Positions 1-64,000 of a stretch of 64,000 nt of DNA are shown one piece after another. Within the stretch, counting starts at the first letter, position 1. Each line of letters starts with the position of its first letter. The notes under the pieces are model-generated. The model ran no database searches and was not told the origin of the DNA. It worked only from the letters and a program-made list of their open reading frames with translations. The stretch is from Dehalococcoidia bacterium (GTDB lineage: Bacteria > Chloroflexota > Dehalococcoidia > Bin125). The stretch covers positions 1 through 64,000 of the forward strand of contig JAJDWB010000007.1 of the NCBI GenBank assembly GCA_022825855.1. The letters are read 5' to 3'. The position numbers were made by a program, and so were the translations under genes.

Positions 1-2371
1 GGGGGTCAGCCTCGAGCCGATCCTGGGCGTCCTGGCAGACTCCGGCGGCGATGCCAAGCTCTTGCAACCGGGTCATCAGTTCCCAGCGGTCGTGCTGGCG
101 GGTCCACTCGGTGATTCGCTCGTCCAACTCATCCTGGTGAGCGAGTCGGTCGGCGAGCGTCGCGAAGCGGTCGCCGGCGGCCCACTCCGGATCGCCCATG
201 ACCTGGCATAGCGACTGCCAGTCGGACTCGTCGAAACAGGCGAAGGCGATCCAGCGGTCGCTGGACTCGATGTCGTCGCGGCATCGGTACGCGCCATGCG
301 GTGCGGCTGGCTTGTACGGCGAGCGGTTGCCGTAGCGCTGCCAGATCGTCCCGTTGGCCGACCACTCGAGGACCGACGTGCCGTTCAGATAGATACCCGC
401 GTCAACCTGTGAGGAGTCGATCCACTGACCCTTACCGGTCCGGTCGCGGTAGTACAGCGCCGCCATCATCGCGTTGGCGAGGTTGTATGCGCCGAACCAG
501 TCGAGGTAGCTGTAGCCCCACCCGGCGGGCGCGTATGGCTCCGGCAATCCCGACAGTTCCGAAACCGCGCCGAACGACGCCGCAATCGGTCCAACCGTCC
601 GGTAGCGGCCATAGACCCCGACCTGGCCCATGCCCGACTGAGACAGATAGATGATGTCGGGCTTGATCTCCTTCATCACCTCGTAGCCTAGTCCCCAGCG
701 TTCCATCACGCCCGGTGAGAAGCCCTCGGCCACGATGTCCGACACCGCAACGAGCCGCTTGGCAATCTCCAGCCCGCGCGGATCGCGCAGGTTGAGCGAG
801 AGCCCGCGATGCCCTGCATGGAAGTCGTTGAACTGACCGGATCGGTTGATCGTCGAGTTGTCCGGCGGCAGCGGCGCATCGCCAACGCCCAACTCCTGCC
901 GCGCTGCCTTGCCGCCCTGTGGGAACTGCGCCATGCCGACCCGCAGGTCCATGTTCTGGTGCCACTCGACCTTGATGTCCTCCGCCCCCAGCGCCGAGAG
1001 GAATCGCGGCGCTCCGCCCGAGGCCAGCCACCAGGTGAAATCAAGAATCCGAACGCCCTCCAGCGGAAACGCCGTCCCCCATCTCGAGAGCGCGCCTTGC
1101 GGTCCGTTCGTCCCGTTGGTCGAATGCACAACCAGAGGTGGCGTCGCCGCCGATGGAACCTTCGCGATCTCCGCAAGAACCTCGTCTGTGTGCTCGCCAA
1201 GCAGCGGCGCCCGAGGTCCCACCTTCCACGACGTCTCCGACGACACCCACTTGCTCGAGGTGTAGACGAACTCCACCTCATGTTCGGGATGCGCAACCCT
1301 GGCGAAGCTGCCCCGCTCCCACCAGTGCGGATCGAGCGCGTTCTCGTGCGGCTTGCGCAGCGGCGCCCAGAGGTGGCCCAGGTCCTGCGCATCTCGCCAG
1401 GGCACGTCTTCAAAGCGGAACTTGCGAATCAGCCGCTGCGACACCTCCTGCAAGTGCGCCGCTGTCTCGCCCCGAGACCGAGTGCCCGCGCCGCCCATTT
1501 CCGGCGGCGTCTCCTTGAGGTCCGCTGCCATGTCATAGCGGTCGAGGAAGTCGATCAACGACTGCGAGCGACCGCGCGGCAGCGCCATTACCCAGCGGCC
1601 GTCCTTGGTCGGCCCGATCATCGGCAGCGGCGAGACCTGCTCCGAGGCGTGTCGGCAGGTTTGGCGGAAGAACCGCGCCCGTCGATAGACCCAGCTCATC
1701 AGGTCAAGCTCAGTGTTCTTGGCCACCGCGTCGTGGACCGCCGTATGCAGCGTCTGCGCCCGGCCTGAGCGTCCTCGATCGATCAACGCGCCAATCGCGT
1801 TCATCACGGTCAGTTCGCCGGCGATGTGGTACGCCTGCCACATCTGCGGCGCAATCGGCGGAGTGTCGTAGGTCCCGTCGGGCTGCGGATCGTAGCCGCA
1901 GTTCATCATTGGCCCGCCCAGCGCCAGATGCACCAGGTCCGACCCCCGATAGCCGGCCCACGGACCCGAGTCGCCAAACGGCGACATGCGCGCAATCACG
2001 ATGTTCGGATTGGCTTCGCGGACGGCGTCCTCGCCGGGTCCAAGTTGGTCGACATCGCGCTTCGGACGAGCATCAAGGAACAGGTCGGCGGCCGCCAGAA
2101 GTTGCAGCAGGGTCGCCTGTCCCTGGGAGTCGGTGAGATCCAGCGTCACCGAGCGCTTGCCGATGCTGTAATGCCACCAGAACAACGACCGCTCAGGTCC
2201 CGGCTCATCCTCGTAGAAGGGGCCAATCTGCCGAGTCGAGCAACCTTCCGGCGGCTCTACCTTGATGACGTCCGCGCCAAGCCCGGCCAGCAACTTCCCC
2301 GCATAAGCCGAGACTTCGTCGCCAATCTCGATCACCCGCAAGCCATCAAGGAGGTGTGCATCGCTGGTCAT
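1..2371 (-). CDS. Two-domain CaiB/BaiF family (family III) CoA-transferase, C-terminus cut by window edge
   Basis: An open frame runs from an ATG at 2371 leftwards for 790 codons without a stop, so the gene continues beyond the window. It holds two family III CoA-transferase domains in tandem, about residues 8-400 and 435-790. Each opens with a typical first-strand motif (LLDGLRVIEIGDEVSAYAGK and LEGVRILDFTWWLASGGAPR). These enzymes move CoA between carboxylic acids through an aspartyl-CoA anhydride. In the second domain the catalytic Asp is visible at residue 624 (SYLDWFGAYN, 13 residues before AAL, as in formyl-CoA transferase). The equivalent position in the first domain is Tyr181 (AYHIAGEL), so that half is probably inactive or structural. 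The acyl-CoA dehydrogenase just upstream on the same strand suggests a shared acyl-CoA pathway. The substrate cannot be told. Confidence 0.88.
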   Translation of the reverse strand, partial: MTSDAHLLDGLRVIEIGDEVSAYAGKLLAGLGADVIKVEPPEGCSTRQIGPFYEDEPGPERSLFWWHYSIGKRSVTLDLTDSQGQATLLQLLAAADLFLDARPKRDVDQLGPGEDAVREANPNIVIARMSPFGDSGPWAGYRGSDLVHLALGGPMMNCGYDPQPDGTYDTPPIAPQMWQAYHIAGELTVMNAIGALIDRGRSGRAQTLHTAVHDAVAKNTELDLMSWVYRRARFFRQTCRHASEQVSPLPMIGPTKDGRWVMALPRGRSQSLIDFLDRYDMAADLKETPPEMGGAGTRSRGETAAHLQEVSQRLIRKFRFEDVPWRDAQDLGHLWAPLRKPHENALDPHWWERGSFARVAHPEHEVEFVYTSSKWVSSETSWKVGPRAPLLGEHTDEVLAEIAKVPSAATPPLVVHSTNGTNGPQGALSRWGTAFPLEGVRILDFTWWLASGGAPRFLSALGAEDIKVEWHQNMDLRVGMAQFPQGGKAARQELGVGDAPLPPDNSTINRSGQFNDFHAGHRGLSLNLRDPRGLEIAKRLVAVSDIVAEGFSPGVMERWGLGYEVMKEIKPDIIYLSQSGMGQVGVYGRYRTVGPIAASFGAVSELSGLPEPYAPAGWGYSYLDWFGAYNLANAMMAALYYRDRTGKGQWIDSSQVDAGIYLNGTSVLEWSANGTIWQRYGNRSPYKPAAPHGAYRCRDDIESSDRWIAFACFDESDWQSLCQVMGDPEWAAGDRFATLADRLAHQDELDERITEWTRQHDRWELMTRLQELGIAAGVCQDAQDRLEADP

Positions 2372-2449
2372 TGGGGAGTCCGGATTCGTCGTGTCTCAGG
2401 GGTTGCTCGTTGCTGCCGCAAGCGCTCTGGCGGACGTGGACTGGTCGAG

Positions 2450-3658
2450 CTAGGCCCGAGGCAGGCCGAGGCCTCTGGTCGCGATCACGTTCCGCTGCAC
2501 CTCGCTGGTGCCCCCGCGGATCGTGGCCGGGACCATGCCGACGTAGTTGCGTGTGAAGGTGCTGGCCGGCGGGGAGTCGCTCCAGGTCTGCGCGTGCAGT
2601 CCAAAGACCTTGGTGGCGGTCAGTGCCAGCCGTTGACTCAACTCAGAGGCGAACAGCTTGGCCGTCGAGGCTTCGTGGTTCGGCACCAACCCAGCCGACT
2701 GCATCGAGATGATGCGGAAACTGAACTGGTAGAGGGTCTCCGTCTCGACCCAGCGATCGACGATTTCCTGCCGCAGCTCGGGCGTCACCCGCTCACGAGC
2801 GCCCTGGTCGTTGTTCTGGATATGCGTGATCAGTTGCCGCAACTGGCGCCGCGCCGCGACCGCCCCGCCGATGTTCGAGCGTTCGAAGTCGAGCAGCGTC
2901 ATCCCCACGTACCAACCCCGATTCAGCTCTCCGACCAGATTGCTGGCCGGAATCCGGACATCCTCGAAAAACACCTCGTTGAAGTAGTGGTCGCCGTTGA
3001 TGTTGATCAGCGGACGCACCGTGATACCCGGCGTCTTGATGTCGTCGATCATGACGAAGGAGATGCCGCGGTGCTTGGGCGCGTCGGGGTCGGTGCGGAC
3101 CAGCGCGAACATCGCGTCGGCCGTGTGCGCCGCCGAGGTCCAGATCTTCTGCCCGTTGATGATGAAGTCGTCGCCGTCGCGCACGGCTCGTGTGGTCAGC
3201 GAAGCCAGATCGGAGCCGGAACCGGGCTCGCTGTAGCCCTGCGCCCAGGTCACCTCGGCGCCGAGAATCGGCGGCAGGTACTTCTCCTTCTGCTCCTCAG
3301 AACCATGCACGATCAAGGTCGGTCCGAGCATGTTCACGCCCGAACCGCCGACGCCCGGCGCGCCGGCCTCGGCCAGCTCTTGATTGAAGATGAACTGCTC
3401 CATCGACGAGAGCCCGCCGCCGCCGTACTCGGTTGGCCAGTGCGGAGCCACCCAGTGCCGCTCGGCCAGCGCACCGTGCCAGTCGATCGCCGCCTGCAGC
3501 GCCGCTGGATCGTCGGACTTGCGATCGTTCTCCCAGGCTCGCTCGGGCATCGAGCCACGCGCCGCGAAATCGCGGTAGCGCTGAGGCAGGCGCTGATCGA
3601 TCAGCGTCGAAACCTCGTTGCGGAAGGCTGCCTGTTCGGGTGAGTCGCGCCAGTCCAT
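2450..3658 (-). CDS. Acyl-CoA dehydrogenase
   Basis: A 402-residue FAD-dependent acyl-CoA dehydrogenase, the usual length for the family. It would oxidise an acyl-CoA to the 2,3-enoyl-CoA and pass electrons to an electron-transfer flavoprotein in the cytoplasm. Visible marks are the N-terminal helical domain, the middle-domain signature QGYSEPGSGSDLASL near residues 145-160, and the C-terminal family ending RGGTSEVQRNVIATRGLGLP. The start MDWRDSPEQAAFRNEV is a normal beginning for the family. It lies 78 bases upstream of the CoA-transferase and could be co-transcribed with it. Substrate chain length or branching cannot be read from the sequence. Confidence 0.93.
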   Translation of the reverse strand: MDWRDSPEQAAFRNEVSTLIDQRLPQRYRDFAARGSMPERAWENDRKSDDPAALQAAIDWHGALAERHWVAPHWPTEYGGGGLSSMEQFIFNQELAEAGAPGVGGSGVNMLGPTLIVHGSEEQKEKYLPPILGAEVTWAQGYSEPGSGSDLASLTTRAVRDGDDFIINGQKIWTSAAHTADAMFALVRTDPDAPKHRGISFVMIDDIKTPGITVRPLININGDHYFNEVFFEDVRIPASNLVGELNRGWYVGMTLLDFERSNIGGAVAARRQLRQLITHIQNNDQGARERVTPELRQEIVDRWVETETLYQFSFRIISMQSAGLVPNHEASTAKLFASELSQRLALTATKVFGLHAQTWSDSPPASTFTRNYVGMVPATIRGGTSEVQRNVIATRGLGLPRA

Positions 3659-3790
3659 CGTCGGCTCCCGTCGGGAATACGTTCAGTCGTGCCCGGCATC
3701 GTTCATTCTATGGGCGGCTTATGCGCGCGAAACGACGCTCGGTCCCGACGCGCGGCGGGAACCGAACAGAAGGAGGCGAGAACCGGCGGA

Positions 3791-4441
3791 CTAGAGTCCC
3801 GGCACGGCCAGCGCGACTGCGGCCTGGATCTCGTCAAGCGTACGGTTGACGCTCATGCCGATCAGGTCCATCCGCGCGAGCTGTTCGATGCGGGGTTCCA
3901 CCCGGTCGAGGTACTCGCGCGGCAGCAGCAGTTCGAGCAGCCTGCTGGCCCGCGCGAGACCGATCAGGGCGACCGTCTCCGGGTCGGGAATCTCGTCCGA
4001 GAGCAGCGTGTCGATCAGCTTGCGCTGGACATCGCGGACCACCTGCGGATCGGTGGGCGGGAACTTCTCCGACTTGAGCACGATCAGGCGGCGTCCGGCC
4101 TCGCGGTGAATCACGTTGCGATCGAGCAGGTCTTCGATCACCTGCTGCCTCAGCACGAGGGCGTAGCGCGCAATCTCGGAGATCCAGTACGAGATCGGCT
4201 GATTCGGCGGGCCGGAGTTGATCTGGTGCAGCACGCTGTCGAGCAGCGGATTGTTGGTGGCATCGGCGCTGATAATGAAGAGACGATTCGGGTCGGTGTC
4301 GATCCGATTCTGGAAGGACAGGTCCAGCAGCGACGCGCCCGCGATGGCGTAGTCCAGGCGCCCGTCGTAGGGTCGCTCGAGCACGCCGTCCTCCCCGAGG
4401 CCGAGCAGTACTATCTGGTCGCTGATTGAAAGTTCAGTCAC
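3791..4441 (-). CDS. GOLPH3/VPS74 (GPP34) family protein
   Basis: A 216-residue protein with the layout of the bacterial GPP34 family: N-terminal LSISDQIVLLGLGEDG, then AIAGASLLDLSFQNRID, followed by helical repeats that include a regular Arg/Asp pattern. In eukaryotes GOLPH3/VPS74 binds phosphatidylinositol-4-phosphate and sorts Golgi enzymes; the role of bacterial members is not settled, though membrane or lipid binding is plausible. Here it sits between the acyl-CoA dehydrogenase and a short-chain dehydrogenase, all on the minus strand, with 193 bases separating it from the latter. There is no signal peptide or transmembrane segment. Family assignment is by recognised pattern only. Confidence 0.72.
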   Translation of the reverse strand: MTELSISDQIVLLGLGEDGVLERPYDGRLDYAIAGASLLDLSFQNRIDTDPNRLFIISADATNNPLLDSVLHQINSGPPNQPISYWISEIARYALVLRQQVIEDLLDRNVIHREAGRRLIVLKSEKFPPTDPQVVRDVQRKLIDTLLSDEIPDPETVALIGLARASRLLELLLPREYLDRVEPRIEQLARMDLIGMSVNRTLDEIQAAVALAVPGL

Positions 4442-4634
4442 GTGTCGGACCTTTCTGTCTCAGAACTATCGGTGCAGGAGCAATGCGCGGATAGAGATTC
4501 GCGTATAGAGCAATCCTACCCGACCGCCACGCCCGACCATCGGCACAACTGACCAGCACATCTCAGAGCCACGGCTCAATCGTGACATTGACGGCGTGCT
4601 CCGTGGGCTCGGGTGCGTCGCTCAAGTGGTTCCC

Positions 4635-5510
4635 CTAGCGCTGATCGATTAGCGGTTGCAGCCGAGCCGTGCGGTCCATGCTGGCCTGCATGTGGCGCGC
4701 CCGCTCCTGGCCAATCTCCGACTCCGGGTCCTCCATCAGCCGGCCGCCAAGGGAGTTGCGAATGCCGCCGTCCATCAGCAGGTAGCTGCCGGTCATGAAG
4801 TCGGCATCGGGACCAACCAGAAACGAGATCAGTCCGGCAATGTCCGACGGCCGGCCCTCGCGGCCGAGCGGAGTCGACGCCTCGAGAGCCGTGCGAATCG
4901 GTCCGCCTTCGTCGCCGGCTAGCCCGTGCGCGAGCGGCGTGTCGATCACGCCGGGTCCGATCGCGTTAATGTTGATGCCGTGCGGACCGAGGTCGGCAGC
5001 CCAGCCGCGGACCATCATCGCGACGCCGGCCTTGGTCGCCGAGTAGCTCCACATCAGCGCGTTGGTGCTGAGCGCCGCCAACGAGGAGATGCAGACGATG
5101 CGCCCACCGTTGCCGGCTTCGACCATTCGCTGCGCCGCCGCCTGCACGGTCAGGAACACGCCGGTCAGGTTGATGTCGACCTGATCCTGCCAGTCCTTGA
5201 GTTCCATCTCCAGCACCGAGCCGCCGCGCCCAATACCGGCGTTGGCTACGGCGATGTCGAGGCTGCCCAGCTCGTCGACGCAGGCGTCTGCAGCGTTCTG
5301 GATCTGCTCCTTCGAGGCGACGTTGCAGCGAACGACCTGAGCAGACCGCCCAAACTCCCGCACCATCGAGGCGGTCTCTTCCGCGCCCTCGAGGTCAATC
5401 TCGGCGATGCAGATATCTGCGCCATCGCGGGCCAAGCGCAGTGCCGTGCCCTGTCCAATCCCACTGCCCGAACCGGTGACAAACGCGACCTTGCCGGATA
5501 GATCAGCCAT
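4635..5510 (-). CDS. Short-chain dehydrogenase/reductase (SDR)
   Basis: A 291-residue classical SDR. It shows the Rossmann cofactor motif TGSGSGIGQG at residues 12-21, the NAG motif near residue 90, a Ser in CISSL, and the catalytic YSATK. After TGSYLLMDGG, the usual end of the family, there is an extra tail of about 40 residues. It would oxidise or reduce an alcohol/ketone with NAD(H) or NADP(H); the acidic residue after strand 2 (AEIDLEGA) favours NAD. The substrate is unknown. It lies 76 bases downstream of the last permease gene of the ABC locus, so it may be the tail of that transcription unit. Confidence 0.9.
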   Translation of the reverse strand: MADLSGKVAFVTGSGSGIGQGTALRLARDGADICIAEIDLEGAEETASMVREFGRSAQVVRCNVASKEQIQNAADACVDELGSLDIAVANAGIGRGGSVLEMELKDWQDQVDINLTGVFLTVQAAAQRMVEAGNGGRIVCISSLAALSTNALMWSYSATKAGVAMMVRGWAADLGPHGININAIGPGVIDTPLAHGLAGDEGGPIRTALEASTPLGREGRPSDIAGLISFLVGPDADFMTGSYLLMDGGIRNSLGGRLMEDPESEIGQERARHMQASMDRTARLQPLIDQR

Positions 5511-5586
5511 TGTGGCCCTCCAGAGCGTTGCAGCTACAGCGTGAACGTCGCAGTTGAATGTAGCGAACTGAAACGGTGTCCGACCC

Positions 5587-6789
5587 TCAAACTGGTTCGA
5601 ACTCGTCTGTCCGTTCGACCCGGGCGGCCGGGAGCTCCGGTGAGTCGGTCGGAGACTTGCTCGCTTGCTTGATTGTTGCTGGGGGAGTCAGGAGGTTGCG
5701 CAACCCGCTGCCGAAGGCGTAGACGGCCAGGAGCAGAGAGGTCAAGGCCAGACCGCAGATGAGCGTCATCCAGGGGGCGGAGAGGACCCATCCGCGACCC
5801 ACGGCGATCAGGTAGCCCCAACCGCCGGGCGACTGCCCGAGTCCGAGGAAGCTCAGCGCCGCTTCGAACAGCAGGGCGAGGATCATGACGTCGCGGAACA
5901 CCCGAATCAGCGACGCTGCCAGAGTCCGCACACTCCACGATCGTGAGCGATTCAGCGCAATGCATGAATCCTCCTCGTGCAGCTCTCGCCAGACCAACGG
6001 CAAGGCGATTGCGGCCAGCGGCAGTGCCAGCGCCCAGGTGCTCACCGTGTTGCCCAACAGCACCAACAACAACAGGACCAGCGGCGGCAAGGCGGCCAGA
6101 CCGTCCAGCAAGCTCTTGATCACGGAGCGCGCAGCGGGGCCGGCTCGGGTCGATGCCAGAAGACTCCCGAGCGCCGCAACGATCACTCCGCCGACAGCCC
6201 CCAGCAGCGCCGCCAGGAATCCGATCAGCCAGCCTTGCCAGGCCGAGTCGGCGACCGCCGCGTAGATGTCGTGTCCCACCCGATCGGTGCCAAACCAGTG
6301 ATTCCAGGACGGGGGCTTGAGTGCGGCGGGCATCAGGGGCCGGTTGTTGTCGCGGATCAGCCCGGTCTCGGACTCGCGGAAGACCCCGTCCACAATCTCG
6401 ATCCATGGCTGCCGGCCGTCCGTCAGCAGGGGGAGCAATGTTTCGTTCTCGATCAGTGGCTGGACGAATTCCTGGATCAGGTCTTGCGCATCGGCGGCGT
6501 CGGCGAAACCGCCGTAGACCTCGGGTTCGCCGAGCAGCTCGCTTAACTCCTGCCCGGGCAGATCCGACGGCGCGCCGTCCAATGCCAGCGAGACGCGGTA
6601 GTAGACGAAGTCAGGGTTGAGTTCCTGGAACACGGTCGAGCGATCGTACCGAGCGACGCCCAACCAGCCGGCGCCGGAGCCGATGGCGCCGATCGCGATC
6701 ACCGACCAGAAGAGCAGCACGATCAGGCCCAGCGAACCGATCGGCTCGCGACGCGCAAGCAGCCAACAGCGGCGCAGCCTGGCGGTCAT
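5587..6789 (-). CDS. DppC/OppC-like peptide ABC permease with divergent coupling loop (pair 3)
   Basis: A 400-residue inner-membrane permease of the DppC type. After one N-terminal membrane segment (about residues 18-40) there is an extracytoplasmic stretch of about 120 residues, then the family motif HWFGTDRVGHDIYAAV and a multi-span core ending in ALLFEAALSFLGLGQSPGGW. Canonical DppC is about 300 residues; the extra length is the extracytoplasmic part and a hydrophilic tail. The cytoplasmic EAA loop that docks onto the ATPase (in the sister genes MPYVEAARTIGATSTRIM) is here a dissimilar stretch (EEDSCIALNRSRSWSVRTLA), so ATPase coupling may be altered or lost. It overlaps the upstream DppB-like gene by 4 bases (ATGA), indicating translational coupling. 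Confidence 0.85.
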   Translation of the reverse strand: MTARLRRCWLLARREPIGSLGLIVLLFWSVIAIGAIGSGAGWLGVARYDRSTVFQELNPDFVYYRVSLALDGAPSDLPGQELSELLGEPEVYGGFADAADAQDLIQEFVQPLIENETLLPLLTDGRQPWIEIVDGVFRESETGLIRDNNRPLMPAALKPPSWNHWFGTDRVGHDIYAAVADSAWQGWLIGFLAALLGAVGGVIVAALGSLLASTRAGPAARSVIKSLLDGLAALPPLVLLLLVLLGNTVSTWALALPLAAIALPLVWRELHEEDSCIALNRSRSWSVRTLAASLIRVFRDVMILALLFEAALSFLGLGQSPGGWGYLIAVGRGWVLSAPWMTLICGLALTSLLLAVYAFGSGLRNLLTPPATIKQASKSPTDSPELPAARVERTDEFEPV

Positions 6790-8228
6790 GCCGTCCGCTC
6801 CGGTCTCTCAAGCAGCACGCGGGCGCCGTCGAGCATCAGGAACGACCAGACCAGGAACAACGCCGTCACGGAGGCGACGGCGACGATGACCGGCAGGTCG
6901 GCCTGGTTGATTCGTTGGATCAGGAGCAAGCCCAGGCCTTGAAGATTGAAGATCAACTCCAGCAGCATGTTCATGCCGACGAAGGCCGGCAGATACAGGC
7001 GCAGCGAGTCGATCATTGCCCGGATCGTCGAGAGGCGACGCCCTTTGCTGTTAATGGCCGAAACGTGCCGATGGATCCCTGTCGCGAATAGCCCGGCCAG
7101 GAGCAGTCCGCCCGACAGCGCGGGGATGCTGTAGAGCTTGAAGAACTGCGAGGGCGAGTCGGTGATGTTGCGCGCGTCGGGATCGGTCAGCGGAATGCTC
7201 CAGAGGCCGCCGTCGAACAGTCCCTCCGGCGTCACCGCCGCAATAGACAGCATCGCAAGCCAGAACGACGGCGCCGCGAGCGCCAGCGCAGACAGTATTC
7301 GTCCGAACCGAGCGCTCCGCAGGCCGCGGACTCCCGTGGCCAGCAGCCCGAGCGGCACCCCAATTGCGAGCGCCACGATCAGCGCAAAGAGATTGAGTTG
7401 CACCGTTGGTGCGAGCCGAGAACCGACAAGGGCAAGCGCGCTCTCCTGGGTCTGGAATGACCTGTCGAAGTCGAGTCGGACCGCATCCCAGAGGAATGCT
7501 GCGTACTGTCGGCCGACTGAGCGGTCGAAGCCCAAACGATGGCGGATGTTGGCTTCCGTCATCGCAGTGAGCGGCAGGATGATCCGGTCTCCATGTTGCA
7601 AGATCGCGTCGGCGCTCAGGCGGCCATCAGGGTTACCGGCGCTCTGGCTAGGATTGACTGCCAGGATGTCCTCGACTGTGATTCGCCGGACCCGCGCGAA
7701 CTCGGCGAGGCTGACGCCACGGTGCAGCGTCAAGGTCGTCCCCTCAGGCGCGTACTCGCGCCCACGGTACGCGGGGAAGGTGATGCCGGGGTTCCGCTGC
7801 TTCAGCAGCTCGACACCTTCGGCGGCGTCTTCCGGCAGGACCAGCCGATTCCAGACAACCAGTTCGTCCAGCCATTCGCCGTCGAGCAGCACAATCACCG
7901 TGCCTCGCAAGAGCGGCTGCCTCGGGTCGATCTGTGGATTGAGAGAGGACAGATGGGTGAGGCTCAGGCCCTCGCCTTCGGCGATCTCGGGGAGGGTCGA
8001 TCCGGCGGGATGGTTCCTTATCGTGGCCTGAGCCGTTACCTGCCCGACGACCTCCACAACCCGTTGCTCTGAACCCTGATTTTCCAGATTTGAGAGCCTG
8101 AGCACCAGCTCGTCACTTGGTGCGACCTTGGTCAGCAGGAAGATGATCGAGAGCGCCACCCAGAGCGAGACCAGCGCCAAGCCGACGCGCGAAAGCAGTT
8201 TGCGCCGATCACCGGCGGAGATTCCCAC
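6786..8228 (-). CDS. DppB/OppB-like peptide ABC permease with LysM-like insert and lost EAA loop (pair 3)
   Basis: A 480-residue permease of the DppB type, about 145 residues longer than usual. Membrane segment 1 is near residues 12-33. The excess is an extracytoplasmic insert with two LysM-like repeats, roughly residues 70-115 (STLPEIAEGEGLSLTHLSSL then NPQI) and 165-215 (VSLAEFARVRRITVEDILAV then NP). The core resumes at TEANIRHRLGFDRSVGRQYA. The sister permeases keep a canonical EAA loop (EVLRQDYVRTAWSKGL); here that region reads HVSAINSKGRRLSTIRAMID and is shorter. Both members of this pair have therefore diverged at the same functional site. It ends inside the start of the DppC-like partner and begins 9 bases after the previous gene's stop. 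Confidence 0.85.
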   Translation of the reverse strand: MGISAGDRRKLLSRVGLALVSLWVALSIIFLLTKVAPSDELVLRLSNLENQGSEQRVVEVVGQVTAQATIRNHPAGSTLPEIAEGEGLSLTHLSSLNPQIDPRQPLLRGTVIVLLDGEWLDELVVWNRLVLPEDAAEGVELLKQRNPGITFPAYRGREYAPEGTTLTLHRGVSLAEFARVRRITVEDILAVNPSQSAGNPDGRLSADAILQHGDRIILPLTAMTEANIRHRLGFDRSVGRQYAAFLWDAVRLDFDRSFQTQESALALVGSRLAPTVQLNLFALIVALAIGVPLGLLATGVRGLRSARFGRILSALALAAPSFWLAMLSIAAVTPEGLFDGGLWSIPLTDPDARNITDSPSQFFKLYSIPALSGGLLLAGLFATGIHRHVSAINSKGRRLSTIRAMIDSLRLYLPAFVGMNMLLELIFNLQGLGLLLIQRINQADLPVIVAVASVTALFLVWSFLMLDGARVLLERPERTA

Positions 8229-8237
8229 GCGCGCAAC

Positions 8238-9470
8238 CTAGCGGCTGCCTCGCAGCCTGGGATCGAGCACATCGCGCAGCGCATCGCCGAGCACGTTGAA
8301 GCCGAACACCAGGGAGGTCAAGGCCAGTCCCGCCCACAGGGATGTCCAGGGCGAGTAGACGATGAACTGCCGGCCGTCGGCGATCATCTTGCCCCAGGAG
8401 ACGTCGAGTGTGCCCAGTCCGAGGAAGCTGAGCGCCGCTTCGGCCAGGATGAACGCACCGATGGTGATCGAGAAGATTACGATCAGCGGCGCGAAGATGT
8501 TGGGCAGGATGTGGAATCCCATGATTCGGGTTGAGGTCGCGCCGATCGTTCGAGCCGCCTCGACGTACGGCATCTCGCGGATCTGGATCACACTGCCACG
8601 CACAATCCGGTTGGTCGGCGCGATGCCGAGCACCGAGAGCGAGAGTGTGACCCACAGCGCCGACGGGTCGGTAATGGAAGCGATCAGCAGGAGGAATGCG
8701 ATCGGCGGGAAGCTCTGCACGGCGTCAAGGACCCGATTGATGATCAGATCGACCGAGCCGCCGAAGGAGCCCGAGACCAGTCCAGTCGCGGTGCCGGCGA
8801 TCACGCCGATCAGCGTCGCGAAGAATCCGATGTACAGCGACAGCCGCGCTCCCTCGGTGACGCGGGAGAACAGGTCGTGACCGGCGCGATCGGTGCCGAA
8901 CCAGTGCTTGCCCGATGGTCCCAGCAGCGAGGCCGTAATCAGCGGGTTGTCCGTGCCTGCCGCGAGCAATCGGTCAACGTCGACGATCGTGCCGTCCTCA
9001 ATCGCAATCTGCTCCTCTTCGATCAGGGTGTCGAGCAGGAGCCCAGCCTCAACCTGTTCCAGCGCGTAGGCGACCATCTCGCCTTCCACGTTGACATCGG
9101 CGGCGGGCTGTTCAAAGATCGCGGCGTCGCTCACGATGGCGCGGAGTTCAGAGTCGGAAACATCGGCGGAGACGCCGTCCAGCGCGTTAGCGAGCTTGTC
9201 GTCGGCATACTTGACGGAGGCGATCTCGAACACGCTGCGTGAGTCGTATCGCCCGATGCCCAACCAGCCGCCGCCGTCGCCCACGGTCCCGATCGCAATC
9301 AGGCTCCAGACCACGACGATGATCACACCGGCCGCACCGAGCCGTTTCTGCACCATGAAGTCCTTGAAGGCGATCAGCCCGCGCCGCAGGCCGGTTGCCT
9401 GGTCGACGCGCAAACCCTGCGTCGCGGCGAACTCGTCAAGCTGTTCAGTGGCGCCGGTTTGCTGGCTCAT
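8238..9470 (-). CDS. DppC/OppC-like peptide ABC permease (pair 2)
   Basis: A 410-residue inner-membrane permease. After an N-terminal cytoplasmic helix (EQLDEFAATQGLRVDQA) and one membrane segment, an extracytoplasmic domain of about 120 residues precedes the DppC motif HWFGTDRAGHDLFSRVTEGA. The core has an intact EAA coupling loop (MPYVEAARTIGATSTRIMGF) and the family ending AEAALSFLGLGTLDVSWGKM. It would form the translocation pore with the DppB-like subunit encoded 38 bases upstream. It is close in sequence to the gene at 13241-14482, so the two pairs arose by duplication. Substrate is expected to be peptides or similar small molecules, but Ni or sugar substrates occur in this family too. 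Confidence 0.93.
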   Translation of the reverse strand: MSQQTGATEQLDEFAATQGLRVDQATGLRRGLIAFKDFMVQKRLGAAGVIIVVVWSLIAIGTVGDGGGWLGIGRYDSRSVFEIASVKYADDKLANALDGVSADVSDSELRAIVSDAAIFEQPAADVNVEGEMVAYALEQVEAGLLLDTLIEEEQIAIEDGTIVDVDRLLAAGTDNPLITASLLGPSGKHWFGTDRAGHDLFSRVTEGARLSLYIGFFATLIGVIAGTATGLVSGSFGGSVDLIINRVLDAVQSFPPIAFLLLIASITDPSALWVTLSLSVLGIAPTNRIVRGSVIQIREMPYVEAARTIGATSTRIMGFHILPNIFAPLIVIFSITIGAFILAEAALSFLGLGTLDVSWGKMIADGRQFIVYSPWTSLWAGLALTSLVFGFNVLGDALRDVLDPRLRGSR

Positions 9471-9508
9471 GGTCTGCTCAGTTACCTGACCAATTCAGTC
9501 GCGAACGA

Positions 9509-10990
9509 CTAGGTGTAGCGGATTCGCGGGTCGATCAACGCGTAGCTGATATCGATCACGATGTTGACGATGATCACGAACAGGGCGAGGAAGAAGACGG
9601 CCGTCTGGATCACGGGAATGTCGGCCTGGTAGAGCCGCTGCAGCAGCATCAGGCCGACGCCGGGAATGTTGAACAAGACCTCGAGAATGATGTTGCCGCC
9701 GACCAGCGCCGCCAGCTGCAACCCGAACACGCTGAGCACCGGCACCAGCGCATTGCGCAACGCGTGTCTGCGGATTACGGCGCGCTCGCGCAGGCCCTTC
9801 GACCATGCCGTGCGGACGTAGTCCTGGCGCAGCACTTCGAGCAACTCGGAACGCGTAATCCGCATCAGGCCTGCGCCGGCTGCGATGCCGCCGGCCACGG
9901 CCGGGATCGTGTAGAGCGCAAAGAACCCGTCAACCGAGGTGAAAATGCTGCGCGCGTCTTCGTCCGTGAGTGGGATTGACCAGATCCCTCCCTCGAAGAT
10001 GCCTCCCGGCGAGACGACGAAGATCAGCATCGTCGCGATCCAGAAGGAAGGAGCGGCGAGCGCCATGATCGCGAATCCGCGCAGACCGTAGTCCAACGCC
10101 TGATCCTGCCGCATCGCCGAGAGGATGCCGACCGGCAACGCGACGATGACCGCCACGAGCAACGCGTATGCGTTGAGGTGCAGCGTTCGCGGCAAGGAGC
10201 GCAGGAAGATGTCCATCGACGGCTCGTTGGTCTGGAAGGACGGACGGAACTGGAAGCGGATCGTGTCCCAGAGGTACTCGACGTACTGCCGCCCCAGTGG
10301 TTTGTCGATGCCGAGCTGATTCTTGATGCTCGCTTCGGTGATCTCGCGGGTGGGTGAGATAAAGATGTCGCCGGGAAAGAGCGGTGTATCGACGGTCAGC
10401 GAGCCGTCCTGATTGGCCGGCGTGCCCTCGAGATTGACATTCATGTAGTCATCGGGAGTGACGCGGTTGACTTGGGCCAGTTCGCGCAAGGTCGTGCTTT
10501 CCCGCAGGGTCAGCGTGACGCCTGCGGGCGCGAACAGTTGCCCGGCAAAGGTGCCGAACTCCACGTCCGGGTTACGTTCCTGCAGCAGCGCAATGCCCGT
10601 TTCGTTCTCTTCGGGCAGGGACAACCGCGAAGTCCGCGCTATGGACGACAGCAGTTGGCCGTCGATCACGACGAGGGTCGAACCGGGCCGGAGTTCGGAG
10701 TTCGCCTCGAGGTTGGGGTTGACGGCCAGGATGTCATCGACCGAGGCGCCGTATTGCGCGGCAATCGAGGCGGTGGTGTCGCCGCCGACCACGCGATGCA
10801 GCGTGCGTTCCACCTCGAGTTCGCCGACGACCTCAGCCTCGATCTTGGTCGCGCCCGAAGCTTCAAGGTTGGACAGCTTGATCGTGACGTAGTCGCCCGG
10901 CAGCGCGTTCAAGACGAGGAAGAGGATCGAGATCACCAGCCACAGCGTGGGGATCACCAGCAAGAAGCGTCGGATCAGGTACTTCTGCAT
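9509..10990 (-). CDS. DppB/OppB-like peptide ABC permease with extracytoplasmic LysM-like repeats (pair 2)
   Basis: A 493-residue DppB-type permease, about 160 residues longer than canonical members. Membrane segment 1 is at about residues 8-30. Residues 65-110 form a good LysM-like repeat (HRVVGGDTTASIAAQYGASV, then ILAVNPNL, then RPGSTLVVI), and a second weaker one lies at about 155-215 (STTLRELAQVNRVTPDDYMN). The permease core resumes near ITEASIKNQLGIDKPLGRQY with an intact EAA loop (EVLRQDYVRTAWSKGLRERA). LysM repeats usually bind N-acetylglucosamine-containing glycans such as peptidoglycan or chitin, so this subunit could tether the importer to wall or substrate glycan; that is inference. 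It is followed by its DppC partner. Confidence 0.92.
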   Translation of the reverse strand: MQKYLIRRFLLVIPTLWLVISILFLVLNALPGDYVTIKLSNLEASGATKIEAEVVGELEVERTLHRVVGGDTTASIAAQYGASVDDILAVNPNLEANSELRPGSTLVVIDGQLLSSIARTSRLSLPEENETGIALLQERNPDVEFGTFAGQLFAPAGVTLTLRESTTLRELAQVNRVTPDDYMNVNLEGTPANQDGSLTVDTPLFPGDIFISPTREITEASIKNQLGIDKPLGRQYVEYLWDTIRFQFRPSFQTNEPSMDIFLRSLPRTLHLNAYALLVAVIVALPVGILSAMRQDQALDYGLRGFAIMALAAPSFWIATMLIFVVSPGGIFEGGIWSIPLTDEDARSIFTSVDGFFALYTIPAVAGGIAAGAGLMRITRSELLEVLRQDYVRTAWSKGLRERAVIRRHALRNALVPVLSVFGLQLAALVGGNIILEVLFNIPGVGLMLLQRLYQADIPVIQTAVFFLALFVIIVNIVIDISYALIDPRIRYT

Positions 10991-11044
10991 GCGGCTCCGT
11001 CAGTCCTGCCTGAGCAGGATGCTGCTGGTGCAGCGGGACTCCCC

Positions 11045-11106
11045 CGGCGAGCGTACTCGCCGAGGGTTGCGCCGCGGCTCCCCCTCCAGGTTGGAGAGGG
11101 AGCCGC
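11045..11106 (-). terminator. Two adjacent GC-rich hairpins after a binding-protein gene
   Basis: Between the stop of the binding-protein gene and the next permease gene there are two inverted repeats. One is a 7-base stem, CGGCGAG/CTCGCCG, around a 4-base loop (11045-11062). The other is a 9-base stem, GCGGCTCCC/GGGAGCCGC, with an inner 5-base stem (11074-11106). Neither is followed by a clear T-run on the minus strand. They could attenuate transcription and so set the ratio of the abundant binding protein to the membrane subunits, or protect the 3' end of the message. Confidence 0.5.
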
Positions 11107-11133
11107 GCGATGTGTGTCTTGACAACCCTGGTG

Positions 11134-13137
11134 TTAGGCCGAGTACTCAGGGTGCTCGGTGTCGACCCAGGCGGTGTCGAAGTTGTGGGAGTCGTGCGCG
11201 AACTGCCAGGTGTCGTCCGGGCGGTTGACGTACGGCCACCAGATCGTCGGCGCGATGCCGTTCATCACACCGAACCAACCGAAGATGCCGTCGAGACCGT
11301 GCTCTTCGTCGACACCCAAGCCGATGCGCTGCACCTTGAGACCCAGATCGCGGCGCTGTTCGGTGTCCAGCGTCAACGCCATCTCGTCCACAATCTCCTC
11401 GGTCGGAGCGTAGTTGTACTGGGTCAGGTTGGAGGCGCCGCCGACCTTGAGCGAGAGCGTGAACTGCGCCGTCGGGTCGAGGTCGGCCGGCGGGTTGGTC
11501 CAGGTCGGCGCTCGGCCGGGGAACGTCTGGTTGTCGTAGCGGTCCTGCATGACCGTGTACGGCTGGATGTCCAGCTCGACGTTGATGCCGGTCGCCTCGG
11601 CGTACATGTTGCGGGTGGTTTCGGTGATACCGGGGTAGGTCTGCTCCCAGAGGTCGGGGATGTAAATCGTGACCGTGCGGTCGGTGTCGAAACCGGAGGC
11701 GGCGATCAGTTCACGGCAGAGCGCGATGTCTTCGTCGCGGTTGAGGCGGAAGCCCGGAACCGTGCGCAGCTCCTCCGGCGGAATGGTCCAGTAGGTCGAG
11801 AACCACGGGCAGAAGTGGGTGGCCGAGGGCTTGGCCGCGCCCAGGTAGACCGCGTCGATCAGCAGGTCGCGGTCAACCGCGACCTGCATCGCGTAGGCGA
11901 AGCGCCGGTCGAGGTAGGGGTTGCCCAATCCGTCCGAGCCTTCCCAGCCGGGCTGGTAGGTGCCCATGACGGTGACGATTGTGAACCCGAACGCGCCTTC
12001 GCGGACCTCGTGGTCGGGGAAGTCGCCGGTCAGCTCCTCGACCTGGACCGCCGAGAGCGGGAAGCCGCCGATGTCGATGCCCTTGCCTCGGTAGGCGGCG
12101 TCGACGGCGGTCGCGTCGGTCAGGTTGACGAACTCGACCGCGTCCATGAACGGCAACTGGCTGCCGTCCGCCGCGTTCTTCCAGTAGCTCGGGTTGCGCT
12201 CGAGGTAGATGCCGATGTCGGGGTCGTAGGTCTGCGGAATGTAAGGACCGGTCCCGGACGAGAGCGAGACGTTGGCCGTCTCGTCGCGCCAGCGGGTGCC
12301 GAATTCCTGGATGCCCTCGGGTGAGGTGATCCAGGAGAACGGTCGCAGGATGGTACCGCCGAGGTAGGTCGCGTCGGGACCGTCGGTGCGGGCGATAAAG
12401 GTCGCTTCGTCAACCGCTTCGTGGAAGGCGGTCTTCTTGAAGGCGTCCTGGCCGCGGAATCGCGCGTCTGGATTGCCTTCGGCGTCCAGCGCTGCGATCT
12501 GACGGTCGAAGTTGATCACGATGTCGCTGGCGGTCACCTCGCGGCCGCCTTCAGTCGGATACTGGTCCCAGTAGCGCGCGCCCTGGTCAACGCTGAAGAT
12601 GTAGGTCTCAGCGTCGGGCAGCTCGGGCAGGGAGGTGATGTCCTCCTCCATGATCCCGCCCTCCTTGGAGGCCCAGCGGATCATGTAGTTCATGTAGAAC
12701 CCCATCCAGTACTGGGTGGGGCCGAACACGCCGCGATGCGGGTCGAAGAAGTCGTGCGTGGCTGCAGGGGTCGAGAAGCGCAGGGTGCCGCCGTAGCGGT
12801 TGCTGCTGGCCGCCTGCACCTGCTGCGCGGCCTGCTGCTGTTCCTGCTCCTCCTGCTGCGCGGCGGCAACGGCCTGTTGTTCGGCCTGTTGCTCTTCCTG
12901 CTGCATCGCCTGCTGCTGTTGCTGCTGCATGGCTTGCTGCTGTTGCTGCATCGCCTGCTGCTGCTGTTGGTCCTGCTGCTGCGCCTGCATGGCTGCCTGA
13001 CCGTCGTCGTCATCATCGCCACAGCCGACCAGCGCCAGACCGGCGGCGCCGACGCCGGCGCGACCCGATGCGCGCAGCAGCGCACGCCGGCTCATCCGGT
13101 TGCGCTGCATCCGCTGCCAATAGTTGCGTTCACTCAT
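11134..13137 (-). CDS. Peptide ABC transporter substrate-binding protein, Tat lipoprotein with Gln-rich linker
   Basis: A 667-residue SBP_bac_5-family solute-binding protein. The start at 13137 (MSERNYWQRM) is preferred over one 33 bases upstream because AAGGAG lies 8 bases before it, and because it matches the other copies. A twin-arginine motif SRRALLRASG (residues 16-25) leads into a hydrophobic core and lipobox LALVGC with Cys39 as the lipidation site. A run of five Asp and a Gln/Met-rich low-complexity linker to about residue 125 follow, then the binding domain. It would be exported folded, anchored to the outer face of the membrane and deliver ligand to the permease pair downstream. It ends with the conserved tail WVDTEHPEYSA. 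Confidence 0.93.
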   Translation of the reverse strand: MSERNYWQRMQRNRMSRRALLRASGRAGVGAAGLALVGCGDDDDDGQAAMQAQQQDQQQQQAMQQQQQAMQQQQQQAMQQEEQQAEQQAVAAAQQEEQEQQQAAQQVQAASSNRYGGTLRFSTPAATHDFFDPHRGVFGPTQYWMGFYMNYMIRWASKEGGIMEEDITSLPELPDAETYIFSVDQGARYWDQYPTEGGREVTASDIVINFDRQIAALDAEGNPDARFRGQDAFKKTAFHEAVDEATFIARTDGPDATYLGGTILRPFSWITSPEGIQEFGTRWRDETANVSLSSGTGPYIPQTYDPDIGIYLERNPSYWKNAADGSQLPFMDAVEFVNLTDATAVDAAYRGKGIDIGGFPLSAVQVEELTGDFPDHEVREGAFGFTIVTVMGTYQPGWEGSDGLGNPYLDRRFAYAMQVAVDRDLLIDAVYLGAAKPSATHFCPWFSTYWTIPPEELRTVPGFRLNRDEDIALCRELIAASGFDTDRTVTIYIPDLWEQTYPGITETTRNMYAEATGINVELDIQPYTVMQDRYDNQTFPGRAPTWTNPPADLDPTAQFTLSLKVGGASNLTQYNYAPTEEIVDEMALTLDTEQRRDLGLKVQRIGLGVDEEHGLDGIFGWFGVMNGIAPTIWWPYVNRPDDTWQFAHDSHNFDTAWVDTEHPEYSA

Positions 13138-13240
13138 TGAAGCTCGCTCCTTCTTCCGGCGCGTCAACACGCCACTCGTCTTGGCAGTCTAGCGCAAGTT
13201 TGCCGGAACACTACGATGCCGGAGGATTCGGCTGCAACCG

Positions 13241-14482
13241 CTAGCGGCTGCCCCGCAGGCGCGGGTCGAAGACATCGCGCAGCGCATCGCCGAGGACGTT
13301 GAAGCCGAAGACCAGACTGGTCAACGCGAGACCGGCGAACAGCGAGGTCCAGGGCGACTGGACGATGAACTGCCGGCCGTCAGCGATCATCTTGCCCCAG
13401 GAGACATCAAGCGTGCCCAGTCCGAGGAAGCTGAGCGCCGCCTCGGCGAGGATGAACGCGCCGATGGTGATCGAGAAGATCACGATCAGTGGCGCAACGA
13501 TGTTGGGCAGGATGTGCAGGAGCATGATCCGCGCATTGGTCGCACCCAGCGTGCGCGCCGCTTCGACGAACGGCATCTCGCGCAACGCGATCACGGCACC
13601 GCGCACGATCCGCTGCACGGGCGCGATAGCAAGCACGGAGAGTGCCAGGGTGACCCAGAGTGCCGAGGGTTCCGTGACCGAACGCAGCAGCAAGAGCAGC
13701 ACGATCGGCGGGAAGGAGAGCAGGGCATCGACCAGTCGGCTGATGGCGAGGTCGATGTTGCCGCCCAGGCCGCCGGCGATCAATCCGATCGCTGTGCCGG
13801 CGACGACGCCAATCAGCGTGGCGAAGAAACCGATGTACAGCGACAACCGGGCGCCTTCGGTCACGCGCGAGAAGAGGTCGTGACCGGCGCGATCGGTGCC
13901 GAACCAGTGCTTGCCAGAGGGACCTTGCAGCGACGATGTCGTCAGGGGCGTGTTCGTACCGGTGGCGAGCAAATCGTCGACATCGACGACGGTGCCGTTG
14001 CTGATCTCGATCTGCGCCGGATCCAGCTCCTGCAAGTGCGTGAGGACGGTCCCGGTCTCGATCAAACCCTCGACGTACTCGAGCATCTGATCCAGCACAC
14101 CTGACTCGGCAGCCAGATCCCCGTAGACCTCGGGGTCGAGCAGCAGCGTACGCAGCTCGGCGTCGGAGATATCCGCAGATCGTCCGTCCAGAACGTTGGC
14201 CATTTTGTCGTCGACGAAGTTCTGATTCGCGATTTTGAATACTTCCTGCGAGTCATACCGACCCAGCCCCAACCAGCCGCCGCCGGGACCGACCGTGCCG
14301 ATTGCGATCACCGACCAGACGAAGACGAGCATCAACCCGGCAGCGCCCAGCGGTTTCGTCTTGAAGAAACTGACCAGGGCCCTGCCCAACAGCGCAAGCG
14401 TGGTGCGCTCCTCGATACGGAGCCCCTGCGCCTGCGCGAACTCTTCCAGTTCCCGGGAGGTCGTCTGACCAGCGTCGCTCAC
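13241..14482 (-). CDS. DppC/OppC-like peptide ABC permease (pair 1)
   Basis: A 413-residue permease strongly similar to the 8238-9470 protein. It has an N-terminal cytoplasmic helix, one membrane segment, an extracytoplasmic domain of about 125 residues (GGGWLGLGRYDSQEVFKIAN at its start), the motif HWFGTDRAGHDLFSRVTEGA, an intact EAA loop (MPFVEAARTLGATNARIMLL) and the ending SFLGLGTLDVSWGKMIADGR. It would pair with the DppB-like subunit encoded 24 bases upstream. The binding protein at 11134-13137 starts about 100 bases after this gene's stop. No gene for the required ATPase is found nearby, so the ATPases must be encoded elsewhere. Confidence 0.93.
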   Translation of the reverse strand: MSDAGQTTSRELEEFAQAQGLRIEERTTLALLGRALVSFFKTKPLGAAGLMLVFVWSVIAIGTVGPGGGWLGLGRYDSQEVFKIANQNFVDDKMANVLDGRSADISDAELRTLLLDPEVYGDLAAESGVLDQMLEYVEGLIETGTVLTHLQELDPAQIEISNGTVVDVDDLLATGTNTPLTTSSLQGPSGKHWFGTDRAGHDLFSRVTEGARLSLYIGFFATLIGVVAGTAIGLIAGGLGGNIDLAISRLVDALLSFPPIVLLLLLRSVTEPSALWVTLALSVLAIAPVQRIVRGAVIALREMPFVEAARTLGATNARIMLLHILPNIVAPLIVIFSITIGAFILAEAALSFLGLGTLDVSWGKMIADGRQFIVQSPWTSLFAGLALTSLVFGFNVLGDALRDVFDPRLRGSR

Positions 14483-14506
14483 GGTGCGTCTCCTCGGTCA
14501 ACCCGA

Positions 14507-16132
14507 CTAGGTGTAGCGAATGCGCGGGTCGATCACCGCGTACGCGATGTCGATCACGATGTTGACGATGATGATGAACAGGGCGAAGAAGAACACCATC
14601 GTCTGCACGACCGGCAGGTCGGCCTGGTTGATCCGCTGGATTAGCAGCAGGCCGATGCCGGGGATGTTGAACAGCAGCTCAAGGATGATGTTGCCGCCCA
14701 GTAGCGCCGCGATCTGCAGCCCGAGCACGCTCATGACGTTGACCAGGGCGTTGCGCATCGCGTGGCGTCGAATCACGGTCCGTTCGCGCAGACCCTTCGA
14801 CCACGCCGTACGGACGTAGTCCTGACGCAGCACCTCAAGCAACTCCGAGCGGGTGATACGCATCAAACCAGCGCCGGCCGCGATCCCACCGGCGACCGCC
14901 GGAATCGAGTACAGCGCCAACGCGCCCGTGAACGATGTGAACACCGACCTCGCTTCCTCCGACGTCAGCGGAATCGACCAGATGCCGGCCTCGGAAATGC
15001 CGCCCGGGGTCACGACGAAGATCATCATCGTCGCGATCCAGAAGGACGGCGCGGCCAGCGCCAGGATGGCAAAGCCGCGCAGCGCGTAGTCGAGCGGCCG
15101 GTCCTGACGCATCGCGGAGAGGATGCCAACCGGGATCGCGATGACCAGCGCGACCACCAACGCATACACGTTTAGGTGCAACGTGCGCGGCAGCGCGCGC
15201 AGGAAGATATCCAGCGAGCCCTCCTGCGTCTGGAACGAGGGACGGAACTTGAGTCGTACTGTCTCCCAGAGGAACTCGATGTACTGCTGTCCCAGCGGTT
15301 TATCGATGCCCAGTCGGTTGCGGATGTTGGCCTCGGTGATCTTGGTCGTCGGTGTGACGATCTTGTCCGAGGGGATGTGGATCTGAATTCCGGCTTCCAA
15401 TGCCGCGGACGGATCGATGCCTCGGTTGGCCATTGACATCGTCTCGATGTCGCGGTTGAACGCCGCCGCGATGCCTTCCAGCGTGTCGCCCTCTTCGGCG
15501 ACCACCAACGCGGTGGGTAAGAGCTGCGTCTGTGCGGTCAACTCGCCATCCGGGTTGCTCGCGCTGCCGGTCGGGTTGACCGCCAGGATGTCGCTCGCCT
15601 CGATCCGGTTAACGTGCGCCAGTTCGTCCAGCGTTTGGCTCGTGCGAATCGTGAGGATCGATCCTGTCTCCGCAAACGGTTTGCCCTGGTAGAGCGGGAA
15701 GTCGGTATCCGGGTTGCGATCGATCAGGAGCTGAACGCCCACATCCGCTTCTTCAGGCAAGGACACCTTCTGGGCCACGGCGACTTGTTCCAGCAGGGTG
15801 CCCGGAATCACGACGATTCTCGTGCCCGGCCGCAAGTCCTCCGACGTGTCGAGGTCGGGATTCTGGGCGAGCAACTCGGAGATCGTCGTCTCGTTCGAGA
15901 GGGCGATCGATTCGAGCGTGTCTCCGGTGATTACGCGGTGGGTGGTGTCCTCAACCTCGATGTAGCCGATGATCTCCGACTCGCGCTGCTCGGCGCCCTG
16001 GTTCTCCAGGTTCGAGAGCTTGCGCGTGACGAAGTCGCCGGGCAGCGCGCGCAGGGCCAGGAACAGCAGCGAGACGACCAACCAGATGGTCGGGATGACC
16101 AGGATCAATCGTTGGATGAGATATCGCTGCAT
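14507..16132 (-). CDS. DppB/OppB-like peptide ABC permease with three LysM-like repeats (pair 1)
   Basis: The longest of the three DppB-like subunits, 541 residues. Membrane segment 1 is at about residues 8-30. The extracytoplasmic insert has three LysM-like repeats: residues 65-109 (HRVITGDTLESIALSNETTI, then LLAQNPDL, then RPGTRIVVI), about 158-208 (TSQTLDELAHVNRIEASDIL, then AVNPTG), and 209-254 (VVAEEGDTLEGIAAAFNRDI, then GIQIHIP). The core resumes at ITEANIRNRLGIDKPLGQQY with an intact EAA loop (EVLRQDYVRTAWSKGLRERT). Compared with the other two, this gene has one extra repeat, so the insert has grown or shrunk by whole LysM units. The start is preceded by AGGAA. Confidence 0.92.
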   Translation of the reverse strand: MQRYLIQRLILVIPTIWLVVSLLFLALRALPGDFVTRKLSNLENQGAEQRESEIIGYIEVEDTTHRVITGDTLESIALSNETTISELLAQNPDLDTSEDLRPGTRIVVIPGTLLEQVAVAQKVSLPEEADVGVQLLIDRNPDTDFPLYQGKPFAETGSILTIRTSQTLDELAHVNRIEASDILAVNPTGSASNPDGELTAQTQLLPTALVVAEEGDTLEGIAAAFNRDIETMSMANRGIDPSAALEAGIQIHIPSDKIVTPTTKITEANIRNRLGIDKPLGQQYIEFLWETVRLKFRPSFQTQEGSLDIFLRALPRTLHLNVYALVVALVIAIPVGILSAMRQDRPLDYALRGFAILALAAPSFWIATMMIFVVTPGGISEAGIWSIPLTSEEARSVFTSFTGALALYSIPAVAGGIAAGAGLMRITRSELLEVLRQDYVRTAWSKGLRERTVIRRHAMRNALVNVMSVLGLQIAALLGGNIILELLFNIPGIGLLLIQRINQADLPVVQTMVFFFALFIIIVNIVIDIAYAVIDPRIRYT

Positions 16133-16177
16133 CGCTGTTCCTGCTCAGCTCGCGGCTGCCGGCGACCGTGGACGGGC

Positions 16178-16843
16178 TCAGGCCGGGTACTCGGGGTGGT
16201 CGGTGTCGATCCAGGTTTCGTCGTAGCGGTGGCGCATCCCCAACGTTGACCTACGCACAATCTGTGGCCACCCGTGTAGCAAGTCGGTCCATGAGTCACG
16301 ATCCCAGCCTAATCCAGGGGGCACAGCGATTGGTCCGTTCGTACCAGATGTATCCAATGCACTCCGACCAACCCGCACTCTGTGACCACTGCTGCGACTT
16401 TCCGAGAAGCCTGTGTGAACGATGGGCCTAAGCTCTTGCTGTTGGTTGTTGTAGCTGATGAGGCTGGCTAACTCAGGACGCTCGGCATTAATCATGAGCT
16501 GCTGGAGAGTCTTGCCTCCTACGGCACCGTTGTTCAGTGGTTGACCTCTAGGGACATCCTTTGGTGGCTGCTGCACGAGTGCTCCTTCAGCAGACCGTGC
16601 GTCGTCAGCGAAGCCGTCCGACATGATCACCGCCGTGGCCAGTACACCAGCCGCGACAAGAAACAAGGCTAGGACCGTCTTGGGGATCTCTCGCCTAGAG
16701 GCCAACGGCTGCTCCTCAAGGTCGCGACAGCCCACGGGCGCGATTCGTGCGTCACTCACAGCTGAGCGGCCCGACGAGCGGTCCTGCACGCGCCGACTCT
16801 TCGACACTCGCCGCATCCGTTGCCAGTAGTTGCGTTCGCTCAT
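16178..16843 (-). pseudogene. Hollowed substrate-binding protein gene: leader and tail kept, middle replaced (copy A)
   Basis: This 221-codon open frame starts MSERNYWQRMRR and ends HRYDETWIDTDHPEYPA, exactly like the intact binding proteins around it, but is about 450 codons shorter. The Tat/lipobox region is recognisable yet eroded: SRRVQDRSSGRSAVSDARIA then PVGC replaces SRRALLRASGRAGVGAAGLA then LVGC, so the hydrophobic core is gone. Residues 55-77 form a new membrane segment (VLALFLVAAGVLATAVIM). The middle resembles nothing in the other copies and has a lower GC content. It is most simply a decayed or recombined paralogue; expression as a small membrane protein is possible because the frame is open and the GGAGGA ribosome site is present. 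Confidence 0.6.
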
Positions 16844-17277
16844 CCGGAATGTCCTCCTGTGTCTCGCTCAGACTCGGATTCGCAGAGTGTAAGCGAATTG
16901 ACACCCGATGCGCCAATCCGTGCACAGCCCAGAACCGCGCCGGGCGGCGCGGGTCTAAGTGTGGTCAAGCTCGAGCGACGCGGCAACACCGGGTAGTGGG
17001 GATGCGTCGAATCGAGCCAGATCTCGTCGTGTCGGTGCGAGGCATGCGCGAGCTGGATTGAGTCGTCGACGCGGTGCAGATACGGCCACCAGATCTCGGG
17101 CGAGATGCCGTTCATCACACCGAACGTGGGGAAAAGGCCTTCGACGCCGTGGTCCGGGTCAACGCCCATGCCGATTCGCTGCACCTTGAGCGACATCTCG
17201 ACGCGCTCTTCCTGGTCCAGCGTGGTCTGCATCTGCTCGATGATCTCCGACTCTGGCGAGTAGTCGTGTTTGAGTCT
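16840..17277 (-). pseudogene. C-terminal fragment of a peptide-binding protein with lost stop codon
   Basis: The frame from about 17277 reads FAIRLKHDYSPESEIIEQMQ, then TTLDQEERVEMSLKVQRIGM, matching the last 85 residues of the intact binding proteins, up to WLDSTHPHYPV. Upstream in the same frame there is a TGA and no start other than internal Met codons, so the N-terminal 580 residues are missing. Where the sister genes stop after HPxYPx, this one reads TTG in place of TAG and runs on for about 45 unrelated residues into the leader of the next remnant, overlapping its ATG by 4 bases. It is a relic rather than a working gene. Confidence 0.75.
16886..16916 (-). promoter_or_regulatory. Candidate promoter of hollowed gene A
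   Basis: On the minus strand TTGGCG (16916-16911) is followed 19 bases later by TACACT (16891-16886), about 45 bases before the ATG. The same arrangement is conserved upstream of leader copy B, which supports a functional element kept through duplication. The spacer is long for a sigma-70 promoter, so confidence is low. Confidence 0.35.
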
Positions 17278-17291
17278 GATTGCGAATGCCG

Positions 17292-17483
17292 TCAGCGGCC
17301 AGCGCGGTCAGAGGGTGTCGAGCCACGCCGCAAACCGAGCTTCAGCTGTGTCACGTCGCGCTTAGGCTCGCCGAGTCCGACTTCGACGAACGGCAAGTCG
17401 CCAACGGCCCAGCCGATCTCTATGAGGCTGCTGGGCCACTGGACAGCGGGGGTATTGCGTAAGCCTTCGAAGGGAATGTGCAC
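17292..17483 (-). CDS. Possible short hypothetical ORF
   Basis: A 63-codon frame (MHIPFEGLRNTPAVQWPSSL...) inside the gap between the binding-protein fragment and the small secreted protein gene. The composition looks protein-like (IEIGWAVGDLPFVEVGLGEP) but I do not recognise it and see no good ribosome site. It may be a fragment of the foreign sequence that replaced the middle of the binding-protein gene. Confidence 0.25.
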   Translation of the reverse strand: MHIPFEGLRNTPAVQWPSSLIEIGWAVGDLPFVEVGLGEPKRDVTQLKLGLRRGSTPSDRAGR

Positions 17484-17517
17484 AACGGCGCTCAGCTGAG
17501 TGCGGCGGTCGGTGGCA

Positions 17518-17919
17518 TCACTGCCAACTGCACTTTTGGACGCTGACGAAGACAGTCGTGACTGTGATCACCACGCTCACAGTGCCGTCTCCATTGGAGA
17601 CCGGCGCCCTAGTGACTTTTGTTGTGGCGACCGGCTCGTAGTAACAAACTCGCTGCTTTGGCGCTGGCGGCGGCGGTGGTGGCGGCGCTTGGTGGTCTGC
17701 TATCGCTATGCCAGCTCCGACATTGCCGCCGCCGGGGGCGGAACCGCCGCCACAGAGTCCACCAAACCCCAGCACGAAGCAATCATCGCTGCTGGGAACT
17801 CCAGGAGTGCCTCCAGCTTGAGCGGGCTGCACCGCCACCAGCGCATAAGCGAGGAGTCCGGCGGCCACGGCGAGCAATGCCAGCAGCCTTGTGTTGTCAA
17901 TCGGCAGATTCATTTCCAA
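17518..17919 (-). CDS. Small secreted protein with proline-rich linker and four cysteines
   Basis: A 133-residue protein with a classical Sec signal peptide (LLALLAVAAGLLAYALVAVQ, then PAQAGG; cleavage likely after AQA at about residue 35). The mature part has a Gly-rich segment, a run of seven Pro, and four Cys arranged as SDDCF, GLCGG, RVCYY and QKCSW, which could form two disulfides. The C-terminal half (VSVVITVTTVFVSVQ) looks beta-rich. I do not recognise a family. It lies in the lower-GC stretch between two relics of binding-protein genes, on the same strand, where the missing middle of one of them would be. Start could also be the Met two codons downstream. Confidence 0.55.
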   Translation of the reverse strand: MEMNLPIDNTRLLALLAVAAGLLAYALVAVQPAQAGGTPGVPSSDDCFVLGFGGLCGGGSAPGGGNVGAGIAIADHQAPPPPPPPAPKQRVCYYEPVATTKVTRAPVSNGDGTVSVVITVTTVFVSVQKCSWQ

Positions 17920-17979
17920 TCCTCTCCGCGCGATTGCTGCGGGGCGATAGTCGCCGCCCCATGTCGCGAAAGCAAGGCA

Positions 17980-18039
17980 TTAGCGCGCGCCGCCTGATTC
18001 CCTTGCGACGCCCGCGATGCAAATGTTGCGTTCGCTCAT
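17980..18039 (-). pseudogene. Leader remnant of a substrate-binding protein gene (copy B)
   Basis: The ATG at 18039 begins MSERN as in the intact binding proteins, but after five codons the match ends and the frame stops after 19 codons. The 90 bases from 18027 to 18117 are a diverged duplicate of 16830-16920, covering start codon, untranslated leader and promoter-like region. Together with the C-terminal fragment at 16840-17277 this marks a second binding-protein gene that kept both ends and lost the middle. Confidence 0.65.
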
Positions 18040-18082
18040 CCGGAATCTCCCATTCGTGTCTCGCTCAGATTCGGATTGGCAG

Positions 18083-18113
18083 AGTGTAAGCGATTTAACA
18101 CCCACTGCGCCAA
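18083..18113 (-). promoter_or_regulatory. Candidate promoter of leader copy B
   Basis: TTGGCG (18113-18108) and TACACT (18088-18083) on the minus strand have the same spacing and surrounding sequence as the element upstream of copy A. Conservation between the duplicates is the main support. Confidence 0.35.
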
Positions 18114-18130
18114 TCAGTACCAAGAGCAGA

Positions 18131-18150
18131 CCCGCGTCGCACGACGCGGG
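18131..18150 (-). terminator. Hairpin after binding-protein gene
   Basis: A perfect inverted repeat CCCGCGTCG/CGACGCGGG with only two bases between the arms lies 33 bases beyond the stop of the binding-protein gene that ends at 18183. There is no T-run; a GC-rich terminator or RNA-stabilising hairpin is likely. Confidence 0.55.
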
Positions 18151-18182
18151 CCTGATCCTGGTTCAACGCCAGGAAGCTGCGG

Positions 18183-20195
18183 CTAGGTCGGGTACTCCTC
18201 GTGCGCGGTGTCGAGCCACAGCTCTTCGACGATCTTGTGGCCCTGGTGAGCGAACTGGTAGCCGTCGTCGATCACGTGGTACCAGGGCCAGGCTGCCTCG
18301 TTCGAGACCGGATTCATTACGCCCAGACCCGGCGAGAGCGACTCCCAACCCCAGTCCGGATGGATTCCGAGCTGGAGCTGGACCATCTCTTCGGAGAGCG
18401 CGCCCTTGGCCTCGATGTCGAGGGTGACTTTCATCTCCTCGGCGATCTCTGTCACGCGCGGGTTCTCGTAGCTGTAGAAGTTGGCCGAGGCGCCCGGAAC
18501 CCGACCGTTCAGCCAGTAGCTGGTCGGGTCGAGGTCCGACGGCGGATTGGTCCAGCACGGAATCTGTCCCGTCGAGGTGCCGTCAACGAGGCGCTGCAGC
18601 AGGACCGTATACGGGTCAATGCTGATCTCGACGCCGATCCCCATGGTCCCCTCGTACATGTTCTTCGCCGTTTCGACGATGCCCGGGTACCGCTGTTCCC
18701 AGACATCGGGCGCGAACAGGTAGATCGAGCGGCCCGTGTCGCGGAAGCCGGTCGCGTCCATCAACTCGTTGGCCTCTTGCAAGTCCTTGGCGCGATCCGC
18801 GCGGAAGCCCGGAATCTCCGTCATTTCCTCCTGCGACGGCGAATAGAACTCGGAGAACCAGGGGATCTCCTCCAGCACCGACGGCTTGGCCGAGCCCAGA
18901 TAGACCGTGTCGATCATCAGGTAGCGGTCGGTCGCCAGGTGGAACGCTGCTGCCAGGCGACGGTCGAGCCAGGGGTTGCCTTCGCCGTCCTCGCCCGGCC
19001 AGTCGGGGTTGTAGTTGGTGCGGATCATGATCGTGAATCCGCCGCCGACCGAGTGCCGCTGCATTTGCGGGAAGTCGTTCAACAAGGACTCGACGCGGCT
19101 GATGTTGAGCCAGGCGCCGTCCAGCTCCTTCGAACGCACTGCGGTCTCAATCGCCGTCTCGTCGAACAGGTTGTAGTACTCCATCCGGTCGACATACGGG
19201 AGCTGGCGGCCCCACTGGTCGTCCTTCCAGTAGTTGGGGTTGCGGTTGGCGACGAACACCTCGGTCGGCTCGTAGCTCTCGGCGATGAACGGACCGGAGC
19301 CGGCAACCCGCAGCGTCGTCGGATCGTCGCGCCATACGTCCGACTCCGTACCCCACTCCCTGATCGCTTCCGGCGCCGCCATCCAGCCGAACGGACGCAG
19401 GAAGGTGGCCGACAGGTAGGTGGAGTCGATGCCGTCGGAGGTGGTCAGCAGCGTGTGCTCGTCGACGGCCTCATGGGAAGCGATCTTGCGCCAGCTCGAC
19501 AGGCCCAGGAAGGTACCGTCTTCGGCGCCGGTCGAGTCGACGCCCGCGATGTTGCGATCGACGTTGACGGCGATGTCCTCGGCCGTGATGTTGCGCCCGC
19601 CCTCGGTTGGGTAGGCGTCATGCCAGGCGGCGCGGGGATTGATCTGGAAGATGTAGGTCGTCGGATCGGGGATCTCCGGCAAGGCGGCGATATCCGCCTC
19701 CATCTCCGACTTCTCCTTGTTCTTCCAGCGAATCAGGTTGTTGTAGAGCATCGAGTGCATGAACTGGGTCGGACCGAACACGCCGCGGTGCGGGTCCCAG
19801 TAGTCGTGCGTCTCGATCGTTGAGGAACGGCGCATCGTGCCGCCGTAGGTTGGCTGACCCTCGGTGCTGACCTGAGTCGCTTGCTGTTCGTCGTCCGAAG
19901 CGTCGGCTACGGTCTCTTGCTGGTCGGCTTGCTGAGCCGCCTGATCGGCGTCCTGCTGCTGGTCTTGCTGCTGCATCGCCTGCTGCTGCTGTTGCTGCCC
20001 GGCTTGCTGCTGCATCGCTTGTTGCTGTTGCTGCTGCGACTGTGCGACCTGAGCGACCGAGTCGTCGTCATCGTCACCGCAGCCGACCAGCGCCAATCCT
20101 GCCGCGCCGACGCCGGCGCGACCCGACGCGCGCAGCAGCGCCCGCCGGCTCATCTGCTTTCGCCTCATCCGTTGCCAGTAGTTGCGTTCGGTCAT
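18183..20195 (-). CDS. Peptide ABC transporter substrate-binding protein, Tat lipoprotein with Gln-rich linker
   Basis: A 670-residue SBP_bac_5-family protein. AAGGAG precedes the ATG of MTERNYWQRMRR by 7 bases. The Tat motif SRRALLRASG and lipobox LALVGC (Cys39) are followed by five Asp and a Gln-rich linker (QSQQQQQQAMQQQAGQQQQQ and onward) to about residue 110. The binding domain begins near YGGTMRRSSTIETHDYWDPH and ends LWLDTAHEEYPT. It would be a surface-anchored ligand receptor for one of the permease pairs. It is most like the next gene upstream (20364-22388), sharing long stretches such as DYWDPHRGVFGPTQFMH, so these two are recent duplicates. Confidence 0.93.
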   Translation of the reverse strand: MTERNYWQRMRRKQMSRRALLRASGRAGVGAAGLALVGCGDDDDDSVAQVAQSQQQQQQAMQQQAGQQQQQQAMQQQDQQQDADQAAQQADQQETVADASDDEQQATQVSTEGQPTYGGTMRRSSTIETHDYWDPHRGVFGPTQFMHSMLYNNLIRWKNKEKSEMEADIAALPEIPDPTTYIFQINPRAAWHDAYPTEGGRNITAEDIAVNVDRNIAGVDSTGAEDGTFLGLSSWRKIASHEAVDEHTLLTTSDGIDSTYLSATFLRPFGWMAAPEAIREWGTESDVWRDDPTTLRVAGSGPFIAESYEPTEVFVANRNPNYWKDDQWGRQLPYVDRMEYYNLFDETAIETAVRSKELDGAWLNISRVESLLNDFPQMQRHSVGGGFTIMIRTNYNPDWPGEDGEGNPWLDRRLAAAFHLATDRYLMIDTVYLGSAKPSVLEEIPWFSEFYSPSQEEMTEIPGFRADRAKDLQEANELMDATGFRDTGRSIYLFAPDVWEQRYPGIVETAKNMYEGTMGIGVEISIDPYTVLLQRLVDGTSTGQIPCWTNPPSDLDPTSYWLNGRVPGASANFYSYENPRVTEIAEEMKVTLDIEAKGALSEEMVQLQLGIHPDWGWESLSPGLGVMNPVSNEAAWPWYHVIDDGYQFAHQGHKIVEELWLDTAHEEYPT

Positions 20196-20303
20196 TCGCT
20201 TGCTCCTTCGCTCTGTGTCGGCAAGTTGCTAAAGTGTAGAGGCAACCACAGACACGAAACGCAACAGTTCGGATATCCGAAGAAAAGCGTTCGGGGCAAG
20301 GCG

Positions 20304-20340
20304 GCCAGCCCGCGACGAGGGACGCTCGTCGCGGGCTGGC
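20304..20340 (-). terminator. Strong 16-base-stem hairpin after binding-protein gene
   Basis: A perfect 16-base inverted repeat (GCCAGCCCGCGACGAG and its complement) around a 5-base loop lies 24 bases past the stop of the gene ending at 20364. It is the most stable hairpin in the window. It lacks a T-run on the minus strand; termination or 3'-end protection is the likely role. Confidence 0.65.
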
Positions 20341-20363
20341 GGAGATGTCGCTCGCGTCGCGAG

Positions 20364-22388
20364 CTAGGCCGGGTAGTCCGGGTGACTCGTGTCGAGCCAA
20401 CTGCCGTCGTACCGGTGCCCGGCGTGAGCGAACTGATAGATGTCCGGATCGGGGTTGAACCACGGCCAGTTGACGGTGTGGTTGATCGGATTCATCACAC
20501 CGATTGACGGCGCAATACCGTCCCAACCGGTGTCAGGGTGGACGCCCATCATGATCTGCACGACTTCGTCGGACATCACCTTCTTCTCTTCGAGATCGAG
20601 GGTGATCTTCATCTGCTCGGCCAGCTCGGTCACGCGTGGGTGCTCGTAGTGGTAGAGGTTTGACGAACCGCCCGGCACACGGCCGTTGAGCCACGTGCTG
20701 GTCGGGTCGAGGTCGGCCGGCGGGTTCGTCCAACTGGGACCGTCGCCGGGGTAGGTGCCCTCGACCAGCCGCTGGAGGACGACCGTGTACGGCTGGATGT
20801 CGATCTTCAGCTCGATCCCCATCGCCGACTCGTACATCGACTTGGTTGTCTCGGTGATGCCCGGGTAGCGCTCTTCCCACACATCGGGCAGGATGATGTC
20901 GAGCGTGCGGCCCGTGTCGCGGAAGCCGGTCGCATCCATCAGTTCGCTGACGAGCTGCAGTTCCGCTTCGCGGTCCGGCCGGTATCCAGGCCAGGTAATC
21001 AGCTCGTCCTCGGGCGGCGACCAGAAGGCGCTGAACCAGGGGGTCTCGGGCAGCGCCGACGGCTTGGCCGAACCCAGATAGACCGTGTCGATCATCAGGA
21101 ACCGGTCAGTGGCGACGTGGAAGGCGGCCCACATGCGGCGATCGAGCCACGGGTTGCCTTCGCCATCCTCGCCGGGCCAGTCGGGGTTGAAGTTCGTGCG
21201 GCACTGAATGGTGAAGCCGCCCGCCGTGATGCGGCGATCCAGGTCGGGGAAATCGCCCATCAGCGAATCGACGCGGGCGATGTTCAGGCCCACCGTGTCG
21301 ATCTGCTTGGAGCGGAACGCCGTCTCGGTTGCGGTCTCGTCGAACAGATTGACGTACTCGAAGCCGTCCGGATAGGGCAGCTGATTGCCCTGCGCGTCGT
21401 ACTTCCAATAGTCCGGGTTGCGACGGACGACAAATCGTTCGTTGGGGTCGAAGAACTCGGCGATGTACGGCCCCGATCCGGCGACGCGCAGTACGGTCTG
21501 CTCGTCGCGCCAGAGGTCGGTATCAAGTCCCCAAGCCTGGATGCCCTCGGGCGCCGCCTGCCAGCCGAACGGATTGAGGAACGACGCCGACAGGAAGGTG
21601 GAGTCGACCCCCTCGGAGGTGATCCGCAGCGTACGGTCGTCGACTGCTTCCTCGGTGGCGATCTTGCGCCAGCTCGTGGAGGACAGGAAGGTGCTGTCCT
21701 CCACGCCGGTGGAGTCGAACGCGTCTTTCTGACGCTGGATGTTGAAACGCAGGTCTTCCGCCGTCACGGCCCGTCCACCCTCGGTGGGGAAGGCGTCGTG
21801 CCAGCGGGCCCCGTCGGTCACGTTGAAGATGTACGTGCTGCCGTCGGGAATCTCGGGCAGGTTCGCCAGGTCGTACTCCATCTCCGCCTTTTCCTTGTTC
21901 TTCCAGCGGATGATGTAGTTGTAGACCCAGCCGTGCATGAACTGCGTGGGTCCGAAGACGCCCCGGTGCGGGTCCCAGTAGTCGTGCGTGCTGACCGGTC
22001 CGGAGATCTTCAGCGTGCCGCCGTACTGCGGCTGCGGCGCGTCGGAGACGACCTGCTGCTGCTCGTCCTGCTGCTGGGCCATCTGCTCCTGCTGATCGGC
22101 CTGATCGGCCTGCTGCATGGCCTGCTGTTGCTGTTGCTGCTGGTCCTGCTGCTGCATGGCCTGCTGCTGTTGTTGCTGCTGGTCCTGCTGCTGCATCGCC
22201 TGTTGCTGCTGTTGCTGCGGCTGGGCGACCTGAGCGACCGAGTCGTCATCGTCGTCGCCGCAGCCGACCAGCGCCAACCCAGCGGCGCCGACACCGGCGC
22301 GGCCGGAGGCGCGCAACAGCGCACGCCGGCTCATCTGCTTGCGGCGCATGCGCTGCCAGTAGCTGCGGCCATCTTGTCGCTCTGTCAT
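20364..22388 (-). CDS. Peptide ABC transporter substrate-binding protein, Tat lipoprotein with long Gln-rich linker
   Basis: A 674-residue SBP_bac_5-family protein. The start at 22388 is chosen because GGAGG lies 7 bases upstream and the product then begins MTERQDGRSYWQRMRRKQMS like its relatives; an ATG 63 bases upstream lacks this. Tat motif SRRALLRASG and lipobox Cys43 are followed by DDDDD and a linker with repeated QQQQQQAMQQQDQ units to about residue 125, the most regular of the four. The binding domain starts near YGGTLKISGPVSTHDYWDPH and the protein ends WLDTSHPDYPA. Likely a membrane-anchored receptor for peptides or similar ligands. Confidence 0.93.
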   Translation of the reverse strand: MTERQDGRSYWQRMRRKQMSRRALLRASGRAGVGAAGLALVGCGDDDDDSVAQVAQPQQQQQQAMQQQDQQQQQQQAMQQQDQQQQQQQAMQQADQADQQEQMAQQQDEQQQVVSDAPQPQYGGTLKISGPVSTHDYWDPHRGVFGPTQFMHGWVYNYIIRWKNKEKAEMEYDLANLPEIPDGSTYIFNVTDGARWHDAFPTEGGRAVTAEDLRFNIQRQKDAFDSTGVEDSTFLSSTSWRKIATEEAVDDRTLRITSEGVDSTFLSASFLNPFGWQAAPEGIQAWGLDTDLWRDEQTVLRVAGSGPYIAEFFDPNERFVVRRNPDYWKYDAQGNQLPYPDGFEYVNLFDETATETAFRSKQIDTVGLNIARVDSLMGDFPDLDRRITAGGFTIQCRTNFNPDWPGEDGEGNPWLDRRMWAAFHVATDRFLMIDTVYLGSAKPSALPETPWFSAFWSPPEDELITWPGYRPDREAELQLVSELMDATGFRDTGRTLDIILPDVWEERYPGITETTKSMYESAMGIELKIDIQPYTVVLQRLVEGTYPGDGPSWTNPPADLDPTSTWLNGRVPGGSSNLYHYEHPRVTELAEQMKITLDLEEKKVMSDEVVQIMMGVHPDTGWDGIAPSIGVMNPINHTVNWPWFNPDPDIYQFAHAGHRYDGSWLDTSHPDYPA

Positions 22389-22527
22389 CGGTGTCCTCCA
22401 AGAAACTCCATCGACCGTCCAGAGGTGGGGAAAAGCTAGCGCTTCTATCACACGTTTGCAAAGTAGACAACACCGCGGCCAAACGGCACACGGCGTTCAC
22501 GCGTCCTCGATGCGATCGACGACCGAC

Positions 22528-24546
22528 TTACGCGGGGTAGTCGGGGTGGTGGACGTCGATCCAGGTGTCGTCGTGGCGGTGCGAGTCATGGGCGAACTGC
22601 AGCGAATCCTCGCCGCGGTGGATAAAGGGCCACCAGATCGCCCGCGTGATCTCGTTCATCACGCCGGGCGTCGGCGATATGCCGTCGATTCCGTGGTCGG
22701 GATGGGTACCGAACAGGATGCGTTGCGCCTCGCGCGCCAGTTCGCGGCGCGTTTCGATGTCGAGCGTCACCCGCATCCGGCGCACGATCTCGGCGAACGG
22801 CTCGTAGTCGTAGAAGAAGTAGTTCCAGCTCCCGCCCGGCAGGAAGCGATTGGCATAGGCGGTTGTCGGATCGAGCTCGACCGGCGCGTTGGTCCACTGC
22901 GGACCGGAGCCCGGATAGGTGCCGTCGATCAGACGCTGCAAGAGGAGCGGAAACGGTTCGAGATCGAACTGCACATTCAGCCCCAGGGCGTCGTGGTACA
23001 TGGCCCGCTCGGTCTCGATCACGCCTGAGTAGGTCACTTCCCAGAACTCGGGCGCGATCAGTTGCAGGGGCCGCTCCTTGTCGTAGCCCGAGGCGTCCAA
23101 CAGCGCCCGCGCCTCGAGGATGTCCGCCTCGCGATTGGGCCGAAATCCAGGCGTCGACAGCAACTCGTCCTCGTCAATCGACCAGTAGGTGTTGAACCAT
23201 GGGGTGTCTTCCTGGCCGGTCGGTTTGCCGGCGCCGAGGTAGACCGAGTCGATCATCTGGAAGCGGTCGACCGCCAGATGCAGGGCCTGGCAAAAGCGTC
23301 GATCGAGGTACGGGTTGCCGAGGCCGTCCCATCCGCTCCAGTCTCGGTTGAAGTTGAACCACCCGGTGATCACGGTGTAGCCAAGCGGCACGGTTCCGGT
23401 GGGATGTTCGGGGAAGTCCGAGGAGAGCGACTGCGTCTGCAGGGAAGAGAGCGGGAAGCCGCCGATGCTGATCTCCCTGCTCCGGTAGGCGGTCTCGATC
23501 GCTGTCGGGTCTTCCAGGCTGGCCAGGGTGACGCTGTCGAAGTAGGGCAGCGGGAACCCATCCAATCCCGGCTTCCAGTAGCGCGGATTGCGCTCGAGGA
23601 AGAGACCGATGTCCGGGTCGTAGGACCGGGGAATGGTCATCCCGGTCCCGCTGGACAGTTCGATGTTGCCGGGCTCGTCGCGCCAGCGATCTCCGAACTC
23701 GGAGATCGCCTCCGGCGAGGTAATCCAGCCGAAGGGGCCCAGCGGCACGCTGAGCCAGGTTGCGTCGGGACCGTCGGTCCGGGCGATGAACGTCATGTCG
23801 TCCGGAGTCTCCATGGACGCGGTCTTCGCGTAGGAGTCGCCGTGAGGGAAGGTGCCGTCCTGTGCGCCGGTCGAGTCCGTGCCGTCGATGTGACGCTGCA
23901 CGTTGACGCGGATGTCCTCCGATGTGACCATCCGCCCGTCCTCGGTGGGGAACTCGTCCCAGAATCGCGCGCCCTGGTCGACGCGGAACAGGTACGTTTC
24001 TTCGTCGGGCGTCTCGGGCAAGCTGCAGATATCGGCTTCCATCACGGCGTCGGACTTGTTTCGCCAACGCACGATGTTGTTCATGTAGAAGCCCATCCAG
24101 AACTGCGTGCTGCCGAACACGGCGCGATGGGGGTCGAAGTAGTCATGCGCCCGAGCCGGAGTGGACAGGCGCAGGTCTCCACCTCTCGACACCTGGCTCA
24201 CCGCCGCCTGCTGCTTCTGCGACTGCTGCCCGCGCGTCTGTTGCGGCTGTGACTGGGACTGACCTTCGTTCGCAGTCTGTTCTTGCTGATCGGCCTGCTG
24301 CGCCTCGCGTTCGGCGTCCTCGCGCTGACTGGCCGGCGACGCCGCTCGTATCTGAGGTTGATCCTGCGCCTGGGCGGGTTGCTCCACGACCACTTCGGTC
24401 ACGGCGTCGGCCGCGTCCTGGCCGTCACCGCAGCCGACCAGCGGCAGCGCCGCCGCTCCGATGCCGGCTCGACCGGCGGCACCCAGCAGCGCCCGACGGC
24501 TGACGCGCCTGGCTGCGAGCCGATGCCAATAGCTCCGCTCTCCCAC
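22528..24546 (-). CDS. Peptide ABC transporter substrate-binding protein, Tat lipoprotein, divergent copy
   Basis: A 672-residue SBP_bac_5-family protein, the first gene of the minus-strand transporter locus. A GTG at 24546 is preferred as start: it gives MGERSYWHRL in register with the other copies and has GGAG just upstream, whereas the ATG 78 bases further up would add an unrelated extension. Tat motif SRRALLGAAG and lipobox LPLVGC (Cys39) are present, but the poly-Asp run is absent (GDGQDAADAV) and the linker is only moderately Gln-rich (QQADQQEQTANEGQSQSQPQ). It ends WIDVHHPDYPA. The next gene is divergent, so a promoter must lie in the 100-base gap; TATACT on the minus strand at 24578-24573 is a candidate -10. 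Confidence 0.92.
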   Translation of the reverse strand: MGERSYWHRLAARRVSRRALLGAAGRAGIGAAALPLVGCGDGQDAADAVTEVVVEQPAQAQDQPQIRAASPASQREDAEREAQQADQQEQTANEGQSQSQPQQTRGQQSQKQQAAVSQVSRGGDLRLSTPARAHDYFDPHRAVFGSTQFWMGFYMNNIVRWRNKSDAVMEADICSLPETPDEETYLFRVDQGARFWDEFPTEDGRMVTSEDIRVNVQRHIDGTDSTGAQDGTFPHGDSYAKTASMETPDDMTFIARTDGPDATWLSVPLGPFGWITSPEAISEFGDRWRDEPGNIELSSGTGMTIPRSYDPDIGLFLERNPRYWKPGLDGFPLPYFDSVTLASLEDPTAIETAYRSREISIGGFPLSSLQTQSLSSDFPEHPTGTVPLGYTVITGWFNFNRDWSGWDGLGNPYLDRRFCQALHLAVDRFQMIDSVYLGAGKPTGQEDTPWFNTYWSIDEDELLSTPGFRPNREADILEARALLDASGYDKERPLQLIAPEFWEVTYSGVIETERAMYHDALGLNVQFDLEPFPLLLQRLIDGTYPGSGPQWTNAPVELDPTTAYANRFLPGGSWNYFFYDYEPFAEIVRRMRVTLDIETRRELAREAQRILFGTHPDHGIDGISPTPGVMNEITRAIWWPFIHRGEDSLQFAHDSHRHDDTWIDVHHPDYPA

Positions 24547-24646
24547 ACTCCACTCCAATCGGAGGTGGCGCGAGTATAGAGAGTTCGAGGTCGCCGACCG
24601 CGGGGTTTGCCATCCATCAGACACACATGACGACTACCCTGCGGAC

Positions 24647-25474
24647 ATGACGCAACCCCCACCCGACATGCCCTCCAGTCCCGAGGAGTACCTCGCCGAA
24701 CTTCAGCGGCAGGTGTTCGACGGCTGGGAGCAGGGCGCCGATTTCTTCGACGAGCGCTGGGGCGACCAGGGCGACGAGTTTCATCACGGCGTCTTCGCGC
24801 CTGCGGCGGAGCGCATGCTCGGACTCGAGCACGGCGCCCGAGTGCTCGAACTGGCCTGCGGCAACGGCGGATTCGCCCGCCGACTCGGGCGACAGGGCAT
24901 CCAGGTATTGGCCACCGACCTCTCCCCGGCGCTGATCGCCCATGCCGAGCGGCGCACCGAGACGATCTCCGACCAGGCGGTCGATGTCAGCTACCAGGTG
25001 GTCGACGCAACCGCCGAGCGGCAGATCGTCAACTGCGGCGGGCCGTTCGACGCCGCGGTCTGCATCATGGGCGCGATGTCGATGCCGGCCCTGCGGCCGA
25101 TGTTCGGCGGGGTCTGGCGGGTGCTCAAGCCGCGGGGCATCTTCGTGCTGATCACCCTGCATCCCAGCTTCGCCACCTCGGGCTACCGGTTCGCCAAGTC
25201 CGAGGAGGAGGACGAGCCGCACGGCCTCACGATCACTCGCTATCTCTCGCGTTACGTCACCCATGGCGTGACCAACAGCCAGCAGAAGGAGCCGCAGATC
25301 TACTTCCACCGGCCGTTGAACGAACTGCTCGCGGACGCGTTCGCATCGGGACTCGTGCTGGACGGGATGGAGGAGCTGGCGGCGCCGGAGCAGCCGATGG
25401 CGGAGTCGCGGCTGATGTGGAACGTGCTGCCCGAGATTCCGATGGCGATCGCTTTGCGCTTTCGCCGGCCCTGA
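24647..25474 (+). CDS. Class I SAM-dependent methyltransferase
   Basis: A 275-residue cytoplasmic methyltransferase. Motif I for S-adenosylmethionine binding is RVLELACGNGGFARRLGRQG at about residues 65-84, followed by an acidic residue at the end of strand 2 (LATDLSPALI) and CIMGAMSMPALRPMF in the motif IV-V region, then GVWRVLKPRGIFVLITLHPS as in ubiquinone/menaquinone-type methyltransferases. The acceptor substrate is unknown. It is divergent from the binding-protein gene and 13 bases before the small gene that follows, which is probably co-transcribed. Confidence 0.88.
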   Translation: MTQPPPDMPSSPEEYLAELQRQVFDGWEQGADFFDERWGDQGDEFHHGVFAPAAERMLGLEHGARVLELACGNGGFARRLGRQGIQVLATDLSPALIAHAERRTETISDQAVDVSYQVVDATAERQIVNCGGPFDAAVCIMGAMSMPALRPMFGGVWRVLKPRGIFVLITLHPSFATSGYRFAKSEEEDEPHGLTITRYLSRYVTHGVTNSQQKEPQIYFHRPLNELLADAFASGLVLDGMEELAAPEQPMAESRLMWNVLPEIPMAIALRFRRP

Positions 25475-25487
25475 TTGGAGCGGATCC

Positions 25488-25946
25488 GTGTTCGTGATTG
25501 GCCTGGGCGAGGTCTTCGTGCTCGCGGTGATTCGCCCGCTGCGGTTGCTGCTGGGCGGTCGACGAACGCCATTCGGCCGGGGCATGCTGCGGATTGAGAA
25601 CTGGATTCTGCATCACCTGCACATCATGGGCGCCGAGTCGAGGATTCGTTACGAGGTCGAGCTGCACGGCCAGGCTTCGGGTTTCCTGGCCGAGGGTCTG
25701 AGCAATCAGACCAACGTGATGCAGAACATGGACGACACCATGACCCGCATCCGGGGCGAGACCGGCGCCGACCATCACGCCTCGTTGGAGGAGTCGAAGC
25801 GCGACGACGGTCCACTGCTGAGGCGGGGACAGCGGCAGGTCGAGTCGCGCGGCGGTGAACGCTCGGACGACATTCACAAGGCCATGCTGGAAGCGCAGCG
25901 GCGGAAGGACCAGGAAACCGAACGCGCCCGCCGGCGGCGACGCTAG
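25488..25946 (+). CDS. Small protein with hydrophobic N-terminus and charged helical tail
   Basis: A 152-residue product from a GTG start, 13 bases after the methyltransferase. The N-terminus FVIGLGEVFVLAVIRPLRLL could be one membrane segment or an amphipathic anchor. The rest is polar and helical, ending in a very basic, Arg/Lys/Glu-rich tail (AMLEAQRRKDQETERARRRR). I do not recognise a family. Likely a membrane-associated protein facing the cytoplasm. Confidence 0.6.
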   Translation: MFVIGLGEVFVLAVIRPLRLLLGGRRTPFGRGMLRIENWILHHLHIMGAESRIRYEVELHGQASGFLAEGLSNQTNVMQNMDDTMTRIRGETGADHHASLEESKRDDGPLLRRGQRQVESRGGERSDDIHKAMLEAQRRKDQETERARRRRR

Positions 25947-25986
25947 CGTGTGCGCCCTTCGCGGGCCTGTCACCTGAGAACTCCGG

Positions 25987-26820
25987 CTAGCCCGACTGAT
26001 CCCAGCGGAAGGTGCGGACGGCCAGGGCCAAGCCGACGACGATCCAGATGAGAAGCACGATCGCGACCCACTCGAGTTGCCAGGAACCGCCGGGCTCGAC
26101 GTTCTGGAACTCGTCGGGCAGGAACACCGAGCGGAGTCCCTGGCAGAGCCAGCGCAGTGGGAAGACGCTGGCCAGCCATTGCAGCCAGGTCGGCAGGATG
26201 TCGAAGTTGAGGAAGACGCCGGAGATGAACTGCAGCCCGATGAAGGGGAAGTTGACGACCGGCGGAGCCGAACGGACGCTGGGGATGATCCGCGTGACCG
26301 CGATGCCCATGCCGCAGCCGGCGGCGACGCCGAGCGCCAGCACCCAGATCAAGGTCAACCACTGCGTGCCGGAAGGCAGGTCGAGACCGAAGGCGGCGAT
26401 CCCGATGATCAGCATCGCGATCACCTGCGCGACGGTGATCACGAGCGCGGAACCGATCTGACCGGCAAAGAACGAGAGCTTGGGCACGGGCGAGCCGCCG
26501 AGCCGCTTGAGCCAGCCATCCTCGCGCTGCCCCACCAGTCCGATCGAGAGATTCATGAACGAGGTGCCGAACAGCGACGAGCCGATGATTCCGGCCGCCA
26601 GGTAGTGGCTGAGCTTGACGTCGGTGCCGTCGATCTCCCAGGGGAACACGCTGCCGAAAATCACGAAGAGCATGATCGGAAACAGGATCAGGAAGAAGAC
26701 GGCCTGCGGTTCGCGCACGGTTGCCTTGAAGGCGAGCACGAACTGGACCCAGCTCAACCGCACGGTGCGACGGAGCAGTTCAGCCCGGTCCGTCACCAGC
26801 GTTCCTGCGGCCGCGGTCAT
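25987..26820 (-). CDS. ABC-2 type transporter permease
   Basis: A 277-residue membrane protein of the ABC-2 export family (DrrB/NodJ-like). About six membrane segments are visible, starting near residue 30 (VFFLILFPIMLFVIFGSVFP) and including IGSALVITVAQVIAMLIIGI and the C-terminal VAIVLLIWIVVGLALAV. The segment between them carries QREDGWLKRLGGSPV, a normal cytoplasmic loop for this family. It overlaps the upstream ATPase gene by 4 bases (ATGA) and would form an exporter with it, for a drug, lipid or polysaccharide that cannot be identified from sequence. Confidence 0.9.
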   Translation of the reverse strand: MTAAAGTLVTDRAELLRRTVRLSWVQFVLAFKATVREPQAVFFLILFPIMLFVIFGSVFPWEIDGTDVKLSHYLAAGIIGSSLFGTSFMNLSIGLVGQREDGWLKRLGGSPVPKLSFFAGQIGSALVITVAQVIAMLIIGIAAFGLDLPSGTQWLTLIWVLALGVAAGCGMGIAVTRIIPSVRSAPPVVNFPFIGLQFISGVFLNFDILPTWLQWLASVFPLRWLCQGLRSVFLPDEFQNVEPGGSWQLEWVAIVLLIWIVVGLALAVRTFRWDQSG

Positions 26821-27788
26821 CCGGCCGCCTCCACCAGCGGCGGGTCCTGCGCCTCCGACTCCGCGCCAACCAGTTCGAGGTAGATTTCCTCCAGCGAGGG
26901 CGACCGCACCCAGAGCTCGGGCAACTCATCGAGTCCGCGCAAAGCGGACCAGGCGAGCAGGTCGCGCAGCAGCCGGGTCGGCTCGTTCGTCTCCAGCGTC
27001 AGACGACCGGATTCGGTGCGCCGCCAGGCGCTTGCTTCTTGCGGCAGGCCGGCCAAGTCAAGCTCCGGGTCGGGCCGCCATGAGATTCGCGTGCTCGTGC
27101 CCAGCTCCCGGCGCAGGTCCCAAATGGTGCCCTCGATGATCAGCTTGCCCTCGGAGATCACGCCAATCCGGTCGGCCAGCGCTTCGGCCTCGTCGAGATA
27201 GTGCGTGGTCAACAGAATTGTGCGGCCCTCGGCCGAGAGCGAACGAACGACTTCCCACGACTGGCGGCGGGCGACGGCGTCGAAGCCGGTGGTCGGCTCG
27301 TCGAGGAAGAGCAGGTCGGGGTTGCCGACCACGCCGAGCGCGAAATCGAGCCGGCGGCGCATACCGCCCGAGAACTTCTTGCCGCGCCGATCGGCGTGCT
27401 CCGAGAGACCGACCAGCTTGAGCGCCGACTCGGGATCCATCGGATTCGGATAGGCCGCCGACCAGGCCGAGACCAGTTCCCGGGCTGTATAGGTGTCGAT
27501 CGATCCCTGCGACTGCAACACAATTCCGATCCGCGAGCGGAAGGCGAGGCTGCCGTCGGCGGGGTCCATGCCGAGCACCGAGATCTCGCCGCTGTCCGCC
27601 TTGCGGAAACCCTCGAGCATCTCGACCAGGGTTGTCTTGCCAGCTCCGTTGGGACCGAGCAAGGCGTAGACCTCGCCTTCGGCGATCTCCAGGTCGACTC
27701 CGTCGACGGCCGTGACCGGTCCGTACCGCTTGGTGACGCCGCTGACGCTGATCGCGGGAGGCATGGTGGTCAGGCTAGGCGACTGCAC
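26817..27788 (-). CDS. ABC transporter ATP-binding protein (DrrA-like)
   Basis: A 323-residue ATPase. Walker A is GPNGAGKTTL, the signature is FSGGMRRRLDFAL, Walker B is LLFLDEPTTGFD and the H-loop is TTHYLDEAEAL. The C-terminal 90 residues form the extra domain common in ABC-2 exporters of the DrrA/multidrug type. The first eight residues may not be translated, since a second ATG (MPPAISVSGVTKRYG) begins the conserved fold. It drives the permease translated from the overlapping downstream gene. The 530 bases upstream are a divergent intergenic region. Confidence 0.93.
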   Translation of the reverse strand: MQSPSLTTMPPAISVSGVTKRYGPVTAVDGVDLEIAEGEVYALLGPNGAGKTTLVEMLEGFRKADSGEISVLGMDPADGSLAFRSRIGIVLQSQGSIDTYTARELVSAWSAAYPNPMDPESALKLVGLSEHADRRGKKFSGGMRRRLDFALGVVGNPDLLFLDEPTTGFDAVARRQSWEVVRSLSAEGRTILLTTHYLDEAEALADRIGVISEGKLIIEGTIWDLRRELGTSTRISWRPDPELDLAGLPQEASAWRRTESGRLTLETNEPTRLLRDLLAWSALRGLDELPELWVRSPSLEEIYLELVGAESEAQDPPLVEAAG

Positions 27789-28318
27789 GGCGATCCATTG
27801 CCCCGGGCATTATGGGCTGCTCGGAGCCAGCGGGTGCGGCGGGGCGGCGGCTGTTCGGGCGAGGGAGGATTTTCGGGCCGGGGGGTGGTTGACAGGAAAT
27901 TTTCTCTGGAGCGGTGCAGATAGCGAAACCCAGTGTTTTACGGGAAATCATGCGATCCAGGTGGTTAGATCTGGTTAGGTTTGGCAGGATTTGGTTGGAT
28001 TTGGCCGTTCGGATTTGTTCGATTCTGTTCGGTTGCATTCGGTTGCGTCGCGGCCGGCGTGGGTGCGGACGGGGACAGATCGGAGCGCGGTTTCCTGTGA
28101 GCGACCGGTGGTGTTGAGCAGTCATGCAAGAACTCTCAGACCGACGATGATTGTGCGCACAAATGTACTCTCTATTCGGGATGACGCCAAGCAGGGAGTG
28201 TGTCGCAGGGCATGTTGGCAGGGGAGAGCGGCAGCGCGATTCGGCGGTCAGCCGAGCGGTTTGAGCAGGCCCTAGACTTGCCACAGCCCGGAACCGACCG
28301 GCAGAGGCGGAGCGCACC
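27789..28318. other. Divergent intergenic region between ABC exporter and serine hydrolase
   Basis: No convincing gene is seen in these 530 bases. The part nearest the exporter is GC-rich; from about 27890 it turns A/T- and G/T-rich, containing GGAAATTTTC at 27893-27902, then a 10-base-period array (see separate entry), then mixed sequence to the serine hydrolase start. Both flanking genes point outwards, so their promoters must lie here. Confidence 0.6.
27961..28050 (+). repeat. Degenerate tandem array with 10-base period, G/T-rich strand
   Basis: Nine consecutive 10-base units line up: GTGGTTAGAT, CTGGTTAGGT, TTGGCAGGAT, TTGGTTGGAT, TTGGCCGTTC, GGATTTGTTC, GATTCTGTTC, GGTTGCATTC, GGTTGCGTCG. 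Each has GG or GTT cores and a pyrimidine end, drifting gradually from a TTGG(A/T) to a GGTT form. The plus strand is G/T-rich and poor in A and C. A similar array occurs at 39771-39900. The 10-base spacing puts each unit on the same face of the DNA helix. Confidence 0.5.
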
Positions 28319-29449
28319 ATGACTTCCATCAACCAGGACAAACTGAACGAGCTGTTCGATTACGTCGAAGGCATCGTGAGCGAGGAGCGAGTCCCGGCAG
28401 CGCAGATCGCGATCGGGCACGATGGCGAGCTGGCCGGCATGCGGACGTTCGGCGCCGCGCACCAGGGCACGTCGGTCGGTCCGGCCGCGGACGACACGCT
28501 GTTCTGCATGTTCTCGTCAACCAAGGCGATCGTCGGGATCGGGGTCTGGAAGCTGCTGGACGAGGGTGTGCTGGACCTCGACGAGCGGGTGGTGGACATC
28601 ATCCCCGGCTGGTGCGCGGAGGGGAACGGCGAGGCGTCGTACGCGGATGTGACCGTGCGCAACGTGATGCTGCACACGGGCGGGTTCCCGCACGCGCCGA
28701 TGAATCCCCGGCTGTGGGAGGACCGCGAGGCTCGGCTGCGGCGGATGATGGGCTGGCGGCTGAACTGGACGCCGGACACGCAGTGGGAGTACCACGCGAC
28801 CTCGGCGCACTGGGTGCTGGCGGAGATCATCGAGCAGAAGACGGGGGAGGACTTCCGCGAGTGGCTGCGGGCGAACCTGCTGGACCCGATGGGTCTGGAC
28901 AACCTGTTCGTGGGGCTGCCCAACGAGGAGCACGGGCGGGCGGCATCGATTGTCTACACGGAGGAGCCGCTGCCGGTCGACGGCGGGGAGGTATTCCCGC
29001 AGACGATCCTGCATTTCAACCTGGCCTCGCAGCGTCGGGCCGGATGTCCCGGCGGCGGCGCGTTCGCGAATGCGGCCGATGTGGCGATGTTCTACCAGCA
29101 GGTGATCAGTCCCTCGGAGGACGGCCCGCTGAGCAAGAGCGCGGTCGAACTGGGCACGACGGTGCTGACGAATCCCGACCGGCACACCGATCCGCTGAGC
29201 GGGATCCATGTGAACCGGGCGTTGACGGTCGTGCTGGCGGGCGACGACGGCCTGACGGAGGAACGCGGCTTCGGCACGGGCGCATCGCCGAGCGCGTTCG
29301 GACACGCCGGGGCGGGCGGACAGATTGCCTGGGGCGACCCGGAGACGGGCCTGTCGGTCGGCTTCCTGACCAACGGGTTCCAGCAGGACGAGCACATCCG
29401 CGAGCGCACATCGAGGATCGGCACGATGGCCGCGGCTTGCGTGGAGTAG
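28319..29449 (+). CDS. Serine hydrolase of the beta-lactamase class C / esterase family
   Basis: A 376-residue enzyme of the beta-lactamase/penicillin-binding-protein-like serine hydrolase group. The nucleophile motif SxxK is seen as FSSTKA near residues 64-69, the Tyr motif as EYHATSAH near 153-160, and the third-box equivalent as GHAGAGGQIAWG near 325-336. NVMLHTGGFPHAP is the usual conserved loop. There is no signal peptide, so it probably acts in the cytoplasm, like esterases EstB and related lactonases or amidases. Substrate unknown. It stands alone in its operon. Confidence 0.9.
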   Translation: MTSINQDKLNELFDYVEGIVSEERVPAAQIAIGHDGELAGMRTFGAAHQGTSVGPAADDTLFCMFSSTKAIVGIGVWKLLDEGVLDLDERVVDIIPGWCAEGNGEASYADVTVRNVMLHTGGFPHAPMNPRLWEDREARLRRMMGWRLNWTPDTQWEYHATSAHWVLAEIIEQKTGEDFREWLRANLLDPMGLDNLFVGLPNEEHGRAASIVYTEEPLPVDGGEVFPQTILHFNLASQRRAGCPGGGAFANAADVAMFYQQVISPSEDGPLSKSAVELGTTVLTNPDRHTDPLSGIHVNRALTVVLAGDDGLTEERGFGTGASPSAFGHAGAGGQIAWGDPETGLSVGFLTNGFQQDEHIRERTSRIGTMAAACVE

Positions 29450-29472
29450 GGATTGGCGCTCGACTCGGCGAG

Positions 29473-29495
29473 ATACCCGCGGCAAGCGCGGGTAT
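29473..29495. terminator. Palindrome between convergent genes
   Basis: ATACCCGC and GCGGGTAT form an 8-base stem around a 7-base loop in the 60-base gap between two convergent genes, so it may act as a bidirectional terminator. The sequence CGCGGGTATGACG resembles a palindromic repeat found in intergenic DNA of several bacterial groups; a related GCGCGGGAATGACGAG stretch occurs at 41642-41657. Confidence 0.5.
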
Positions 29496-29509
29496 GACGG
29501 AACTCGTCG

Positions 29510-30466
29510 TTATTCGGACTCGGTGCCCGGCAGCAGCGGACCGTCGGAGATGGCGGGGAAAGCGCGCGTGACTGCGAGGGCGGCGTCGGTGTCGAAGAAG
29601 GTCAGGCGCTGGATGATGGTCCAGTCGTCGGAGGCCCAGCGCTCGCGGAGCTGATCGCCGTTGGTGTGCCGTTCGCAGACCACCGCGATCAGATGCTCAA
29701 GCAGGGCGTCGAGCCAGGTGAACATGCCCAGCAGTGAGGCGTCGATCGCTTCGGCGGCGGCGATCGTCTGGCGAGCGGACGCCTTCAGCGCTTCCAGCTT
29801 TTGTTCGGGATCGGCCCGTTCGAAGTTGGCGTGATTGGTGATCAGGTAGATGTTCGGGTCGTTGGCCATCGGCAGCGCGGAGAAGTCGGGCGCGGCGCCA
29901 ATCGACGAGCTGGCCAGGGTCTCGGCCCACGGCGGCAGCGAGCCGCCGGGCGCCAGCATCTCGGCCAACGCCGGATCCACGTCCGAGAGCGGCGCATCCG
30001 CGAGGCGGCGCAGGCTGCCGCGTCCGTCGCTCAGCCGCGCTCCGTCCGCGCCGTAGCAACCGGGAATGACGGTCGCCACGTGGTCCAGCAACTCTGCCAG
30101 ATAGGCCGCGACCAGGTCCACCGCCAGGGGCGTCCGCTCGACCAGTTCCAGGGTCAGTACTTCTTCGATCGCGCCGACGGTGCGGTTCTTCAGGTCTTCC
30201 AGCGGCTCCTGCATCCGCTGCAATGAGGCGACGATCTTCGGCCCCAACTGACGCAGACGCACAGCCGCATCGGTGAACGCGTCGTCTACCTCGGCATAGG
30301 CCATCAGCCCGGACGGCCAGAGGCAGATGCCGAAGCGGATGTCGGGATTCGGCATACGCGAGACGTCGCGGGCGCGTCCGGCCTCGACGAACGTACCGCG
30401 GGCGGGCATGTAGATGCCGTGTCGGCGCAACTGCGGAGTCGTGGGCAGGGCGTCAGTAGCCGGCAT
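29510..30466 (-). CDS. Conserved-looking hypothetical protein
   Basis: A 318-residue soluble protein, mostly alpha-helical by composition, without membrane segments or signal peptide. Landmarks are RFGICLWPSGLMAYAEVDDA near residue 43 and PMANDPNIYLITNHANFERA near 200. I do not recognise a family. It starts 14 bases inside the end of the 2-hydroxyacid dehydrogenase gene, so the two are translationally coupled and probably work in the same process. A sensor or accessory role is possible but not supported by any motif. Confidence 0.7.
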   Translation of the reverse strand: MPATDALPTTPQLRRHGIYMPARGTFVEAGRARDVSRMPNPDIRFGICLWPSGLMAYAEVDDAFTDAAVRLRQLGPKIVASLQRMQEPLEDLKNRTVGAIEEVLTLELVERTPLAVDLVAAYLAELLDHVATVIPGCYGADGARLSDGRGSLRRLADAPLSDVDPALAEMLAPGGSLPPWAETLASSSIGAAPDFSALPMANDPNIYLITNHANFERADPEQKLEALKASARQTIAAAEAIDASLLGMFTWLDALLEHLIAVVCERHTNGDQLRERWASDDWTIIQRLTFFDTDAALAVTRAFPAISDGPLLPGTESE

Positions 30467-31475
30467 TGCGATCCACGACGTCGCACAGGGGCTCGTGATT
30501 GAGGAACCGCCGCAGATTATCAGCGAAGCGGTGGGCGGCCTTGCCGAAGTAGTCCGGCTGGAGACCGCTGTTGTGGGGCGTGATGAACAGGTTGGGCGCG
30601 TTCCACAGGGGATGGCCGTCGGGCAGCGGCTCGGGAGTGGTGACGTCGGTGTAGGAGGCGCGTAAGCGGCCTCTCTCGAGGGCCGAGACCTGCGCCTCCC
30701 AGTCGGCGACCTCGCCTCGGGCGATGTTGATCAAGGCCGCGCCGGGCTTCATCTGGGCCAGTTCCTTCGCGCCGATCAGGTGATGCGTCTCCTCGGTCAG
30801 GGGCACGGCCAGCACAACGTAGTCGGACTCCGAGAGCACATCGCCCATGCGCTCGGGCGGCCAGATCAGGGCGACGCAGTCGGGCGCATCCTCGGGCGGC
30901 GTGCCGTCGCCGGACGCGCGTCGGCGGATGCCGACCACGCGCATGCCGAACGCGCCGCAGAGGCGCGCGATCTCGGAGCCGATCGCTCCGTAGCCGATTA
31001 TGCCGACCGTCTTGCCTTCGAGGGTGTCCGGCTCCGACCGGACCCAGCGGGCCTCGCGCTGCGAGTCGAGGTGGAAGGTCATCCGCTTGGCGTCCATCAG
31101 CATGAACGCCAAGACCCACTCGGCGATCACGCGAGCGGCGAGACCGGGCATCTTGGTGATCACCACGTCCTCGCCGATCGGGTGCTCGAGTATCTGATTC
31201 GCGCCGGCCGAGGCGAGCTGAATCCACTCCAAGGCCGACGCTTCACGCCCGACGTCGCCGCTGAAAAACGTGAACCAGATGCGGTCGCGGCGCTGCAGCT
31301 CGGCGCACTCCGCCTCCGCCGCCGCGCGATCGACGGCCGGATGTTCCGGCTCGCGCATCCAGCGGACCATGTTCTGCGAGACGTTGTGAATCCGTATGCG
31401 CGAGTCGACGGCGCGGATCACGTCGAGCGACTCTTCGGCGACGGGCAAGAAATTGGCGATATGAATGGTGTCCAT
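30453..31475 (-). CDS. D-isomer specific 2-hydroxyacid dehydrogenase (phosphoglycerate dehydrogenase-like)
   Basis: A 340-residue NAD-dependent dehydrogenase. The Rossmann motif is VGIIGYGAIGSEIARLCG near residue 155. The active-site Arg lies in LINIARGEVAD, the Glu region in TDVTTPEPLPDGHPLW, and the catalytic His in FITPHNSGLQ, in the order expected for the family. It would interconvert a 2-oxo acid and a D-2-hydroxy acid in the cytoplasm; glyoxylate, hydroxypyruvate or xenobiotic acids are all possible. It overlaps the downstream hypothetical gene and is divergent from tsaE, 36 bases away. Confidence 0.92.
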   Translation of the reverse strand: MDTIHIANFLPVAEESLDVIRAVDSRIRIHNVSQNMVRWMREPEHPAVDRAAAEAECAELQRRDRIWFTFFSGDVGREASALEWIQLASAGANQILEHPIGEDVVITKMPGLAARVIAEWVLAFMLMDAKRMTFHLDSQREARWVRSEPDTLEGKTVGIIGYGAIGSEIARLCGAFGMRVVGIRRRASGDGTPPEDAPDCVALIWPPERMGDVLSESDYVVLAVPLTEETHHLIGAKELAQMKPGAALINIARGEVADWEAQVSALERGRLRASYTDVTTPEPLPDGHPLWNAPNLFITPHNSGLQPDYFGKAAHRFADNLRRFLNHEPLCDVVDRNAGY

Positions 31476-31511
31476 AGGCTCAGAATACCCCTCTGGGGAT
31501 AAGCTGGGCCT

Positions 31512-32033
31512 ATGCCAGACACCTCATCCACACTTCGTCTGACCTGCGACGACGCCGAGGCTACGCGCCGGGTGGGGGCCGCCATCGGACGCTGGGCCGA
31601 GCCCGGCACGACGGTGCTGCTGCAGGGAGACCTGGGGGCGGGCAAGACCGTGGTCGCCCAGGGCGTCGGACGCGGCCTGGAGTTGCCGACCGTGGTCAAC
31701 TCGCCCACCTTCGTGTTGGTCAACGAACACCTCGGCGGGCGCCTGCCGATGCGCCATGCCGACCTCTATCGGCTTGACGATCTTGATCTGATTGCGGAGC
31801 TCGGTCTCGACCAGGCGGCCGAGGGCGGGATCCTGCTGGTCGAGTGGCCAGAGCGCGGGCAGGGCGCGCTACCTGCCGACCACTTGCTGGTGCGGATTTC
31901 GCCGTTGACCGAGGAGGTTTCCGAGGATCAGCTCGACGCGTCGCCGCGCGAACTCGTCCTCACGGCCAGCGGCCGGCATGCGCAGGCGCTGCTCACGAAT
32001 CTCGCCTCCAGCCTCAGCGCGGTTCCCGCCTGA
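31512..32033 (+). CDS. tsaE: tRNA threonylcarbamoyladenosine biosynthesis ATPase TsaE
   Basis: A 173-residue P-loop ATPase. Walker A LQGDLGAGKTVVAQGVGRGL is near residues 38-57 and the family motif SPTFVLVNEHLGGRLPMRHA, then DLYRLDD, follows. TsaE works with TsaB and TsaD to transfer threonylcarbamoyl to A37 of ANN-decoding tRNAs. Its last base is the first base of the tsaB start codon (TGATG), so the two are translationally coupled, a classic arrangement. tsaD is not in this window. Confidence 0.95.
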   Translation: MPDTSSTLRLTCDDAEATRRVGAAIGRWAEPGTTVLLQGDLGAGKTVVAQGVGRGLELPTVVNSPTFVLVNEHLGGRLPMRHADLYRLDDLDLIAELGLDQAAEGGILLVEWPERGQGALPADHLLVRISPLTEEVSEDQLDASPRELVLTASGRHAQALLTNLASSLSAVPA

Positions 32034-32746
32034 TGGAACTCTCAATCGATACGGTCGGCGAGCAGTCCAGTGTCGCGGTCAGCGATCAGGGCCGCCTGCT
32101 GACCGAGATCTGCTGGGAGTCGGGCCGGCGGCATACGCCGTCGCTGACGCCGATGATTGACTTCGTCTGCCGTCAGACCGGTAACACGGAGATCGTGAAG
32201 CAGGAGCTGGAGGCCGTGTTCGTCAACGTCGGCCCCGGCGCGTACGGCGGCATCCGCTCCGGGATGGCGGCAGCCGCGGGACTGGCGGTCGCGCTCGACC
32301 TGCAATGCGTGGGCGTGGGGCGGCTCGAGATCGAGGCCTACCAGCACATCGCATCGGGTCTCGCGGCAGCCGTGCACCGCGCCTCGCGCAATGCCTGGGC
32401 CTGGCAGATCTTCTGGGGGCCGCTCGATCGCTGGCGCGAACTCGGACCACCGGGCGCCGGCGCGGAGTTTGAGTTGATGCGCGCGTTGGGCGACGCGCGC
32501 CGTTTTGTCGGACGCGCCGGCGTGATCTGCGGAGAGCCGCAGCGGCTGGACGACGATGCGGCAAGCTCGGTTGCGGACGCCGGCTGGACGTTCGCGCCCG
32601 CCTCGCTCAACGTCCGGCGCGCCAGCATCCTGGCCGAGCTCGGCTGGCGCAGACTGCAGGACGGCCAGGGAGTCGCACCCGCCGCCCTTGAACCGCTCTA
32701 CCTGCGAGAACCCGCGATTGGCCCTCAGCCGCCGCCATCCTGTTAG
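32033..32746 (+). CDS. tsaB: tRNA threonylcarbamoyladenosine biosynthesis protein TsaB
   Basis: A 237-residue protein of the ASKHA fold. The start MELSIDTVGEQSSVAVSDQG overlaps the tsaE stop by one base; this is the family's typical N-terminus (xxIDTS). The conserved VNVGPGAYGGIRSGMAAAAG near residue 64 matches the GPGSFTGLRIG motif of TsaB. It acts as the inactive partner that dimerises with TsaD. Between the domains there is an unusual Trp-rich stretch (NAWAWQIFWGPLDRW). The ndk gene follows after 14 bases. Confidence 0.9.
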   Translation: MELSIDTVGEQSSVAVSDQGRLLTEICWESGRRHTPSLTPMIDFVCRQTGNTEIVKQELEAVFVNVGPGAYGGIRSGMAAAAGLAVALDLQCVGVGRLEIEAYQHIASGLAAAVHRASRNAWAWQIFWGPLDRWRELGPPGAGAEFELMRALGDARRFVGRAGVICGEPQRLDDDAASSVADAGWTFAPASLNVRRASILAELGWRRLQDGQGVAPAALEPLYLREPAIGPQPPPSC

Positions 32747-32760
32747 GAGATATCCGCGCC

Positions 32761-33216
32761 ATGTCCACCGAACGCACCCTCGTCCTGGTCAAGCCCGACG
32801 GCGTCCAGCGCGGACTGATTGGTCAGGTTCTGGCCCGTCTCGAAGCTCGCGGTCTGAAGCTGATCGGCCTCAAGCTGATGCAGATGGACGAGGCGCTCGC
32901 CAACCGGCACTACGCCGAGCACGTCGAGAAGCCGTTCTTTCCCGGTCTGCGCGACTTCATCACCTCGGGTCCGCTCGTCGCCGCCGCGTTCGAGGGCGCC
33001 AACGCCGTACAGCTCGTGCGCAACACGATGGGCGCGACCAATCCGCTCGACGCGACCCCGGGCAGCATCCGCGCCGACTTCGGAGTTGACCTTGGGCGCA
33101 ACGTGATCCACGGCTCCGACTCGCCGGAATCGGGCGTGCGCGAGCTTGCGCTGTTCTTCGAAGAGTCCGAACTGGTCGATTGGACCCGAGATGTCGAGGG
33201 GTGGATCTATGAATGA
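32761..33216 (+). CDS. ndk: Nucleoside diphosphate kinase
   Basis: A 151-residue NDK, close to the standard length. It begins TERTLVLVKPDGVQRGLIGQ and carries the catalytic His in NVIHGSDSPESG near residue 118, where the phosphohistidine forms. NPLDATPGSIRADFG is the usual nucleotide-binding segment. It exchanges the gamma phosphate between NTPs and NDPs in the cytoplasm. A GGAG ribosome site lies 12 bases before the ATG. Third gene of the tsaE-tsaB-ndk unit. Confidence 0.97.
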   Translation: MSTERTLVLVKPDGVQRGLIGQVLARLEARGLKLIGLKLMQMDEALANRHYAEHVEKPFFPGLRDFITSGPLVAAAFEGANAVQLVRNTMGATNPLDATPGSIRADFGVDLGRNVIHGSDSPESGVRELALFFEESELVDWTRDVEGWIYE

Positions 33217-33294
33217 GCCTCTGATTCACGGATCCTCCAAGGCTGGTTTCACGCCTCCAATGTCCAGATTCTCCCAATCACGTTCCGGTGGGAG

Positions 33295-33735
33295 ATGGCG
33301 TTGATGGGACATCAAGCCGCGACGTCTGATGGCGACGAGTTCTGCACCTTCTGCTTCCTGCCCATCTTCTCACTCGGGTTCATTCTGGTCGCGTGGTTAG
33401 GCGCAAGCTGGGTCGCAGGAGGCTTTTCACTCTTGCCCCGTAGGGTGTCTAGTGACTACACGGTCTCAGGGTTTGCGTGGTATCCCGATCCTGATATCGC
33501 CCATGCTGGCGAGATGATGCTCTTCACGCTCATAGGCGTCGCCGTTGTCGTCTTCGTTCTCAATCGATTTGGGGCGAATCTCGGCCCTTTCTTAATCTGG
33601 CCTGCAATCTGCGCGGTCCCTGCGTTCGTCGCTATCTGCTTTGACTCTATTGGCTCATCGAGCGGCATTTGGGGAGGTACTCCCTCGCTTGCTGTCTCTC
33701 TCTTCCTGGTGACCCTCTTGGTCGCCAGCAGTTAG
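33295..33735 (+). CDS. Small integral membrane protein, unknown
   Basis: A 146-residue protein with four likely membrane segments: LPIFSLGFILVAWLGASWVA, MMLFTLIGVAVVVFVLNRFG, LIWPAICAVPAFVAICFDSI and AVSLFLVTLLVASS. The N-terminus has CTFCF. I do not recognise the family. Its base composition is lower in GC than ndk before it and rsfS after it, which hints at recent arrival. It may be transcribed from ndk, 78 bases upstream. An alternative start is the second ATG, three codons in. Confidence 0.5.
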   Translation: MALMGHQAATSDGDEFCTFCFLPIFSLGFILVAWLGASWVAGGFSLLPRRVSSDYTVSGFAWYPDPDIAHAGEMMLFTLIGVAVVVFVLNRFGANLGPFLIWPAICAVPAFVAICFDSIGSSSGIWGGTPSLAVSLFLVTLLVASS

Positions 33736-33810
33736 GCTCAAATTGAGCTCACGCCCACAGCTACCTTGCCATCACTATCTGCAGTTGCGTCCGCAAACTG
33801 CTGAAGTGAG

Positions 33811-34215
33811 CTACTCGACCCGCAGCAACGTGTCGGCCTGCGACCAGAGGCCGTCGAGGTCGTAGTAGTCGCGGGTCTCGCGATCGAAGATATGCACCAC
33901 CACCGAGCCGTAGTCGCAGAGCAGCCAGCCGCCTTCCGCGCCGCCTTCGCGCCGCGGGAACTCGGCGTCGGGCACGTGACGCAGCGCGTCCTCGAGCGCC
34001 CCGAACTGGCGCCGCGAGGTCGCCGACGCGATCACGAAGAAGTCGGCCAGGTCGGTATGAGGACCTACGTCGAGCAGCACGATGGCCTCGGCCTGCCGCT
34101 CATCGAGTTGCTCGACGATGGCGCGGGCGAGCCGCTCGGCGTCTTCCTTGGTGATACGTTGAGGCCTCCGAGCAGATGGGTCGAGTCCCGTCGCTGGAGT
34201 AGTCACGGGAACCAT
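33811..34215 (-). CDS. rsfS: Ribosomal silencing factor RsfS
   Basis: A protein of about 134 residues in the RsfS (Iojap/DUF143) family. The conserved core runs from DERQAEAIVLLDVGPHTDLA, then DFFVIASATSRRQFGALEDA, to CDYGSVVVHIFDRETRDYYD, then LDGLW. It binds ribosomal protein L14 and blocks subunit joining in starvation. The start at 34215 (MVPVTT) is preferred over 34227 because the latter would overlap the divergent mnmA start; even so the two starts are about 10 bases apart, leaving almost no room for separate promoters, so one gene may be leaderless or start further in. Confidence 0.92.
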   Translation of the reverse strand: MVPVTTPATGLDPSARRPQRITKEDAERLARAIVEQLDERQAEAIVLLDVGPHTDLADFFVIASATSRRQFGALEDALRHVPDAEFPRREGGAEGGWLLCDYGSVVVHIFDRETRDYYDLDGLWSQADTLLRVE

Positions 34216-34225
34216 GGTAATGCCC

Positions 34226-35278
34226 ATGTCTGAGCGAGTCGTCGTCGGGATGAGCGGAGGAGTCGACTCCTCCGTCGCGGCCGCTCTGCTGGTCGAGCAG
34301 GGCTACGACGTGATCGGGATCACGATGCGGCTCTGGACCGAGGCGCGGCCCGAGGACTACAGCGGGCGCAGCCAGTGCTGCGCGATCGAGGACATCGGCG
34401 ACGCTCGCCGGGTCGCGCAGCGTCTGGGCATCCCGCACTACACGCTCAATCTCGAGCGGCCCTTCCGCAGGTTCGTGGTCGACCGGTTCATCGACGAATA
34501 CGCACAGGGGCGGACGCCCAATCCCTGCCTGAGCTGCAACACGTTCATCAAGTTCGACGCCTTTCTCGAGCGCGCCCGCGCCCTCGGCGCCGACTGGATC
34601 GCAACCGGACACTACGCGCGCGCCGGCATCGGCGAAGACGGACGCGCCCAACTCCTGCGCGGCCACGACCGTAACAAGGATCAGTCCTACTTCCTCTACA
34701 CGCTCACGTCCGAGGCGCTGGCAATGACCTGTTTTCCCGTCGGCGGTCTGCAGAAGGATGACGTTCGGGCCGTTGCCGAGCGCCACCGGCTCGCCGTCGC
34801 CGACAAGCCCGAGAGCGCCGACATCTGCTTCGTCCCCGGCGGCGATTACCGTGCCGTTGTCGGCGCGAAGATCGCCGACCGCCCAGGCTTGATGCTTGAT
34901 ACCGAAGGCCGCGAGGTCGGCCGACACCGGGGCATCCAGCATTTCACAATCGGCCAGCGCAAGGGGCTCCAGACCGGCGGCGGGGGCGAGCGACGGTTCG
35001 TAACCGGCATCGACGCCGACACGAACGTCGTCACCGTCGGCAGCGCCGACGACCTGCTGGTCGAGCAGGTCCGACTGAGCGACATTCGCTGGCTCGCGGA
35101 GCCGACCGACCGTCTCGAGGTCCAGCTTCGCTATCGTTCTGACCCGACTCCGGCAACGCTGATCGGCGACACCCTGCGCCTCGACCGACCTGCGCGCGCG
35201 GTAGCTGCGGGACAGGCCGCCGTCTTCTACGACGGCGACCGGGTGCTCGGCGGGGGCACCGTGGAATCGACGGCGTAG
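34226..35278 (+). CDS. mnmA: tRNA-specific 2-thiouridylase MnmA
   Basis: About 350 residues, standard for MnmA. The PP-loop SGGVDSSVAAALLVEQGYDV is near the N-terminus, the first catalytic Cys is in PNPCLSCNTFIKF, and the second in ADICFVPGGDYRAVV. The enzyme activates U34 of Lys, Glu and Gln tRNAs with ATP and inserts sulfur to give 2-thiouridine. Three in-frame ATGs at 34214, 34220 and 34226 are possible starts; MSERVVVGMSGG fits the family best. The downstream membrane protein gene starts 14 bases after its stop. Confidence 0.96.
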   Translation: MSERVVVGMSGGVDSSVAAALLVEQGYDVIGITMRLWTEARPEDYSGRSQCCAIEDIGDARRVAQRLGIPHYTLNLERPFRRFVVDRFIDEYAQGRTPNPCLSCNTFIKFDAFLERARALGADWIATGHYARAGIGEDGRAQLLRGHDRNKDQSYFLYTLTSEALAMTCFPVGGLQKDDVRAVAERHRLAVADKPESADICFVPGGDYRAVVGAKIADRPGLMLDTEGREVGRHRGIQHFTIGQRKGLQTGGGGERRFVTGIDADTNVVTVGSADDLLVEQVRLSDIRWLAEPTDRLEVQLRYRSDPTPATLIGDTLRLDRPARAVAAGQAAVFYDGDRVLGGGTVESTA

Positions 35279-35292
35279 GCTACGCTCACCTC

Positions 35293-35622
35293 ATGCCGCT
35301 GAGCACGATTACCGACATCCGCGACATCGTCATCGTCGTCGCCGGTCTGTTGAGCGTGATTGCGCTGTTCGTGATCATTGTCGCGACGATCGTTATCGGT
35401 TTCCTCTCCTTCCGCCTGCTGCGGGCCGCGCGCAAGACTTTCCGGGAAGGCGTGCCGCCGCTGCTCGAACATGCGCAGGACACCGTCAAGACGGTCAAGG
35501 GCACGGCTGAGTATCTGGGAGATTCCGCCGCCGAGCCCGTAATCCGGGCCTACGCCACGGCCTCGCGGGTGCAGCGGATGTTCGACGTCCTGAGCGGGAA
35601 CCTGCGGCAGAAGGGCGACTGA
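35293..35622 (+). CDS. Single-span membrane protein (DUF948-like)
   Basis: A 109-residue protein with one long N-terminal membrane segment (VIALFVIIVATIVIGFLSFR, residues about 15-43) and an amphipathic helical tail containing TVKTVKGTAEYLGDSAAEPV. This layout resembles the general-stress or DUF948 type of small membrane proteins, but similarity is weak. It is followed after one base by another small membrane-anchored protein; the two probably work together at the inner membrane. Function unknown. Confidence 0.65.
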   Translation: MPLSTITDIRDIVIVVAGLLSVIALFVIIVATIVIGFLSFRLLRAARKTFREGVPPLLEHAQDTVKTVKGTAEYLGDSAAEPVIRAYATASRVQRMFDVLSGNLRQKGD

Positions 35623-35623
35623 G

Positions 35624-35812
35624 ATGGGCTTCTGGCGAGGGCTTCGCTGGGGTCTGTTCCTGGGCGTGATTGGCGCTCTGGTTGGACGCATCGTGAGCGG
35701 TCCCGACAACGAGGCGAACTGGGAACAAGCGAAGATCGCCGGCGATGTCGCCGCCGCCCAGGCCGAGGCCGAGCAGCGGGAGAAGTTCAATCGCTCCCGG
35801 ACCGGAGCCTGA
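35624..35812 (+). CDS. Small YtxH-like membrane-anchored protein
   Basis: A 62-residue protein with an N-terminal Gly-rich membrane segment (GLRWGLFLGVIGALVGRIVS) followed by a charged helix (AAAQAEAEQREKFNRSRTGA). The Gly-rich segment plus helical tail resembles YtxH-type small proteins. Its ATG is one base past the stop of the previous gene, so it is coupled to it. It ends 12 bases before the convergent leuC stop. Confidence 0.6.
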   Translation: MGFWRGLRWGLFLGVIGALVGRIVSGPDNEANWEQAKIAGDVAAAQAEAEQREKFNRSRTGA

Positions 35813-35824
35813 GTCCGGCTGGCT

Positions 35825-37228
<1,404 letters not shown>

Positions 37229-37332
37229 CGTCTCCCTGCTCTGGAGTGTCGGTCTCAGGAGTCATCTTACGCGCAGTAATCGCTGAAGCTCTCTGGCCGG
37301 GATATCCTGAGACTCCAGAAGCGGAGGAGCGC

Positions 37333-37656
37333 ATGGCCACGCCCGCCTCAGACATCGATGTCAGCCCGATGGTCTTGGATGAGTTCGAGTCGAATGGTCA
37401 GCGCTACCGGACCGACCGGCCGCTCGTCTTCACCACGGAGTATCTGGACGAAGACGAGATGTACCTGATCGAGGGCGAGTTCGACATCGCATTGTGGGCT
37501 CCGACTCGGGAAGAAGTCTGGGACATTCTCACGGAAACGATGGACTGGATGTGGCGTGAACTGGCGGAGGGCGATCCTGAGCTCTTGGCCAGAGTCCCAC
37601 TTGAGCAGGGCGCGCAGCTGCGGCAACGATTCACACTAGTGCCTGATGCCGCGTAA
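37333..37656 (+). CDS. Acidic small protein, first gene of overlapping pair (copy 1)
   Basis: A 107-residue acidic protein (MATPASDIDVSPMVLDEFES...). The ATG at 37333 is preferred because GGAGGA lies 6 bases upstream. Its last codons GATGCCGCGTAA overlap the start of the next gene (ATGCCGCGTAAG) by 11 bases. The same pair, with the same overlap and a homologous first gene (shared DxDVSPxVxxE start, then EGxxDIxLxAxTRE), is present at 47025-47631. No catalytic motif is seen. The acidic-then-basic order and tight overlap suggest an antitoxin-toxin or regulator-effector pair; this is inference. Confidence 0.75.
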   Translation: MATPASDIDVSPMVLDEFESNGQRYRTDRPLVFTTEYLDEDEMYLIEGEFDIALWAPTREEVWDILTETMDWMWRELAEGDPELLARVPLEQGAQLRQRFTLVPDAA

Positions 37657-37933
37657 GGCCCGTGTTGTCGAGCGCGGCCTGCTGCGCAAAGGGTTCCGAA
37701 TCACGTACACGCATCATCGCCGCTTCGTCTACCACACCCTAGATGGCGAAGAACCGCAAACCGTGAGCACGATCATGTCCCATGGCGCAGACCGCGACGT
37801 GAGCGACCAACTCATCGCCAAGATGGCCCGCCAACTCCACCTGACACGACGGCAGTTCGACGATCTGATCGACTGCCGACTGTCCCAGCTCGATTACGAA
37901 GCGATGCTGCGCCGCGACGGATTGATCCGCTGA
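37646..37933 (+). CDS. Basic HicA-like small protein, second gene of overlapping pair (copy 1)
   Basis: A 95-residue basic protein. It begins MPRKARVVERGLLRKGFRIT and contains HHRRFVYHTLDGEEPQTVST, then IMSHGADRDVSD, and KMARQLHLTRRQFDDLIDCR. The order LLxKGF - HxxFxY - TxxSHG faintly recalls HicA mRNA interferases (GF - GSHxxY - PxHG), but the spacing differs, so the family call is tentative. The copy at 47350-47631 shares these motifs. It is translated from a start inside the end of the acidic partner gene. Confidence 0.7.
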   Translation: MPRKARVVERGLLRKGFRITYTHHRRFVYHTLDGEEPQTVSTIMSHGADRDVSDQLIAKMARQLHLTRRQFDDLIDCRLSQLDYEAMLRRDGLIR

Positions 37934-37968
37934 CGCCGTCGCGGCGCGTGCATCGCAGGCGTCAGACG

Positions 37969-39522
37969 CTATGGCGTGCGCTCTTGCGTGGTGGCGGCGG
38001 TGGCGCCGGTCTGACCGCTGACGTGCCGGTTGATCGCATTGATGTACGCCCGGGCGGAGGCGACCAGGATGTCCTGGTCGGCCGCTCGACCGGTGTGGGT
38101 CGCGCCGTCGACGAGGATGCGAATTGTGACATCGCCCTGGGCGTCGAGGCCCTCGGTGATACTGGAGACGCTGTACTCCTCCAGCTCGTCGGCGACTCCG
38201 GTCAGTTCGCGGATCGTCTGGTAGATCGCATCGACGGGGCCGGTGCCGGTTCTGGCGCCTGAGCGCTCGTCACCGTCGGGCGAGCGCAGCGAGACTGCGG
38301 CCGAGGGGGTTGCGGTCGTGCCGGCGGAAATCTCGATCGAAACGAGCTGCCAGCCCTCGGTCGGCTGACCGAGGCGGTCCATCACGATTGCTTCGAGGTC
38401 GCGATCGTCGACGACGGTCTTGCGGTCGGCGAGCTGCTGGAATCGTTCGAAGGCGGCCTTCAACTCGTCGCCGTCCAGTTCGTAGCCGAGATCTTCGAGC
38501 CGCGAGCGGAAGCCGGCGCGGCCGGAGAGCTTGGAGAGCACGAACTGCGAGCCCTCGACCCAGCCGACTTCCTTGGGGTCCATGATCTCGTAGGTCTCGC
38601 GCATCTTGACGACGCCGTCCTGGTGGATGCCGGACTGGTGGCGGAAGGCGTTGAGGCCGACGATTGCCTTGTTCGGCTGGACGTGCATGCCGGCGAACTC
38701 CTGGACCATGCGCGAGGCCGGCACCAGGTACTGGGGGTCGACGCCGATCTCGACGCCGAGGTGGTCGGCGCGGGTGCGGATCGACATCACGGTCTCTTCG
38801 AGCGATGTGTTGCCGGCTCGTTCGCCCAGGCCGTTGATGGTGCATTCGACCTGGCGCGCGCCGGCGCGGACGGCGGCCAGCGAGTTGGCGGTCGAGAGTC
38901 CGAGGTCGTTGTGGCAGTGGACGGAGACGACGACGTTGTCGGCGCCGGGCACGTCCTCGAGGATTCCGGTGATGAAGTTGGCAAACTCGTCGGGGATCGC
39001 GTAGCCGACGGTGTCGGGGATGTTGATTGTGGTCGCGCCGGCCTCGATCACCTCGCGCAGCATGCGGCGGACGAAGTCGACGTCGGAGCGGGTGGCGTCC
39101 ATCGGCGAGAACTCGACGTCGCTGGTGTACTGCTTGGCGCGGGCGACCATCTCGCGGGCCTGCTGCAGCACGGACTCGCGGTCCTTGCGCAGTTGGTGGG
39201 CGATGTGGATGTCGGACGAGGAGAGGAAGACGTGGATGCGCGGGTTCTCGGCGTCGCGGATCGCTTCCCAGCCCTGGTCGACATCGTTGGGCACGGCGCG
39301 GCAGAGCGTGGCGATCTGTGTGCCGCGGACCTCGCGGGCGATGCGGTTGACGGCGTCGAAGTCGGCGGGCGAGGCGGCGGCGAAGCCGGCCTCGATGCAG
39401 TCGACGCCCATGCGCTCGAGCAGCTTGGCGATCTGCAGCTTCTCCTCGGCGGAGAAGGAGACGCCGGCGGCCTGTTCGCCGTCGCGCAGGGTGGTATCAA
39501 AGATTCGGACTCGGTCAGCCAT
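37969..39522 (-). CDS. leuA: 2-isopropylmalate synthase
   Basis: A 517-residue LeuA. The catalytic TIM barrel starts FDTTLRDGEQAAGVSFSAEE, holds the metal-binding VSVHCHNDLGLSTANSLAAV, and GLGERAGNTSLEE. The C-terminal third (from about residue 395) is the regulatory LeuA dimer domain that binds leucine. It condenses acetyl-CoA with 2-oxoisovalerate, the first committed step of leucine synthesis. The start MADRVRIFDTTLRDG follows AGGAG by 8 bases. A structured leader lies upstream (39571-39642). Confidence 0.97.
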   Translation of the reverse strand: MADRVRIFDTTLRDGEQAAGVSFSAEEKLQIAKLLERMGVDCIEAGFAAASPADFDAVNRIAREVRGTQIATLCRAVPNDVDQGWEAIRDAENPRIHVFLSSSDIHIAHQLRKDRESVLQQAREMVARAKQYTSDVEFSPMDATRSDVDFVRRMLREVIEAGATTINIPDTVGYAIPDEFANFITGILEDVPGADNVVVSVHCHNDLGLSTANSLAAVRAGARQVECTINGLGERAGNTSLEETVMSIRTRADHLGVEIGVDPQYLVPASRMVQEFAGMHVQPNKAIVGLNAFRHQSGIHQDGVVKMRETYEIMDPKEVGWVEGSQFVLSKLSGRAGFRSRLEDLGYELDGDELKAAFERFQQLADRKTVVDDRDLEAIVMDRLGQPTEGWQLVSIEISAGTTATPSAAVSLRSPDGDERSGARTGTGPVDAIYQTIRELTGVADELEEYSVSSITEGLDAQGDVTIRILVDGATHTGRAADQDILVASARAYINAINRHVSGQTGATAATTQERTP

Positions 39523-39571
39523 CGGGGGTACTCCTGTGGTCGGAACACGGAACGGAAGAAGACGGAGACGC

Positions 39572-39672
39572 GGCCGCCGGCACGATCATCGGGCGGCGGC
39601 CCCTCATCAGGCCCCGAGCACCCCGCGGGCAACAGCCCGCGGTTCAACTCCCCCAAGCACACACTGCGTCAT
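39572..39672 (-). promoter_or_regulatory. Structured leuA leader with short ORF
   Basis: On the minus strand upstream of leuA, a 21-codon frame (ATG at 39672, two consecutive stops at 39609-39604; MTQCVLGGVEPRAVARGVLG) contains a perfect 8-base hairpin CCGCGGGC/GCCCGCGG with a 4-base loop (39642-39623). A second 8-base stem GGCCGCCG/CGGCGGCC (39601-39572) follows. The layout of short ORF plus alternative hairpins is what attenuators look like, but only two or three codons are Leu, so leucine-specific attenuation is doubtful. Confidence 0.3.
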
Positions 39673-39770
39673 GGCCTGAAGTATAGACGCGCCGCCACGA
39701 TCAGGTCGCGGCGCGGGGGAAAATTTCGGCGGATCGTGGCGATCTGGCGTTGGGGGCTGGGAATTTGGGG

Positions 39771-39900
39771 TGGATCATGTCAGATTTGGTCAGATTTGGG
39801 TGAGTGAGGTCAGTTGAGGTCAGTTCAAGTCGGAAAATGTCGAGGATTTGCTGGCATTTGCTTCGCTTTGTCGGAAGTTGTCGATGGTTGCTGTTGGGGG
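39771..39900 (+). repeat. Degenerate tandem array with 10-base period, G/T-rich strand
   Basis: Thirteen 10-base units follow one another: TGGATCATGT, CAGATTTGGT, CAGATTTGGG, TGAGTGAGGT, CAGTTGAGGT, CAGTTCAAGT, CGGAAAATGT, CGAGGATTTG, CTGGCATTTG, CTTCGCTTTG, TCGGAAGTTG, TCGATGGTTG, CTGTTGGGGG. Early units end in GGT or GT, later ones in TTG, a gradual drift as in the array at 27961-28050. No reading frame of either strand looks like a gene. Confidence 0.55.
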
Positions 39901-40081
39901 AGTTGGCCGTCATGGAGGCTCTCCGGCGTGGTCTTGGGCGTTGGTTGAAGTCGATTGTATCTGCACAGGCGTGCGACTATCGAGGCCCGGAGGCGAAACG
40001 TCTTGTAGATGACACTCGGGCTGTTGACGGACGCAGATGCCGTGCCGGCTTTGCAATAGTCGCCGCGGCGAAGTGGAGGCG

Positions 40082-40459
40082 GTGGTGCCGAACCTGACCG
40101 AACTGATTGCGAACGCTCCCTGGCGGGAGGCGGTGACGTACCGCGAGACGTGGCCGCACGAGTACGTGATGAGCACGAGCGATCACCAGCGGGAGCTGCT
40201 GGCGGCGATCTGCGAGCGTTTCCAGAGGGGGGAGGGCGTCGCCGGGCGCTTCTTCTCGATGGAGAACACCTACCTCTTTGTCGGCGAGTACAAGTACTGG
40301 CTGATGACGCATTACGAGGAGATCGATCCGTACTTCGACCAGGACAACTACGCGATCAATCGGGCGCGGCTGTACCGGGATCGGCGGGATTTCGTGATCC
40401 AGGATGGGGATACGGGGAAGGTGGGGGATTATCCTTCGGAGCCGGCGCGGAATCTTTGA
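40082..40459 (+). CDS. Conserved hypothetical protein, about 125 residues
   Basis: A small soluble protein beginning PNLTELIANAPWREAVTYRE and containing GEGVAGRFFSMENTYLFVGE, then YKYWLMTHYEEIDPYFDQDN, then RARLYRDRRDFVIQDGDTGK. A GTG start at 40082 or 40085 is chosen because GTGGAGG lies just upstream and the N-terminal addition from an earlier ATG at 40037 (with CRLCNSRRG) looks unlike coding sequence. It has the look of a conserved single-domain protein rich in aromatic and acidic residues, but I cannot name a function. It is followed after 21 bases by a nuclease-like gene. Confidence 0.65.
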   Translation: MVPNLTELIANAPWREAVTYRETWPHEYVMSTSDHQRELLAAICERFQRGEGVAGRFFSMENTYLFVGEYKYWLMTHYEEIDPYFDQDNYAINRARLYRDRRDFVIQDGDTGKVGDYPSEPARNL

Positions 40460-40480
40460 ACCAATGAAGGAGTCATTTCG

Positions 40481-41521
40481 ATGACTGAGAGTCAGTCCCT
40501 GCTTGCCCATCTGACGCCGTGGTTCTACCGCCCAATCGAAGACCGCGGAACCGACGCCCTTGCGTACATTCTCAATGGGTCAGCAGCCTGCCGCGCTGCT
40601 CTGAACCAGATGCTGCGCGACGACGCCTTCGCCCCCGAGCCAACGCTCAGCTTCAAGACACAGGTGCAATACCACGAAGGCAAGTCCCGCGTTGACATGG
40701 TTGCCTACGACTCGGACGGATCCGTGGCGATGGTCGTCGAGTCGAAGTTCTGGGCTGGGCTTCAGCCTGAGCAATCGAGTCGCTACTTCGAGATTCTCTT
40801 GGAGACCACTTCCAAGTCTGGTTTGCTTCTGGTTATCTCGCCTAAGAGCAGGAACAACTTCCTATGGCCCGAGGTGAGTGAGCAGATGAAGGCGGCTGGT
40901 TGGACATTGGAGCGGGTCAGCTCGTTTGAAGGCATCAGGGTTGCCAACGTCAAGGGCACGAACAAGCGATGCGTGATGGTCAGCTGGGAAGCCTTGGTGG
41001 ACAGACTCGATGCTGCGGCGGAGAGTTTCGCAGTAAGGGCGGACATCCACCAGCTTCGAGGGCTCGTCCAGCGACAGAACGACGAGGCTTTTCCACCTCT
41101 TACGGCGGAGACTACTGGGCATGGTTTCGCGATTCTGGACGCTCACTTTCGCAGAATGGTTAGCAACGCGGTCCAACGCGGAAAGCGAGAGTTCGGACTG
41201 AACATGAGAGGTCTTCAATGGGGCGTCACCAAGCAATATCGGCGGCGCTTCTTCAGAGTCGAAGGGGTCAAGAGACCGCGTTGGCTGACTTTGGGAATCG
41301 AGTATCAGGAGGAGCTCTATGCGAAGACCCCACTGTGGGTGAGGATTCCTCTCAGTCACAAGCCCAAAGTCAAGAAAGTACTTGGGGCGATCACCAAGGA
41401 AGAGCACTACTGGTTACCCATCACCCTCAAAACAGGTGCGGTCTACGACGATGTGCTCGACGACGTCGTCTCACAGGTGAAGGCGATTACCGATTACTTC
41501 GAGAGAGCGCCTGATCAATAG
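40481..41521 (+). CDS. PD-(D/E)XK nuclease-like protein
   Basis: A 346-residue soluble protein. Residues 70-91 (RVDMVAYDSDGSVAMVVESK then FW) give a D72...E87-x-K89 pattern typical of the PD-(D/E)XK nuclease core, with the next strand GLLLVISPKSRNNFL as in restriction-type folds. The C-terminal half, containing LNMRGLQWGVTKQYRRRFFR, is unknown. The GC content is clearly lower than that of the neighbours, a sign of transfer, and such genes are common in defence islands. A start codon at MTESQSLLAH is preceded by AAGGAG. Target and activity are unproven. Confidence 0.7.
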   Translation: MTESQSLLAHLTPWFYRPIEDRGTDALAYILNGSAACRAALNQMLRDDAFAPEPTLSFKTQVQYHEGKSRVDMVAYDSDGSVAMVVESKFWAGLQPEQSSRYFEILLETTSKSGLLLVISPKSRNNFLWPEVSEQMKAAGWTLERVSSFEGIRVANVKGTNKRCVMVSWEALVDRLDAAAESFAVRADIHQLRGLVQRQNDEAFPPLTAETTGHGFAILDAHFRRMVSNAVQRGKREFGLNMRGLQWGVTKQYRRRFFRVEGVKRPRWLTLGIEYQEELYAKTPLWVRIPLSHKPKVKKVLGAITKEEHYWLPITLKTGAVYDDVLDDVVSQVKAITDYFERAPDQ

Positions 41522-41580
41522 CGGCCAGAGTCCGTCATTGCCACGAAGGCGGGGCCTACAAGCGCCTACCTAGCCGCGGG

Positions 41581-41600
41581 GCCCCCGCCTTCGCGGGGGC
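41581..41600. terminator. Palindrome in intergenic repeat
   Basis: GCCCCCGC and GCGGGGGC form a perfect 8-base stem around CTTC, 60 bases after the nuclease-like gene. The surrounding text (ACGAAGGCGGGGCC... and later GCGCGGGAATGACGAG) looks like a dispersed intergenic palindromic repeat. It can serve as a terminator for the upstream gene. Confidence 0.5.
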
Positions 41601-41750
41601 GACTTGATCTTGGGTTTGCGCGCGGATCTCTCTGCGGCGGGGCGCGGGAATGACGAGGGTGGATTGACGACGGGGACGATTTGATTTCCTTATCCTCCGG
41701 GCAACCGTTTTGGGGGCGCGGAGAGCGCCCTGGATTGCCTGGAGACTGAG

Positions 41751-43481
41751 ATGGCTGAGTTTGACGTACTGATTCGCGGCGGGACTGTCGTGGACGGGAC
41801 CCGCGTGCCGCGATTTGTGGCGGATGTAGGGATCAAGGACGGGGTTGTCGCCCAGGTGGGCGGCAGGATGAATCCGGCCGACGCGGACCAGGTGCTGGAG
41901 GCCGACGGGCTCGTGGTGGCGCCGGGATTCGTCGACCTGCACACGCACTACGACGCGCAGATCCAGTGGGATCCGTACTGCACGATCTCGGGCTGGCACG
42001 GGGTGACCTCGGTCGTGCTGGGCAACTGCGGCTTCGGCTTCGCGCCGGTGCGCACGGAGGAGCGCGACCGGGCGATGTTGACCATGTCGCGGACCGAGGC
42101 GATCCCGTTCGACTCGATGAAGGAGGGCATGATCTGGGACTGGATCACGTTCCCCGAGTTCCTGGACACGCTGGAACGGATTCCCAAGGGCGTCAACTGC
42201 ATCTCGTACATGCCGCTGGCGCCGCTGATGACCTGGGTGATGGGACTGGAAGCGGCGAAGTCGCGGCGGGCGACCGACGAGGAAATCGGGGAGATGCAGC
42301 GGCTGCTGCACGAGGCGATGGACGCCGGCGCCTGCGGCTGGTCGACGCAACGGCTTGGCGAGCATTCGGTCCAGGCCGACTACGACGGCACGCCGATGGT
42401 GACCGACATCATGTCGGACAACGAATGCCTCGCCCTGGCCGAGGTGCTGGCCGAGCGCGACGAGGGCTTCATCCAGATCACGCAGTTCACCGGCGACCTG
42501 CAGCAGGACCTGGACTTCCAGTCGGTGCTTGCGGCGACAGCCAAGCGGCCAATCCTGCACAACCTGGTCGCGGTGAACCGCAACAACCCCAGCATCCACC
42601 GCGACCGGTTGAAGTGGCTGGAGGAGTGCAACGCGCGCGGCGAGCGGGTCTTCGGACAGGCCGCCACGATCCGCGCCTCGTTCACGTTCACGCTGGAGGA
42701 CTGGAACCTCTACGACTCGTCGCCGGCCTGGAACTACGCGACCACGGGCACGCACGACGAAAAGAAGGTCAAGATGGCCGATCCGGACGTGCGGCAGCGG
42801 ATCATTGACGAGATCGACGAGGCGATCAAGAAGCTCGGTCAGACGCAGGCGTTGGGCGGGCCGATCGAGGAGCTGATGATCCAGGACCTGGCGCACATGG
42901 ACGAACTGGAGCAGTACGTCGGCATGACCGTCGGTCAGGTCGCCGAGATGCGCGGCTGCCATCCAGTCGAGGCGATGCTCGACCTGGCGGTCGAGACCGA
43001 CCTGGCGGCGGAGTTCCTGACGCCGATGCGGGAGCAGAACGACGAGTGGATGGCGGAGATGATCACGTCTCCGTACTGCATCCCCGGCGTGTCGGACGGC
43101 GGCGCGCACACGAAGTTCCTGACGGCCGGTTCGTACCCGACCGATTTCCTGATGTGGTTGGTGCGCGACACCGGCCGCTTGACGCTCGAGGAGGCGCATT
43201 ACCGGTTGAGCTACCTGCCGGCGCGAGCGGCGGGATTCCACGACCGGGGCACGCTGACCGAGGGTTCGCCGGCCGATGTGGTGGTCTATGACCTGGACGC
43301 GCTGAACCTGACGCCCGAGTGGGCCGGCGAGATCGTGCACGATTTCCCCGGCGGCGAGTGGCGTCGAGTGCAGCGTCCGGAAGGCTACCGCTGGATCCTG
43401 GTCAACGGCGAGGTCACGTTCCAGGACGGAGAAGCGACCGGCAGCACGCCGGGCAAGCTGCTGCGTCACGGACGGGGCTAG
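41751..43481 (+). CDS. N-acyl-D-amino-acid deacylase-like amidohydrolase (tandem copy 1)
   Basis: A 576-residue metal-dependent amidohydrolase of the D-aminoacylase branch. N-terminal beta-sandwich strands (FDVLIRGGTVVDGTRVPRFV) lead to the metal-binding PGFVDLHTHYDAQIQWDP near residue 60, then SVVLGNCGFGFAPVRTEERD, whose Cys is the usual metal-bridging residue of D-aminoacylases. The late metal Asp lies in GVSDGGAHTKFLTAGSYPTD. It would hydrolyse N-acyl D-amino acids or related amides. The next plus-strand gene is a close paralogue. Both start codons are preceded by GGAGACTGAG. Confidence 0.92.
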   Translation: MAEFDVLIRGGTVVDGTRVPRFVADVGIKDGVVAQVGGRMNPADADQVLEADGLVVAPGFVDLHTHYDAQIQWDPYCTISGWHGVTSVVLGNCGFGFAPVRTEERDRAMLTMSRTEAIPFDSMKEGMIWDWITFPEFLDTLERIPKGVNCISYMPLAPLMTWVMGLEAAKSRRATDEEIGEMQRLLHEAMDAGACGWSTQRLGEHSVQADYDGTPMVTDIMSDNECLALAEVLAERDEGFIQITQFTGDLQQDLDFQSVLAATAKRPILHNLVAVNRNNPSIHRDRLKWLEECNARGERVFGQAATIRASFTFTLEDWNLYDSSPAWNYATTGTHDEKKVKMADPDVRQRIIDEIDEAIKKLGQTQALGGPIEELMIQDLAHMDELEQYVGMTVGQVAEMRGCHPVEAMLDLAVETDLAAEFLTPMREQNDEWMAEMITSPYCIPGVSDGGAHTKFLTAGSYPTDFLMWLVRDTGRLTLEEAHYRLSYLPARAAGFHDRGTLTEGSPADVVVYDLDALNLTPEWAGEIVHDFPGGEWRRVQRPEGYRWILVNGEVTFQDGEATGSTPGKLLRHGRG

Positions 43482-43498
43482 ATCAACACTTCGCGTTT

Positions 43499-43552
43499 CC
43501 CCCCTCTGCCTTCGGCATCTCTCCCCCCGCCGAGCGGGTGGAGAGGGGAGAA
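43499..43552. repeat. Intergenic repeat with hairpin (copy 1)
   Basis: The 20-base sequence CCCCTCTGCCTTCGGCATCT followed by a C-run, a short GC hairpin and GGAGAGGGGAG lies between the two amidohydrolase genes. The same 20 bases and following structure recur at 62676-62718. The ends CCCCTCT and AGAGGGG can pair, so it forms a long stem in RNA. Confidence 0.6.
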
Positions 43553-43591
43553 CGAACAGTCCTGGGAAATCACCTGCAGAAGGAGACTGAG

Positions 43592-45322
43592 ATGGCCAAG
43601 TACGACGTACTGATTCGCGGCGGGACCGTGGTGGACGGAACCCGCGTCCCGCGATTCGTCGCCGATGTCGGGATCAAGGACGGGCGCATCAGCCAGGTCG
43701 GCGGCAGGATGGATCCGGCCGACGCCGACCAGGTGCTGGAGGCCGAGGGCCAGATCGTCGCGCCGGGATTCGTCGACCTGCACACGCACTACGACGCACA
43801 GATCCAGTGGGATCCGTACTGCACGATCTCGGGTTGGCATGGGGTGACCTCGGTCGTGCTGGGCAACTGCGGTTTCGGCTTCGCGCCGGTGCGGCCGGAA
43901 GAGCGCGACCGCGCGATGCTGACGATGTCGCGGACCGAGGCGATCCCCTTCGACTCGATGAAAGAAGGGATGATCTGGGACTGGATTTCGTTCCCGGAGT
44001 GGCTCGACACGCTGGAGCGGATTCCCAAGGGCGTGAACTGCCTGTCCTACATGCCGATTGCCCCGTTGATGATCTGGGTGATGGGGCTTGAGGCGGCCAA
44101 GTCGCGGCGCGCAACCGAGGACGAGATCGCCGAGATGCAGCGTCTGTTGCACGAAGCGATGGACGCCGGGGCGTGCGGATGGTCGACGCAGCGGCTGGGC
44201 GAGAACTCGGTCCAGGCGGACTACGACGGCACGCCGATGGTGACCGACATCATGTCGGACAACGAGTGCCTGGCATTGGCCGAGGTGTTGCGCGACCGCG
44301 ACGAGGGCTTCATCCAGATCACGCAGGCGACCGGCGACATCAAGTCCGACCTCGCCTTCGAGGCCGAGCTGGCGCGGGTGTCGGGACGGCCGATCCTGCA
44401 CAACGTGATCGCGCCGTCCAACTTCCGGCCGGAGGCGCATCGCAAGTCGGTCAAGTGGCTGCAGGAGCGCAACGACGCGGGCGAGCGCATTTTCGGCCAG
44501 GCGTTCACGATCCGTTCAGCCTTCGCCTACACGCTGGAAGACTGGAACCTGTACGACTCCTCGCCGGCCTGGAACTACGCGACGACCGGCACGATCGAGG
44601 AGAAGATGGAGAAGTTCGCCGACCCCGAGGTCCGCGAGCGGCTGAAGGCGGAGATGGACGACGCGATCGAGAAGCTGGGTCAGACGCAGGCGATCGGCGG
44701 CTCGATCGAGAAGGTCATGATCCAGCACCTGGAGGCCAAGCCGGAGCTGGAGGAGTACGTCGGGCTGACGCTCGAGGAAGTCGGCGAAATGATGGGCAAG
44801 CATCCGATCGACGCGATGCTCGATCTCGCGCTGGCGACCGAGCTCAAGGCCGAGTTCCTGACGGAGGTGTCGTCGGAGAATCCCGAGGCGGTGGCCGAGA
44901 TCATGGAGTCGCCGTACACGATTCCGGGCGTCTCGGACGGCGGCGCGCACACCAAGTTCCTCACGGCCGGCTCCTATCCGACCGACTTCCTGATGTGGAT
45001 GGTTCGCGACACGAATCTGATGACGCTGGAGGAGGCGCACTACCGGCTGAGCTACCTGCCGGCGAGAGCGGCGGGGTTCCGCGACCGCGGCTCGCTAGTC
45101 GAGGGCGCGCCCGCGGATGTCGTGGTTTACGACCTCGACGAGCTGAAGCTGGATCCGGAGTTTCAGGGCGAGATCGTCTACGACTTCCCCGGCGGCGAGT
45201 GGCGCCGGGTGCAGAAGCCGCACGGCTACAAGTGGATCCTCGTCAACGGCGAGGTGACGATGCAGGACGGCGAGGAGACAGGCGCGACGCCTGGCAAGCT
45301 GCTGCGTCACGGCCGGGGCTGA
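43592..45322 (+). CDS. N-acyl-D-amino-acid deacylase-like amidohydrolase (tandem copy 2)
   Basis: A 576-residue paralogue of the preceding gene with near-identical N-terminal and active-site segments (DLHTHYDAQIQWDPYCTISG, GNCGFGFAPVRPEERDRAML, SDGGAHTKFLTAGSYPTDFL). The start MAKYDVLIRGGTVVDGTRVP is set by AAGGAGACTGAG directly upstream. The two copies differ mainly in the surface segment around residues 255-300 and 320-400 (SDLAFEAELARVSGRPILHN here), the part that shapes substrate entry, which suggests different acyl or amino-acid preference. Both are separated by a 110-base gap that holds a repeat, so separate messages are possible. Confidence 0.92.
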   Translation: MAKYDVLIRGGTVVDGTRVPRFVADVGIKDGRISQVGGRMDPADADQVLEAEGQIVAPGFVDLHTHYDAQIQWDPYCTISGWHGVTSVVLGNCGFGFAPVRPEERDRAMLTMSRTEAIPFDSMKEGMIWDWISFPEWLDTLERIPKGVNCLSYMPIAPLMIWVMGLEAAKSRRATEDEIAEMQRLLHEAMDAGACGWSTQRLGENSVQADYDGTPMVTDIMSDNECLALAEVLRDRDEGFIQITQATGDIKSDLAFEAELARVSGRPILHNVIAPSNFRPEAHRKSVKWLQERNDAGERIFGQAFTIRSAFAYTLEDWNLYDSSPAWNYATTGTIEEKMEKFADPEVRERLKAEMDDAIEKLGQTQAIGGSIEKVMIQHLEAKPELEEYVGLTLEEVGEMMGKHPIDAMLDLALATELKAEFLTEVSSENPEAVAEIMESPYTIPGVSDGGAHTKFLTAGSYPTDFLMWMVRDTNLMTLEEAHYRLSYLPARAAGFRDRGSLVEGAPADVVVYDLDELKLDPEFQGEIVYDFPGGEWRRVQKPHGYKWILVNGEVTMQDGEETGATPGKLLRHGRG

Positions 45323-45341
45323 GTCCGGCCGGTCCCCGACG

Positions 45342-46943
45342 TCAGGGCCGGATGATGCGCTTTGGTCGCTGGGCGATGCGGCGCAGCATCGGTTGGGCGG
45401 CGTCGATGAACTTGAAGGCGATTCGGCGCGTGTCCCGGGGATCGATCAGATCGATCACGTCGAAGTTGTGGGCCGCCTTCATCGGACTGCGCAGCCGCAG
45501 GAGGCGGTTCTCGATCATCTCGCGGTGGGCCTCGGGATTCTCGGCGGCCTCGATCTCGCGGCGGTAGGCGGCTGCGACGCCGCCCTCAATCGGGATGCCG
45601 CCCCACTCGCCCGCGGGCCAGCCGAAGCGCATGTTGACGCCGACCGGCTCGCCCATGCTGTTGGGCGCGTCGGCGGCGACCCCGTAGCTCTTGCGGATGT
45701 TGAACTCGACCTTGGGTACCTGCGCTTCGTAGGCGGCGATGAGCGCCCGAGTGCCGCGGCGCATGGTCTGGTTCAGCTCGGCCTGCGAGCCGAGCATGAA
45801 GCCGGGCATGTCGAGGAAGACGACCATTGGCAGGTTGAATCCGTCGCAGAGGTCGACGAAGTGGGCGAACTTGTCGGCCGCGTCGCCGTTCATCGCGCCG
45901 GCCATGACGTACGGGTCGCTGGCCACGACGCCGACCGCGTAGCCGCCGATCCGCGCGAAGCCGGTGATGATCGCGCCGCCCCAGTGGGGACGCATCTCGA
46001 AGAACTCGCCGTTGTCGACGACGAGCTTGACCAGCTTGCGCGGGTTGTAGCCGCGCTTGCGGTTCTCGGGGATGATCCGCAGCAGCTCTTCGACCCGCCG
46101 ATTCGGGTCGTCGCCGGTCTCGATCCGCTCGGTCACTTCGTTGGTGGTGTTGGGCAGGTAGGAGAGGAACTGCTTGATCTGGTTGAACGCATCCTCCTCC
46201 GACTCGGCCTCGTTGTCGACCTGGCCGCTCTGGTAGACGTGGACTTTCGAGCCGCCAAGCTCTTCCTTGTTGAAGGTCTCGCCAATTGCGCGGCGCACGA
46301 CGGGCGGTCCCGAGGGGAAGATTTGCGATTGTCCCTTGATCATCACGGTGAAGTGGGACAGCAGGGCAAACGCGGCCGGCGCGCCCGCGACCGAGCCCAT
46401 GATTCCCGACGCGACGGGCACCTTGTCGAGCAGATTCAGGTGCCGCCACCAGGTCTGACCGGCGGGCAGCGCCATCCGGCCTTCTTCCTCGTCCCGCTTG
46501 GCGCTGTGTCCGACGCCTTCGATCAGTTGTACGTAGGGCAGCCCGTACTGGGCTGCGAGCGGCGTGGCGAATTGCGACGCGCCCTTTGAGACATTGTGCG
46601 GCGATCCGCCGGAGATGGTGAAGTCGTCTCCGCCGATGACGATGTTGCGGCCGTCGATCTGGCCCATGCCCATGACAAAGGCACCCGGCGTGAAGTCCCG
46701 CAGGTCGCCGTTCTCGTCGTATTCGTAGCCGCCTACGAGCGGTCCCGCTTCGAAGAAGGAGTCGGGGTCCAGGAATTGGTCGATGCGCTCGCGGATCGTC
46801 AGTCGTCCGCCGCCGTGCTGGCGGGCGACGCCGTACTCGCCGCCCATTTCCTGGGCGAGTCCCTTGATGTAGTTGATTTCGTCGATCGCGCCCTGCCAGT
46901 CCTGCCCCGGCTTCCACGATTCGCGATTCTGATCCACAGGCAT
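45342..46943 (-). CDS. Acyl-CoA carboxylase, carboxyltransferase (beta) subunit
   Basis: A 533-residue protein of the propionyl-/methylcrotonyl-/acetyl-CoA carboxylase beta family. Both crotonase-like halves are visible: N-terminal RLTIRERIDQFLDPDSFFEA and DFTISGGSPHNVSKGASQFA, C-terminal AGAMNGDAADKFAHFVDLCD and PMVVFLDMPGFMLGSQAELN. It moves CO2 from carboxybiotin to an acyl-CoA, together with a biotin carboxylase/carrier subunit not seen in the window. Substrate chain length cannot be told. Its transcription ends convergently with the second amidohydrolase gene, 20 bases away. Confidence 0.92.
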   Translation of the reverse strand: MPVDQNRESWKPGQDWQGAIDEINYIKGLAQEMGGEYGVARQHGGGRLTIRERIDQFLDPDSFFEAGPLVGGYEYDENGDLRDFTPGAFVMGMGQIDGRNIVIGGDDFTISGGSPHNVSKGASQFATPLAAQYGLPYVQLIEGVGHSAKRDEEEGRMALPAGQTWWRHLNLLDKVPVASGIMGSVAGAPAAFALLSHFTVMIKGQSQIFPSGPPVVRRAIGETFNKEELGGSKVHVYQSGQVDNEAESEEDAFNQIKQFLSYLPNTTNEVTERIETGDDPNRRVEELLRIIPENRKRGYNPRKLVKLVVDNGEFFEMRPHWGGAIITGFARIGGYAVGVVASDPYVMAGAMNGDAADKFAHFVDLCDGFNLPMVVFLDMPGFMLGSQAELNQTMRRGTRALIAAYEAQVPKVEFNIRKSYGVAADAPNSMGEPVGVNMRFGWPAGEWGGIPIEGGVAAAYRREIEAAENPEAHREMIENRLLRLRSPMKAAHNFDVIDLIDPRDTRRIAFKFIDAAQPMLRRIAQRPKRIIRP

Positions 46944-47024
46944 ATGTCGTCCTCTGTTCGATTCCCAGATGGCGTCAGTCTAGTCTCGGTCCTCAGATAC
47001 CATGACATCATCTGGAGTCAGCGC

Positions 47025-47360
47025 ATGGTCACCACCGATCCCGAGTCCCCGGTTGATGTCAGCCCCATCGTGGTCAATGAGATCGTCGTTGACGGTCAGA
47101 GATTGGTGGCGAAGGAACCACTGCGGTTCGATGTGAGCTACGACACGCAAGACCCGGAGCCGTTCTTCCTGCTCGAGGGGCCCTTGGACATCATCCTGTT
47201 TGCCGAAACCAGAGAACTGCTGATTGATGTCCTGGAGGACGACCTCGAGATTCTCTGGCGAGACTTCGCCGTTGGAGATCAGACCAGGCTTCATAGCAGT
47301 GCGCAGCGCTTGGGCGCGGAGATGCGTCGCATGTTCTTGAAGGCTTCCGATGCCGCGTAA
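47025..47360 (+). CDS. Acidic small protein, first gene of overlapping pair (copy 2)
   Basis: A 111-residue acidic protein (MVTTDPESPVDVSPIVVNEI...). The ATG at 47025 has GGAG ten bases upstream and gives alignment with the copy at 37333. Shared features are VDVSPxVxxE near the start, EPLRFDVSYDTQDPEPFFLL against RPLVFTTEYLDEDEMYLIEG, and an Arg-rich final helix ending DAA. Its last 11 bases overlap the next gene in exactly the same way (GATGCCGCGTAA). Lower GC than the acyl-CoA carboxylase next to it. Confidence 0.75.
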   Translation: MVTTDPESPVDVSPIVVNEIVVDGQRLVAKEPLRFDVSYDTQDPEPFFLLEGPLDIILFAETRELLIDVLEDDLEILWRDFAVGDQTRLHSSAQRLGAEMRRMFLKASDAA

Positions 47361-47631
47361 AGCGCGGCAGGTGGAATCTGCGCTGCTTACGAAGGGCTTT
47401 CGGCGAGCCGACTCGAAGCATCGCAAGTTCCGTTACTACGAGAGCAACGGCGAGGAGACTGGCATCCGTACGTTGCTCTCTCACGGCGGCAATCGCGATA
47501 TCGGGGACTCACTACTTGCCACCATGGCGAGGCAATGTCGGTTGACGCGTCGCGAGTTCGAACGGCTCGTTGACTGTCCCTTGTCGCAAGAGGGATATGA
47601 GGATCTGCTCCGGGAACGCGGACAGATCTGA
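47350..47631 (+). CDS. Basic HicA-like small protein, second gene of overlapping pair (copy 2)
   Basis: A 93-residue basic protein starting MPRKARQVESALLTKGFRRA, with KHRKFRYYESNGEETGIRTL then LSHGGNRDIGDSLLATMARQ then CRLTRREFERLVDCPLSQEG. Conserved with copy 1: MPRKARxVExxLLxKGF, HRxFxY, LSHG/MSHG-xxRD, MARQxxLTRRxFxxLxDCxLS. These invariant Lys/Arg/His/Asp residues are candidates for RNA binding or cleavage. It ends one base before the convergent luciferase-like gene. Function is inferred only from the pair arrangement. Confidence 0.7.
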   Translation: MPRKARQVESALLTKGFRRADSKHRKFRYYESNGEETGIRTLLSHGGNRDIGDSLLATMARQCRLTRREFERLVDCPLSQEGYEDLLRERGQI

Positions 47632-48567
47632 CTAGGGCGAGACGGCCGGGATCACCTCCGACGCGAAGGCGCGCAAGGCGTCCCAGTCCCAGGGCGGACG
47701 CAGGGTGATATTGGCTCGGTTGACGCCCGCCTCGGCAAATGGGGTGAGTAACTCAATTGCCTCATCGGGCGTGCCCAGGATCGCGCCGCGCTGGCGGAAC
47801 GCGTCGCCGGCGGGGCCGAAGACCTCCTCGAAGTGGGCGACCGCTCGGGGCCGGTCTGCCTCGGTCGCGGCGAGGTGGAAGGAGAGGTTGACGTCACGCT
47901 TGATCTCGGAGGGATCTCGGTCGACCCGTTCGCACCAGTCGTCGAGCACGCCCGAGAGCCGGTGGTACTGATCAATGGTCAGGTAGGGCGCATTCCAACC
48001 CTGGGCGTAGCGCGCGACGAGTTGCAGCGTGCGCTTCTCGCCGACGCCGCCGATCCAGATCGGCAGCGGCGACTGGACCGGCTTCGGTTCGCAGAGCGCG
48101 TCGGTCAGGGTGAAGAAGCGGCCGTCGAGGTTGGCCCGCGGCTGCTCCCATAGCGCGCGCAGCACCTGGATGCCTTCCTCCAGCTTGTCGAGCCGCTTGC
48201 CGAGGCGTTCGAAGGGGATGCCGTAGGCCCCGTACTCCTGCTCGTTCCAGCCTGCGCCGAGGCCGACATCGAGCCGGCCGTCGGAGAGCTGGTCGATCGT
48301 CGCCAGCGCGTTGGCCAGCACGGCCGGGTGGCGGTAATCCATCGCGATCACACAGGTGCCGACGCGGACGTGTTCGGTGTCGGCAGCCAGCGCCGCCAGC
48401 CCGGCCAGGCACTCGAGGTACGGCCCCTGTTTCTCGGTCATCGGGGACTCGTAGAAGTGGTCGGAGACGTCGACCCAGGTGAACCCGGCCGTGTCGGCCC
48501 AGCGCCAGAGCTCGCGGCACTCGCCGATCGTCACGTTCTGCTGCACCAGGTGTATGCCGAATTCCAT
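47632..48567 (-). CDS. LLM-class flavin-dependent (F420/FMN) oxidoreductase
   Basis: A 311-residue bacterial-luciferase-like TIM-barrel protein. Typical segments are MEFGIHLVQQNVTIGECREL at the N-terminus, TCVIAMDYRHPAVLANALAT, the family hallmark SDGRLDVGLGAGWNEQEYGA near residue 96, and PLPIWIGGVGEKRTLQLVAR. The pattern fits the F420-dependent group. It would use reduced flavin or F420 to oxygenate or reduce a small substrate that cannot be named. It may form a unit with the acyl-CoA ligase upstream (75 bases). Confidence 0.9.
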   Translation of the reverse strand: MEFGIHLVQQNVTIGECRELWRWADTAGFTWVDVSDHFYESPMTEKQGPYLECLAGLAALAADTEHVRVGTCVIAMDYRHPAVLANALATIDQLSDGRLDVGLGAGWNEQEYGAYGIPFERLGKRLDKLEEGIQVLRALWEQPRANLDGRFFTLTDALCEPKPVQSPLPIWIGGVGEKRTLQLVARYAQGWNAPYLTIDQYHRLSGVLDDWCERVDRDPSEIKRDVNLSFHLAATEADRPRAVAHFEEVFGPAGDAFRQRGAILGTPDEAIELLTPFAEAGVNRANITLRPPWDWDALRAFASEVIPAVSP

Positions 48568-48642
48568 GTTGTTCTCCGCTTGGACGCTGACCTATGCGAG
48601 TGAGAAGACGTTTGGTGCGGGTGGTTCCCGCACGGAGTTTGC

Positions 48643-50178
48643 CTAACTCGTTAGTCCCAGCTTTTCGGCCAGGCCGATGCGCTGGACCTTGCCGGTGGCG
48701 CCCTTGGGGATCTCGTCGAGGATGACGATCCTGCGCGGCGTCTTGAAATCGGCAATGCGCTCGCCGACGAAGCGGCGGATGGCGCGCTCGTCCGAGTCCT
48801 CGCCGTCGCGCAACACGACGGCGGCGGCGATCTCCTCGCCGAGGCGGTCGTGCGGCATGGCGAAGGTGACGGCCTGGGCCACCGCGGGATGCTGGAGCAG
48901 GGCTTCGTCGACCTCGCGCGGGGAGATCTTCTCGCCGCCGCGGTTGATGATCTCCTTGAGCCGGCCGGTGATGGTCAGGTAGCCGTCGTTGTCGAGCACG
49001 CCCTGGTCGCCGGTGCGGAACCAACCTCTGGTGTAGGCGCTGGCGTTGGCTTCGGGATTGTTGCGATAGCCGTCGGTCACGTTGTCTCCGCGGATCACGA
49101 CCTCCCCGCGCTGACCCATGGCCAGCAGCGCGCCGTCTTCGTCCATGATCGCGATCTCGGGACCGGCAGGCAGGCCGACGCTGCCCGGTTTGCGCTCGAG
49201 CGGCGGCAGCGGGTTGGAGCTCATCTGGTGCGCGGCCTCGGTCATGCCGTAGGACTCGATCACCGGCGCGTTGAAGGTCTCTTCGAGCTCGGCCATCACG
49301 GTCGGCGGCAGCGAAGACGAGGAAGAGCGGATCAGGCGCAGGTTCGTCTCGGCCAGCACGTCCGCGTTGCGCGAGGCGCGGGTGAGAATGAGCTGATGCA
49401 TCGTGGGCACGGCCGTGTACCAGGTCGGCCGTGCCTCGCGCAGCCAGCCGAAGACCTGCATTGCGTTGAATCCCGGCGAGCACCAGGTGCAGCCGCCGGC
49501 GCCGACGCTGGCGAGGATGCCGGCCATCACGCCGTGGATATGGAACAACGGCATGATGTTGAGGCAGCGATCCTCATGACTCAGATTGAGCGTGTGGCGG
49601 ATGTTGTGCGCGGTCGCGGTCAGGTTGCGCTGGCGCAGCGGCACAATCTTGGGTCGCGACGTGGTGCCCGACGTGTGCAAGACCAGTCCCACATCGTCCG
49701 GTCCGGCTTCACCGGGCCGTTCCGCCATGCCGCTGATTCCGGAAGACAGACTAAACGTGCCGGCCGGGCCCTCGGAGGCCGGTTGCAGTTCGATCAAGGG
49801 AATATTCAGCCGCTGCGCGACCTCGCGGACCGGCGAGTCGACGCCGTCCTGGACCACGACCGCTTTCGCCTCAAGGTCTTCGAGGTAGAACTCGAACTCG
49901 TCGGCGCGGTAGCCGGGATTGAGCGGCGCGGCGGTGGCCGCGTTGGCGACGCCGAGGAAGGCGGCGGCCATCTCGGCTCCGTTGGGCAGCACGATCGCGA
50001 TGCCGTCCTCGCGTCCCAGGCCGAATCCGTTGAGCTGCTCGCCGGTCCTGGCGATCTGGTCGCGCAGACCGTCGAAGTTGAGGTCGGCTCGGCCCGGCGC
50101 GCCCAGGGCCGAGGCGTCGCCGTCGAGCGGGGCGAGCAATGCTGAGATGGTCTTGGCAGTGGGACTGGTCTGGGTCAC
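48643..50178 (-). CDS. Acyl-CoA ligase / AMP-dependent synthetase
   Basis: A 511-residue ANL-superfamily enzyme. The phosphate-binding loop is VLHTSGTTSRPKIVPLRQ, the adenylate motif is VIESYGMTEAAHQMSS, then GEVVIRGDNVTDGYRNNPEA, the hinge RLKEIINRGGEKISP and the catalytic Lys in PKGATGKVQRIG. It would activate a carboxylic acid with ATP and CoA to an acyl-CoA, feeding the acyl-CoA enzymes in this window. The similarity pattern is to oxalyl-CoA/long-chain ligases, but the substrate is not clear. It is divergent from the tRNA-Ser genes. Confidence 0.92.
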   Translation of the reverse strand: MTQTSPTAKTISALLAPLDGDASALGAPGRADLNFDGLRDQIARTGEQLNGFGLGREDGIAIVLPNGAEMAAAFLGVANAATAAPLNPGYRADEFEFYLEDLEAKAVVVQDGVDSPVREVAQRLNIPLIELQPASEGPAGTFSLSSGISGMAERPGEAGPDDVGLVLHTSGTTSRPKIVPLRQRNLTATAHNIRHTLNLSHEDRCLNIMPLFHIHGVMAGILASVGAGGCTWCSPGFNAMQVFGWLREARPTWYTAVPTMHQLILTRASRNADVLAETNLRLIRSSSSSLPPTVMAELEETFNAPVIESYGMTEAAHQMSSNPLPPLERKPGSVGLPAGPEIAIMDEDGALLAMGQRGEVVIRGDNVTDGYRNNPEANASAYTRGWFRTGDQGVLDNDGYLTITGRLKEIINRGGEKISPREVDEALLQHPAVAQAVTFAMPHDRLGEEIAAAVVLRDGEDSDERAIRRFVGERIADFKTPRRIVILDEIPKGATGKVQRIGLAEKLGLTS

Positions 50179-50282
50179 GAGGTCTCCCGACGAAACATCA
50201 GGGGCGCGTATCGGCGGTCAAATGCGCCACACGAGGCACAGCGTATTGCCTGTCCGTTGCCGGAACTGACAAGGCCGCTGCG

Positions 50283-50288
50283 TATACT
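50283..50288 (+). promoter_or_regulatory. Candidate -10 element for tRNA-Ser genes
   Basis: TATACT lies 7 bases before the 5' end of the first tRNA-Ser, so transcription could start at or next to the mature 5' end. No well-spaced -35 is evident (CTGACA is too close, TTGCCG is 20 bases away). Confidence 0.35.
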
Positions 50289-50295
50289 TGAGCGT

Positions 50296-50387
50296 GGAGA
50301 GGTGTCCGAGTGGCCGAAGGAGCCGATCTCGAAAATCGGTAGGTGCGGCGACGTGCCTCGTGGGTTCGAATCCCACCCTCTCCGCCA
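50296..50387 (+). tRNA. tRNA-Ser (anticodon CGA)
   Basis: The acceptor stem GGAGAGG pairs with CCTCTCC, followed by the discriminator G and an encoded CCA. The anticodon arm is CCGAT-CTCGAAA-ATCGG, giving anticodon CGA (reads UCG). A long variable arm (GGTGCGGCGACGTGCC) marks a class II tRNA, and the T arm is GTGGG-TTCGAAT-CCCAC. A second tRNA-Ser follows 25 bases later. Confidence 0.96.
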
Positions 50388-50412
50388 GTTCGTTCGTCGG
50401 CCAACCGTCTCC

Positions 50413-50502
50413 GGAGAGGTGCTGGAGTGGACGATCAGGCACGCCTGGAAAGCGTGTAGGGCTGCAAGGCCCTCGTGGGTTCGAATCCCACCCTCTCCGC
50501 CA
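50413..50502 (+). tRNA. tRNA-Ser (anticodon GGA)
   Basis: Acceptor stem GGAGAGG/CCTCTCC, encoded CCA, anticodon arm CACGC-CTGGAAA-GCGTG giving anticodon GGA (reads UCU and UCC), long variable arm GGGCTGCAAGGCCC, T arm GTGGG-TTCGAAT-CCCAC. Acceptor and T arms are identical to those of the preceding tRNA-Ser, so the pair arose by duplication and its two members are probably cut from one precursor. Confidence 0.96.
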
Positions 50503-50511
50503 GCAGATTGC

Positions 50512-51429
50512 CTAAGTCAATCTCAGGAACTGCTTGATGAGCGGCACGATGATCTCCGGCGCGTCCTCCTGGCAGAAGTGACCGGCGTTGGGCAGGACCG
50601 TGATCGGCGCATTGGGATAGAGCGCCCGGAATCCGTCCATGGCGCGCTCGGGGTCGATGGCGTGATCTTGAAGCCCCTCGACCATCATGGCCGGTAGCGA
50701 GGCCAATTCCTGCACCCTGGCGATTTCCTCGAAGACGAAGTCGCGTGTGCGTCCCAGGTAGGCATCGAGCGGGAACTCGATCGCGCCGATGCAGGATTCC
50801 TTGTCGGGGAAGGGCGCGGAGTAGGCGCGGATCCAGGCGTCGTCGACGGCCGCGGAGTTCTCGAAGCCGATGATCTTCATCACGCTGAGCACGTGGCTGC
50901 CGAGGTGACCGAGCGTCTCATGCAGCGTGCCGGCCTCGTGGTGCTTGCCGATCCACTGGAACCAGGGCGACAGCGGAGCGTTTGGAGGCTCGCGCCGCGA
51001 ACCGGGGATCACCGTGTTCAACACGCACAGGCGCTTGACCCGGTCAAGGTGGCGCACGGCGTACTGCGAGCCCATCGGCCCGCCCCAGTCCTGCATGACG
51101 AAGGTGATGTCGCGCAGGTCGAGCTCCTCAATCAATGCAGAGAGATTGCCGACGTGCGTGCGCAGCGTGTATTCGCGATCCTGGGGCGTCTCGCTCTTGC
51201 CGAAACCCATGTGGTCGGGCACGATCACCCGGTTGGTCTCCGACAGTCCGGGGATGAAGTTGCGGTAGAGGTAACCCCAGGTCGGCTCGCCGTGTAGCAG
51301 GATGACCGGTTCGCCCTCGCCCTCGTCGACGTAGTGCATACGGAAGCCGGGCGCATCGGTGAAATGCGGCTCGAAGGGAAAGCTGCCGTCAAAGGTCTCG
51401 TCGGCAGGAATCATGCGGACATCTCTCAT
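50512..51429 (-). CDS. Haloalkane dehalogenase-like alpha/beta hydrolase
   Basis: A 305-residue alpha/beta hydrolase. The oxyanion motif HGEPTWGYLYRNFIP and the nucleophile motif TFVMQDWGGPMGSQYA, with Asp instead of Ser and the following Trp that holds halide, are those of haloalkane dehalogenases (DhlA/DhmA type). The acid/His end shows PNAGHFCQEDAPE. It would hydrolyse a carbon-halogen bond to an alcohol in the cytoplasm; related enzymes can also be epoxide hydrolases. A second start five codons downstream (MIPADET) has a better ribosome site (GAGAG). It ends 9 bases from the second tRNA-Ser, on the opposite strand. Confidence 0.88.
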   Translation of the reverse strand: MRDVRMIPADETFDGSFPFEPHFTDAPGFRMHYVDEGEGEPVILLHGEPTWGYLYRNFIPGLSETNRVIVPDHMGFGKSETPQDREYTLRTHVGNLSALIEELDLRDITFVMQDWGGPMGSQYAVRHLDRVKRLCVLNTVIPGSRREPPNAPLSPWFQWIGKHHEAGTLHETLGHLGSHVLSVMKIIGFENSAAVDDAWIRAYSAPFPDKESCIGAIEFPLDAYLGRTRDFVFEEIARVQELASLPAMMVEGLQDHAIDPERAMDGFRALYPNAPITVLPNAGHFCQEDAPEIIVPLIKQFLRLT

Positions 51430-51476
51430 TCAGCGCCGGTGGCTGGCCGGCAGGTTCGTGCGGCGTACATCTCGGA

Positions 51477-53012
51477 TCAAGTCCAGAGCGCCAGCTCTTC
51501 TTCCCGATCCGCCGTGACCGTCCTGACGTCGGGGCCGAAGACCATCGTGTAGGGCTGATCGCCTCGGTACTGCGGCCAGCCGGGCAGCGCGCGGGTTGCC
51601 GGGCTGCCCGATCGGGCGAAGCTGATCCAGGCGTCCATCATGAATCCGCTGAGCTGATCGACCTGCGGGTCGTCACCGACAAAGTCGCGCATCAGCTCCG
51701 TCGTCCCCCAGACCAGCGGCACGTCGAGCGCGTGCGGCGAACCCAGCCGACCTTCGAACATCGGCGACTGCTGTTCGACCAGGTAGGCGTAGGTGCCTCC
51801 CGAGGCGCGCTCGCGGGCGTTGAGCAGACGCCGCGTCGAGCCGCGGTACTGACGATCGGTCATCACCGCGTTGTAGACATCGAGCGGGTCCGACGACTCG
51901 CCGCGTCCGGTGCGCAGCGTTCGGTACGTCTCGAAGCACTCACTCGCGCGTTCGCCGCCGCCGACCAGCGGCGCCATCAGCTCGAGCGCGCGCTCCTCGT
52001 TCAGATCGGTCAGTCCGGTCATCGCCGAGAGCAGCGTGAACTCATTGCGCATCGTGCCCGCGAGCAGGTTGACTTCGCTGCCGCGACCCTCCCGGACCAC
52101 ATCGATCGGGACGCCGTCGAGGAACTCGTCCTCGATCACGGCGTTGAAGAGTCCGTGCAGTCCGGCAGCGGGATTGACCGCCGGATCGGCGGCCGCCAGG
52201 GCGCTCTGGGCGGCCAGGATGTCGTCGACCGGAAGCCGGCGCAGTTCGTCCGCCGACGGCTGAGTGAGACCCAGTTCGCGGTAGAAGCAGGGCAGCATTT
52301 CGTCGACCGACTCGCGCGAGTGGATGCGGTCGGCTGCACCGCTCTGCATGATCGCGCGGTGAAACAGGCCCTGGGCGCTGGGCGAGGCGAGCAGGACGCC
52401 GACCGAGATGCCGCCGGCGGATTCGCCGAAGATGGTCACGTTGTCGGAATCGCCGCCGAACGCGGCGATCTCGTCCCGCACCCATTCGAGCGCCGCCACC
52501 ATGTCGTGGAAGCCGTAGTTGCCTTCTGTGCCGTCCTCGGCGAGAGCCGGATCGGGCAGAAAGCCGAGCGCGCCGAGGCGGTAGTTGATCGTGACGATCA
52601 CCACGTCGCCCCGAGCGGCGAGCGGGGCCCCGTCGTAGGCCGGCGACGAGCCCGATCCGCTGGACAGGCCGCCGCCGTGTATCCAGACCATGACCGGTCG
52701 GCGAGCGTCGTCGAGACCCGGCGTCCAGACGTTCAGGTAGAAGCAGTCCTCCGACATCCGCTCCTGGCTGTGGCCCATGATCCCGGCGAACGGACCGGCC
52801 GCGGGCCGCGGAGGCTGCATCGAGATCGGGCCAAACTCAGTGGCGTCTCGAACGCCGTCCCATGCGGCAAGCGGCTGCGGTCGCCGCCAGCGCAGATCGC
52901 CGATCGGCGGCTGGGCAAACGGTACGCCGCGAAAGACGTGGAGGTCGTTCTCGATCTGGCCTTGCAGGGCGCCCTTCGGCGTCTGGGCGGTCGTCGGACT
53001 CGAAGCCATCAT
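51477..53012 (-). CDS. Type-B carboxylesterase (tandem copy 3)
   Basis: A 511-residue carboxylesterase/lipase of the PnbA family. Conserved blocks are VFRGVPFAQPPIGDLRWRRP, MVWIHGGGLSSGSGSSPAYD, the nucleophile motif TIFGESAGGISVGVLLASPS with Ser near residue 200, and SPHALDVPLVWGT with the catalytic His. It has no signal peptide, so it acts in the cytoplasm on esters imported from outside. It is the last of three adjacent paralogues and the most diverged. Spacing to the next copy is 6 bases, so they form an operon. Confidence 0.93.
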   Translation of the reverse strand: MMASSPTTAQTPKGALQGQIENDLHVFRGVPFAQPPIGDLRWRRPQPLAAWDGVRDATEFGPISMQPPRPAAGPFAGIMGHSQERMSEDCFYLNVWTPGLDDARRPVMVWIHGGGLSSGSGSSPAYDGAPLAARGDVVIVTINYRLGALGFLPDPALAEDGTEGNYGFHDMVAALEWVRDEIAAFGGDSDNVTIFGESAGGISVGVLLASPSAQGLFHRAIMQSGAADRIHSRESVDEMLPCFYRELGLTQPSADELRRLPVDDILAAQSALAAADPAVNPAAGLHGLFNAVIEDEFLDGVPIDVVREGRGSEVNLLAGTMRNEFTLLSAMTGLTDLNEERALELMAPLVGGGERASECFETYRTLRTGRGESSDPLDVYNAVMTDRQYRGSTRRLLNARERASGGTYAYLVEQQSPMFEGRLGSPHALDVPLVWGTTELMRDFVGDDPQVDQLSGFMMDAWISFARSGSPATRALPGWPQYRGDQPYTMVFGPDVRTVTADREEELALWT

Positions 53013-53018
53013 GCACTC

Positions 53019-54566
53019 CTACTCGAGCAGATCCGAGGTCCAGATCTCGCGTTCGGCCTCGCGGTCCTCGCGGACCGTCTTGACATCGGGACCGAGGACC
53101 ATGGTGTAGCGCTGGTTGGAGCGGTACTCGGGCCAGCCGGGCAACGCCTGGGTGCTGGGATTGCCCGTGCGGGCGAAGTTGATCCAGGCGTCCATCACGA
53201 AGCCGGAGAGCTGATCCGTCTGCGGATCGTCGCCGATGAACGATCGCATCTGATCGCCGGTGCCGAAGACGAAGGGAATGTCAATCGCGTGCGGCGCCCG
53301 CAGCCGACCGTCCATCGCCGGCGACTGCTGGTTGAAGAGATAGGCGTAGGTCTTGCCCGAGCCGTCAAGCGCGCTGTGCGCGTCGAGCAGGCGATCCGAG
53401 GGGATGCGGAACACGTAGTCGGTCATCACCGAGTCAAAGACGGTCAGCGGATCCGAGCCGGCCCCGCGCGCGGCGCGGGCGTCGCGGTAGTGCTCGTAGA
53501 GACTGCCGGCCGTGTCGGCGTCGCCCGAGGTGACGGCCAGCGCGCCTCGCGCCCCGGCCTCGTCCATCTCGTTCACGCCCTGTATCGCGGCAAGCAGGGT
53601 CCACTCGTCCTCGATCGTGCCGCACAGCAGGTCAACGTCCTTGCTGCGCCCGTTGCGCACGGCTTCAATTGGCAACGTCTCGAGGAAGGACTGTTCGACC
53701 ACCGGCGAGAAGGGCATCAGGTAGCGGCCGGTCAGCGCCGACGTCTCAGGATCGGCCTGCATGGCGCCCTGAGCGTCGAGCATGTCCTGCGCCGGGATGC
53801 CGCGCAGGGACGCGGCGTCATCCGGGTTGACTTCGAGAATGGCACAGTAGCGGCGGCAGACTTCCTCGGCGACATCGGTCGGCAGCGAATGATGACCCGC
53901 GCCCGACTGCGGGATCGCCTTGTGAAACAGACCTTCCGCCTCGGCGGCGCCCAGCAGCACGCCGACGCTCATGCCGCCCGCCGACTCGCCGAAGATGGTC
54001 ACGTTGTTGGGGTCGCCGCCGAACTGGCTGATGTGATCGCGCACCCACTCCAGGGCGGCGACCTGGTCGCGCATGCCGTAGTTGCCGGTCTGCGGATCGT
54101 CGGCGTCGGTGAACGCCTGGTTGTAGAGGAAGCCCAGCGCGCCGAGCCGGTAGTTGATCGTGACGACGACGACATCGCCTCGTCGGGCGAGGTGCTGCCC
54201 GTCGTAGATCGGCGTCGCGCCCGATCCCCCGGCGAATCCGCCGCCGTGAATCCAGAACATCACGGGGCGTTTGGCGTCGTCCAGACCCGGCGTCCAGATG
54301 TTCAGTGTCAGGCAGTCCTCGTCGACGGGCATCTCCCACGCGCCCAGTAGCTCCAGGCCGGGCACGAACATCTGCATCGACCCGTGGCCGACTTCGTTCG
54401 CTTCGCGGACGCCGTCCCACGGCTCCGGCGGTCGCGGCGCCCGGAAGCGCAGCTCGCCGACCGGCGGCGCGGCAAAGGGAATGCCTCGGAAGACGTGCAG
54501 ATCGTCTTCCAGCAGTCCTTGCAGCTTGCCATGCCGGGTGTCGACGACGGGTGTGCTGGTGGCCAT
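53019..54566 (-). CDS. Type-B carboxylesterase (tandem copy 2)
   Basis: A 515-residue paralogue of its neighbours with VFRGIPFAAPPVGELRFRAP, MFWIHGGGFAGGSGATPIYD, TIFGESAGGMSVGVLLGAAE and RAPHAIDIPFVFGTGDQMRS. The Ser-Glu-His triad residues are all in the expected segments. It shares more with the 54585-56129 gene (for example MDGRLRAPHAIDIPFVFGT versus MDGALRACHGIDLPYVFGT) than with the third. It ends TSDLLE, as the first copy ends GTDMLE. The GGAG of the ribosome site lies in the 18-base gap. Confidence 0.93.
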   Translation of the reverse strand: MATSTPVVDTRHGKLQGLLEDDLHVFRGIPFAAPPVGELRFRAPRPPEPWDGVREANEVGHGSMQMFVPGLELLGAWEMPVDEDCLTLNIWTPGLDDAKRPVMFWIHGGGFAGGSGATPIYDGQHLARRGDVVVVTINYRLGALGFLYNQAFTDADDPQTGNYGMRDQVAALEWVRDHISQFGGDPNNVTIFGESAGGMSVGVLLGAAEAEGLFHKAIPQSGAGHHSLPTDVAEEVCRRYCAILEVNPDDAASLRGIPAQDMLDAQGAMQADPETSALTGRYLMPFSPVVEQSFLETLPIEAVRNGRSKDVDLLCGTIEDEWTLLAAIQGVNEMDEAGARGALAVTSGDADTAGSLYEHYRDARAARGAGSDPLTVFDSVMTDYVFRIPSDRLLDAHSALDGSGKTYAYLFNQQSPAMDGRLRAPHAIDIPFVFGTGDQMRSFIGDDPQTDQLSGFVMDAWINFARTGNPSTQALPGWPEYRSNQRYTMVLGPDVKTVREDREAEREIWTSDLLE

Positions 54567-54584
54567 GAGTTGCTCCTGTTCTTG

Positions 54585-56129
54585 CTACTCGAGCATGTCC
54601 GTACCCCAGATCGAACGCTCTTCCTCTCGATCCTCGCGGATCGTCTTGACGTCCGGTCCAAGGACCATGGTGTAGCGCTGGTCCGCGCGGTACTGCGGCC
54701 AGCCGGGCAGCGCCTTGGTGCTGGGATTGCCGCTGCGGGCGAAGTTCAGCCAGGCGTCCATGACGAAGCCGGCGAGCTGGTCGGTCTGTGGATCGTCGCC
54801 GACGAACTCGCGCATCTCGTCGGTGGTGCCGAAGACGTAAGGCAGATCGATCCCGTGACAGGCGCGCAACGCGCCGTCCATCGCCGGCGACTGCTGGTTG
54901 AAGAGATAGGCGTAGGTGCTGCCCTCACCGTCCTGTCCGCTGTGTGCATCAAGCAGGCGGTCAGCGGGAATGCGGAAGACGTAGTCGGTCATCACCGCGT
55001 CGAGGATCGAGAGCGGGTCGGTCGCGGCGCCGCGAGCGGAACGAATCTCGTGGTAGTGGTCGTAGAGCCGGTCACCAAACTCGTCATCGCCGAAGGCGTA
55101 GAGAGAGAACTGGGCGCGCGCCTGCGCTTCATCCGTTTCGGTGACGCCGAACATCAGCATGCGCAGCAGGGTCCATTCATCCTCGGTCGTGCCGCAGAGC
55201 AGGTCGACATCCTTGCCGCGGCCGTCGCGGATCGACGCAATCGGCAGCGTGTCGAGAAAACCGCCGTCGACCGTGGGGCAGAAGGGCATGCCGTAGCGCC
55301 CCAACAGGTCGCGCGTCCGCGGATCGAGCAGGATGGCGTTCTGCGCGTCGAGAATGTCCTGCGCAGGTATGCCGCGCAGAGAAGCGGCGTCGTCGGGCGC
55401 GATCTCAAGCACGGCGCTGAAGCGTCGCCCGATCTCCTCGGCGAGATCGAGCGGCAACGCATGGTGGCCGGCGCCCGACTGAGGAATCGCCCGCTGAAAC
55501 AGACCCTCAGCCTCAGGCGAGCCAAGCAGCGCGGCGACGCTCATGCCGCCGGCCGACTCGCCAAAGATGGTCACGTTCTGCGGATCGCCGCCGAACGCGC
55601 CGATCTGCTCGCGCACCCACCTCAGGGCCGCGACCTGATCGCGCATGCCGTAGTTGCCGCTGTGCGCATCGTCGCCGTCGGTCAGCGCCTGGTTGTAGAG
55701 GAATCCAAGCGCACCAATGCGGTAGTTGATCGTGACCACGACCACATCGCCGCGACGCGCCAGGTGCTGACCGTCGTATGTCGGGGCCGAGCCTGCGCCC
55801 GCCGCATACGCGCCGCCGTGAATCCAGACCATGACCGGCCGCTTCGCGTCGTCCAGTCCCGGCGTCCAGATGTTCAGGGTCAGGCAGTCCTCGTCGGTCG
55901 GCATGTCGTAGAAGCCGATCAGCTCGCCGCCCGGCGCGTAGGACTGGATGGCGTAGGGACCGAACTCGGTCGCTTCCCTGATTCCGCCCCAGGGCTGCGG
56001 CGGACGCGGCGCACGGAAGCGCAACTCACCCAGCGGCGGCTCGGCGAACGGAATGCCGCGGAAGACATGGAGATCGTCTTCGGTCGTCCCTTGCAGTCGG
56101 CCGTAGCTCGTGCTGACGATTGGCGGCAC
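54585..56129 (-). CDS. Type-B carboxylesterase (tandem copy 1)
   Basis: A 514-residue carboxylesterase. A GTG at 56129 (VPPIVSTSYGRLQGTTEDDL) with GGAGAGGA 8 bases upstream is preferred over an ATG at 56192 that would add 21 unrelated residues. Blocks VFRGIPFAEPPLGELRFRAP, MVWIHGGAYAAGAGSAPTYD, TIFGESAGGMSVAALLGSPE and CHGIDLPYVFGTTDEM carry the triad. This is the first gene of the three-esterase operon; its promoter would lie in the short gap to the divergent luciferase-like gene. Confidence 0.92.
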   Translation of the reverse strand: MPPIVSTSYGRLQGTTEDDLHVFRGIPFAEPPLGELRFRAPRPPQPWGGIREATEFGPYAIQSYAPGGELIGFYDMPTDEDCLTLNIWTPGLDDAKRPVMVWIHGGAYAAGAGSAPTYDGQHLARRGDVVVVTINYRIGALGFLYNQALTDGDDAHSGNYGMRDQVAALRWVREQIGAFGGDPQNVTIFGESAGGMSVAALLGSPEAEGLFQRAIPQSGAGHHALPLDLAEEIGRRFSAVLEIAPDDAASLRGIPAQDILDAQNAILLDPRTRDLLGRYGMPFCPTVDGGFLDTLPIASIRDGRGKDVDLLCGTTEDEWTLLRMLMFGVTETDEAQARAQFSLYAFGDDEFGDRLYDHYHEIRSARGAATDPLSILDAVMTDYVFRIPADRLLDAHSGQDGEGSTYAYLFNQQSPAMDGALRACHGIDLPYVFGTTDEMREFVGDDPQTDQLAGFVMDAWLNFARSGNPSTKALPGWPQYRADQRYTMVLGPDVKTIREDREEERSIWGTDMLE

Positions 56130-56207
56130 TCGATGGTCCTCTCCGCCCGATCCGGGATGGGCGATAGCCTGCGAGAGCAATCTGGGACGCATGATAGGCG
56201 GGACGCG

Positions 56208-57239
56208 ATGGCAATCGGACAGGTCGGATTGGGACTGGACTTCTCACTGGGGATGTCGTTCGAGGACCAACGCACGCTGGCGCGAGAGGCGGCCGAGCTG
56301 GGCTATCAGTCGCTCTGGACGCCCGAGGGCGCGGGGCTCGATTCGTTCCATCTCTGCTCGATCCGCAACCAGGCCAGCGGACTGGCGACCGGAATCGGCG
56401 TCTGCCCGATCGCCTATCGCTCACCCGTCGCGTTTGCGATGTCGGCGGGCACGGTTTCCGCGATGAGCGGCGGTCAATTCTCCCTGGGCATCGGATCCGG
56501 CGGCATCTATCGGGCCGACGCGCGCAGGCAACTCGGACTGCCTCGCCGCTCGACGCTGGGCGTGATGCGTGAGTACACGGCTGCCGTGAAGGGGTTGCTG
56601 GCCGGTGAGTCCGTGACGATCCAGGGAGAGTCGGTGCAGTACGACGGCGTGCAACTCGGCTTCCGTCCGCCACCGACGCCGGTGCTGGTCGGCGCGCTGG
56701 GTCCGCAGATGATCCAGCTCGGCGGCGAGGTCGGCAACGGCGTGGTGCTCAACTGGTGCGATCCGGAGCGGGTGAGTTGGAGCCGGGAGCGGCTCAACGA
56801 AGGCGCGGCCAAGGCCGGAAAGCGTCCGCAGGACGTGCGACTGGTCGAGTACATCCGCATTTGCGTCGACGAAGATGTCGAGACGGCCAGGATGTCGTAC
56901 GCCAAGTCGATGCTGGGCTACGCGCTTGGTCAGTCGGTACCGACGGAGCGGCTGCGCAAGTTCGCCTACCGCGCCCACTTCGAGCGCATGGGCTTCACCG
57001 ACGAACTGGCCTCGCTCGACGACATGCGCCGGCAGGGAGCGTCGGCCGACGAGGTGGCGTCGGCGGCATCGGAGGAGTTACTCACGCGGGTCGGCTACTA
57101 CGGCAACGCTTCCGGCGCCAGGGCCGCGTTTGAGGCCCTCGCCGACGGTCTGGATACCGCCATCGTGCGGGTCGTCGCGGCCAGGCCGGGGCTGGACTCC
57201 GTCCGAGCGGTGATGCGCGCCTGCGCGCCGAATGGCTGA
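56208..57239 (+). CDS. LLM-class flavin-dependent oxidoreductase
   Basis: A 343-residue luciferase-like protein. MAIGQVGLGLDFSLGMSFED starts the barrel, then GYQSLWTPEGAGLDSFHLCS, MSAGTVSAMSGGQFSLGIGS near residue 83 and PPPTPVLVGALGPQMIQLGG near 155. The start at 56208 is the first good ATG; the frame is open further upstream, but that part lies opposite the esterase gene and does not look like coding sequence. It is divergent from the esterase operon and may act in the same degradative route, for instance by oxidising the released product. Substrate unknown. Confidence 0.9.
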   Translation: MAIGQVGLGLDFSLGMSFEDQRTLAREAAELGYQSLWTPEGAGLDSFHLCSIRNQASGLATGIGVCPIAYRSPVAFAMSAGTVSAMSGGQFSLGIGSGGIYRADARRQLGLPRRSTLGVMREYTAAVKGLLAGESVTIQGESVQYDGVQLGFRPPPTPVLVGALGPQMIQLGGEVGNGVVLNWCDPERVSWSRERLNEGAAKAGKRPQDVRLVEYIRICVDEDVETARMSYAKSMLGYALGQSVPTERLRKFAYRAHFERMGFTDELASLDDMRRQGASADEVASAASEELLTRVGYYGNASGARAAFEALADGLDTAIVRVVAARPGLDSVRAVMRACAPNG

Positions 57240-57243
57240 ACTG

Positions 57244-57504
57244 CTAGTAGCGCGCTCGCCCTCTCACAAACACATCCCGGATTTCAACGGTCCGAAAACG
57301 GTCATCGATGTCGTAGACCATCCGCCAGTCCTTGAGCACGCGAACGCGGTACCCGTTTCCCTTCGGCCTGAGTTCGCGGTACCCGCGTGGACGCGGATCC
57401 TTGCCCAGATCAATGGCAACCTGCCGCATACGCTGCGACACGTGAGGCGGCAACCGCCGCAGCCGACGATCCCAGTCCCTTGGGTAGATGACTCGATAGC
57501 TCAC
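57244..57504 (-). CDS. RelE/ParE-family toxin-like protein
   Basis: An 86-residue basic protein. The segments YPRDWDRRLRRLPPHVSQRM, then LGKDPRPRGYRELRPKGNGY and RVRVLKDWRMVYDIDDRFRT, then VEIRDVFVRGRARY match the RelE/ParE fold: two N-terminal helices, then a beta-sheet with the R-V-x-x-x-D-W-R-x-x-Y-x-I pattern. It would be an mRNA interferase or gyrase poison. The gene 14 bases upstream is the expected antitoxin position but holds an unusual 185-residue protein. Confidence 0.85.
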   Translation of the reverse strand: MSYRVIYPRDWDRRLRRLPPHVSQRMRQVAIDLGKDPRPRGYRELRPKGNGYRVRVLKDWRMVYDIDDRFRTVEIRDVFVRGRARY

Positions 57505-57518
57505 CCTGATCCGCAGAG

Positions 57519-58076
57519 CTACGCGTTCGCCTGGGTCCGCTGCGCGATCTCCGACATGGACTGCGGATCAACCAGTGTGAAGACTTGGTTTAACTCACGC
57601 GTCGGCAAGCGAGCGTACAACTCTTCGTACTGAACTCGGGCGTCCAGGACCCATTGCGCCAGGTGCATCACCTCATCTTCAATGCGGATGCCACTGCGCC
57701 AGAGCGCGAGGCGGCGTTCGTCGGCTTCGGTCCACTCGCGCTCCGGTGGGAGTCCGCATTCGCTTCGGTACCAGGCCCGGTCCTGATCGGACATGATCCA
57801 GCCATTGCGCTGCGCGGCCTGCAACTCGTAGACGCAGTGCACGACGCCATGGTTGCGCAGGTCGTCCAACAGATCGCACAGGTCGTCAAGCTCGTCATCC
57901 GGCAGTAGGCGCTCGGCCTCTTCGTACGACATCGTCCGATCCCACGCCAGCCGCAGCAGGTTCGCGCGCCGATCGGGTACTTCCTCGCCACGGCGCAGCG
58001 CATCAAGCACTGGATCGCTGGTCAAGCCAGCATCCTGATACGTGAGCCCTGCGACGGGATCCCTGACGATCGGCAT
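57519..58076 (-). CDS. Putative antitoxin-position protein, 185 residues
   Basis: A 185-residue acidic protein that starts MPIVRDPVAGLTYQDAGLTS after an AGGAG site. It has SYEEAERLLPDDELDDLCDL, then LDDLRNHGVVHCVYELQAAQ, a central WYRSECGLPPEREWTEADER and the tail YARLPTRELNQVFTLVDPQS. It shows no ribbon-helix-helix or helix-turn-helix that I can name. Its place directly upstream of the RelE/ParE-like gene suggests an antitoxin, but it is twice the usual length (70-100 residues). Alternatively it is an independent protein that happens to sit there. Confidence 0.6.
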   Translation of the reverse strand: MPIVRDPVAGLTYQDAGLTSDPVLDALRRGEEVPDRRANLLRLAWDRTMSYEEAERLLPDDELDDLCDLLDDLRNHGVVHCVYELQAAQRNGWIMSDQDRAWYRSECGLPPEREWTEADERRLALWRSGIRIEDEVMHLAQWVLDARVQYEELYARLPTRELNQVFTLVDPQSMSEIAQRTQANA

Positions 58077-58112
58077 GACCGCTCCTGATGGTTCAAGGAT
58101 ACCTAGGCCGAG

Positions 58113-59084
58113 TCAGGCGCAGGCCTCGTCGTCGAGCGACCAGCGGTTGTACTCGGGATCGGGCTGATCGGCCAGTGCGGCTCGGGCGTCGAGCCACATC
58201 TGGCGCCAGCGGGCGGCGTCGGAGAGCACGGCGTCGGGGTCCTGGCTGCTGCGGGCGACGAAGCCGGGGAAGGCCTCGCGGCCGGTCGGCTGACCGGGCG
58301 GGTGGTAGCGCAAATCGAAGCTCCAGCGGATGCGCTCGCTGAGGTTGGGCAGCGCGCCGTGGACCGTCTTACGGTGCAGGAAGAGACAGCCGCCGGCCGG
58401 CAGCGGCACGGCGCGGGCGCTTTCTTCTCCGGGCAGGATCGACGACGGAATCGTAAGCCCCTGCACGCTGGAACAGTGAGTCAGGACCTCGCCGCGGTGC
58501 GATCCGGGGATGACCTGCAGGCAGCCGTTCTCGGCGTCGGTGTCCATCAACGGGAACCAGACGGTCAGCATGTCCGTGTCGTCGGCCGAGGCGTTGATCA
58601 CGCCCGAGTCCTGGTGGAACGGGGTCGCGCCGTAGATCACGTTGCCGTCGGCGTCGCGCGGGGCGATCGACTCAGGCACCTTGACCCGCACGTGCTGGAC
58701 CGGATTCGAGTAGATCTCGGGTCCGATGAACGACTCGACCGTATCCAGCAGGCTGGGGTTGGTCAGCGCGTTGAAGACCGCAGGCCCCGCCCAGAACGGC
58801 GTGTCGGCCGTGATCCCTTTCTGCGGCAGCGAGAAATCGAAGTACTGCGCGTGGACCTTCTGCGACTCGACGTAGACCTGGCAGACCCGCTCGGCGAACG
58901 CCAGGTCGTCGTAGGTGTCCGAGATCACGCCCTGTGCGTGCAGTTCCCCGGCCAGTACGTCGAGCACGCCGGCGTACTCGTCCATCACCGGCGCGATGAC
59001 CTCCTCCGGATCGAAGACCTCGTCCACGGCGAGAAAACCAAAGGTCTCAAAGTGATCAAGTTGTTCGGCGGTCAGGCTGGCCAT
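58113..59084 (-). CDS. Phytanoyl-CoA dioxygenase (PhyH)-family protein
   Basis: A 323-residue non-haem Fe(II)/2-oxoglutarate oxygenase. The iron ligands appear as the HxD pair in TPFHQDSGVINASADDTDML and the distal His in HRKTVHGALPNLSERIRWSF, where the following Arg would hold 2-oxoglutarate. GCLQVIPGSHRGEVLTH is a family segment. It would hydroxylate a lipid- or CoA-linked or small organic substrate in the cytoplasm. PhyH expansions are typical of marine degraders. It lies alone between a toxin-type pair and leuB. Confidence 0.9.
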   Translation of the reverse strand: MASLTAEQLDHFETFGFLAVDEVFDPEEVIAPVMDEYAGVLDVLAGELHAQGVISDTYDDLAFAERVCQVYVESQKVHAQYFDFSLPQKGITADTPFWAGPAVFNALTNPSLLDTVESFIGPEIYSNPVQHVRVKVPESIAPRDADGNVIYGATPFHQDSGVINASADDTDMLTVWFPLMDTDAENGCLQVIPGSHRGEVLTHCSSVQGLTIPSSILPGEESARAVPLPAGGCLFLHRKTVHGALPNLSERIRWSFDLRYHPPGQPTGREAFPGFVARSSQDPDAVLSDAARWRQMWLDARAALADQPDPEYNRWSLDDEACA

Positions 59085-59177
59085 CGGCGATTCCTACAAC
59101 GTCGTTCGCGTGTGTGCTTCGCCTCAGGCTAAACCACGACGGTAGAGAGCGTCGGCGTCCCGCAGACGCGTCACCGT

Positions 59178-60275
59178 TCAGTTGCCTGCCGCGACGGTAT
59201 CGGCGATCAGCTCGCCCAATGCCTCGGTGCCCAGCGATGCGTCGCCCTCGGAGGCGAGGTCGGCGGGGCGGTGACCGGCGGAGAGAGTCTCGATCACGGC
59301 CTGCTCAATCGTCGCCGCTTCCTGCTCCAGGCCGAAGGAGTAGCGCAGCATCAGGGCGGCGCTCAGGATCATCGCCATTGGATTGGCGATGCCCTGGCCC
59401 GCGATGTCGGGGGCGGTGCCGTGAATCGGCTCGTAGAGCCCGAGCGTCGAGCCGTCGGCGGCGGCGCCCAGCGAAGCGGAGGGCAGCATGCCCATCGAGC
59501 CCGCCAGCATCGAGGCCTCGTCGGTGAGGATGTCGCCGAACATGTTCTCGGTCACGATCACGTCGAAGTAGGACGGATGGCGGATCAGGTCCATGGCGCA
59601 GGCGTCGACCAGCCGGTGTTCCAGCGTGACGTCGGGATAGTCCTTCGCAATCTCTTCCGTGATCTCGCGCCACATGCGCGAGGTGTCGAGGATGTTGGCC
59701 TTGTCGACCGAGGTCAGCAGCTTGCGCCGGCCGCGGGCGGTCTCGAAGCCGAGCCGGACGATGCGCTCCACTTCCTCCTCGGAGTAAGCGAGCGTGTCGA
59801 CCGCCTTGCGTTGGCCGTCTTCATCCCAGCGGCGTTGCGGCTCGCCGAAGTAGATACCGCCGGTCAGCTCGCGCAGCACGACCATATCGACCGCCTCGAC
59901 GGTCTCGCGCTTGAGCGGAGTCGCGTCGGCGAGGATCGGCAGCATCTTGACCGGACGGATGTTGGCGAACAGGCCGAGGCCCTTGCGCAGTCCCAGGATG
60001 GCCTGCTCCGGCCGGACTGACGCCTTGGGATCGTCCCACTTCGGACCGCCTACGGCGCCGAAGAGGACGGCGTCCTGTGCCTGGCACATGTCCAGCGTCT
60101 CGTCGCGCAAGGCGACGCCGTGCGCGTCGATCGAGGCGCCGCCGACCAGGTCTTCGGTGTACTCGAAGGAGTGATCGAAGCGGCCGCCGAGCGCGTCGAG
60201 CACGCGGACCGCCTGCCCGATCACCTCGACGCCGATGCCGTCGCCGGGCAGCAGCGCAATCCTGTAGTGGGCCAT
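59178..60275 (-). CDS. leuB: 3-isopropylmalate dehydrogenase
   Basis: A 365-residue LeuB. Segments IALLPGDGIGVEVIGQAVRV, AVGGPKWDDPKASVRPEQAI, RELTGGIYFGEPQRRWDEDG and GTAPDIAGQGIANPMAMILS are diagnostic, with the metal-binding Asp residues in VDACAMDLIRHPSYFDVIVT and the following segments. It oxidises and decarboxylates 3-isopropylmalate to 2-oxoisocaproate with NAD+. Between it and leuD, on the same strand, lie three 52-codon genes. Confidence 0.97.
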   Translation of the reverse strand: MAHYRIALLPGDGIGVEVIGQAVRVLDALGGRFDHSFEYTEDLVGGASIDAHGVALRDETLDMCQAQDAVLFGAVGGPKWDDPKASVRPEQAILGLRKGLGLFANIRPVKMLPILADATPLKRETVEAVDMVVLRELTGGIYFGEPQRRWDEDGQRKAVDTLAYSEEEVERIVRLGFETARGRRKLLTSVDKANILDTSRMWREITEEIAKDYPDVTLEHRLVDACAMDLIRHPSYFDVIVTENMFGDILTDEASMLAGSMGMLPSASLGAAADGSTLGLYEPIHGTAPDIAGQGIANPMAMILSAALMLRYSFGLEQEAATIEQAVIETLSAGHRPADLASEGDASLGTEALGELIADTVAAGN

Positions 60276-60332
60276 GGAGTGATGTTCCTAGTCGTCGCTT
60301 GGGCGCTCACCCGGAGCGCGTTCAGGAGAGAC

Positions 60333-60491
60333 TCAACAGCCTGGAGCGCCGTAGTTTCCGCAGCACGTTTGCCGGTTGCGCAACCGGTCCCACGCGATCC
60401 ACAGCATGCCGCGCACCAGACCGCGTTCGTTGTCATCGCGCCGCAGGTTGGCGATCGCTTCGGCAAACGAAGGTCTCGGACGCTCACACAT
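60333..60491 (-). CDS. 52-residue Cys-tail protein, copy C
   Basis: An exact 52-codon gene (MCERPRPSFAEAIANLRRDD...) ending TCCGNYGAPGC then TGA. It is the third of three tandem paralogues, all 159 bases with stop. Shared with its sisters are a start followed by RPS or similar, an I-x-NLR core and the C-terminal CCGxYGxPGC. The middle (RGMLWIAWDRLRNRQT) is amphipathic and basic. The ribosome site is weak. No known family assigned; see the finding on the array. Confidence 0.7.
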   Translation of the reverse strand: MCERPRPSFAEAIANLRRDDNERGLVRGMLWIAWDRLRNRQTCCGNYGAPGC

Positions 60492-60618
60492 CGTACCCCC
60501 AGGGCTGCGCTGAGCCGCGTTCAGCGACCGTCGTCAGGATATACGTCCCACCGTGCGGACTGAACCGATGTGGCTACTCGTCTGTTGGACGCTCATCCTG
60601 AGCGTCGGGCGGCCCCGT

Positions 60619-60777
60619 TCAACAGCCGGGATCGCCGTAGCGACCGCAACACGAATCGCGCCGCCACAGCTTGATCAAGTTGGTGACGAACACGCTGCGC
60701 AGGAAGTGGATCAACCCTTCGCCGTTGCGCAGATTGGCAATTGCCGAGCCGCCGAGCTCGGGTTTCTCGTTGCACAT
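60619..60777 (-). CDS. 52-residue Cys-tail protein, copy B
   Basis: A 52-codon gene (MCNEKPELGGSAIANLRNGE...) ending SCCGRYGDPGC then TGA. AAAGGTGA lies 6 bases before the ATG, a good ribosome site, which supports translation in this frame. The middle helix LIHFLRSVFVTNLIKLWRRD is amphipathic. It keeps the IANLR core and the Cys tail although the rest is the most divergent of the three. An overlapping longer frame exists but has no conservation with the sister genes. Confidence 0.72.
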   Translation of the reverse strand: MCNEKPELGGSAIANLRNGEGLIHFLRSVFVTNLIKLWRRDSCCGRYGDPGC

Positions 60778-60914
60778 CCATGATCACCTTTCACCACTGG
60801 CTCTGTTCAGATGCTCACAGGGTAGATGGTGCAAATCGAAAAGTGCAGAAGCTATGCCTCGTGTCTATGGTCATCAGCCGCGTCGCGCTCGGCCCGAGCG
60901 CGCTCACCGGAGAC

Positions 60915-61073
60915 TCAACAGCCCGGATCGCCGTAGTTGCCGCAGCAGTTCTCGACTCTCCGGATCTTCAGCAGCGTGTTGTTGATCAGGCCATAGATGG
61001 CGTGCCGCCGGCCGATCGAGCGACGCAGGTTGGTGATGCTGTCGCGGACCGATGGTCTTGGATGTTTCGCCAC
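60915..61073 (-). CDS. 52-residue Cys-tail protein, copy A
   Basis: Starting from GTG at 61073 the frame is again exactly 52 codons (MAKHPRPSVRDSITNLRRSI...) and ends NCCGNYGDPGC then TGA. It has the HPRPSVRDSITNLRR opening that matches copy C (RPRPSFAEAIANLRR). There is no clear ribosome site, so the start is inferred from the equal length. It is the first of the array, 52 bases after the leuD stop, so it could be co-transcribed with leuD. Confidence 0.68.
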   Translation of the reverse strand: MAKHPRPSVRDSITNLRRSIGRRHAIYGLINNTLLKIRRVENCCGNYGDPGC

Positions 61074-61124
61074 GAGGGGGTTCCGTCCAGGAGCTCGGTT
61101 TCGCGGCTGGACAGTTCGTTGCTC

Positions 61125-61715
61125 CTAGACCGTGACGGGTTTCGTCGACGGGCGGGTCGACTCGAAGTCGGAGATCAGATCGTCGTGTTCGAGGGTCAGC
61201 GAAATGTCGTCGAGGCCGTTGAGCAGGCAGTGCTTGACGAACGGCGCGATCTCGAACGAGCGCGACCAGCCGCCCGGCGCGGTGACGGTCTGTTCTTCGA
61301 GACTGACCGTGATTGGCGTGTTCGATTCAGACTCGACCATGCGCATCAGCTCTTCCACATCGGGCTGCGAGAGCTGGATCGTGAGCAGGCCCATCTTGGC
61401 CGAATTGTTGCGGAAGATGTCGGCGAAGCTTGGCGCGATCACGGCCCGGACGCCCATGCCCTGGATCGCCCAGACGGCGTGCTCGCGCGAGGAGCCGCAG
61501 CCAAAGTTGGGTCCGGCCAACATCACGCTGGCGCCCTCGTACTCGGGCTGGTTGGTGACGAACTCCGGATCCTTGGCCCAGGCCTCGAAGGCGAACGGCC
61601 CGTAGCCGGTCCGCTCGATCCGCTTGAGGTACTTGGCCGGGATGATCTGGTCGGTGTCGACATCGGCGCGGTCAAGCGGCAGTCCGGTGCCGCTAAAGGT
61701 CGTGACGGGGTCCAT
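61125..61715 (-). CDS. leuD: 3-isopropylmalate dehydratase small subunit
   Basis: A 196-residue LeuD. Segments GTGLPLDRADVDTDQIIPAK, then NFGCGSSREHAVWAIQGMGV near residue 70, then VIAPSFADIFRNNSAKMGLL are diagnostic of the swivelling domain. It pairs with LeuC to isomerise isopropylmalate. In this genome it is next to the small Cys-tail genes and leuB rather than to leuC. Confidence 0.97.
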   Translation of the reverse strand: MDPVTTFSGTGLPLDRADVDTDQIIPAKYLKRIERTGYGPFAFEAWAKDPEFVTNQPEYEGASVMLAGPNFGCGSSREHAVWAIQGMGVRAVIAPSFADIFRNNSAKMGLLTIQLSQPDVEELMRMVESESNTPITVSLEEQTVTAPGGWSRSFEIAPFVKHCLLNGLDDISLTLEHDDLISDFESTRPSTKPVTV

Positions 61716-61783
61716 GAGCTACTCCATGTGCTGGTGGCAGTGGTTCGGCATCCTCTCTCGCAACGCGGGTGGAGAGATGTTGG

Positions 61784-62671
61784 CTAGGCGAAGAACTCCT
61801 TGAGCGCGGCTTCGGTCTCGTCGGGGAGTTCTTCGGGGAGGAAGTGGCCGCAGGGCAGGCCGACGCCGGTGACGTCGGTGGCCCAGCGGTGCCAGGTGGC
61901 CATGAAGCGGCCGCGGCGGTTGGTCTGCCGTCCCGCGCCCCAGATGACGAACAGCGGGCAGGTGATCTTCTTGCCTTCGGAGCGGTCCGCGCGGTCGAGC
62001 CGCAGATCGAAGCGCGCGCCGGAGCGGTAGTCCTCGCACCAGCTTCGCACCGTCTCCTGGTCGTTGGCCGCGGCCAGGTACTCGGCCATCGCCGCCTCGG
62101 TGAAGACGGTTTGGCCGTCCTCGCCCGCCCAGGATCCGAGCATGCGCTTGAGGAAGAAATCGGGCGCGCCGTTGATCAGCGTTTCCGGCAGCGGAGCAGG
62201 CTGGGCGAGAAAGTACCAGTGGAATCCGCCGAGTCCGCCGGCGATGCCCATCTGCTCGAACTGCTCGGCCGTCGGAATGATGTCCAGGAGCGAGAGCCGC
62301 TCGACGCGCTCGGGATGGTCGAGCGCAAGGCGGTATGAGACGCGGCCGCCGCGATCGTGCCCGGCCAGGGCGAAGCGATCGAAGCCGAGGTCGGCCATCA
62401 GCTCGACCATGTACCGGGCCATGGCGCGCTTGGAGTAGGCCTCGCCGCCGCCGTCGCCGGGCGGCGAGTCGCTGGCGCCGTAGCCGAGCAGGTCGGCCAC
62501 GACCACCGTGTGCTGCTCGGCCAGTCCGGGCGCGATCTTGTGCCACATCGCCCCGGTCTGCGGGTAACCATGCAGCAGCAAGAGCGGAGAGCCGGAGCCG
62601 CCAACGCGGGCGAAGATCGGCCCCGCCTTGTGCTCGCGGAAGCCGGGGAACAGGGTCTCGGTGTCGGGCAT
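61784..62671 (-). CDS. Fluoroacetate/haloacetate dehalogenase-like hydrolase
   Basis: A 295-residue alpha/beta hydrolase. The nucleophile segment FALAGHDRGGRVSYRLALDH (Asp plus the Arg pair) and the halide-binding GGFHWYFLAQPAPLPETLIN are the hallmarks of fluoroacetate dehalogenases (DehH1/FAcD). The catalytic His lies near LPCGHFLPEELPDE. It would hydrolyse haloacetates to glycolate with inversion. Relatives with the same motifs can be epoxide or ester hydrolases. It is downstream of the acetoacetate-decarboxylase-like gene, with a repeat between them. Confidence 0.85.
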   Translation of the reverse strand: MPDTETLFPGFREHKAGPIFARVGGSGSPLLLLHGYPQTGAMWHKIAPGLAEQHTVVVADLLGYGASDSPPGDGGGEAYSKRAMARYMVELMADLGFDRFALAGHDRGGRVSYRLALDHPERVERLSLLDIIPTAEQFEQMGIAGGLGGFHWYFLAQPAPLPETLINGAPDFFLKRMLGSWAGEDGQTVFTEAAMAEYLAAANDQETVRSWCEDYRSGARFDLRLDRADRSEGKKITCPLFVIWGAGRQTNRRGRFMATWHRWATDVTGVGLPCGHFLPEELPDETEAALKEFFA

Positions 62672-62675
62672 GGTC

Positions 62676-62718
62676 CCCCTCTGCCTTCGGCATCTCCCCC
62701 CGCGTTGCGGGGGAGAGG
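62676..62718. repeat. Intergenic repeat with hairpin (copy 2)
   Basis: The 20-base sequence CCCCTCTGCCTTCGGCATCT is identical to that at 43501, here followed by a C-run, GCGTTGC and GGGGGAGAGG. The outer ends CCCCTCT and GGAGAGG pair imperfectly. A shorter related stretch (CGGCATCCTCTCTCGCAACG) is found at 61747-61766 near the end of the dehalogenase-like gene. Confidence 0.6.
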
Positions 62719-62726
62719 AATATTGG

Positions 62727-63476
62727 TTACAACGCGACCGTACCGCTGATCGCCGGCTGGAGCGGGTCGCAGATGTAGCGGATCCGGGGCAAGGTGATAT
62801 TGGCCGTCGTGTAGCTGGCCACGATCGGATAGACCGGGCGCAGATCCGGCGCGTCCCAGAAGACGCTGTCGAAGGCGTCGATCTGGGCGGTGCCGCGATC
62901 GGCGCGGCTCACCTCGAAGTCGGGATCGACCTGCACCAGCCAGGGCTTCGTCTCGCCGTCGCGCTCGACGTTGGCGATGTGCATCCCGGCCGTGTAGAGC
63001 AGATCGCCATTGCCGATCGGGACCGGGTCGATCAACTGAGCCGAGAGCACCGCGACGTTGCCGTCGTTGACCTCGATCGACTGGCGGTCGTAGCGCTCGC
63101 GCAGGACCGGTTCGCCGATCGTGATCGGGAATCCCCAGCGCTGCTCGAGCGCAGAGGCGGCCTCGCCCGCGGTGCAGACGGCGCGAGTGGGCAGACCGCG
63201 CGGTCGCACGGCGGCGCGGCAGCCGACGCGCACCACGGCCAGGGTGAACGCGCCCAGCGGTCCGTCGTCGGCGCGTAAGCCGATCACGTGCACCGTCGGC
63301 GGGATCGTGGGGTGCAGGGCCGGCGGAATCAGCTCCGCCATGACCGCGTCGTCGATCTCGTAGATGACCTGCAGCACCTTCACGTCGGGCAGGGTCAACG
63401 CCTCGGTGTCGAGGCTCGACATCGTCGGCGCGTATTGAGTCAGTTGAGTGGGGTCGGCAGTGCCATTGATCGGCAT
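62727..63476 (-). CDS. Acetoacetate decarboxylase-like protein
   Basis: A 249-residue protein with the fold pattern of the acetoacetate decarboxylase family (AELIPPALHPTIPPTVHVIG near residue 50; GAFTLAVVRVGCRAAVRPRG near 75; ALEQRWGFPITIGEPVLRER near 109). The family's Schiff-base Lys normally follows a GFP/GYP motif (GYPK); here the sequence reads GFPI, so the catalytic Lys seems to be missing. It may therefore act as a hydratase/aldolase-like or binding protein rather than as a decarboxylase. Same-strand neighbours are a luciferase-like oxidoreductase and a dehalogenase-like hydrolase. Confidence 0.72.
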   Translation of the reverse strand: MPINGTADPTQLTQYAPTMSSLDTEALTLPDVKVLQVIYEIDDAVMAELIPPALHPTIPPTVHVIGLRADDGPLGAFTLAVVRVGCRAAVRPRGLPTRAVCTAGEAASALEQRWGFPITIGEPVLRERYDRQSIEVNDGNVAVLSAQLIDPVPIGNGDLLYTAGMHIANVERDGETKPWLVQVDPDFEVSRADRGTAQIDAFDSVFWDAPDLRPVYPIVASYTTANITLPRIRYICDPLQPAISGTVAL

Positions 63477-63519
63477 CTGTGGCCTTTCGTCTTCCTGTTC
63501 CTCGCCGTCGGCTCCTGGA

Positions 63520-64000
63520 CTAGTCGCCCGCGGCCGCGGTGGCCGCGAGTTCGCGCGGCTCGGAGGTGGTGGCGGGTTGGTCGTCGCGGAAGTGAGGCAT
63601 GACCTCTTCGCCGAACAGCCGCAGGCTGTCCAGCACCTGCTCCTGCGGGATCGTCTCCAGCGCGTTGAGCAGGAAGTTGATCTGGTCGACGCCGCAGGAT
63701 TCCCACTTCTTGATCTCTTCGACCAGCCGGTCCGGATTGCCGATGCAGACGCCCTCCGGCGCGGAGACGCCCTCGCCGGGATTCTGCGCCGCCTGCTGAC
63801 GGGTCGCCGCGAGCAGACCCGGGTTGGGATAGCTGCGGGTCGGGTGGACTTCGCGGACCGGCAGGAGCTGCGCGGCGAGGTAGCCGAACGAGCCGGTCAG
63901 GCGGCTGCCGGTCTTGATCCCCGTCTCGTTGTCCGGGTGGCAGTAGAGGAAGTTGACCGTGGCGACGCGCTCGTTGACGAATGCGCCGGCCGGCTCGCAG
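63520..64000 (-). CDS. LLM-class flavin-dependent oxidoreductase, C-terminal part only
   Basis: The frame enters from the right edge and stops at 63520, giving 159 C-terminal residues. Segments ERVATVNFLYCHPDNETGIK, then RSYPNPGLLAATRQQAAQNP, GVCIGNPDRLVEEIKKWESC and GVDQINFLLNALETIPQEQV are the usual luciferase-like ending, in which the substrate-flow helix is followed by GVDQIxFLxN. The N-terminal barrel and flavin site lie outside the window. It is 43 bases upstream of the acetoacetate-decarboxylase-like gene. Confidence 0.85.
   Translation of the reverse strand, partial: CEPAGAFVNERVATVNFLYCHPDNETGIKTGSRLTGSFGYLAAQLLPVREVHPTRSYPNPGLLAATRQQAAQNPGEGVSAPEGVCIGNPDRLVEEIKKWESCGVDQINFLLNALETIPQEQVLDSLRLFGEEVMPHFRDDQPATTSEPRELAATAAAGD

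Follow-up and report, generated by a model that had tools for sequence, protein, structure and literature searches.

Three tandem small genes between leuD and leuB belong to a conserved Chloroflexota protein family with a three-cysteine C-terminal tail

Introduction

Between leuD and leuB of a Dehalococcoidia bacterium, three short open reading frames (ORFs) of identical length follow one another on the minus strand, which raises the question of whether they are genes and what their products might do. The locus lies in a 64,000-nucleotide stretch of contig JAJDWB010000007.1 (GenBank assembly GCA_022825855.1), hereafter called the window. According to the original prediction, made from the letters of this stretch alone, the frames encode related proteins under selection that share a core and a cysteine-containing C-terminus, fall in no named family, and carry a tail that could bind metal or flavin, form disulfides, or be recognized by a modifying enzyme or a protease.

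Results

The leuD-leuB interval

The features of the locus are summarized in Table 1. Three minus-strand ORFs of 159 nt each (52 codons and a stop) were indeed found in the leuD-leuB interval, and all three products end in the pattern CCGxYGxPGC, which reads CCGNYGDPGC in copy A and takes the forms given in Table 1 in copies B and C. The product of copy A is 37% identical to that of copy B and 42% identical to that of copy C; its GTG start codon is replaced by ATG in its orthologues. Most genomes of the genus have kept, upstream of leuD, an alpha/beta-hydrolase gene resembling haloacetate dehalogenases (61784-62671, minus strand, in the window). Two tandem tRNA genes were also observed in the window, on the plus strand at 50296-50384 and 50413-50499; at 89 and 87 nt they are long for tRNAs, and long variable arms are thus probable.

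Table 1. Coordinates of the small genes, their leu neighbours and the hairpins that follow them in the window.
Feature	Position	Strand	Description
leuD	61125-61715	minus	isopropylmalate isomerase small subunit; PF00694 match over cut-off here
Copy A	60915-61073	minus	52 aa, MAKHPRPSVRDSITNLRRSIGRRHAIYGLINNTLLKIRRVENCCGNYGDPGC, GTG start
Hairpin after copy A stop	60885-60901	minus	stem 7, loop 3
Copy B	60619-60777	minus	52 aa, C-terminal CCGRYGDPGC
Hairpin after copy B stop	60588-60606	minus	
Copy C	60333-60491	minus	52 aa, C-terminal CCGNYGAPGC
Hairpin after copy C stop	60303-60319	minus	upstream of leuB
leuB	59178-60275	minus	3-isopropylmalate dehydrogenase, named on inspection of its sequence; recurrent homologue downstream of the gene

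Coding status and selection

A degenerate DNA pattern for the tail and its stop codon matched three times in the 2,817,722-base assembly, all at the window locus, and gave no match in the reversed control of the same assembly. Copies from the genus were sorted into orthologue groups A, B, and C, and dN/dS was calculated according to Nei-Gojobori, with the tail taken as ten codons. The values were 0.024 for the tail and 0.146 for the rest in group A, 0 and 0.107 in group B, and 0.096 and 0.490 in group C, and the tail is variable in its synonymous codons. Selection on the protein, as originally proposed, is thus borne out by the orthologues, where dN/dS stays well below 1 (0-0.10 for the tail, 0.11-0.49 for the remainder). 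The paralogues of the window bear it out in part; their tail is constrained (dN/dS of 0.20), but their body lies near 0.85, with a synonymous distance close to saturation. Between the copies, it is thus the body that has diverged, whereas the tail was retained. Based on these sequence comparisons, the three ORFs are members of a protein family under purifying selection. That they are open frames arisen by chance between genes, in GC-rich DNA where long spurious frames are common, is rejected as wholly improbable in view of the homologues across the class, dN/dS values far below 1, and a chance expectation for the tail pattern, calculated from base composition, of ~8e-6 per genome.

Distribution and database comparison

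Tail-pattern scans and profile searches of the class and the phylum revealed many homologues beyond the window locus. When 84,980 species genomes were scanned, CCG[NRD]YG[DA]PG, a variant of the tail, was confirmed at 30 loci, all with record titles referring to Dehalococcoidia, Chloroflexi/Chloroflexota, or Dormibacteraeota/Dormiibacterota. Of the 393 genomes of the class, 40 contain the exact pattern (none in the reversed control), and a broader profile identified the family in 143, representing 83 of 226 genera. This broader profile had no match in 131 of the 220 class genomes with a completeness of 90% or more and a contamination of 5% or less. A profile search across the phylum detected the family in 58 of 400 genomes. 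Viral contigs and plasmids yielded nothing convincing, and a plasmid match (Citrobacter, E 0.9) was discarded as noise.

The expectation that no named family would cover these proteins held, as Pfam, NCBIfam, and the PDB gave no convincing match. The window copies matched nothing in Pfam-A, where the 53 members scanned produced one stray match to PF06530 (E 0.0029), and nothing in NCBIfam, where one stray match to NF038118 PEP_CTERM_CCXG (E 0.023) was observed among the members. A sequence-profile search of the PDB gave no match up to E 1. Literature searches found no match to the motif and, on function, nothing about the family. These proteins are a real, conserved small-protein family that is spread across Chloroflexota and has no name, not a local oddity, and the window ORFs are lineage-specific tandem copies of this free-standing family.

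Sequence features and predicted structure

With a regular expression for the tail, we collected 160 distinct proteins of 41-77 aa (median 52). The equal length of the window copies, taken at first as a sign of selection, is real at 52 codons each; as the family spans this range of lengths, it is a local trait. The I-x-NLR core is likewise common to all three window copies, but only its Asn is near-invariant family-wide; the family alignment contains two near-invariant Asn in the body. At the C-terminus, the wider consensus of the tail is CCG[NH]xG[EDQA]PGC. The three Cys and the Gly behind them are present, like the closing PGC, in 160 of 160 proteins, a uniformity that is partly circular because the regular expression defined the collection. 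Position 4 of the tail is Asn in 73 and His in 66 of the 160, position 5 is mostly Tyr or Pro, and position 7 is mostly Glu, Asp, Gln, or Ala. Among the profile matches that were read, for which the regular expression was not required, exceptions were seen at L225 (CCGHHGEPGGCE) and L251 (CCGNEGQVGC). The last Cys is the end of the protein in 154 of the 160 cases, and a few members extend beyond it with CE, CD, or longer ends; a free C-terminal carboxylate is thus usual, not essential.

For the body, which precedes the tail, the median net charge is +7, with positive values in 98.75% of the 160 proteins. An AlphaFold2 prediction from 30 family members, of low confidence (pLDDT 61, pTM 0.31), places helices at residues 9-18 and 22-41 and leaves the tail unstructured. 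The hydrophobic moment of helix 2 is 0.356, compared with 0.296 in shuffled sequences. As modelled, the protein probably consists of a basic two-helix body and a flexible C-terminal tail.

Variant members were also observed. The protein encoded at L134:6329-6475 (seen also at L122) has a His-rich N-terminus and extra Cys beyond the tail (PGCCATGSCSIGPEHPH), which is suggestive of metal binding. The gene at L214:3491-3631 contains an in-frame TGA where its relatives have Trp or Leu, and could be a broken copy, an assembly error, or a case of readthrough; selenocysteine was rejected since the TGA falls at this Trp/Leu position and not at a Cys.

Gene neighbourhoods

In representatives of nine families (f1, f16, f22, f33, f34, f56, f60, f66, and f68), the gene has leuD and/or leuB next to it in the same orientation, with leuD upstream at a spacing of mostly 6-120 nt, and several of the nine have the gene order leuC-leuD-gene-leuB-cimA. 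The leu neighbourhood is absent in most families carrying the gene. In Dormibacteria, the gene is preceded by hisA and a DUF3465-like gene, and in f20 and f43 it is found near rubrerythrin and iscS/iscU. Other neighbours include FprA (f48 and f76), a CopA-like ATPase (f14, f48, and f80), and ZIP transporters (f113 and f146), as well as SOD and SufB; apart from rubrerythrin, all of these outside the leu setting were named by reading the sequences. Outside the leu and Dormibacteria (hisA) clades, no common partner gene was found among the 139 nearest ORFs (199 Pfam families), where rubrerythrin and DUF1786, the commonest families, occur four times each, so the metal or redox flavour of the neighbours is not statistically established. 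In the protein tree, which has only 52 columns and is poorly resolved, the leu label changes at least six times on well-supported branches. Given these repeated changes and the lack of a common partner, we conclude that the link to leucine genes, though it recurs, is not essential, and that the protein works on its own.

Three families of the class have heliorhodopsin-like genes near their copy of the gene (L129:2010-2774, and upstream in L124 and L227), and a Pfam Heliorhodopsin match was obtained for two of the nearest ORFs scanned. The four DUF1786 matches (putative pyruvate formate-lyase activating enzyme) belong to nearest ORFs of non-leu loci, probably L125, L219, L226, and another.

A hairpin behind each copy

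Directly 3' of the stop codon, every copy in the window's genus is followed by a 7-bp hairpin with a GG-containing loop. In a set of 18 sequences, 90.5% of the hairpin cells are paired compared with 84.9% in shuffles. Both sides have changed in ten cells where 3.5 would be expected, and covariation scores 0.179 as opposed to 0.078. All three comparisons are inflated by the kinship of the rows; two more distant rows of the set are out of register with the hairpin. Genome-wide, the hairpin pattern was counted eight times and in the reversed control nine times, which leaves the three local copies as the only notable ones, and a genome-wide repeat was rejected as their source. A CsrA site in the GG loop was also rejected, as CsrA was not found in the assembly (96% complete). 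Candidate roles of the hairpin are mRNA processing, mRNA stability, and regulation of leuB.

Discussion

The tail is the most constrained element of the protein. We tentatively propose that this thiol tail may bind metal or sulfur and thereby service metalloenzymes such as the [4Fe-4S] isomerase LeuCD. The tail would be the working part. Its three thiolates, in many members joined by the His of position 4, would hold a metal ion, an Fe-S precursor, or a persulfide, and docking on a partner or client would fall to the basic body. Isopropylmalate isomerase, LeuCD, carries a labile, oxygen-sensitive [4Fe-4S] cluster, and in the leu setting the likeliest clients would be this enzyme or the divalent-metal enzymes of the pathway; in non-leu settings, other clients would be served. 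The proposal is consistent with the conservation of candidate metal ligands, namely the Cys-Cys-...-Cys tail in all 160 proteins and the position-4 His in 66 (figures made partly circular by the regular-expression collection). Neighbours with a metal connection, namely leuD in nine families and, in a small number of further ones, CopA, ZIP, rubrerythrin, or IscS/IscU, would suit it, a linkage that is not statistically established. Against the binding of a metal, three Cys are few for a stable site absent dimerization or a partner. The inconstancy of the leu link and the lack of a match in 131 of the 220 class genomes of high completeness also count against the proposal. Flavin binding by the tail, the other ligand first suggested, is without support.

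Bacterial copper/zinc metallochaperones and metallothioneins are also small proteins with a short Cys motif, and the occasional CopA-like or ZIP neighbours add to the likeness to metallochaperones. However, the new family has no match to known chaperone families, and whereas Cys makes up ~20% or more of a metallothionein, it has 3-4 Cys per 52 residues, the conserved ones all being C-terminal. A more far-reaching scenario, in which small proteins throughout the phylum deliver or protect Fe-S clusters or sulfur via a CCG[NH]xGEPGC tail and have repeatedly been recruited into the leucine operon for the oxygen-sensitive LeuCD, is speculative and, as a whole, improbable.

Two alternatives are close to the reading of the tail as a metal or sulfur binder, and each of them we regard as rather unlikely. 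The first is that the gene encodes a RiPP or cofactor precursor, with the helical part as leader and the last ten residues as core, the Cys of which would be modified by an enzyme encoded elsewhere. PqqA, the mycofactocin precursor MftA, and ranthipeptide precursors are short and helical and have a conserved C-terminal stretch, and the new family resembles them in this. Its helical body is divergent, its 10-residue C-terminus is near-invariant and unstructured, its tandem copies have the same tail, and a radical SAM gene is found close by at two loci (cluster 23). Unlike the known precursors, the family has no linked maturation enzyme and is distributed as a stand-alone gene. In none of the large clades does such an enzyme recur next to the gene, and Radical_SAM was detected in just 2 of the 139 nearest ORFs. 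Most peptide products are far less conserved than this tail, and the basic body likewise speaks against a precursor.

The second is a thiol redox switch or sulfur carrier, in which the Cys of the tail would form a disulfide or pass a persulfide to a client, as in the C-terminal arm of DsrC. Members of the DsrC/TusE group of sulfur carriers have a flexible C-terminal arm with conserved Cys, the last at or near the C-terminus, to which the tail with its final PGC can be compared, and the IscS/IscU neighbours in f20 and f43 would suit such a role. The new proteins, however, are about half as long, basic, and have three Cys within ten residues; they show no sequence relation to any PDB chain, and their modelled fold is of low confidence.

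A small regulator that binds a membrane, RNA, or a partner, with the amphipathic basic helix as its active part and the tail serving dimerization, would account for the charge of the body and the moment of helix 2. It appears quite doubtful, as the strongest selection falls on the tail and not on the helix. An attenuator controlling leuB, with the copies as leucine or cysteine leader peptides, would fit the location inside the leu operon and the conserved hairpin after each copy, and mycobacterial polycysteine leaderless short ORFs similarly place C-terminal Cys codons near genes of amino-acid metabolism. The new genes differ from the latter in lying inside an operon and at many other sites and in the conservation of the protein sequence itself. 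Leucine attenuation was rejected because Leu codons, of which the copies have 4, 6, and 4 among 52, do not form a run and because the copies are in the wrong position, between leuD and leuB and not at the head of the operon; with many sites away from leu genes, selection acting on the amino acids, and a tail kept across the phylum, attenuation of either kind is highly improbable.

The present results add a conserved but uncharacterized protein family to the largely uncultured phylum Chloroflexota. Its motif is sharply defined and testable, and CCGxxGxPGC at the end of a protein offers a simple annotation rule for genes that have no Pfam or NCBIfam model. The window copies are located in the operon of the labile Fe-S enzyme LeuCD, and the role of the family may be the handling of metal or sulfur; if the tail does handle either, these proteins would represent a new kind of small helper protein.
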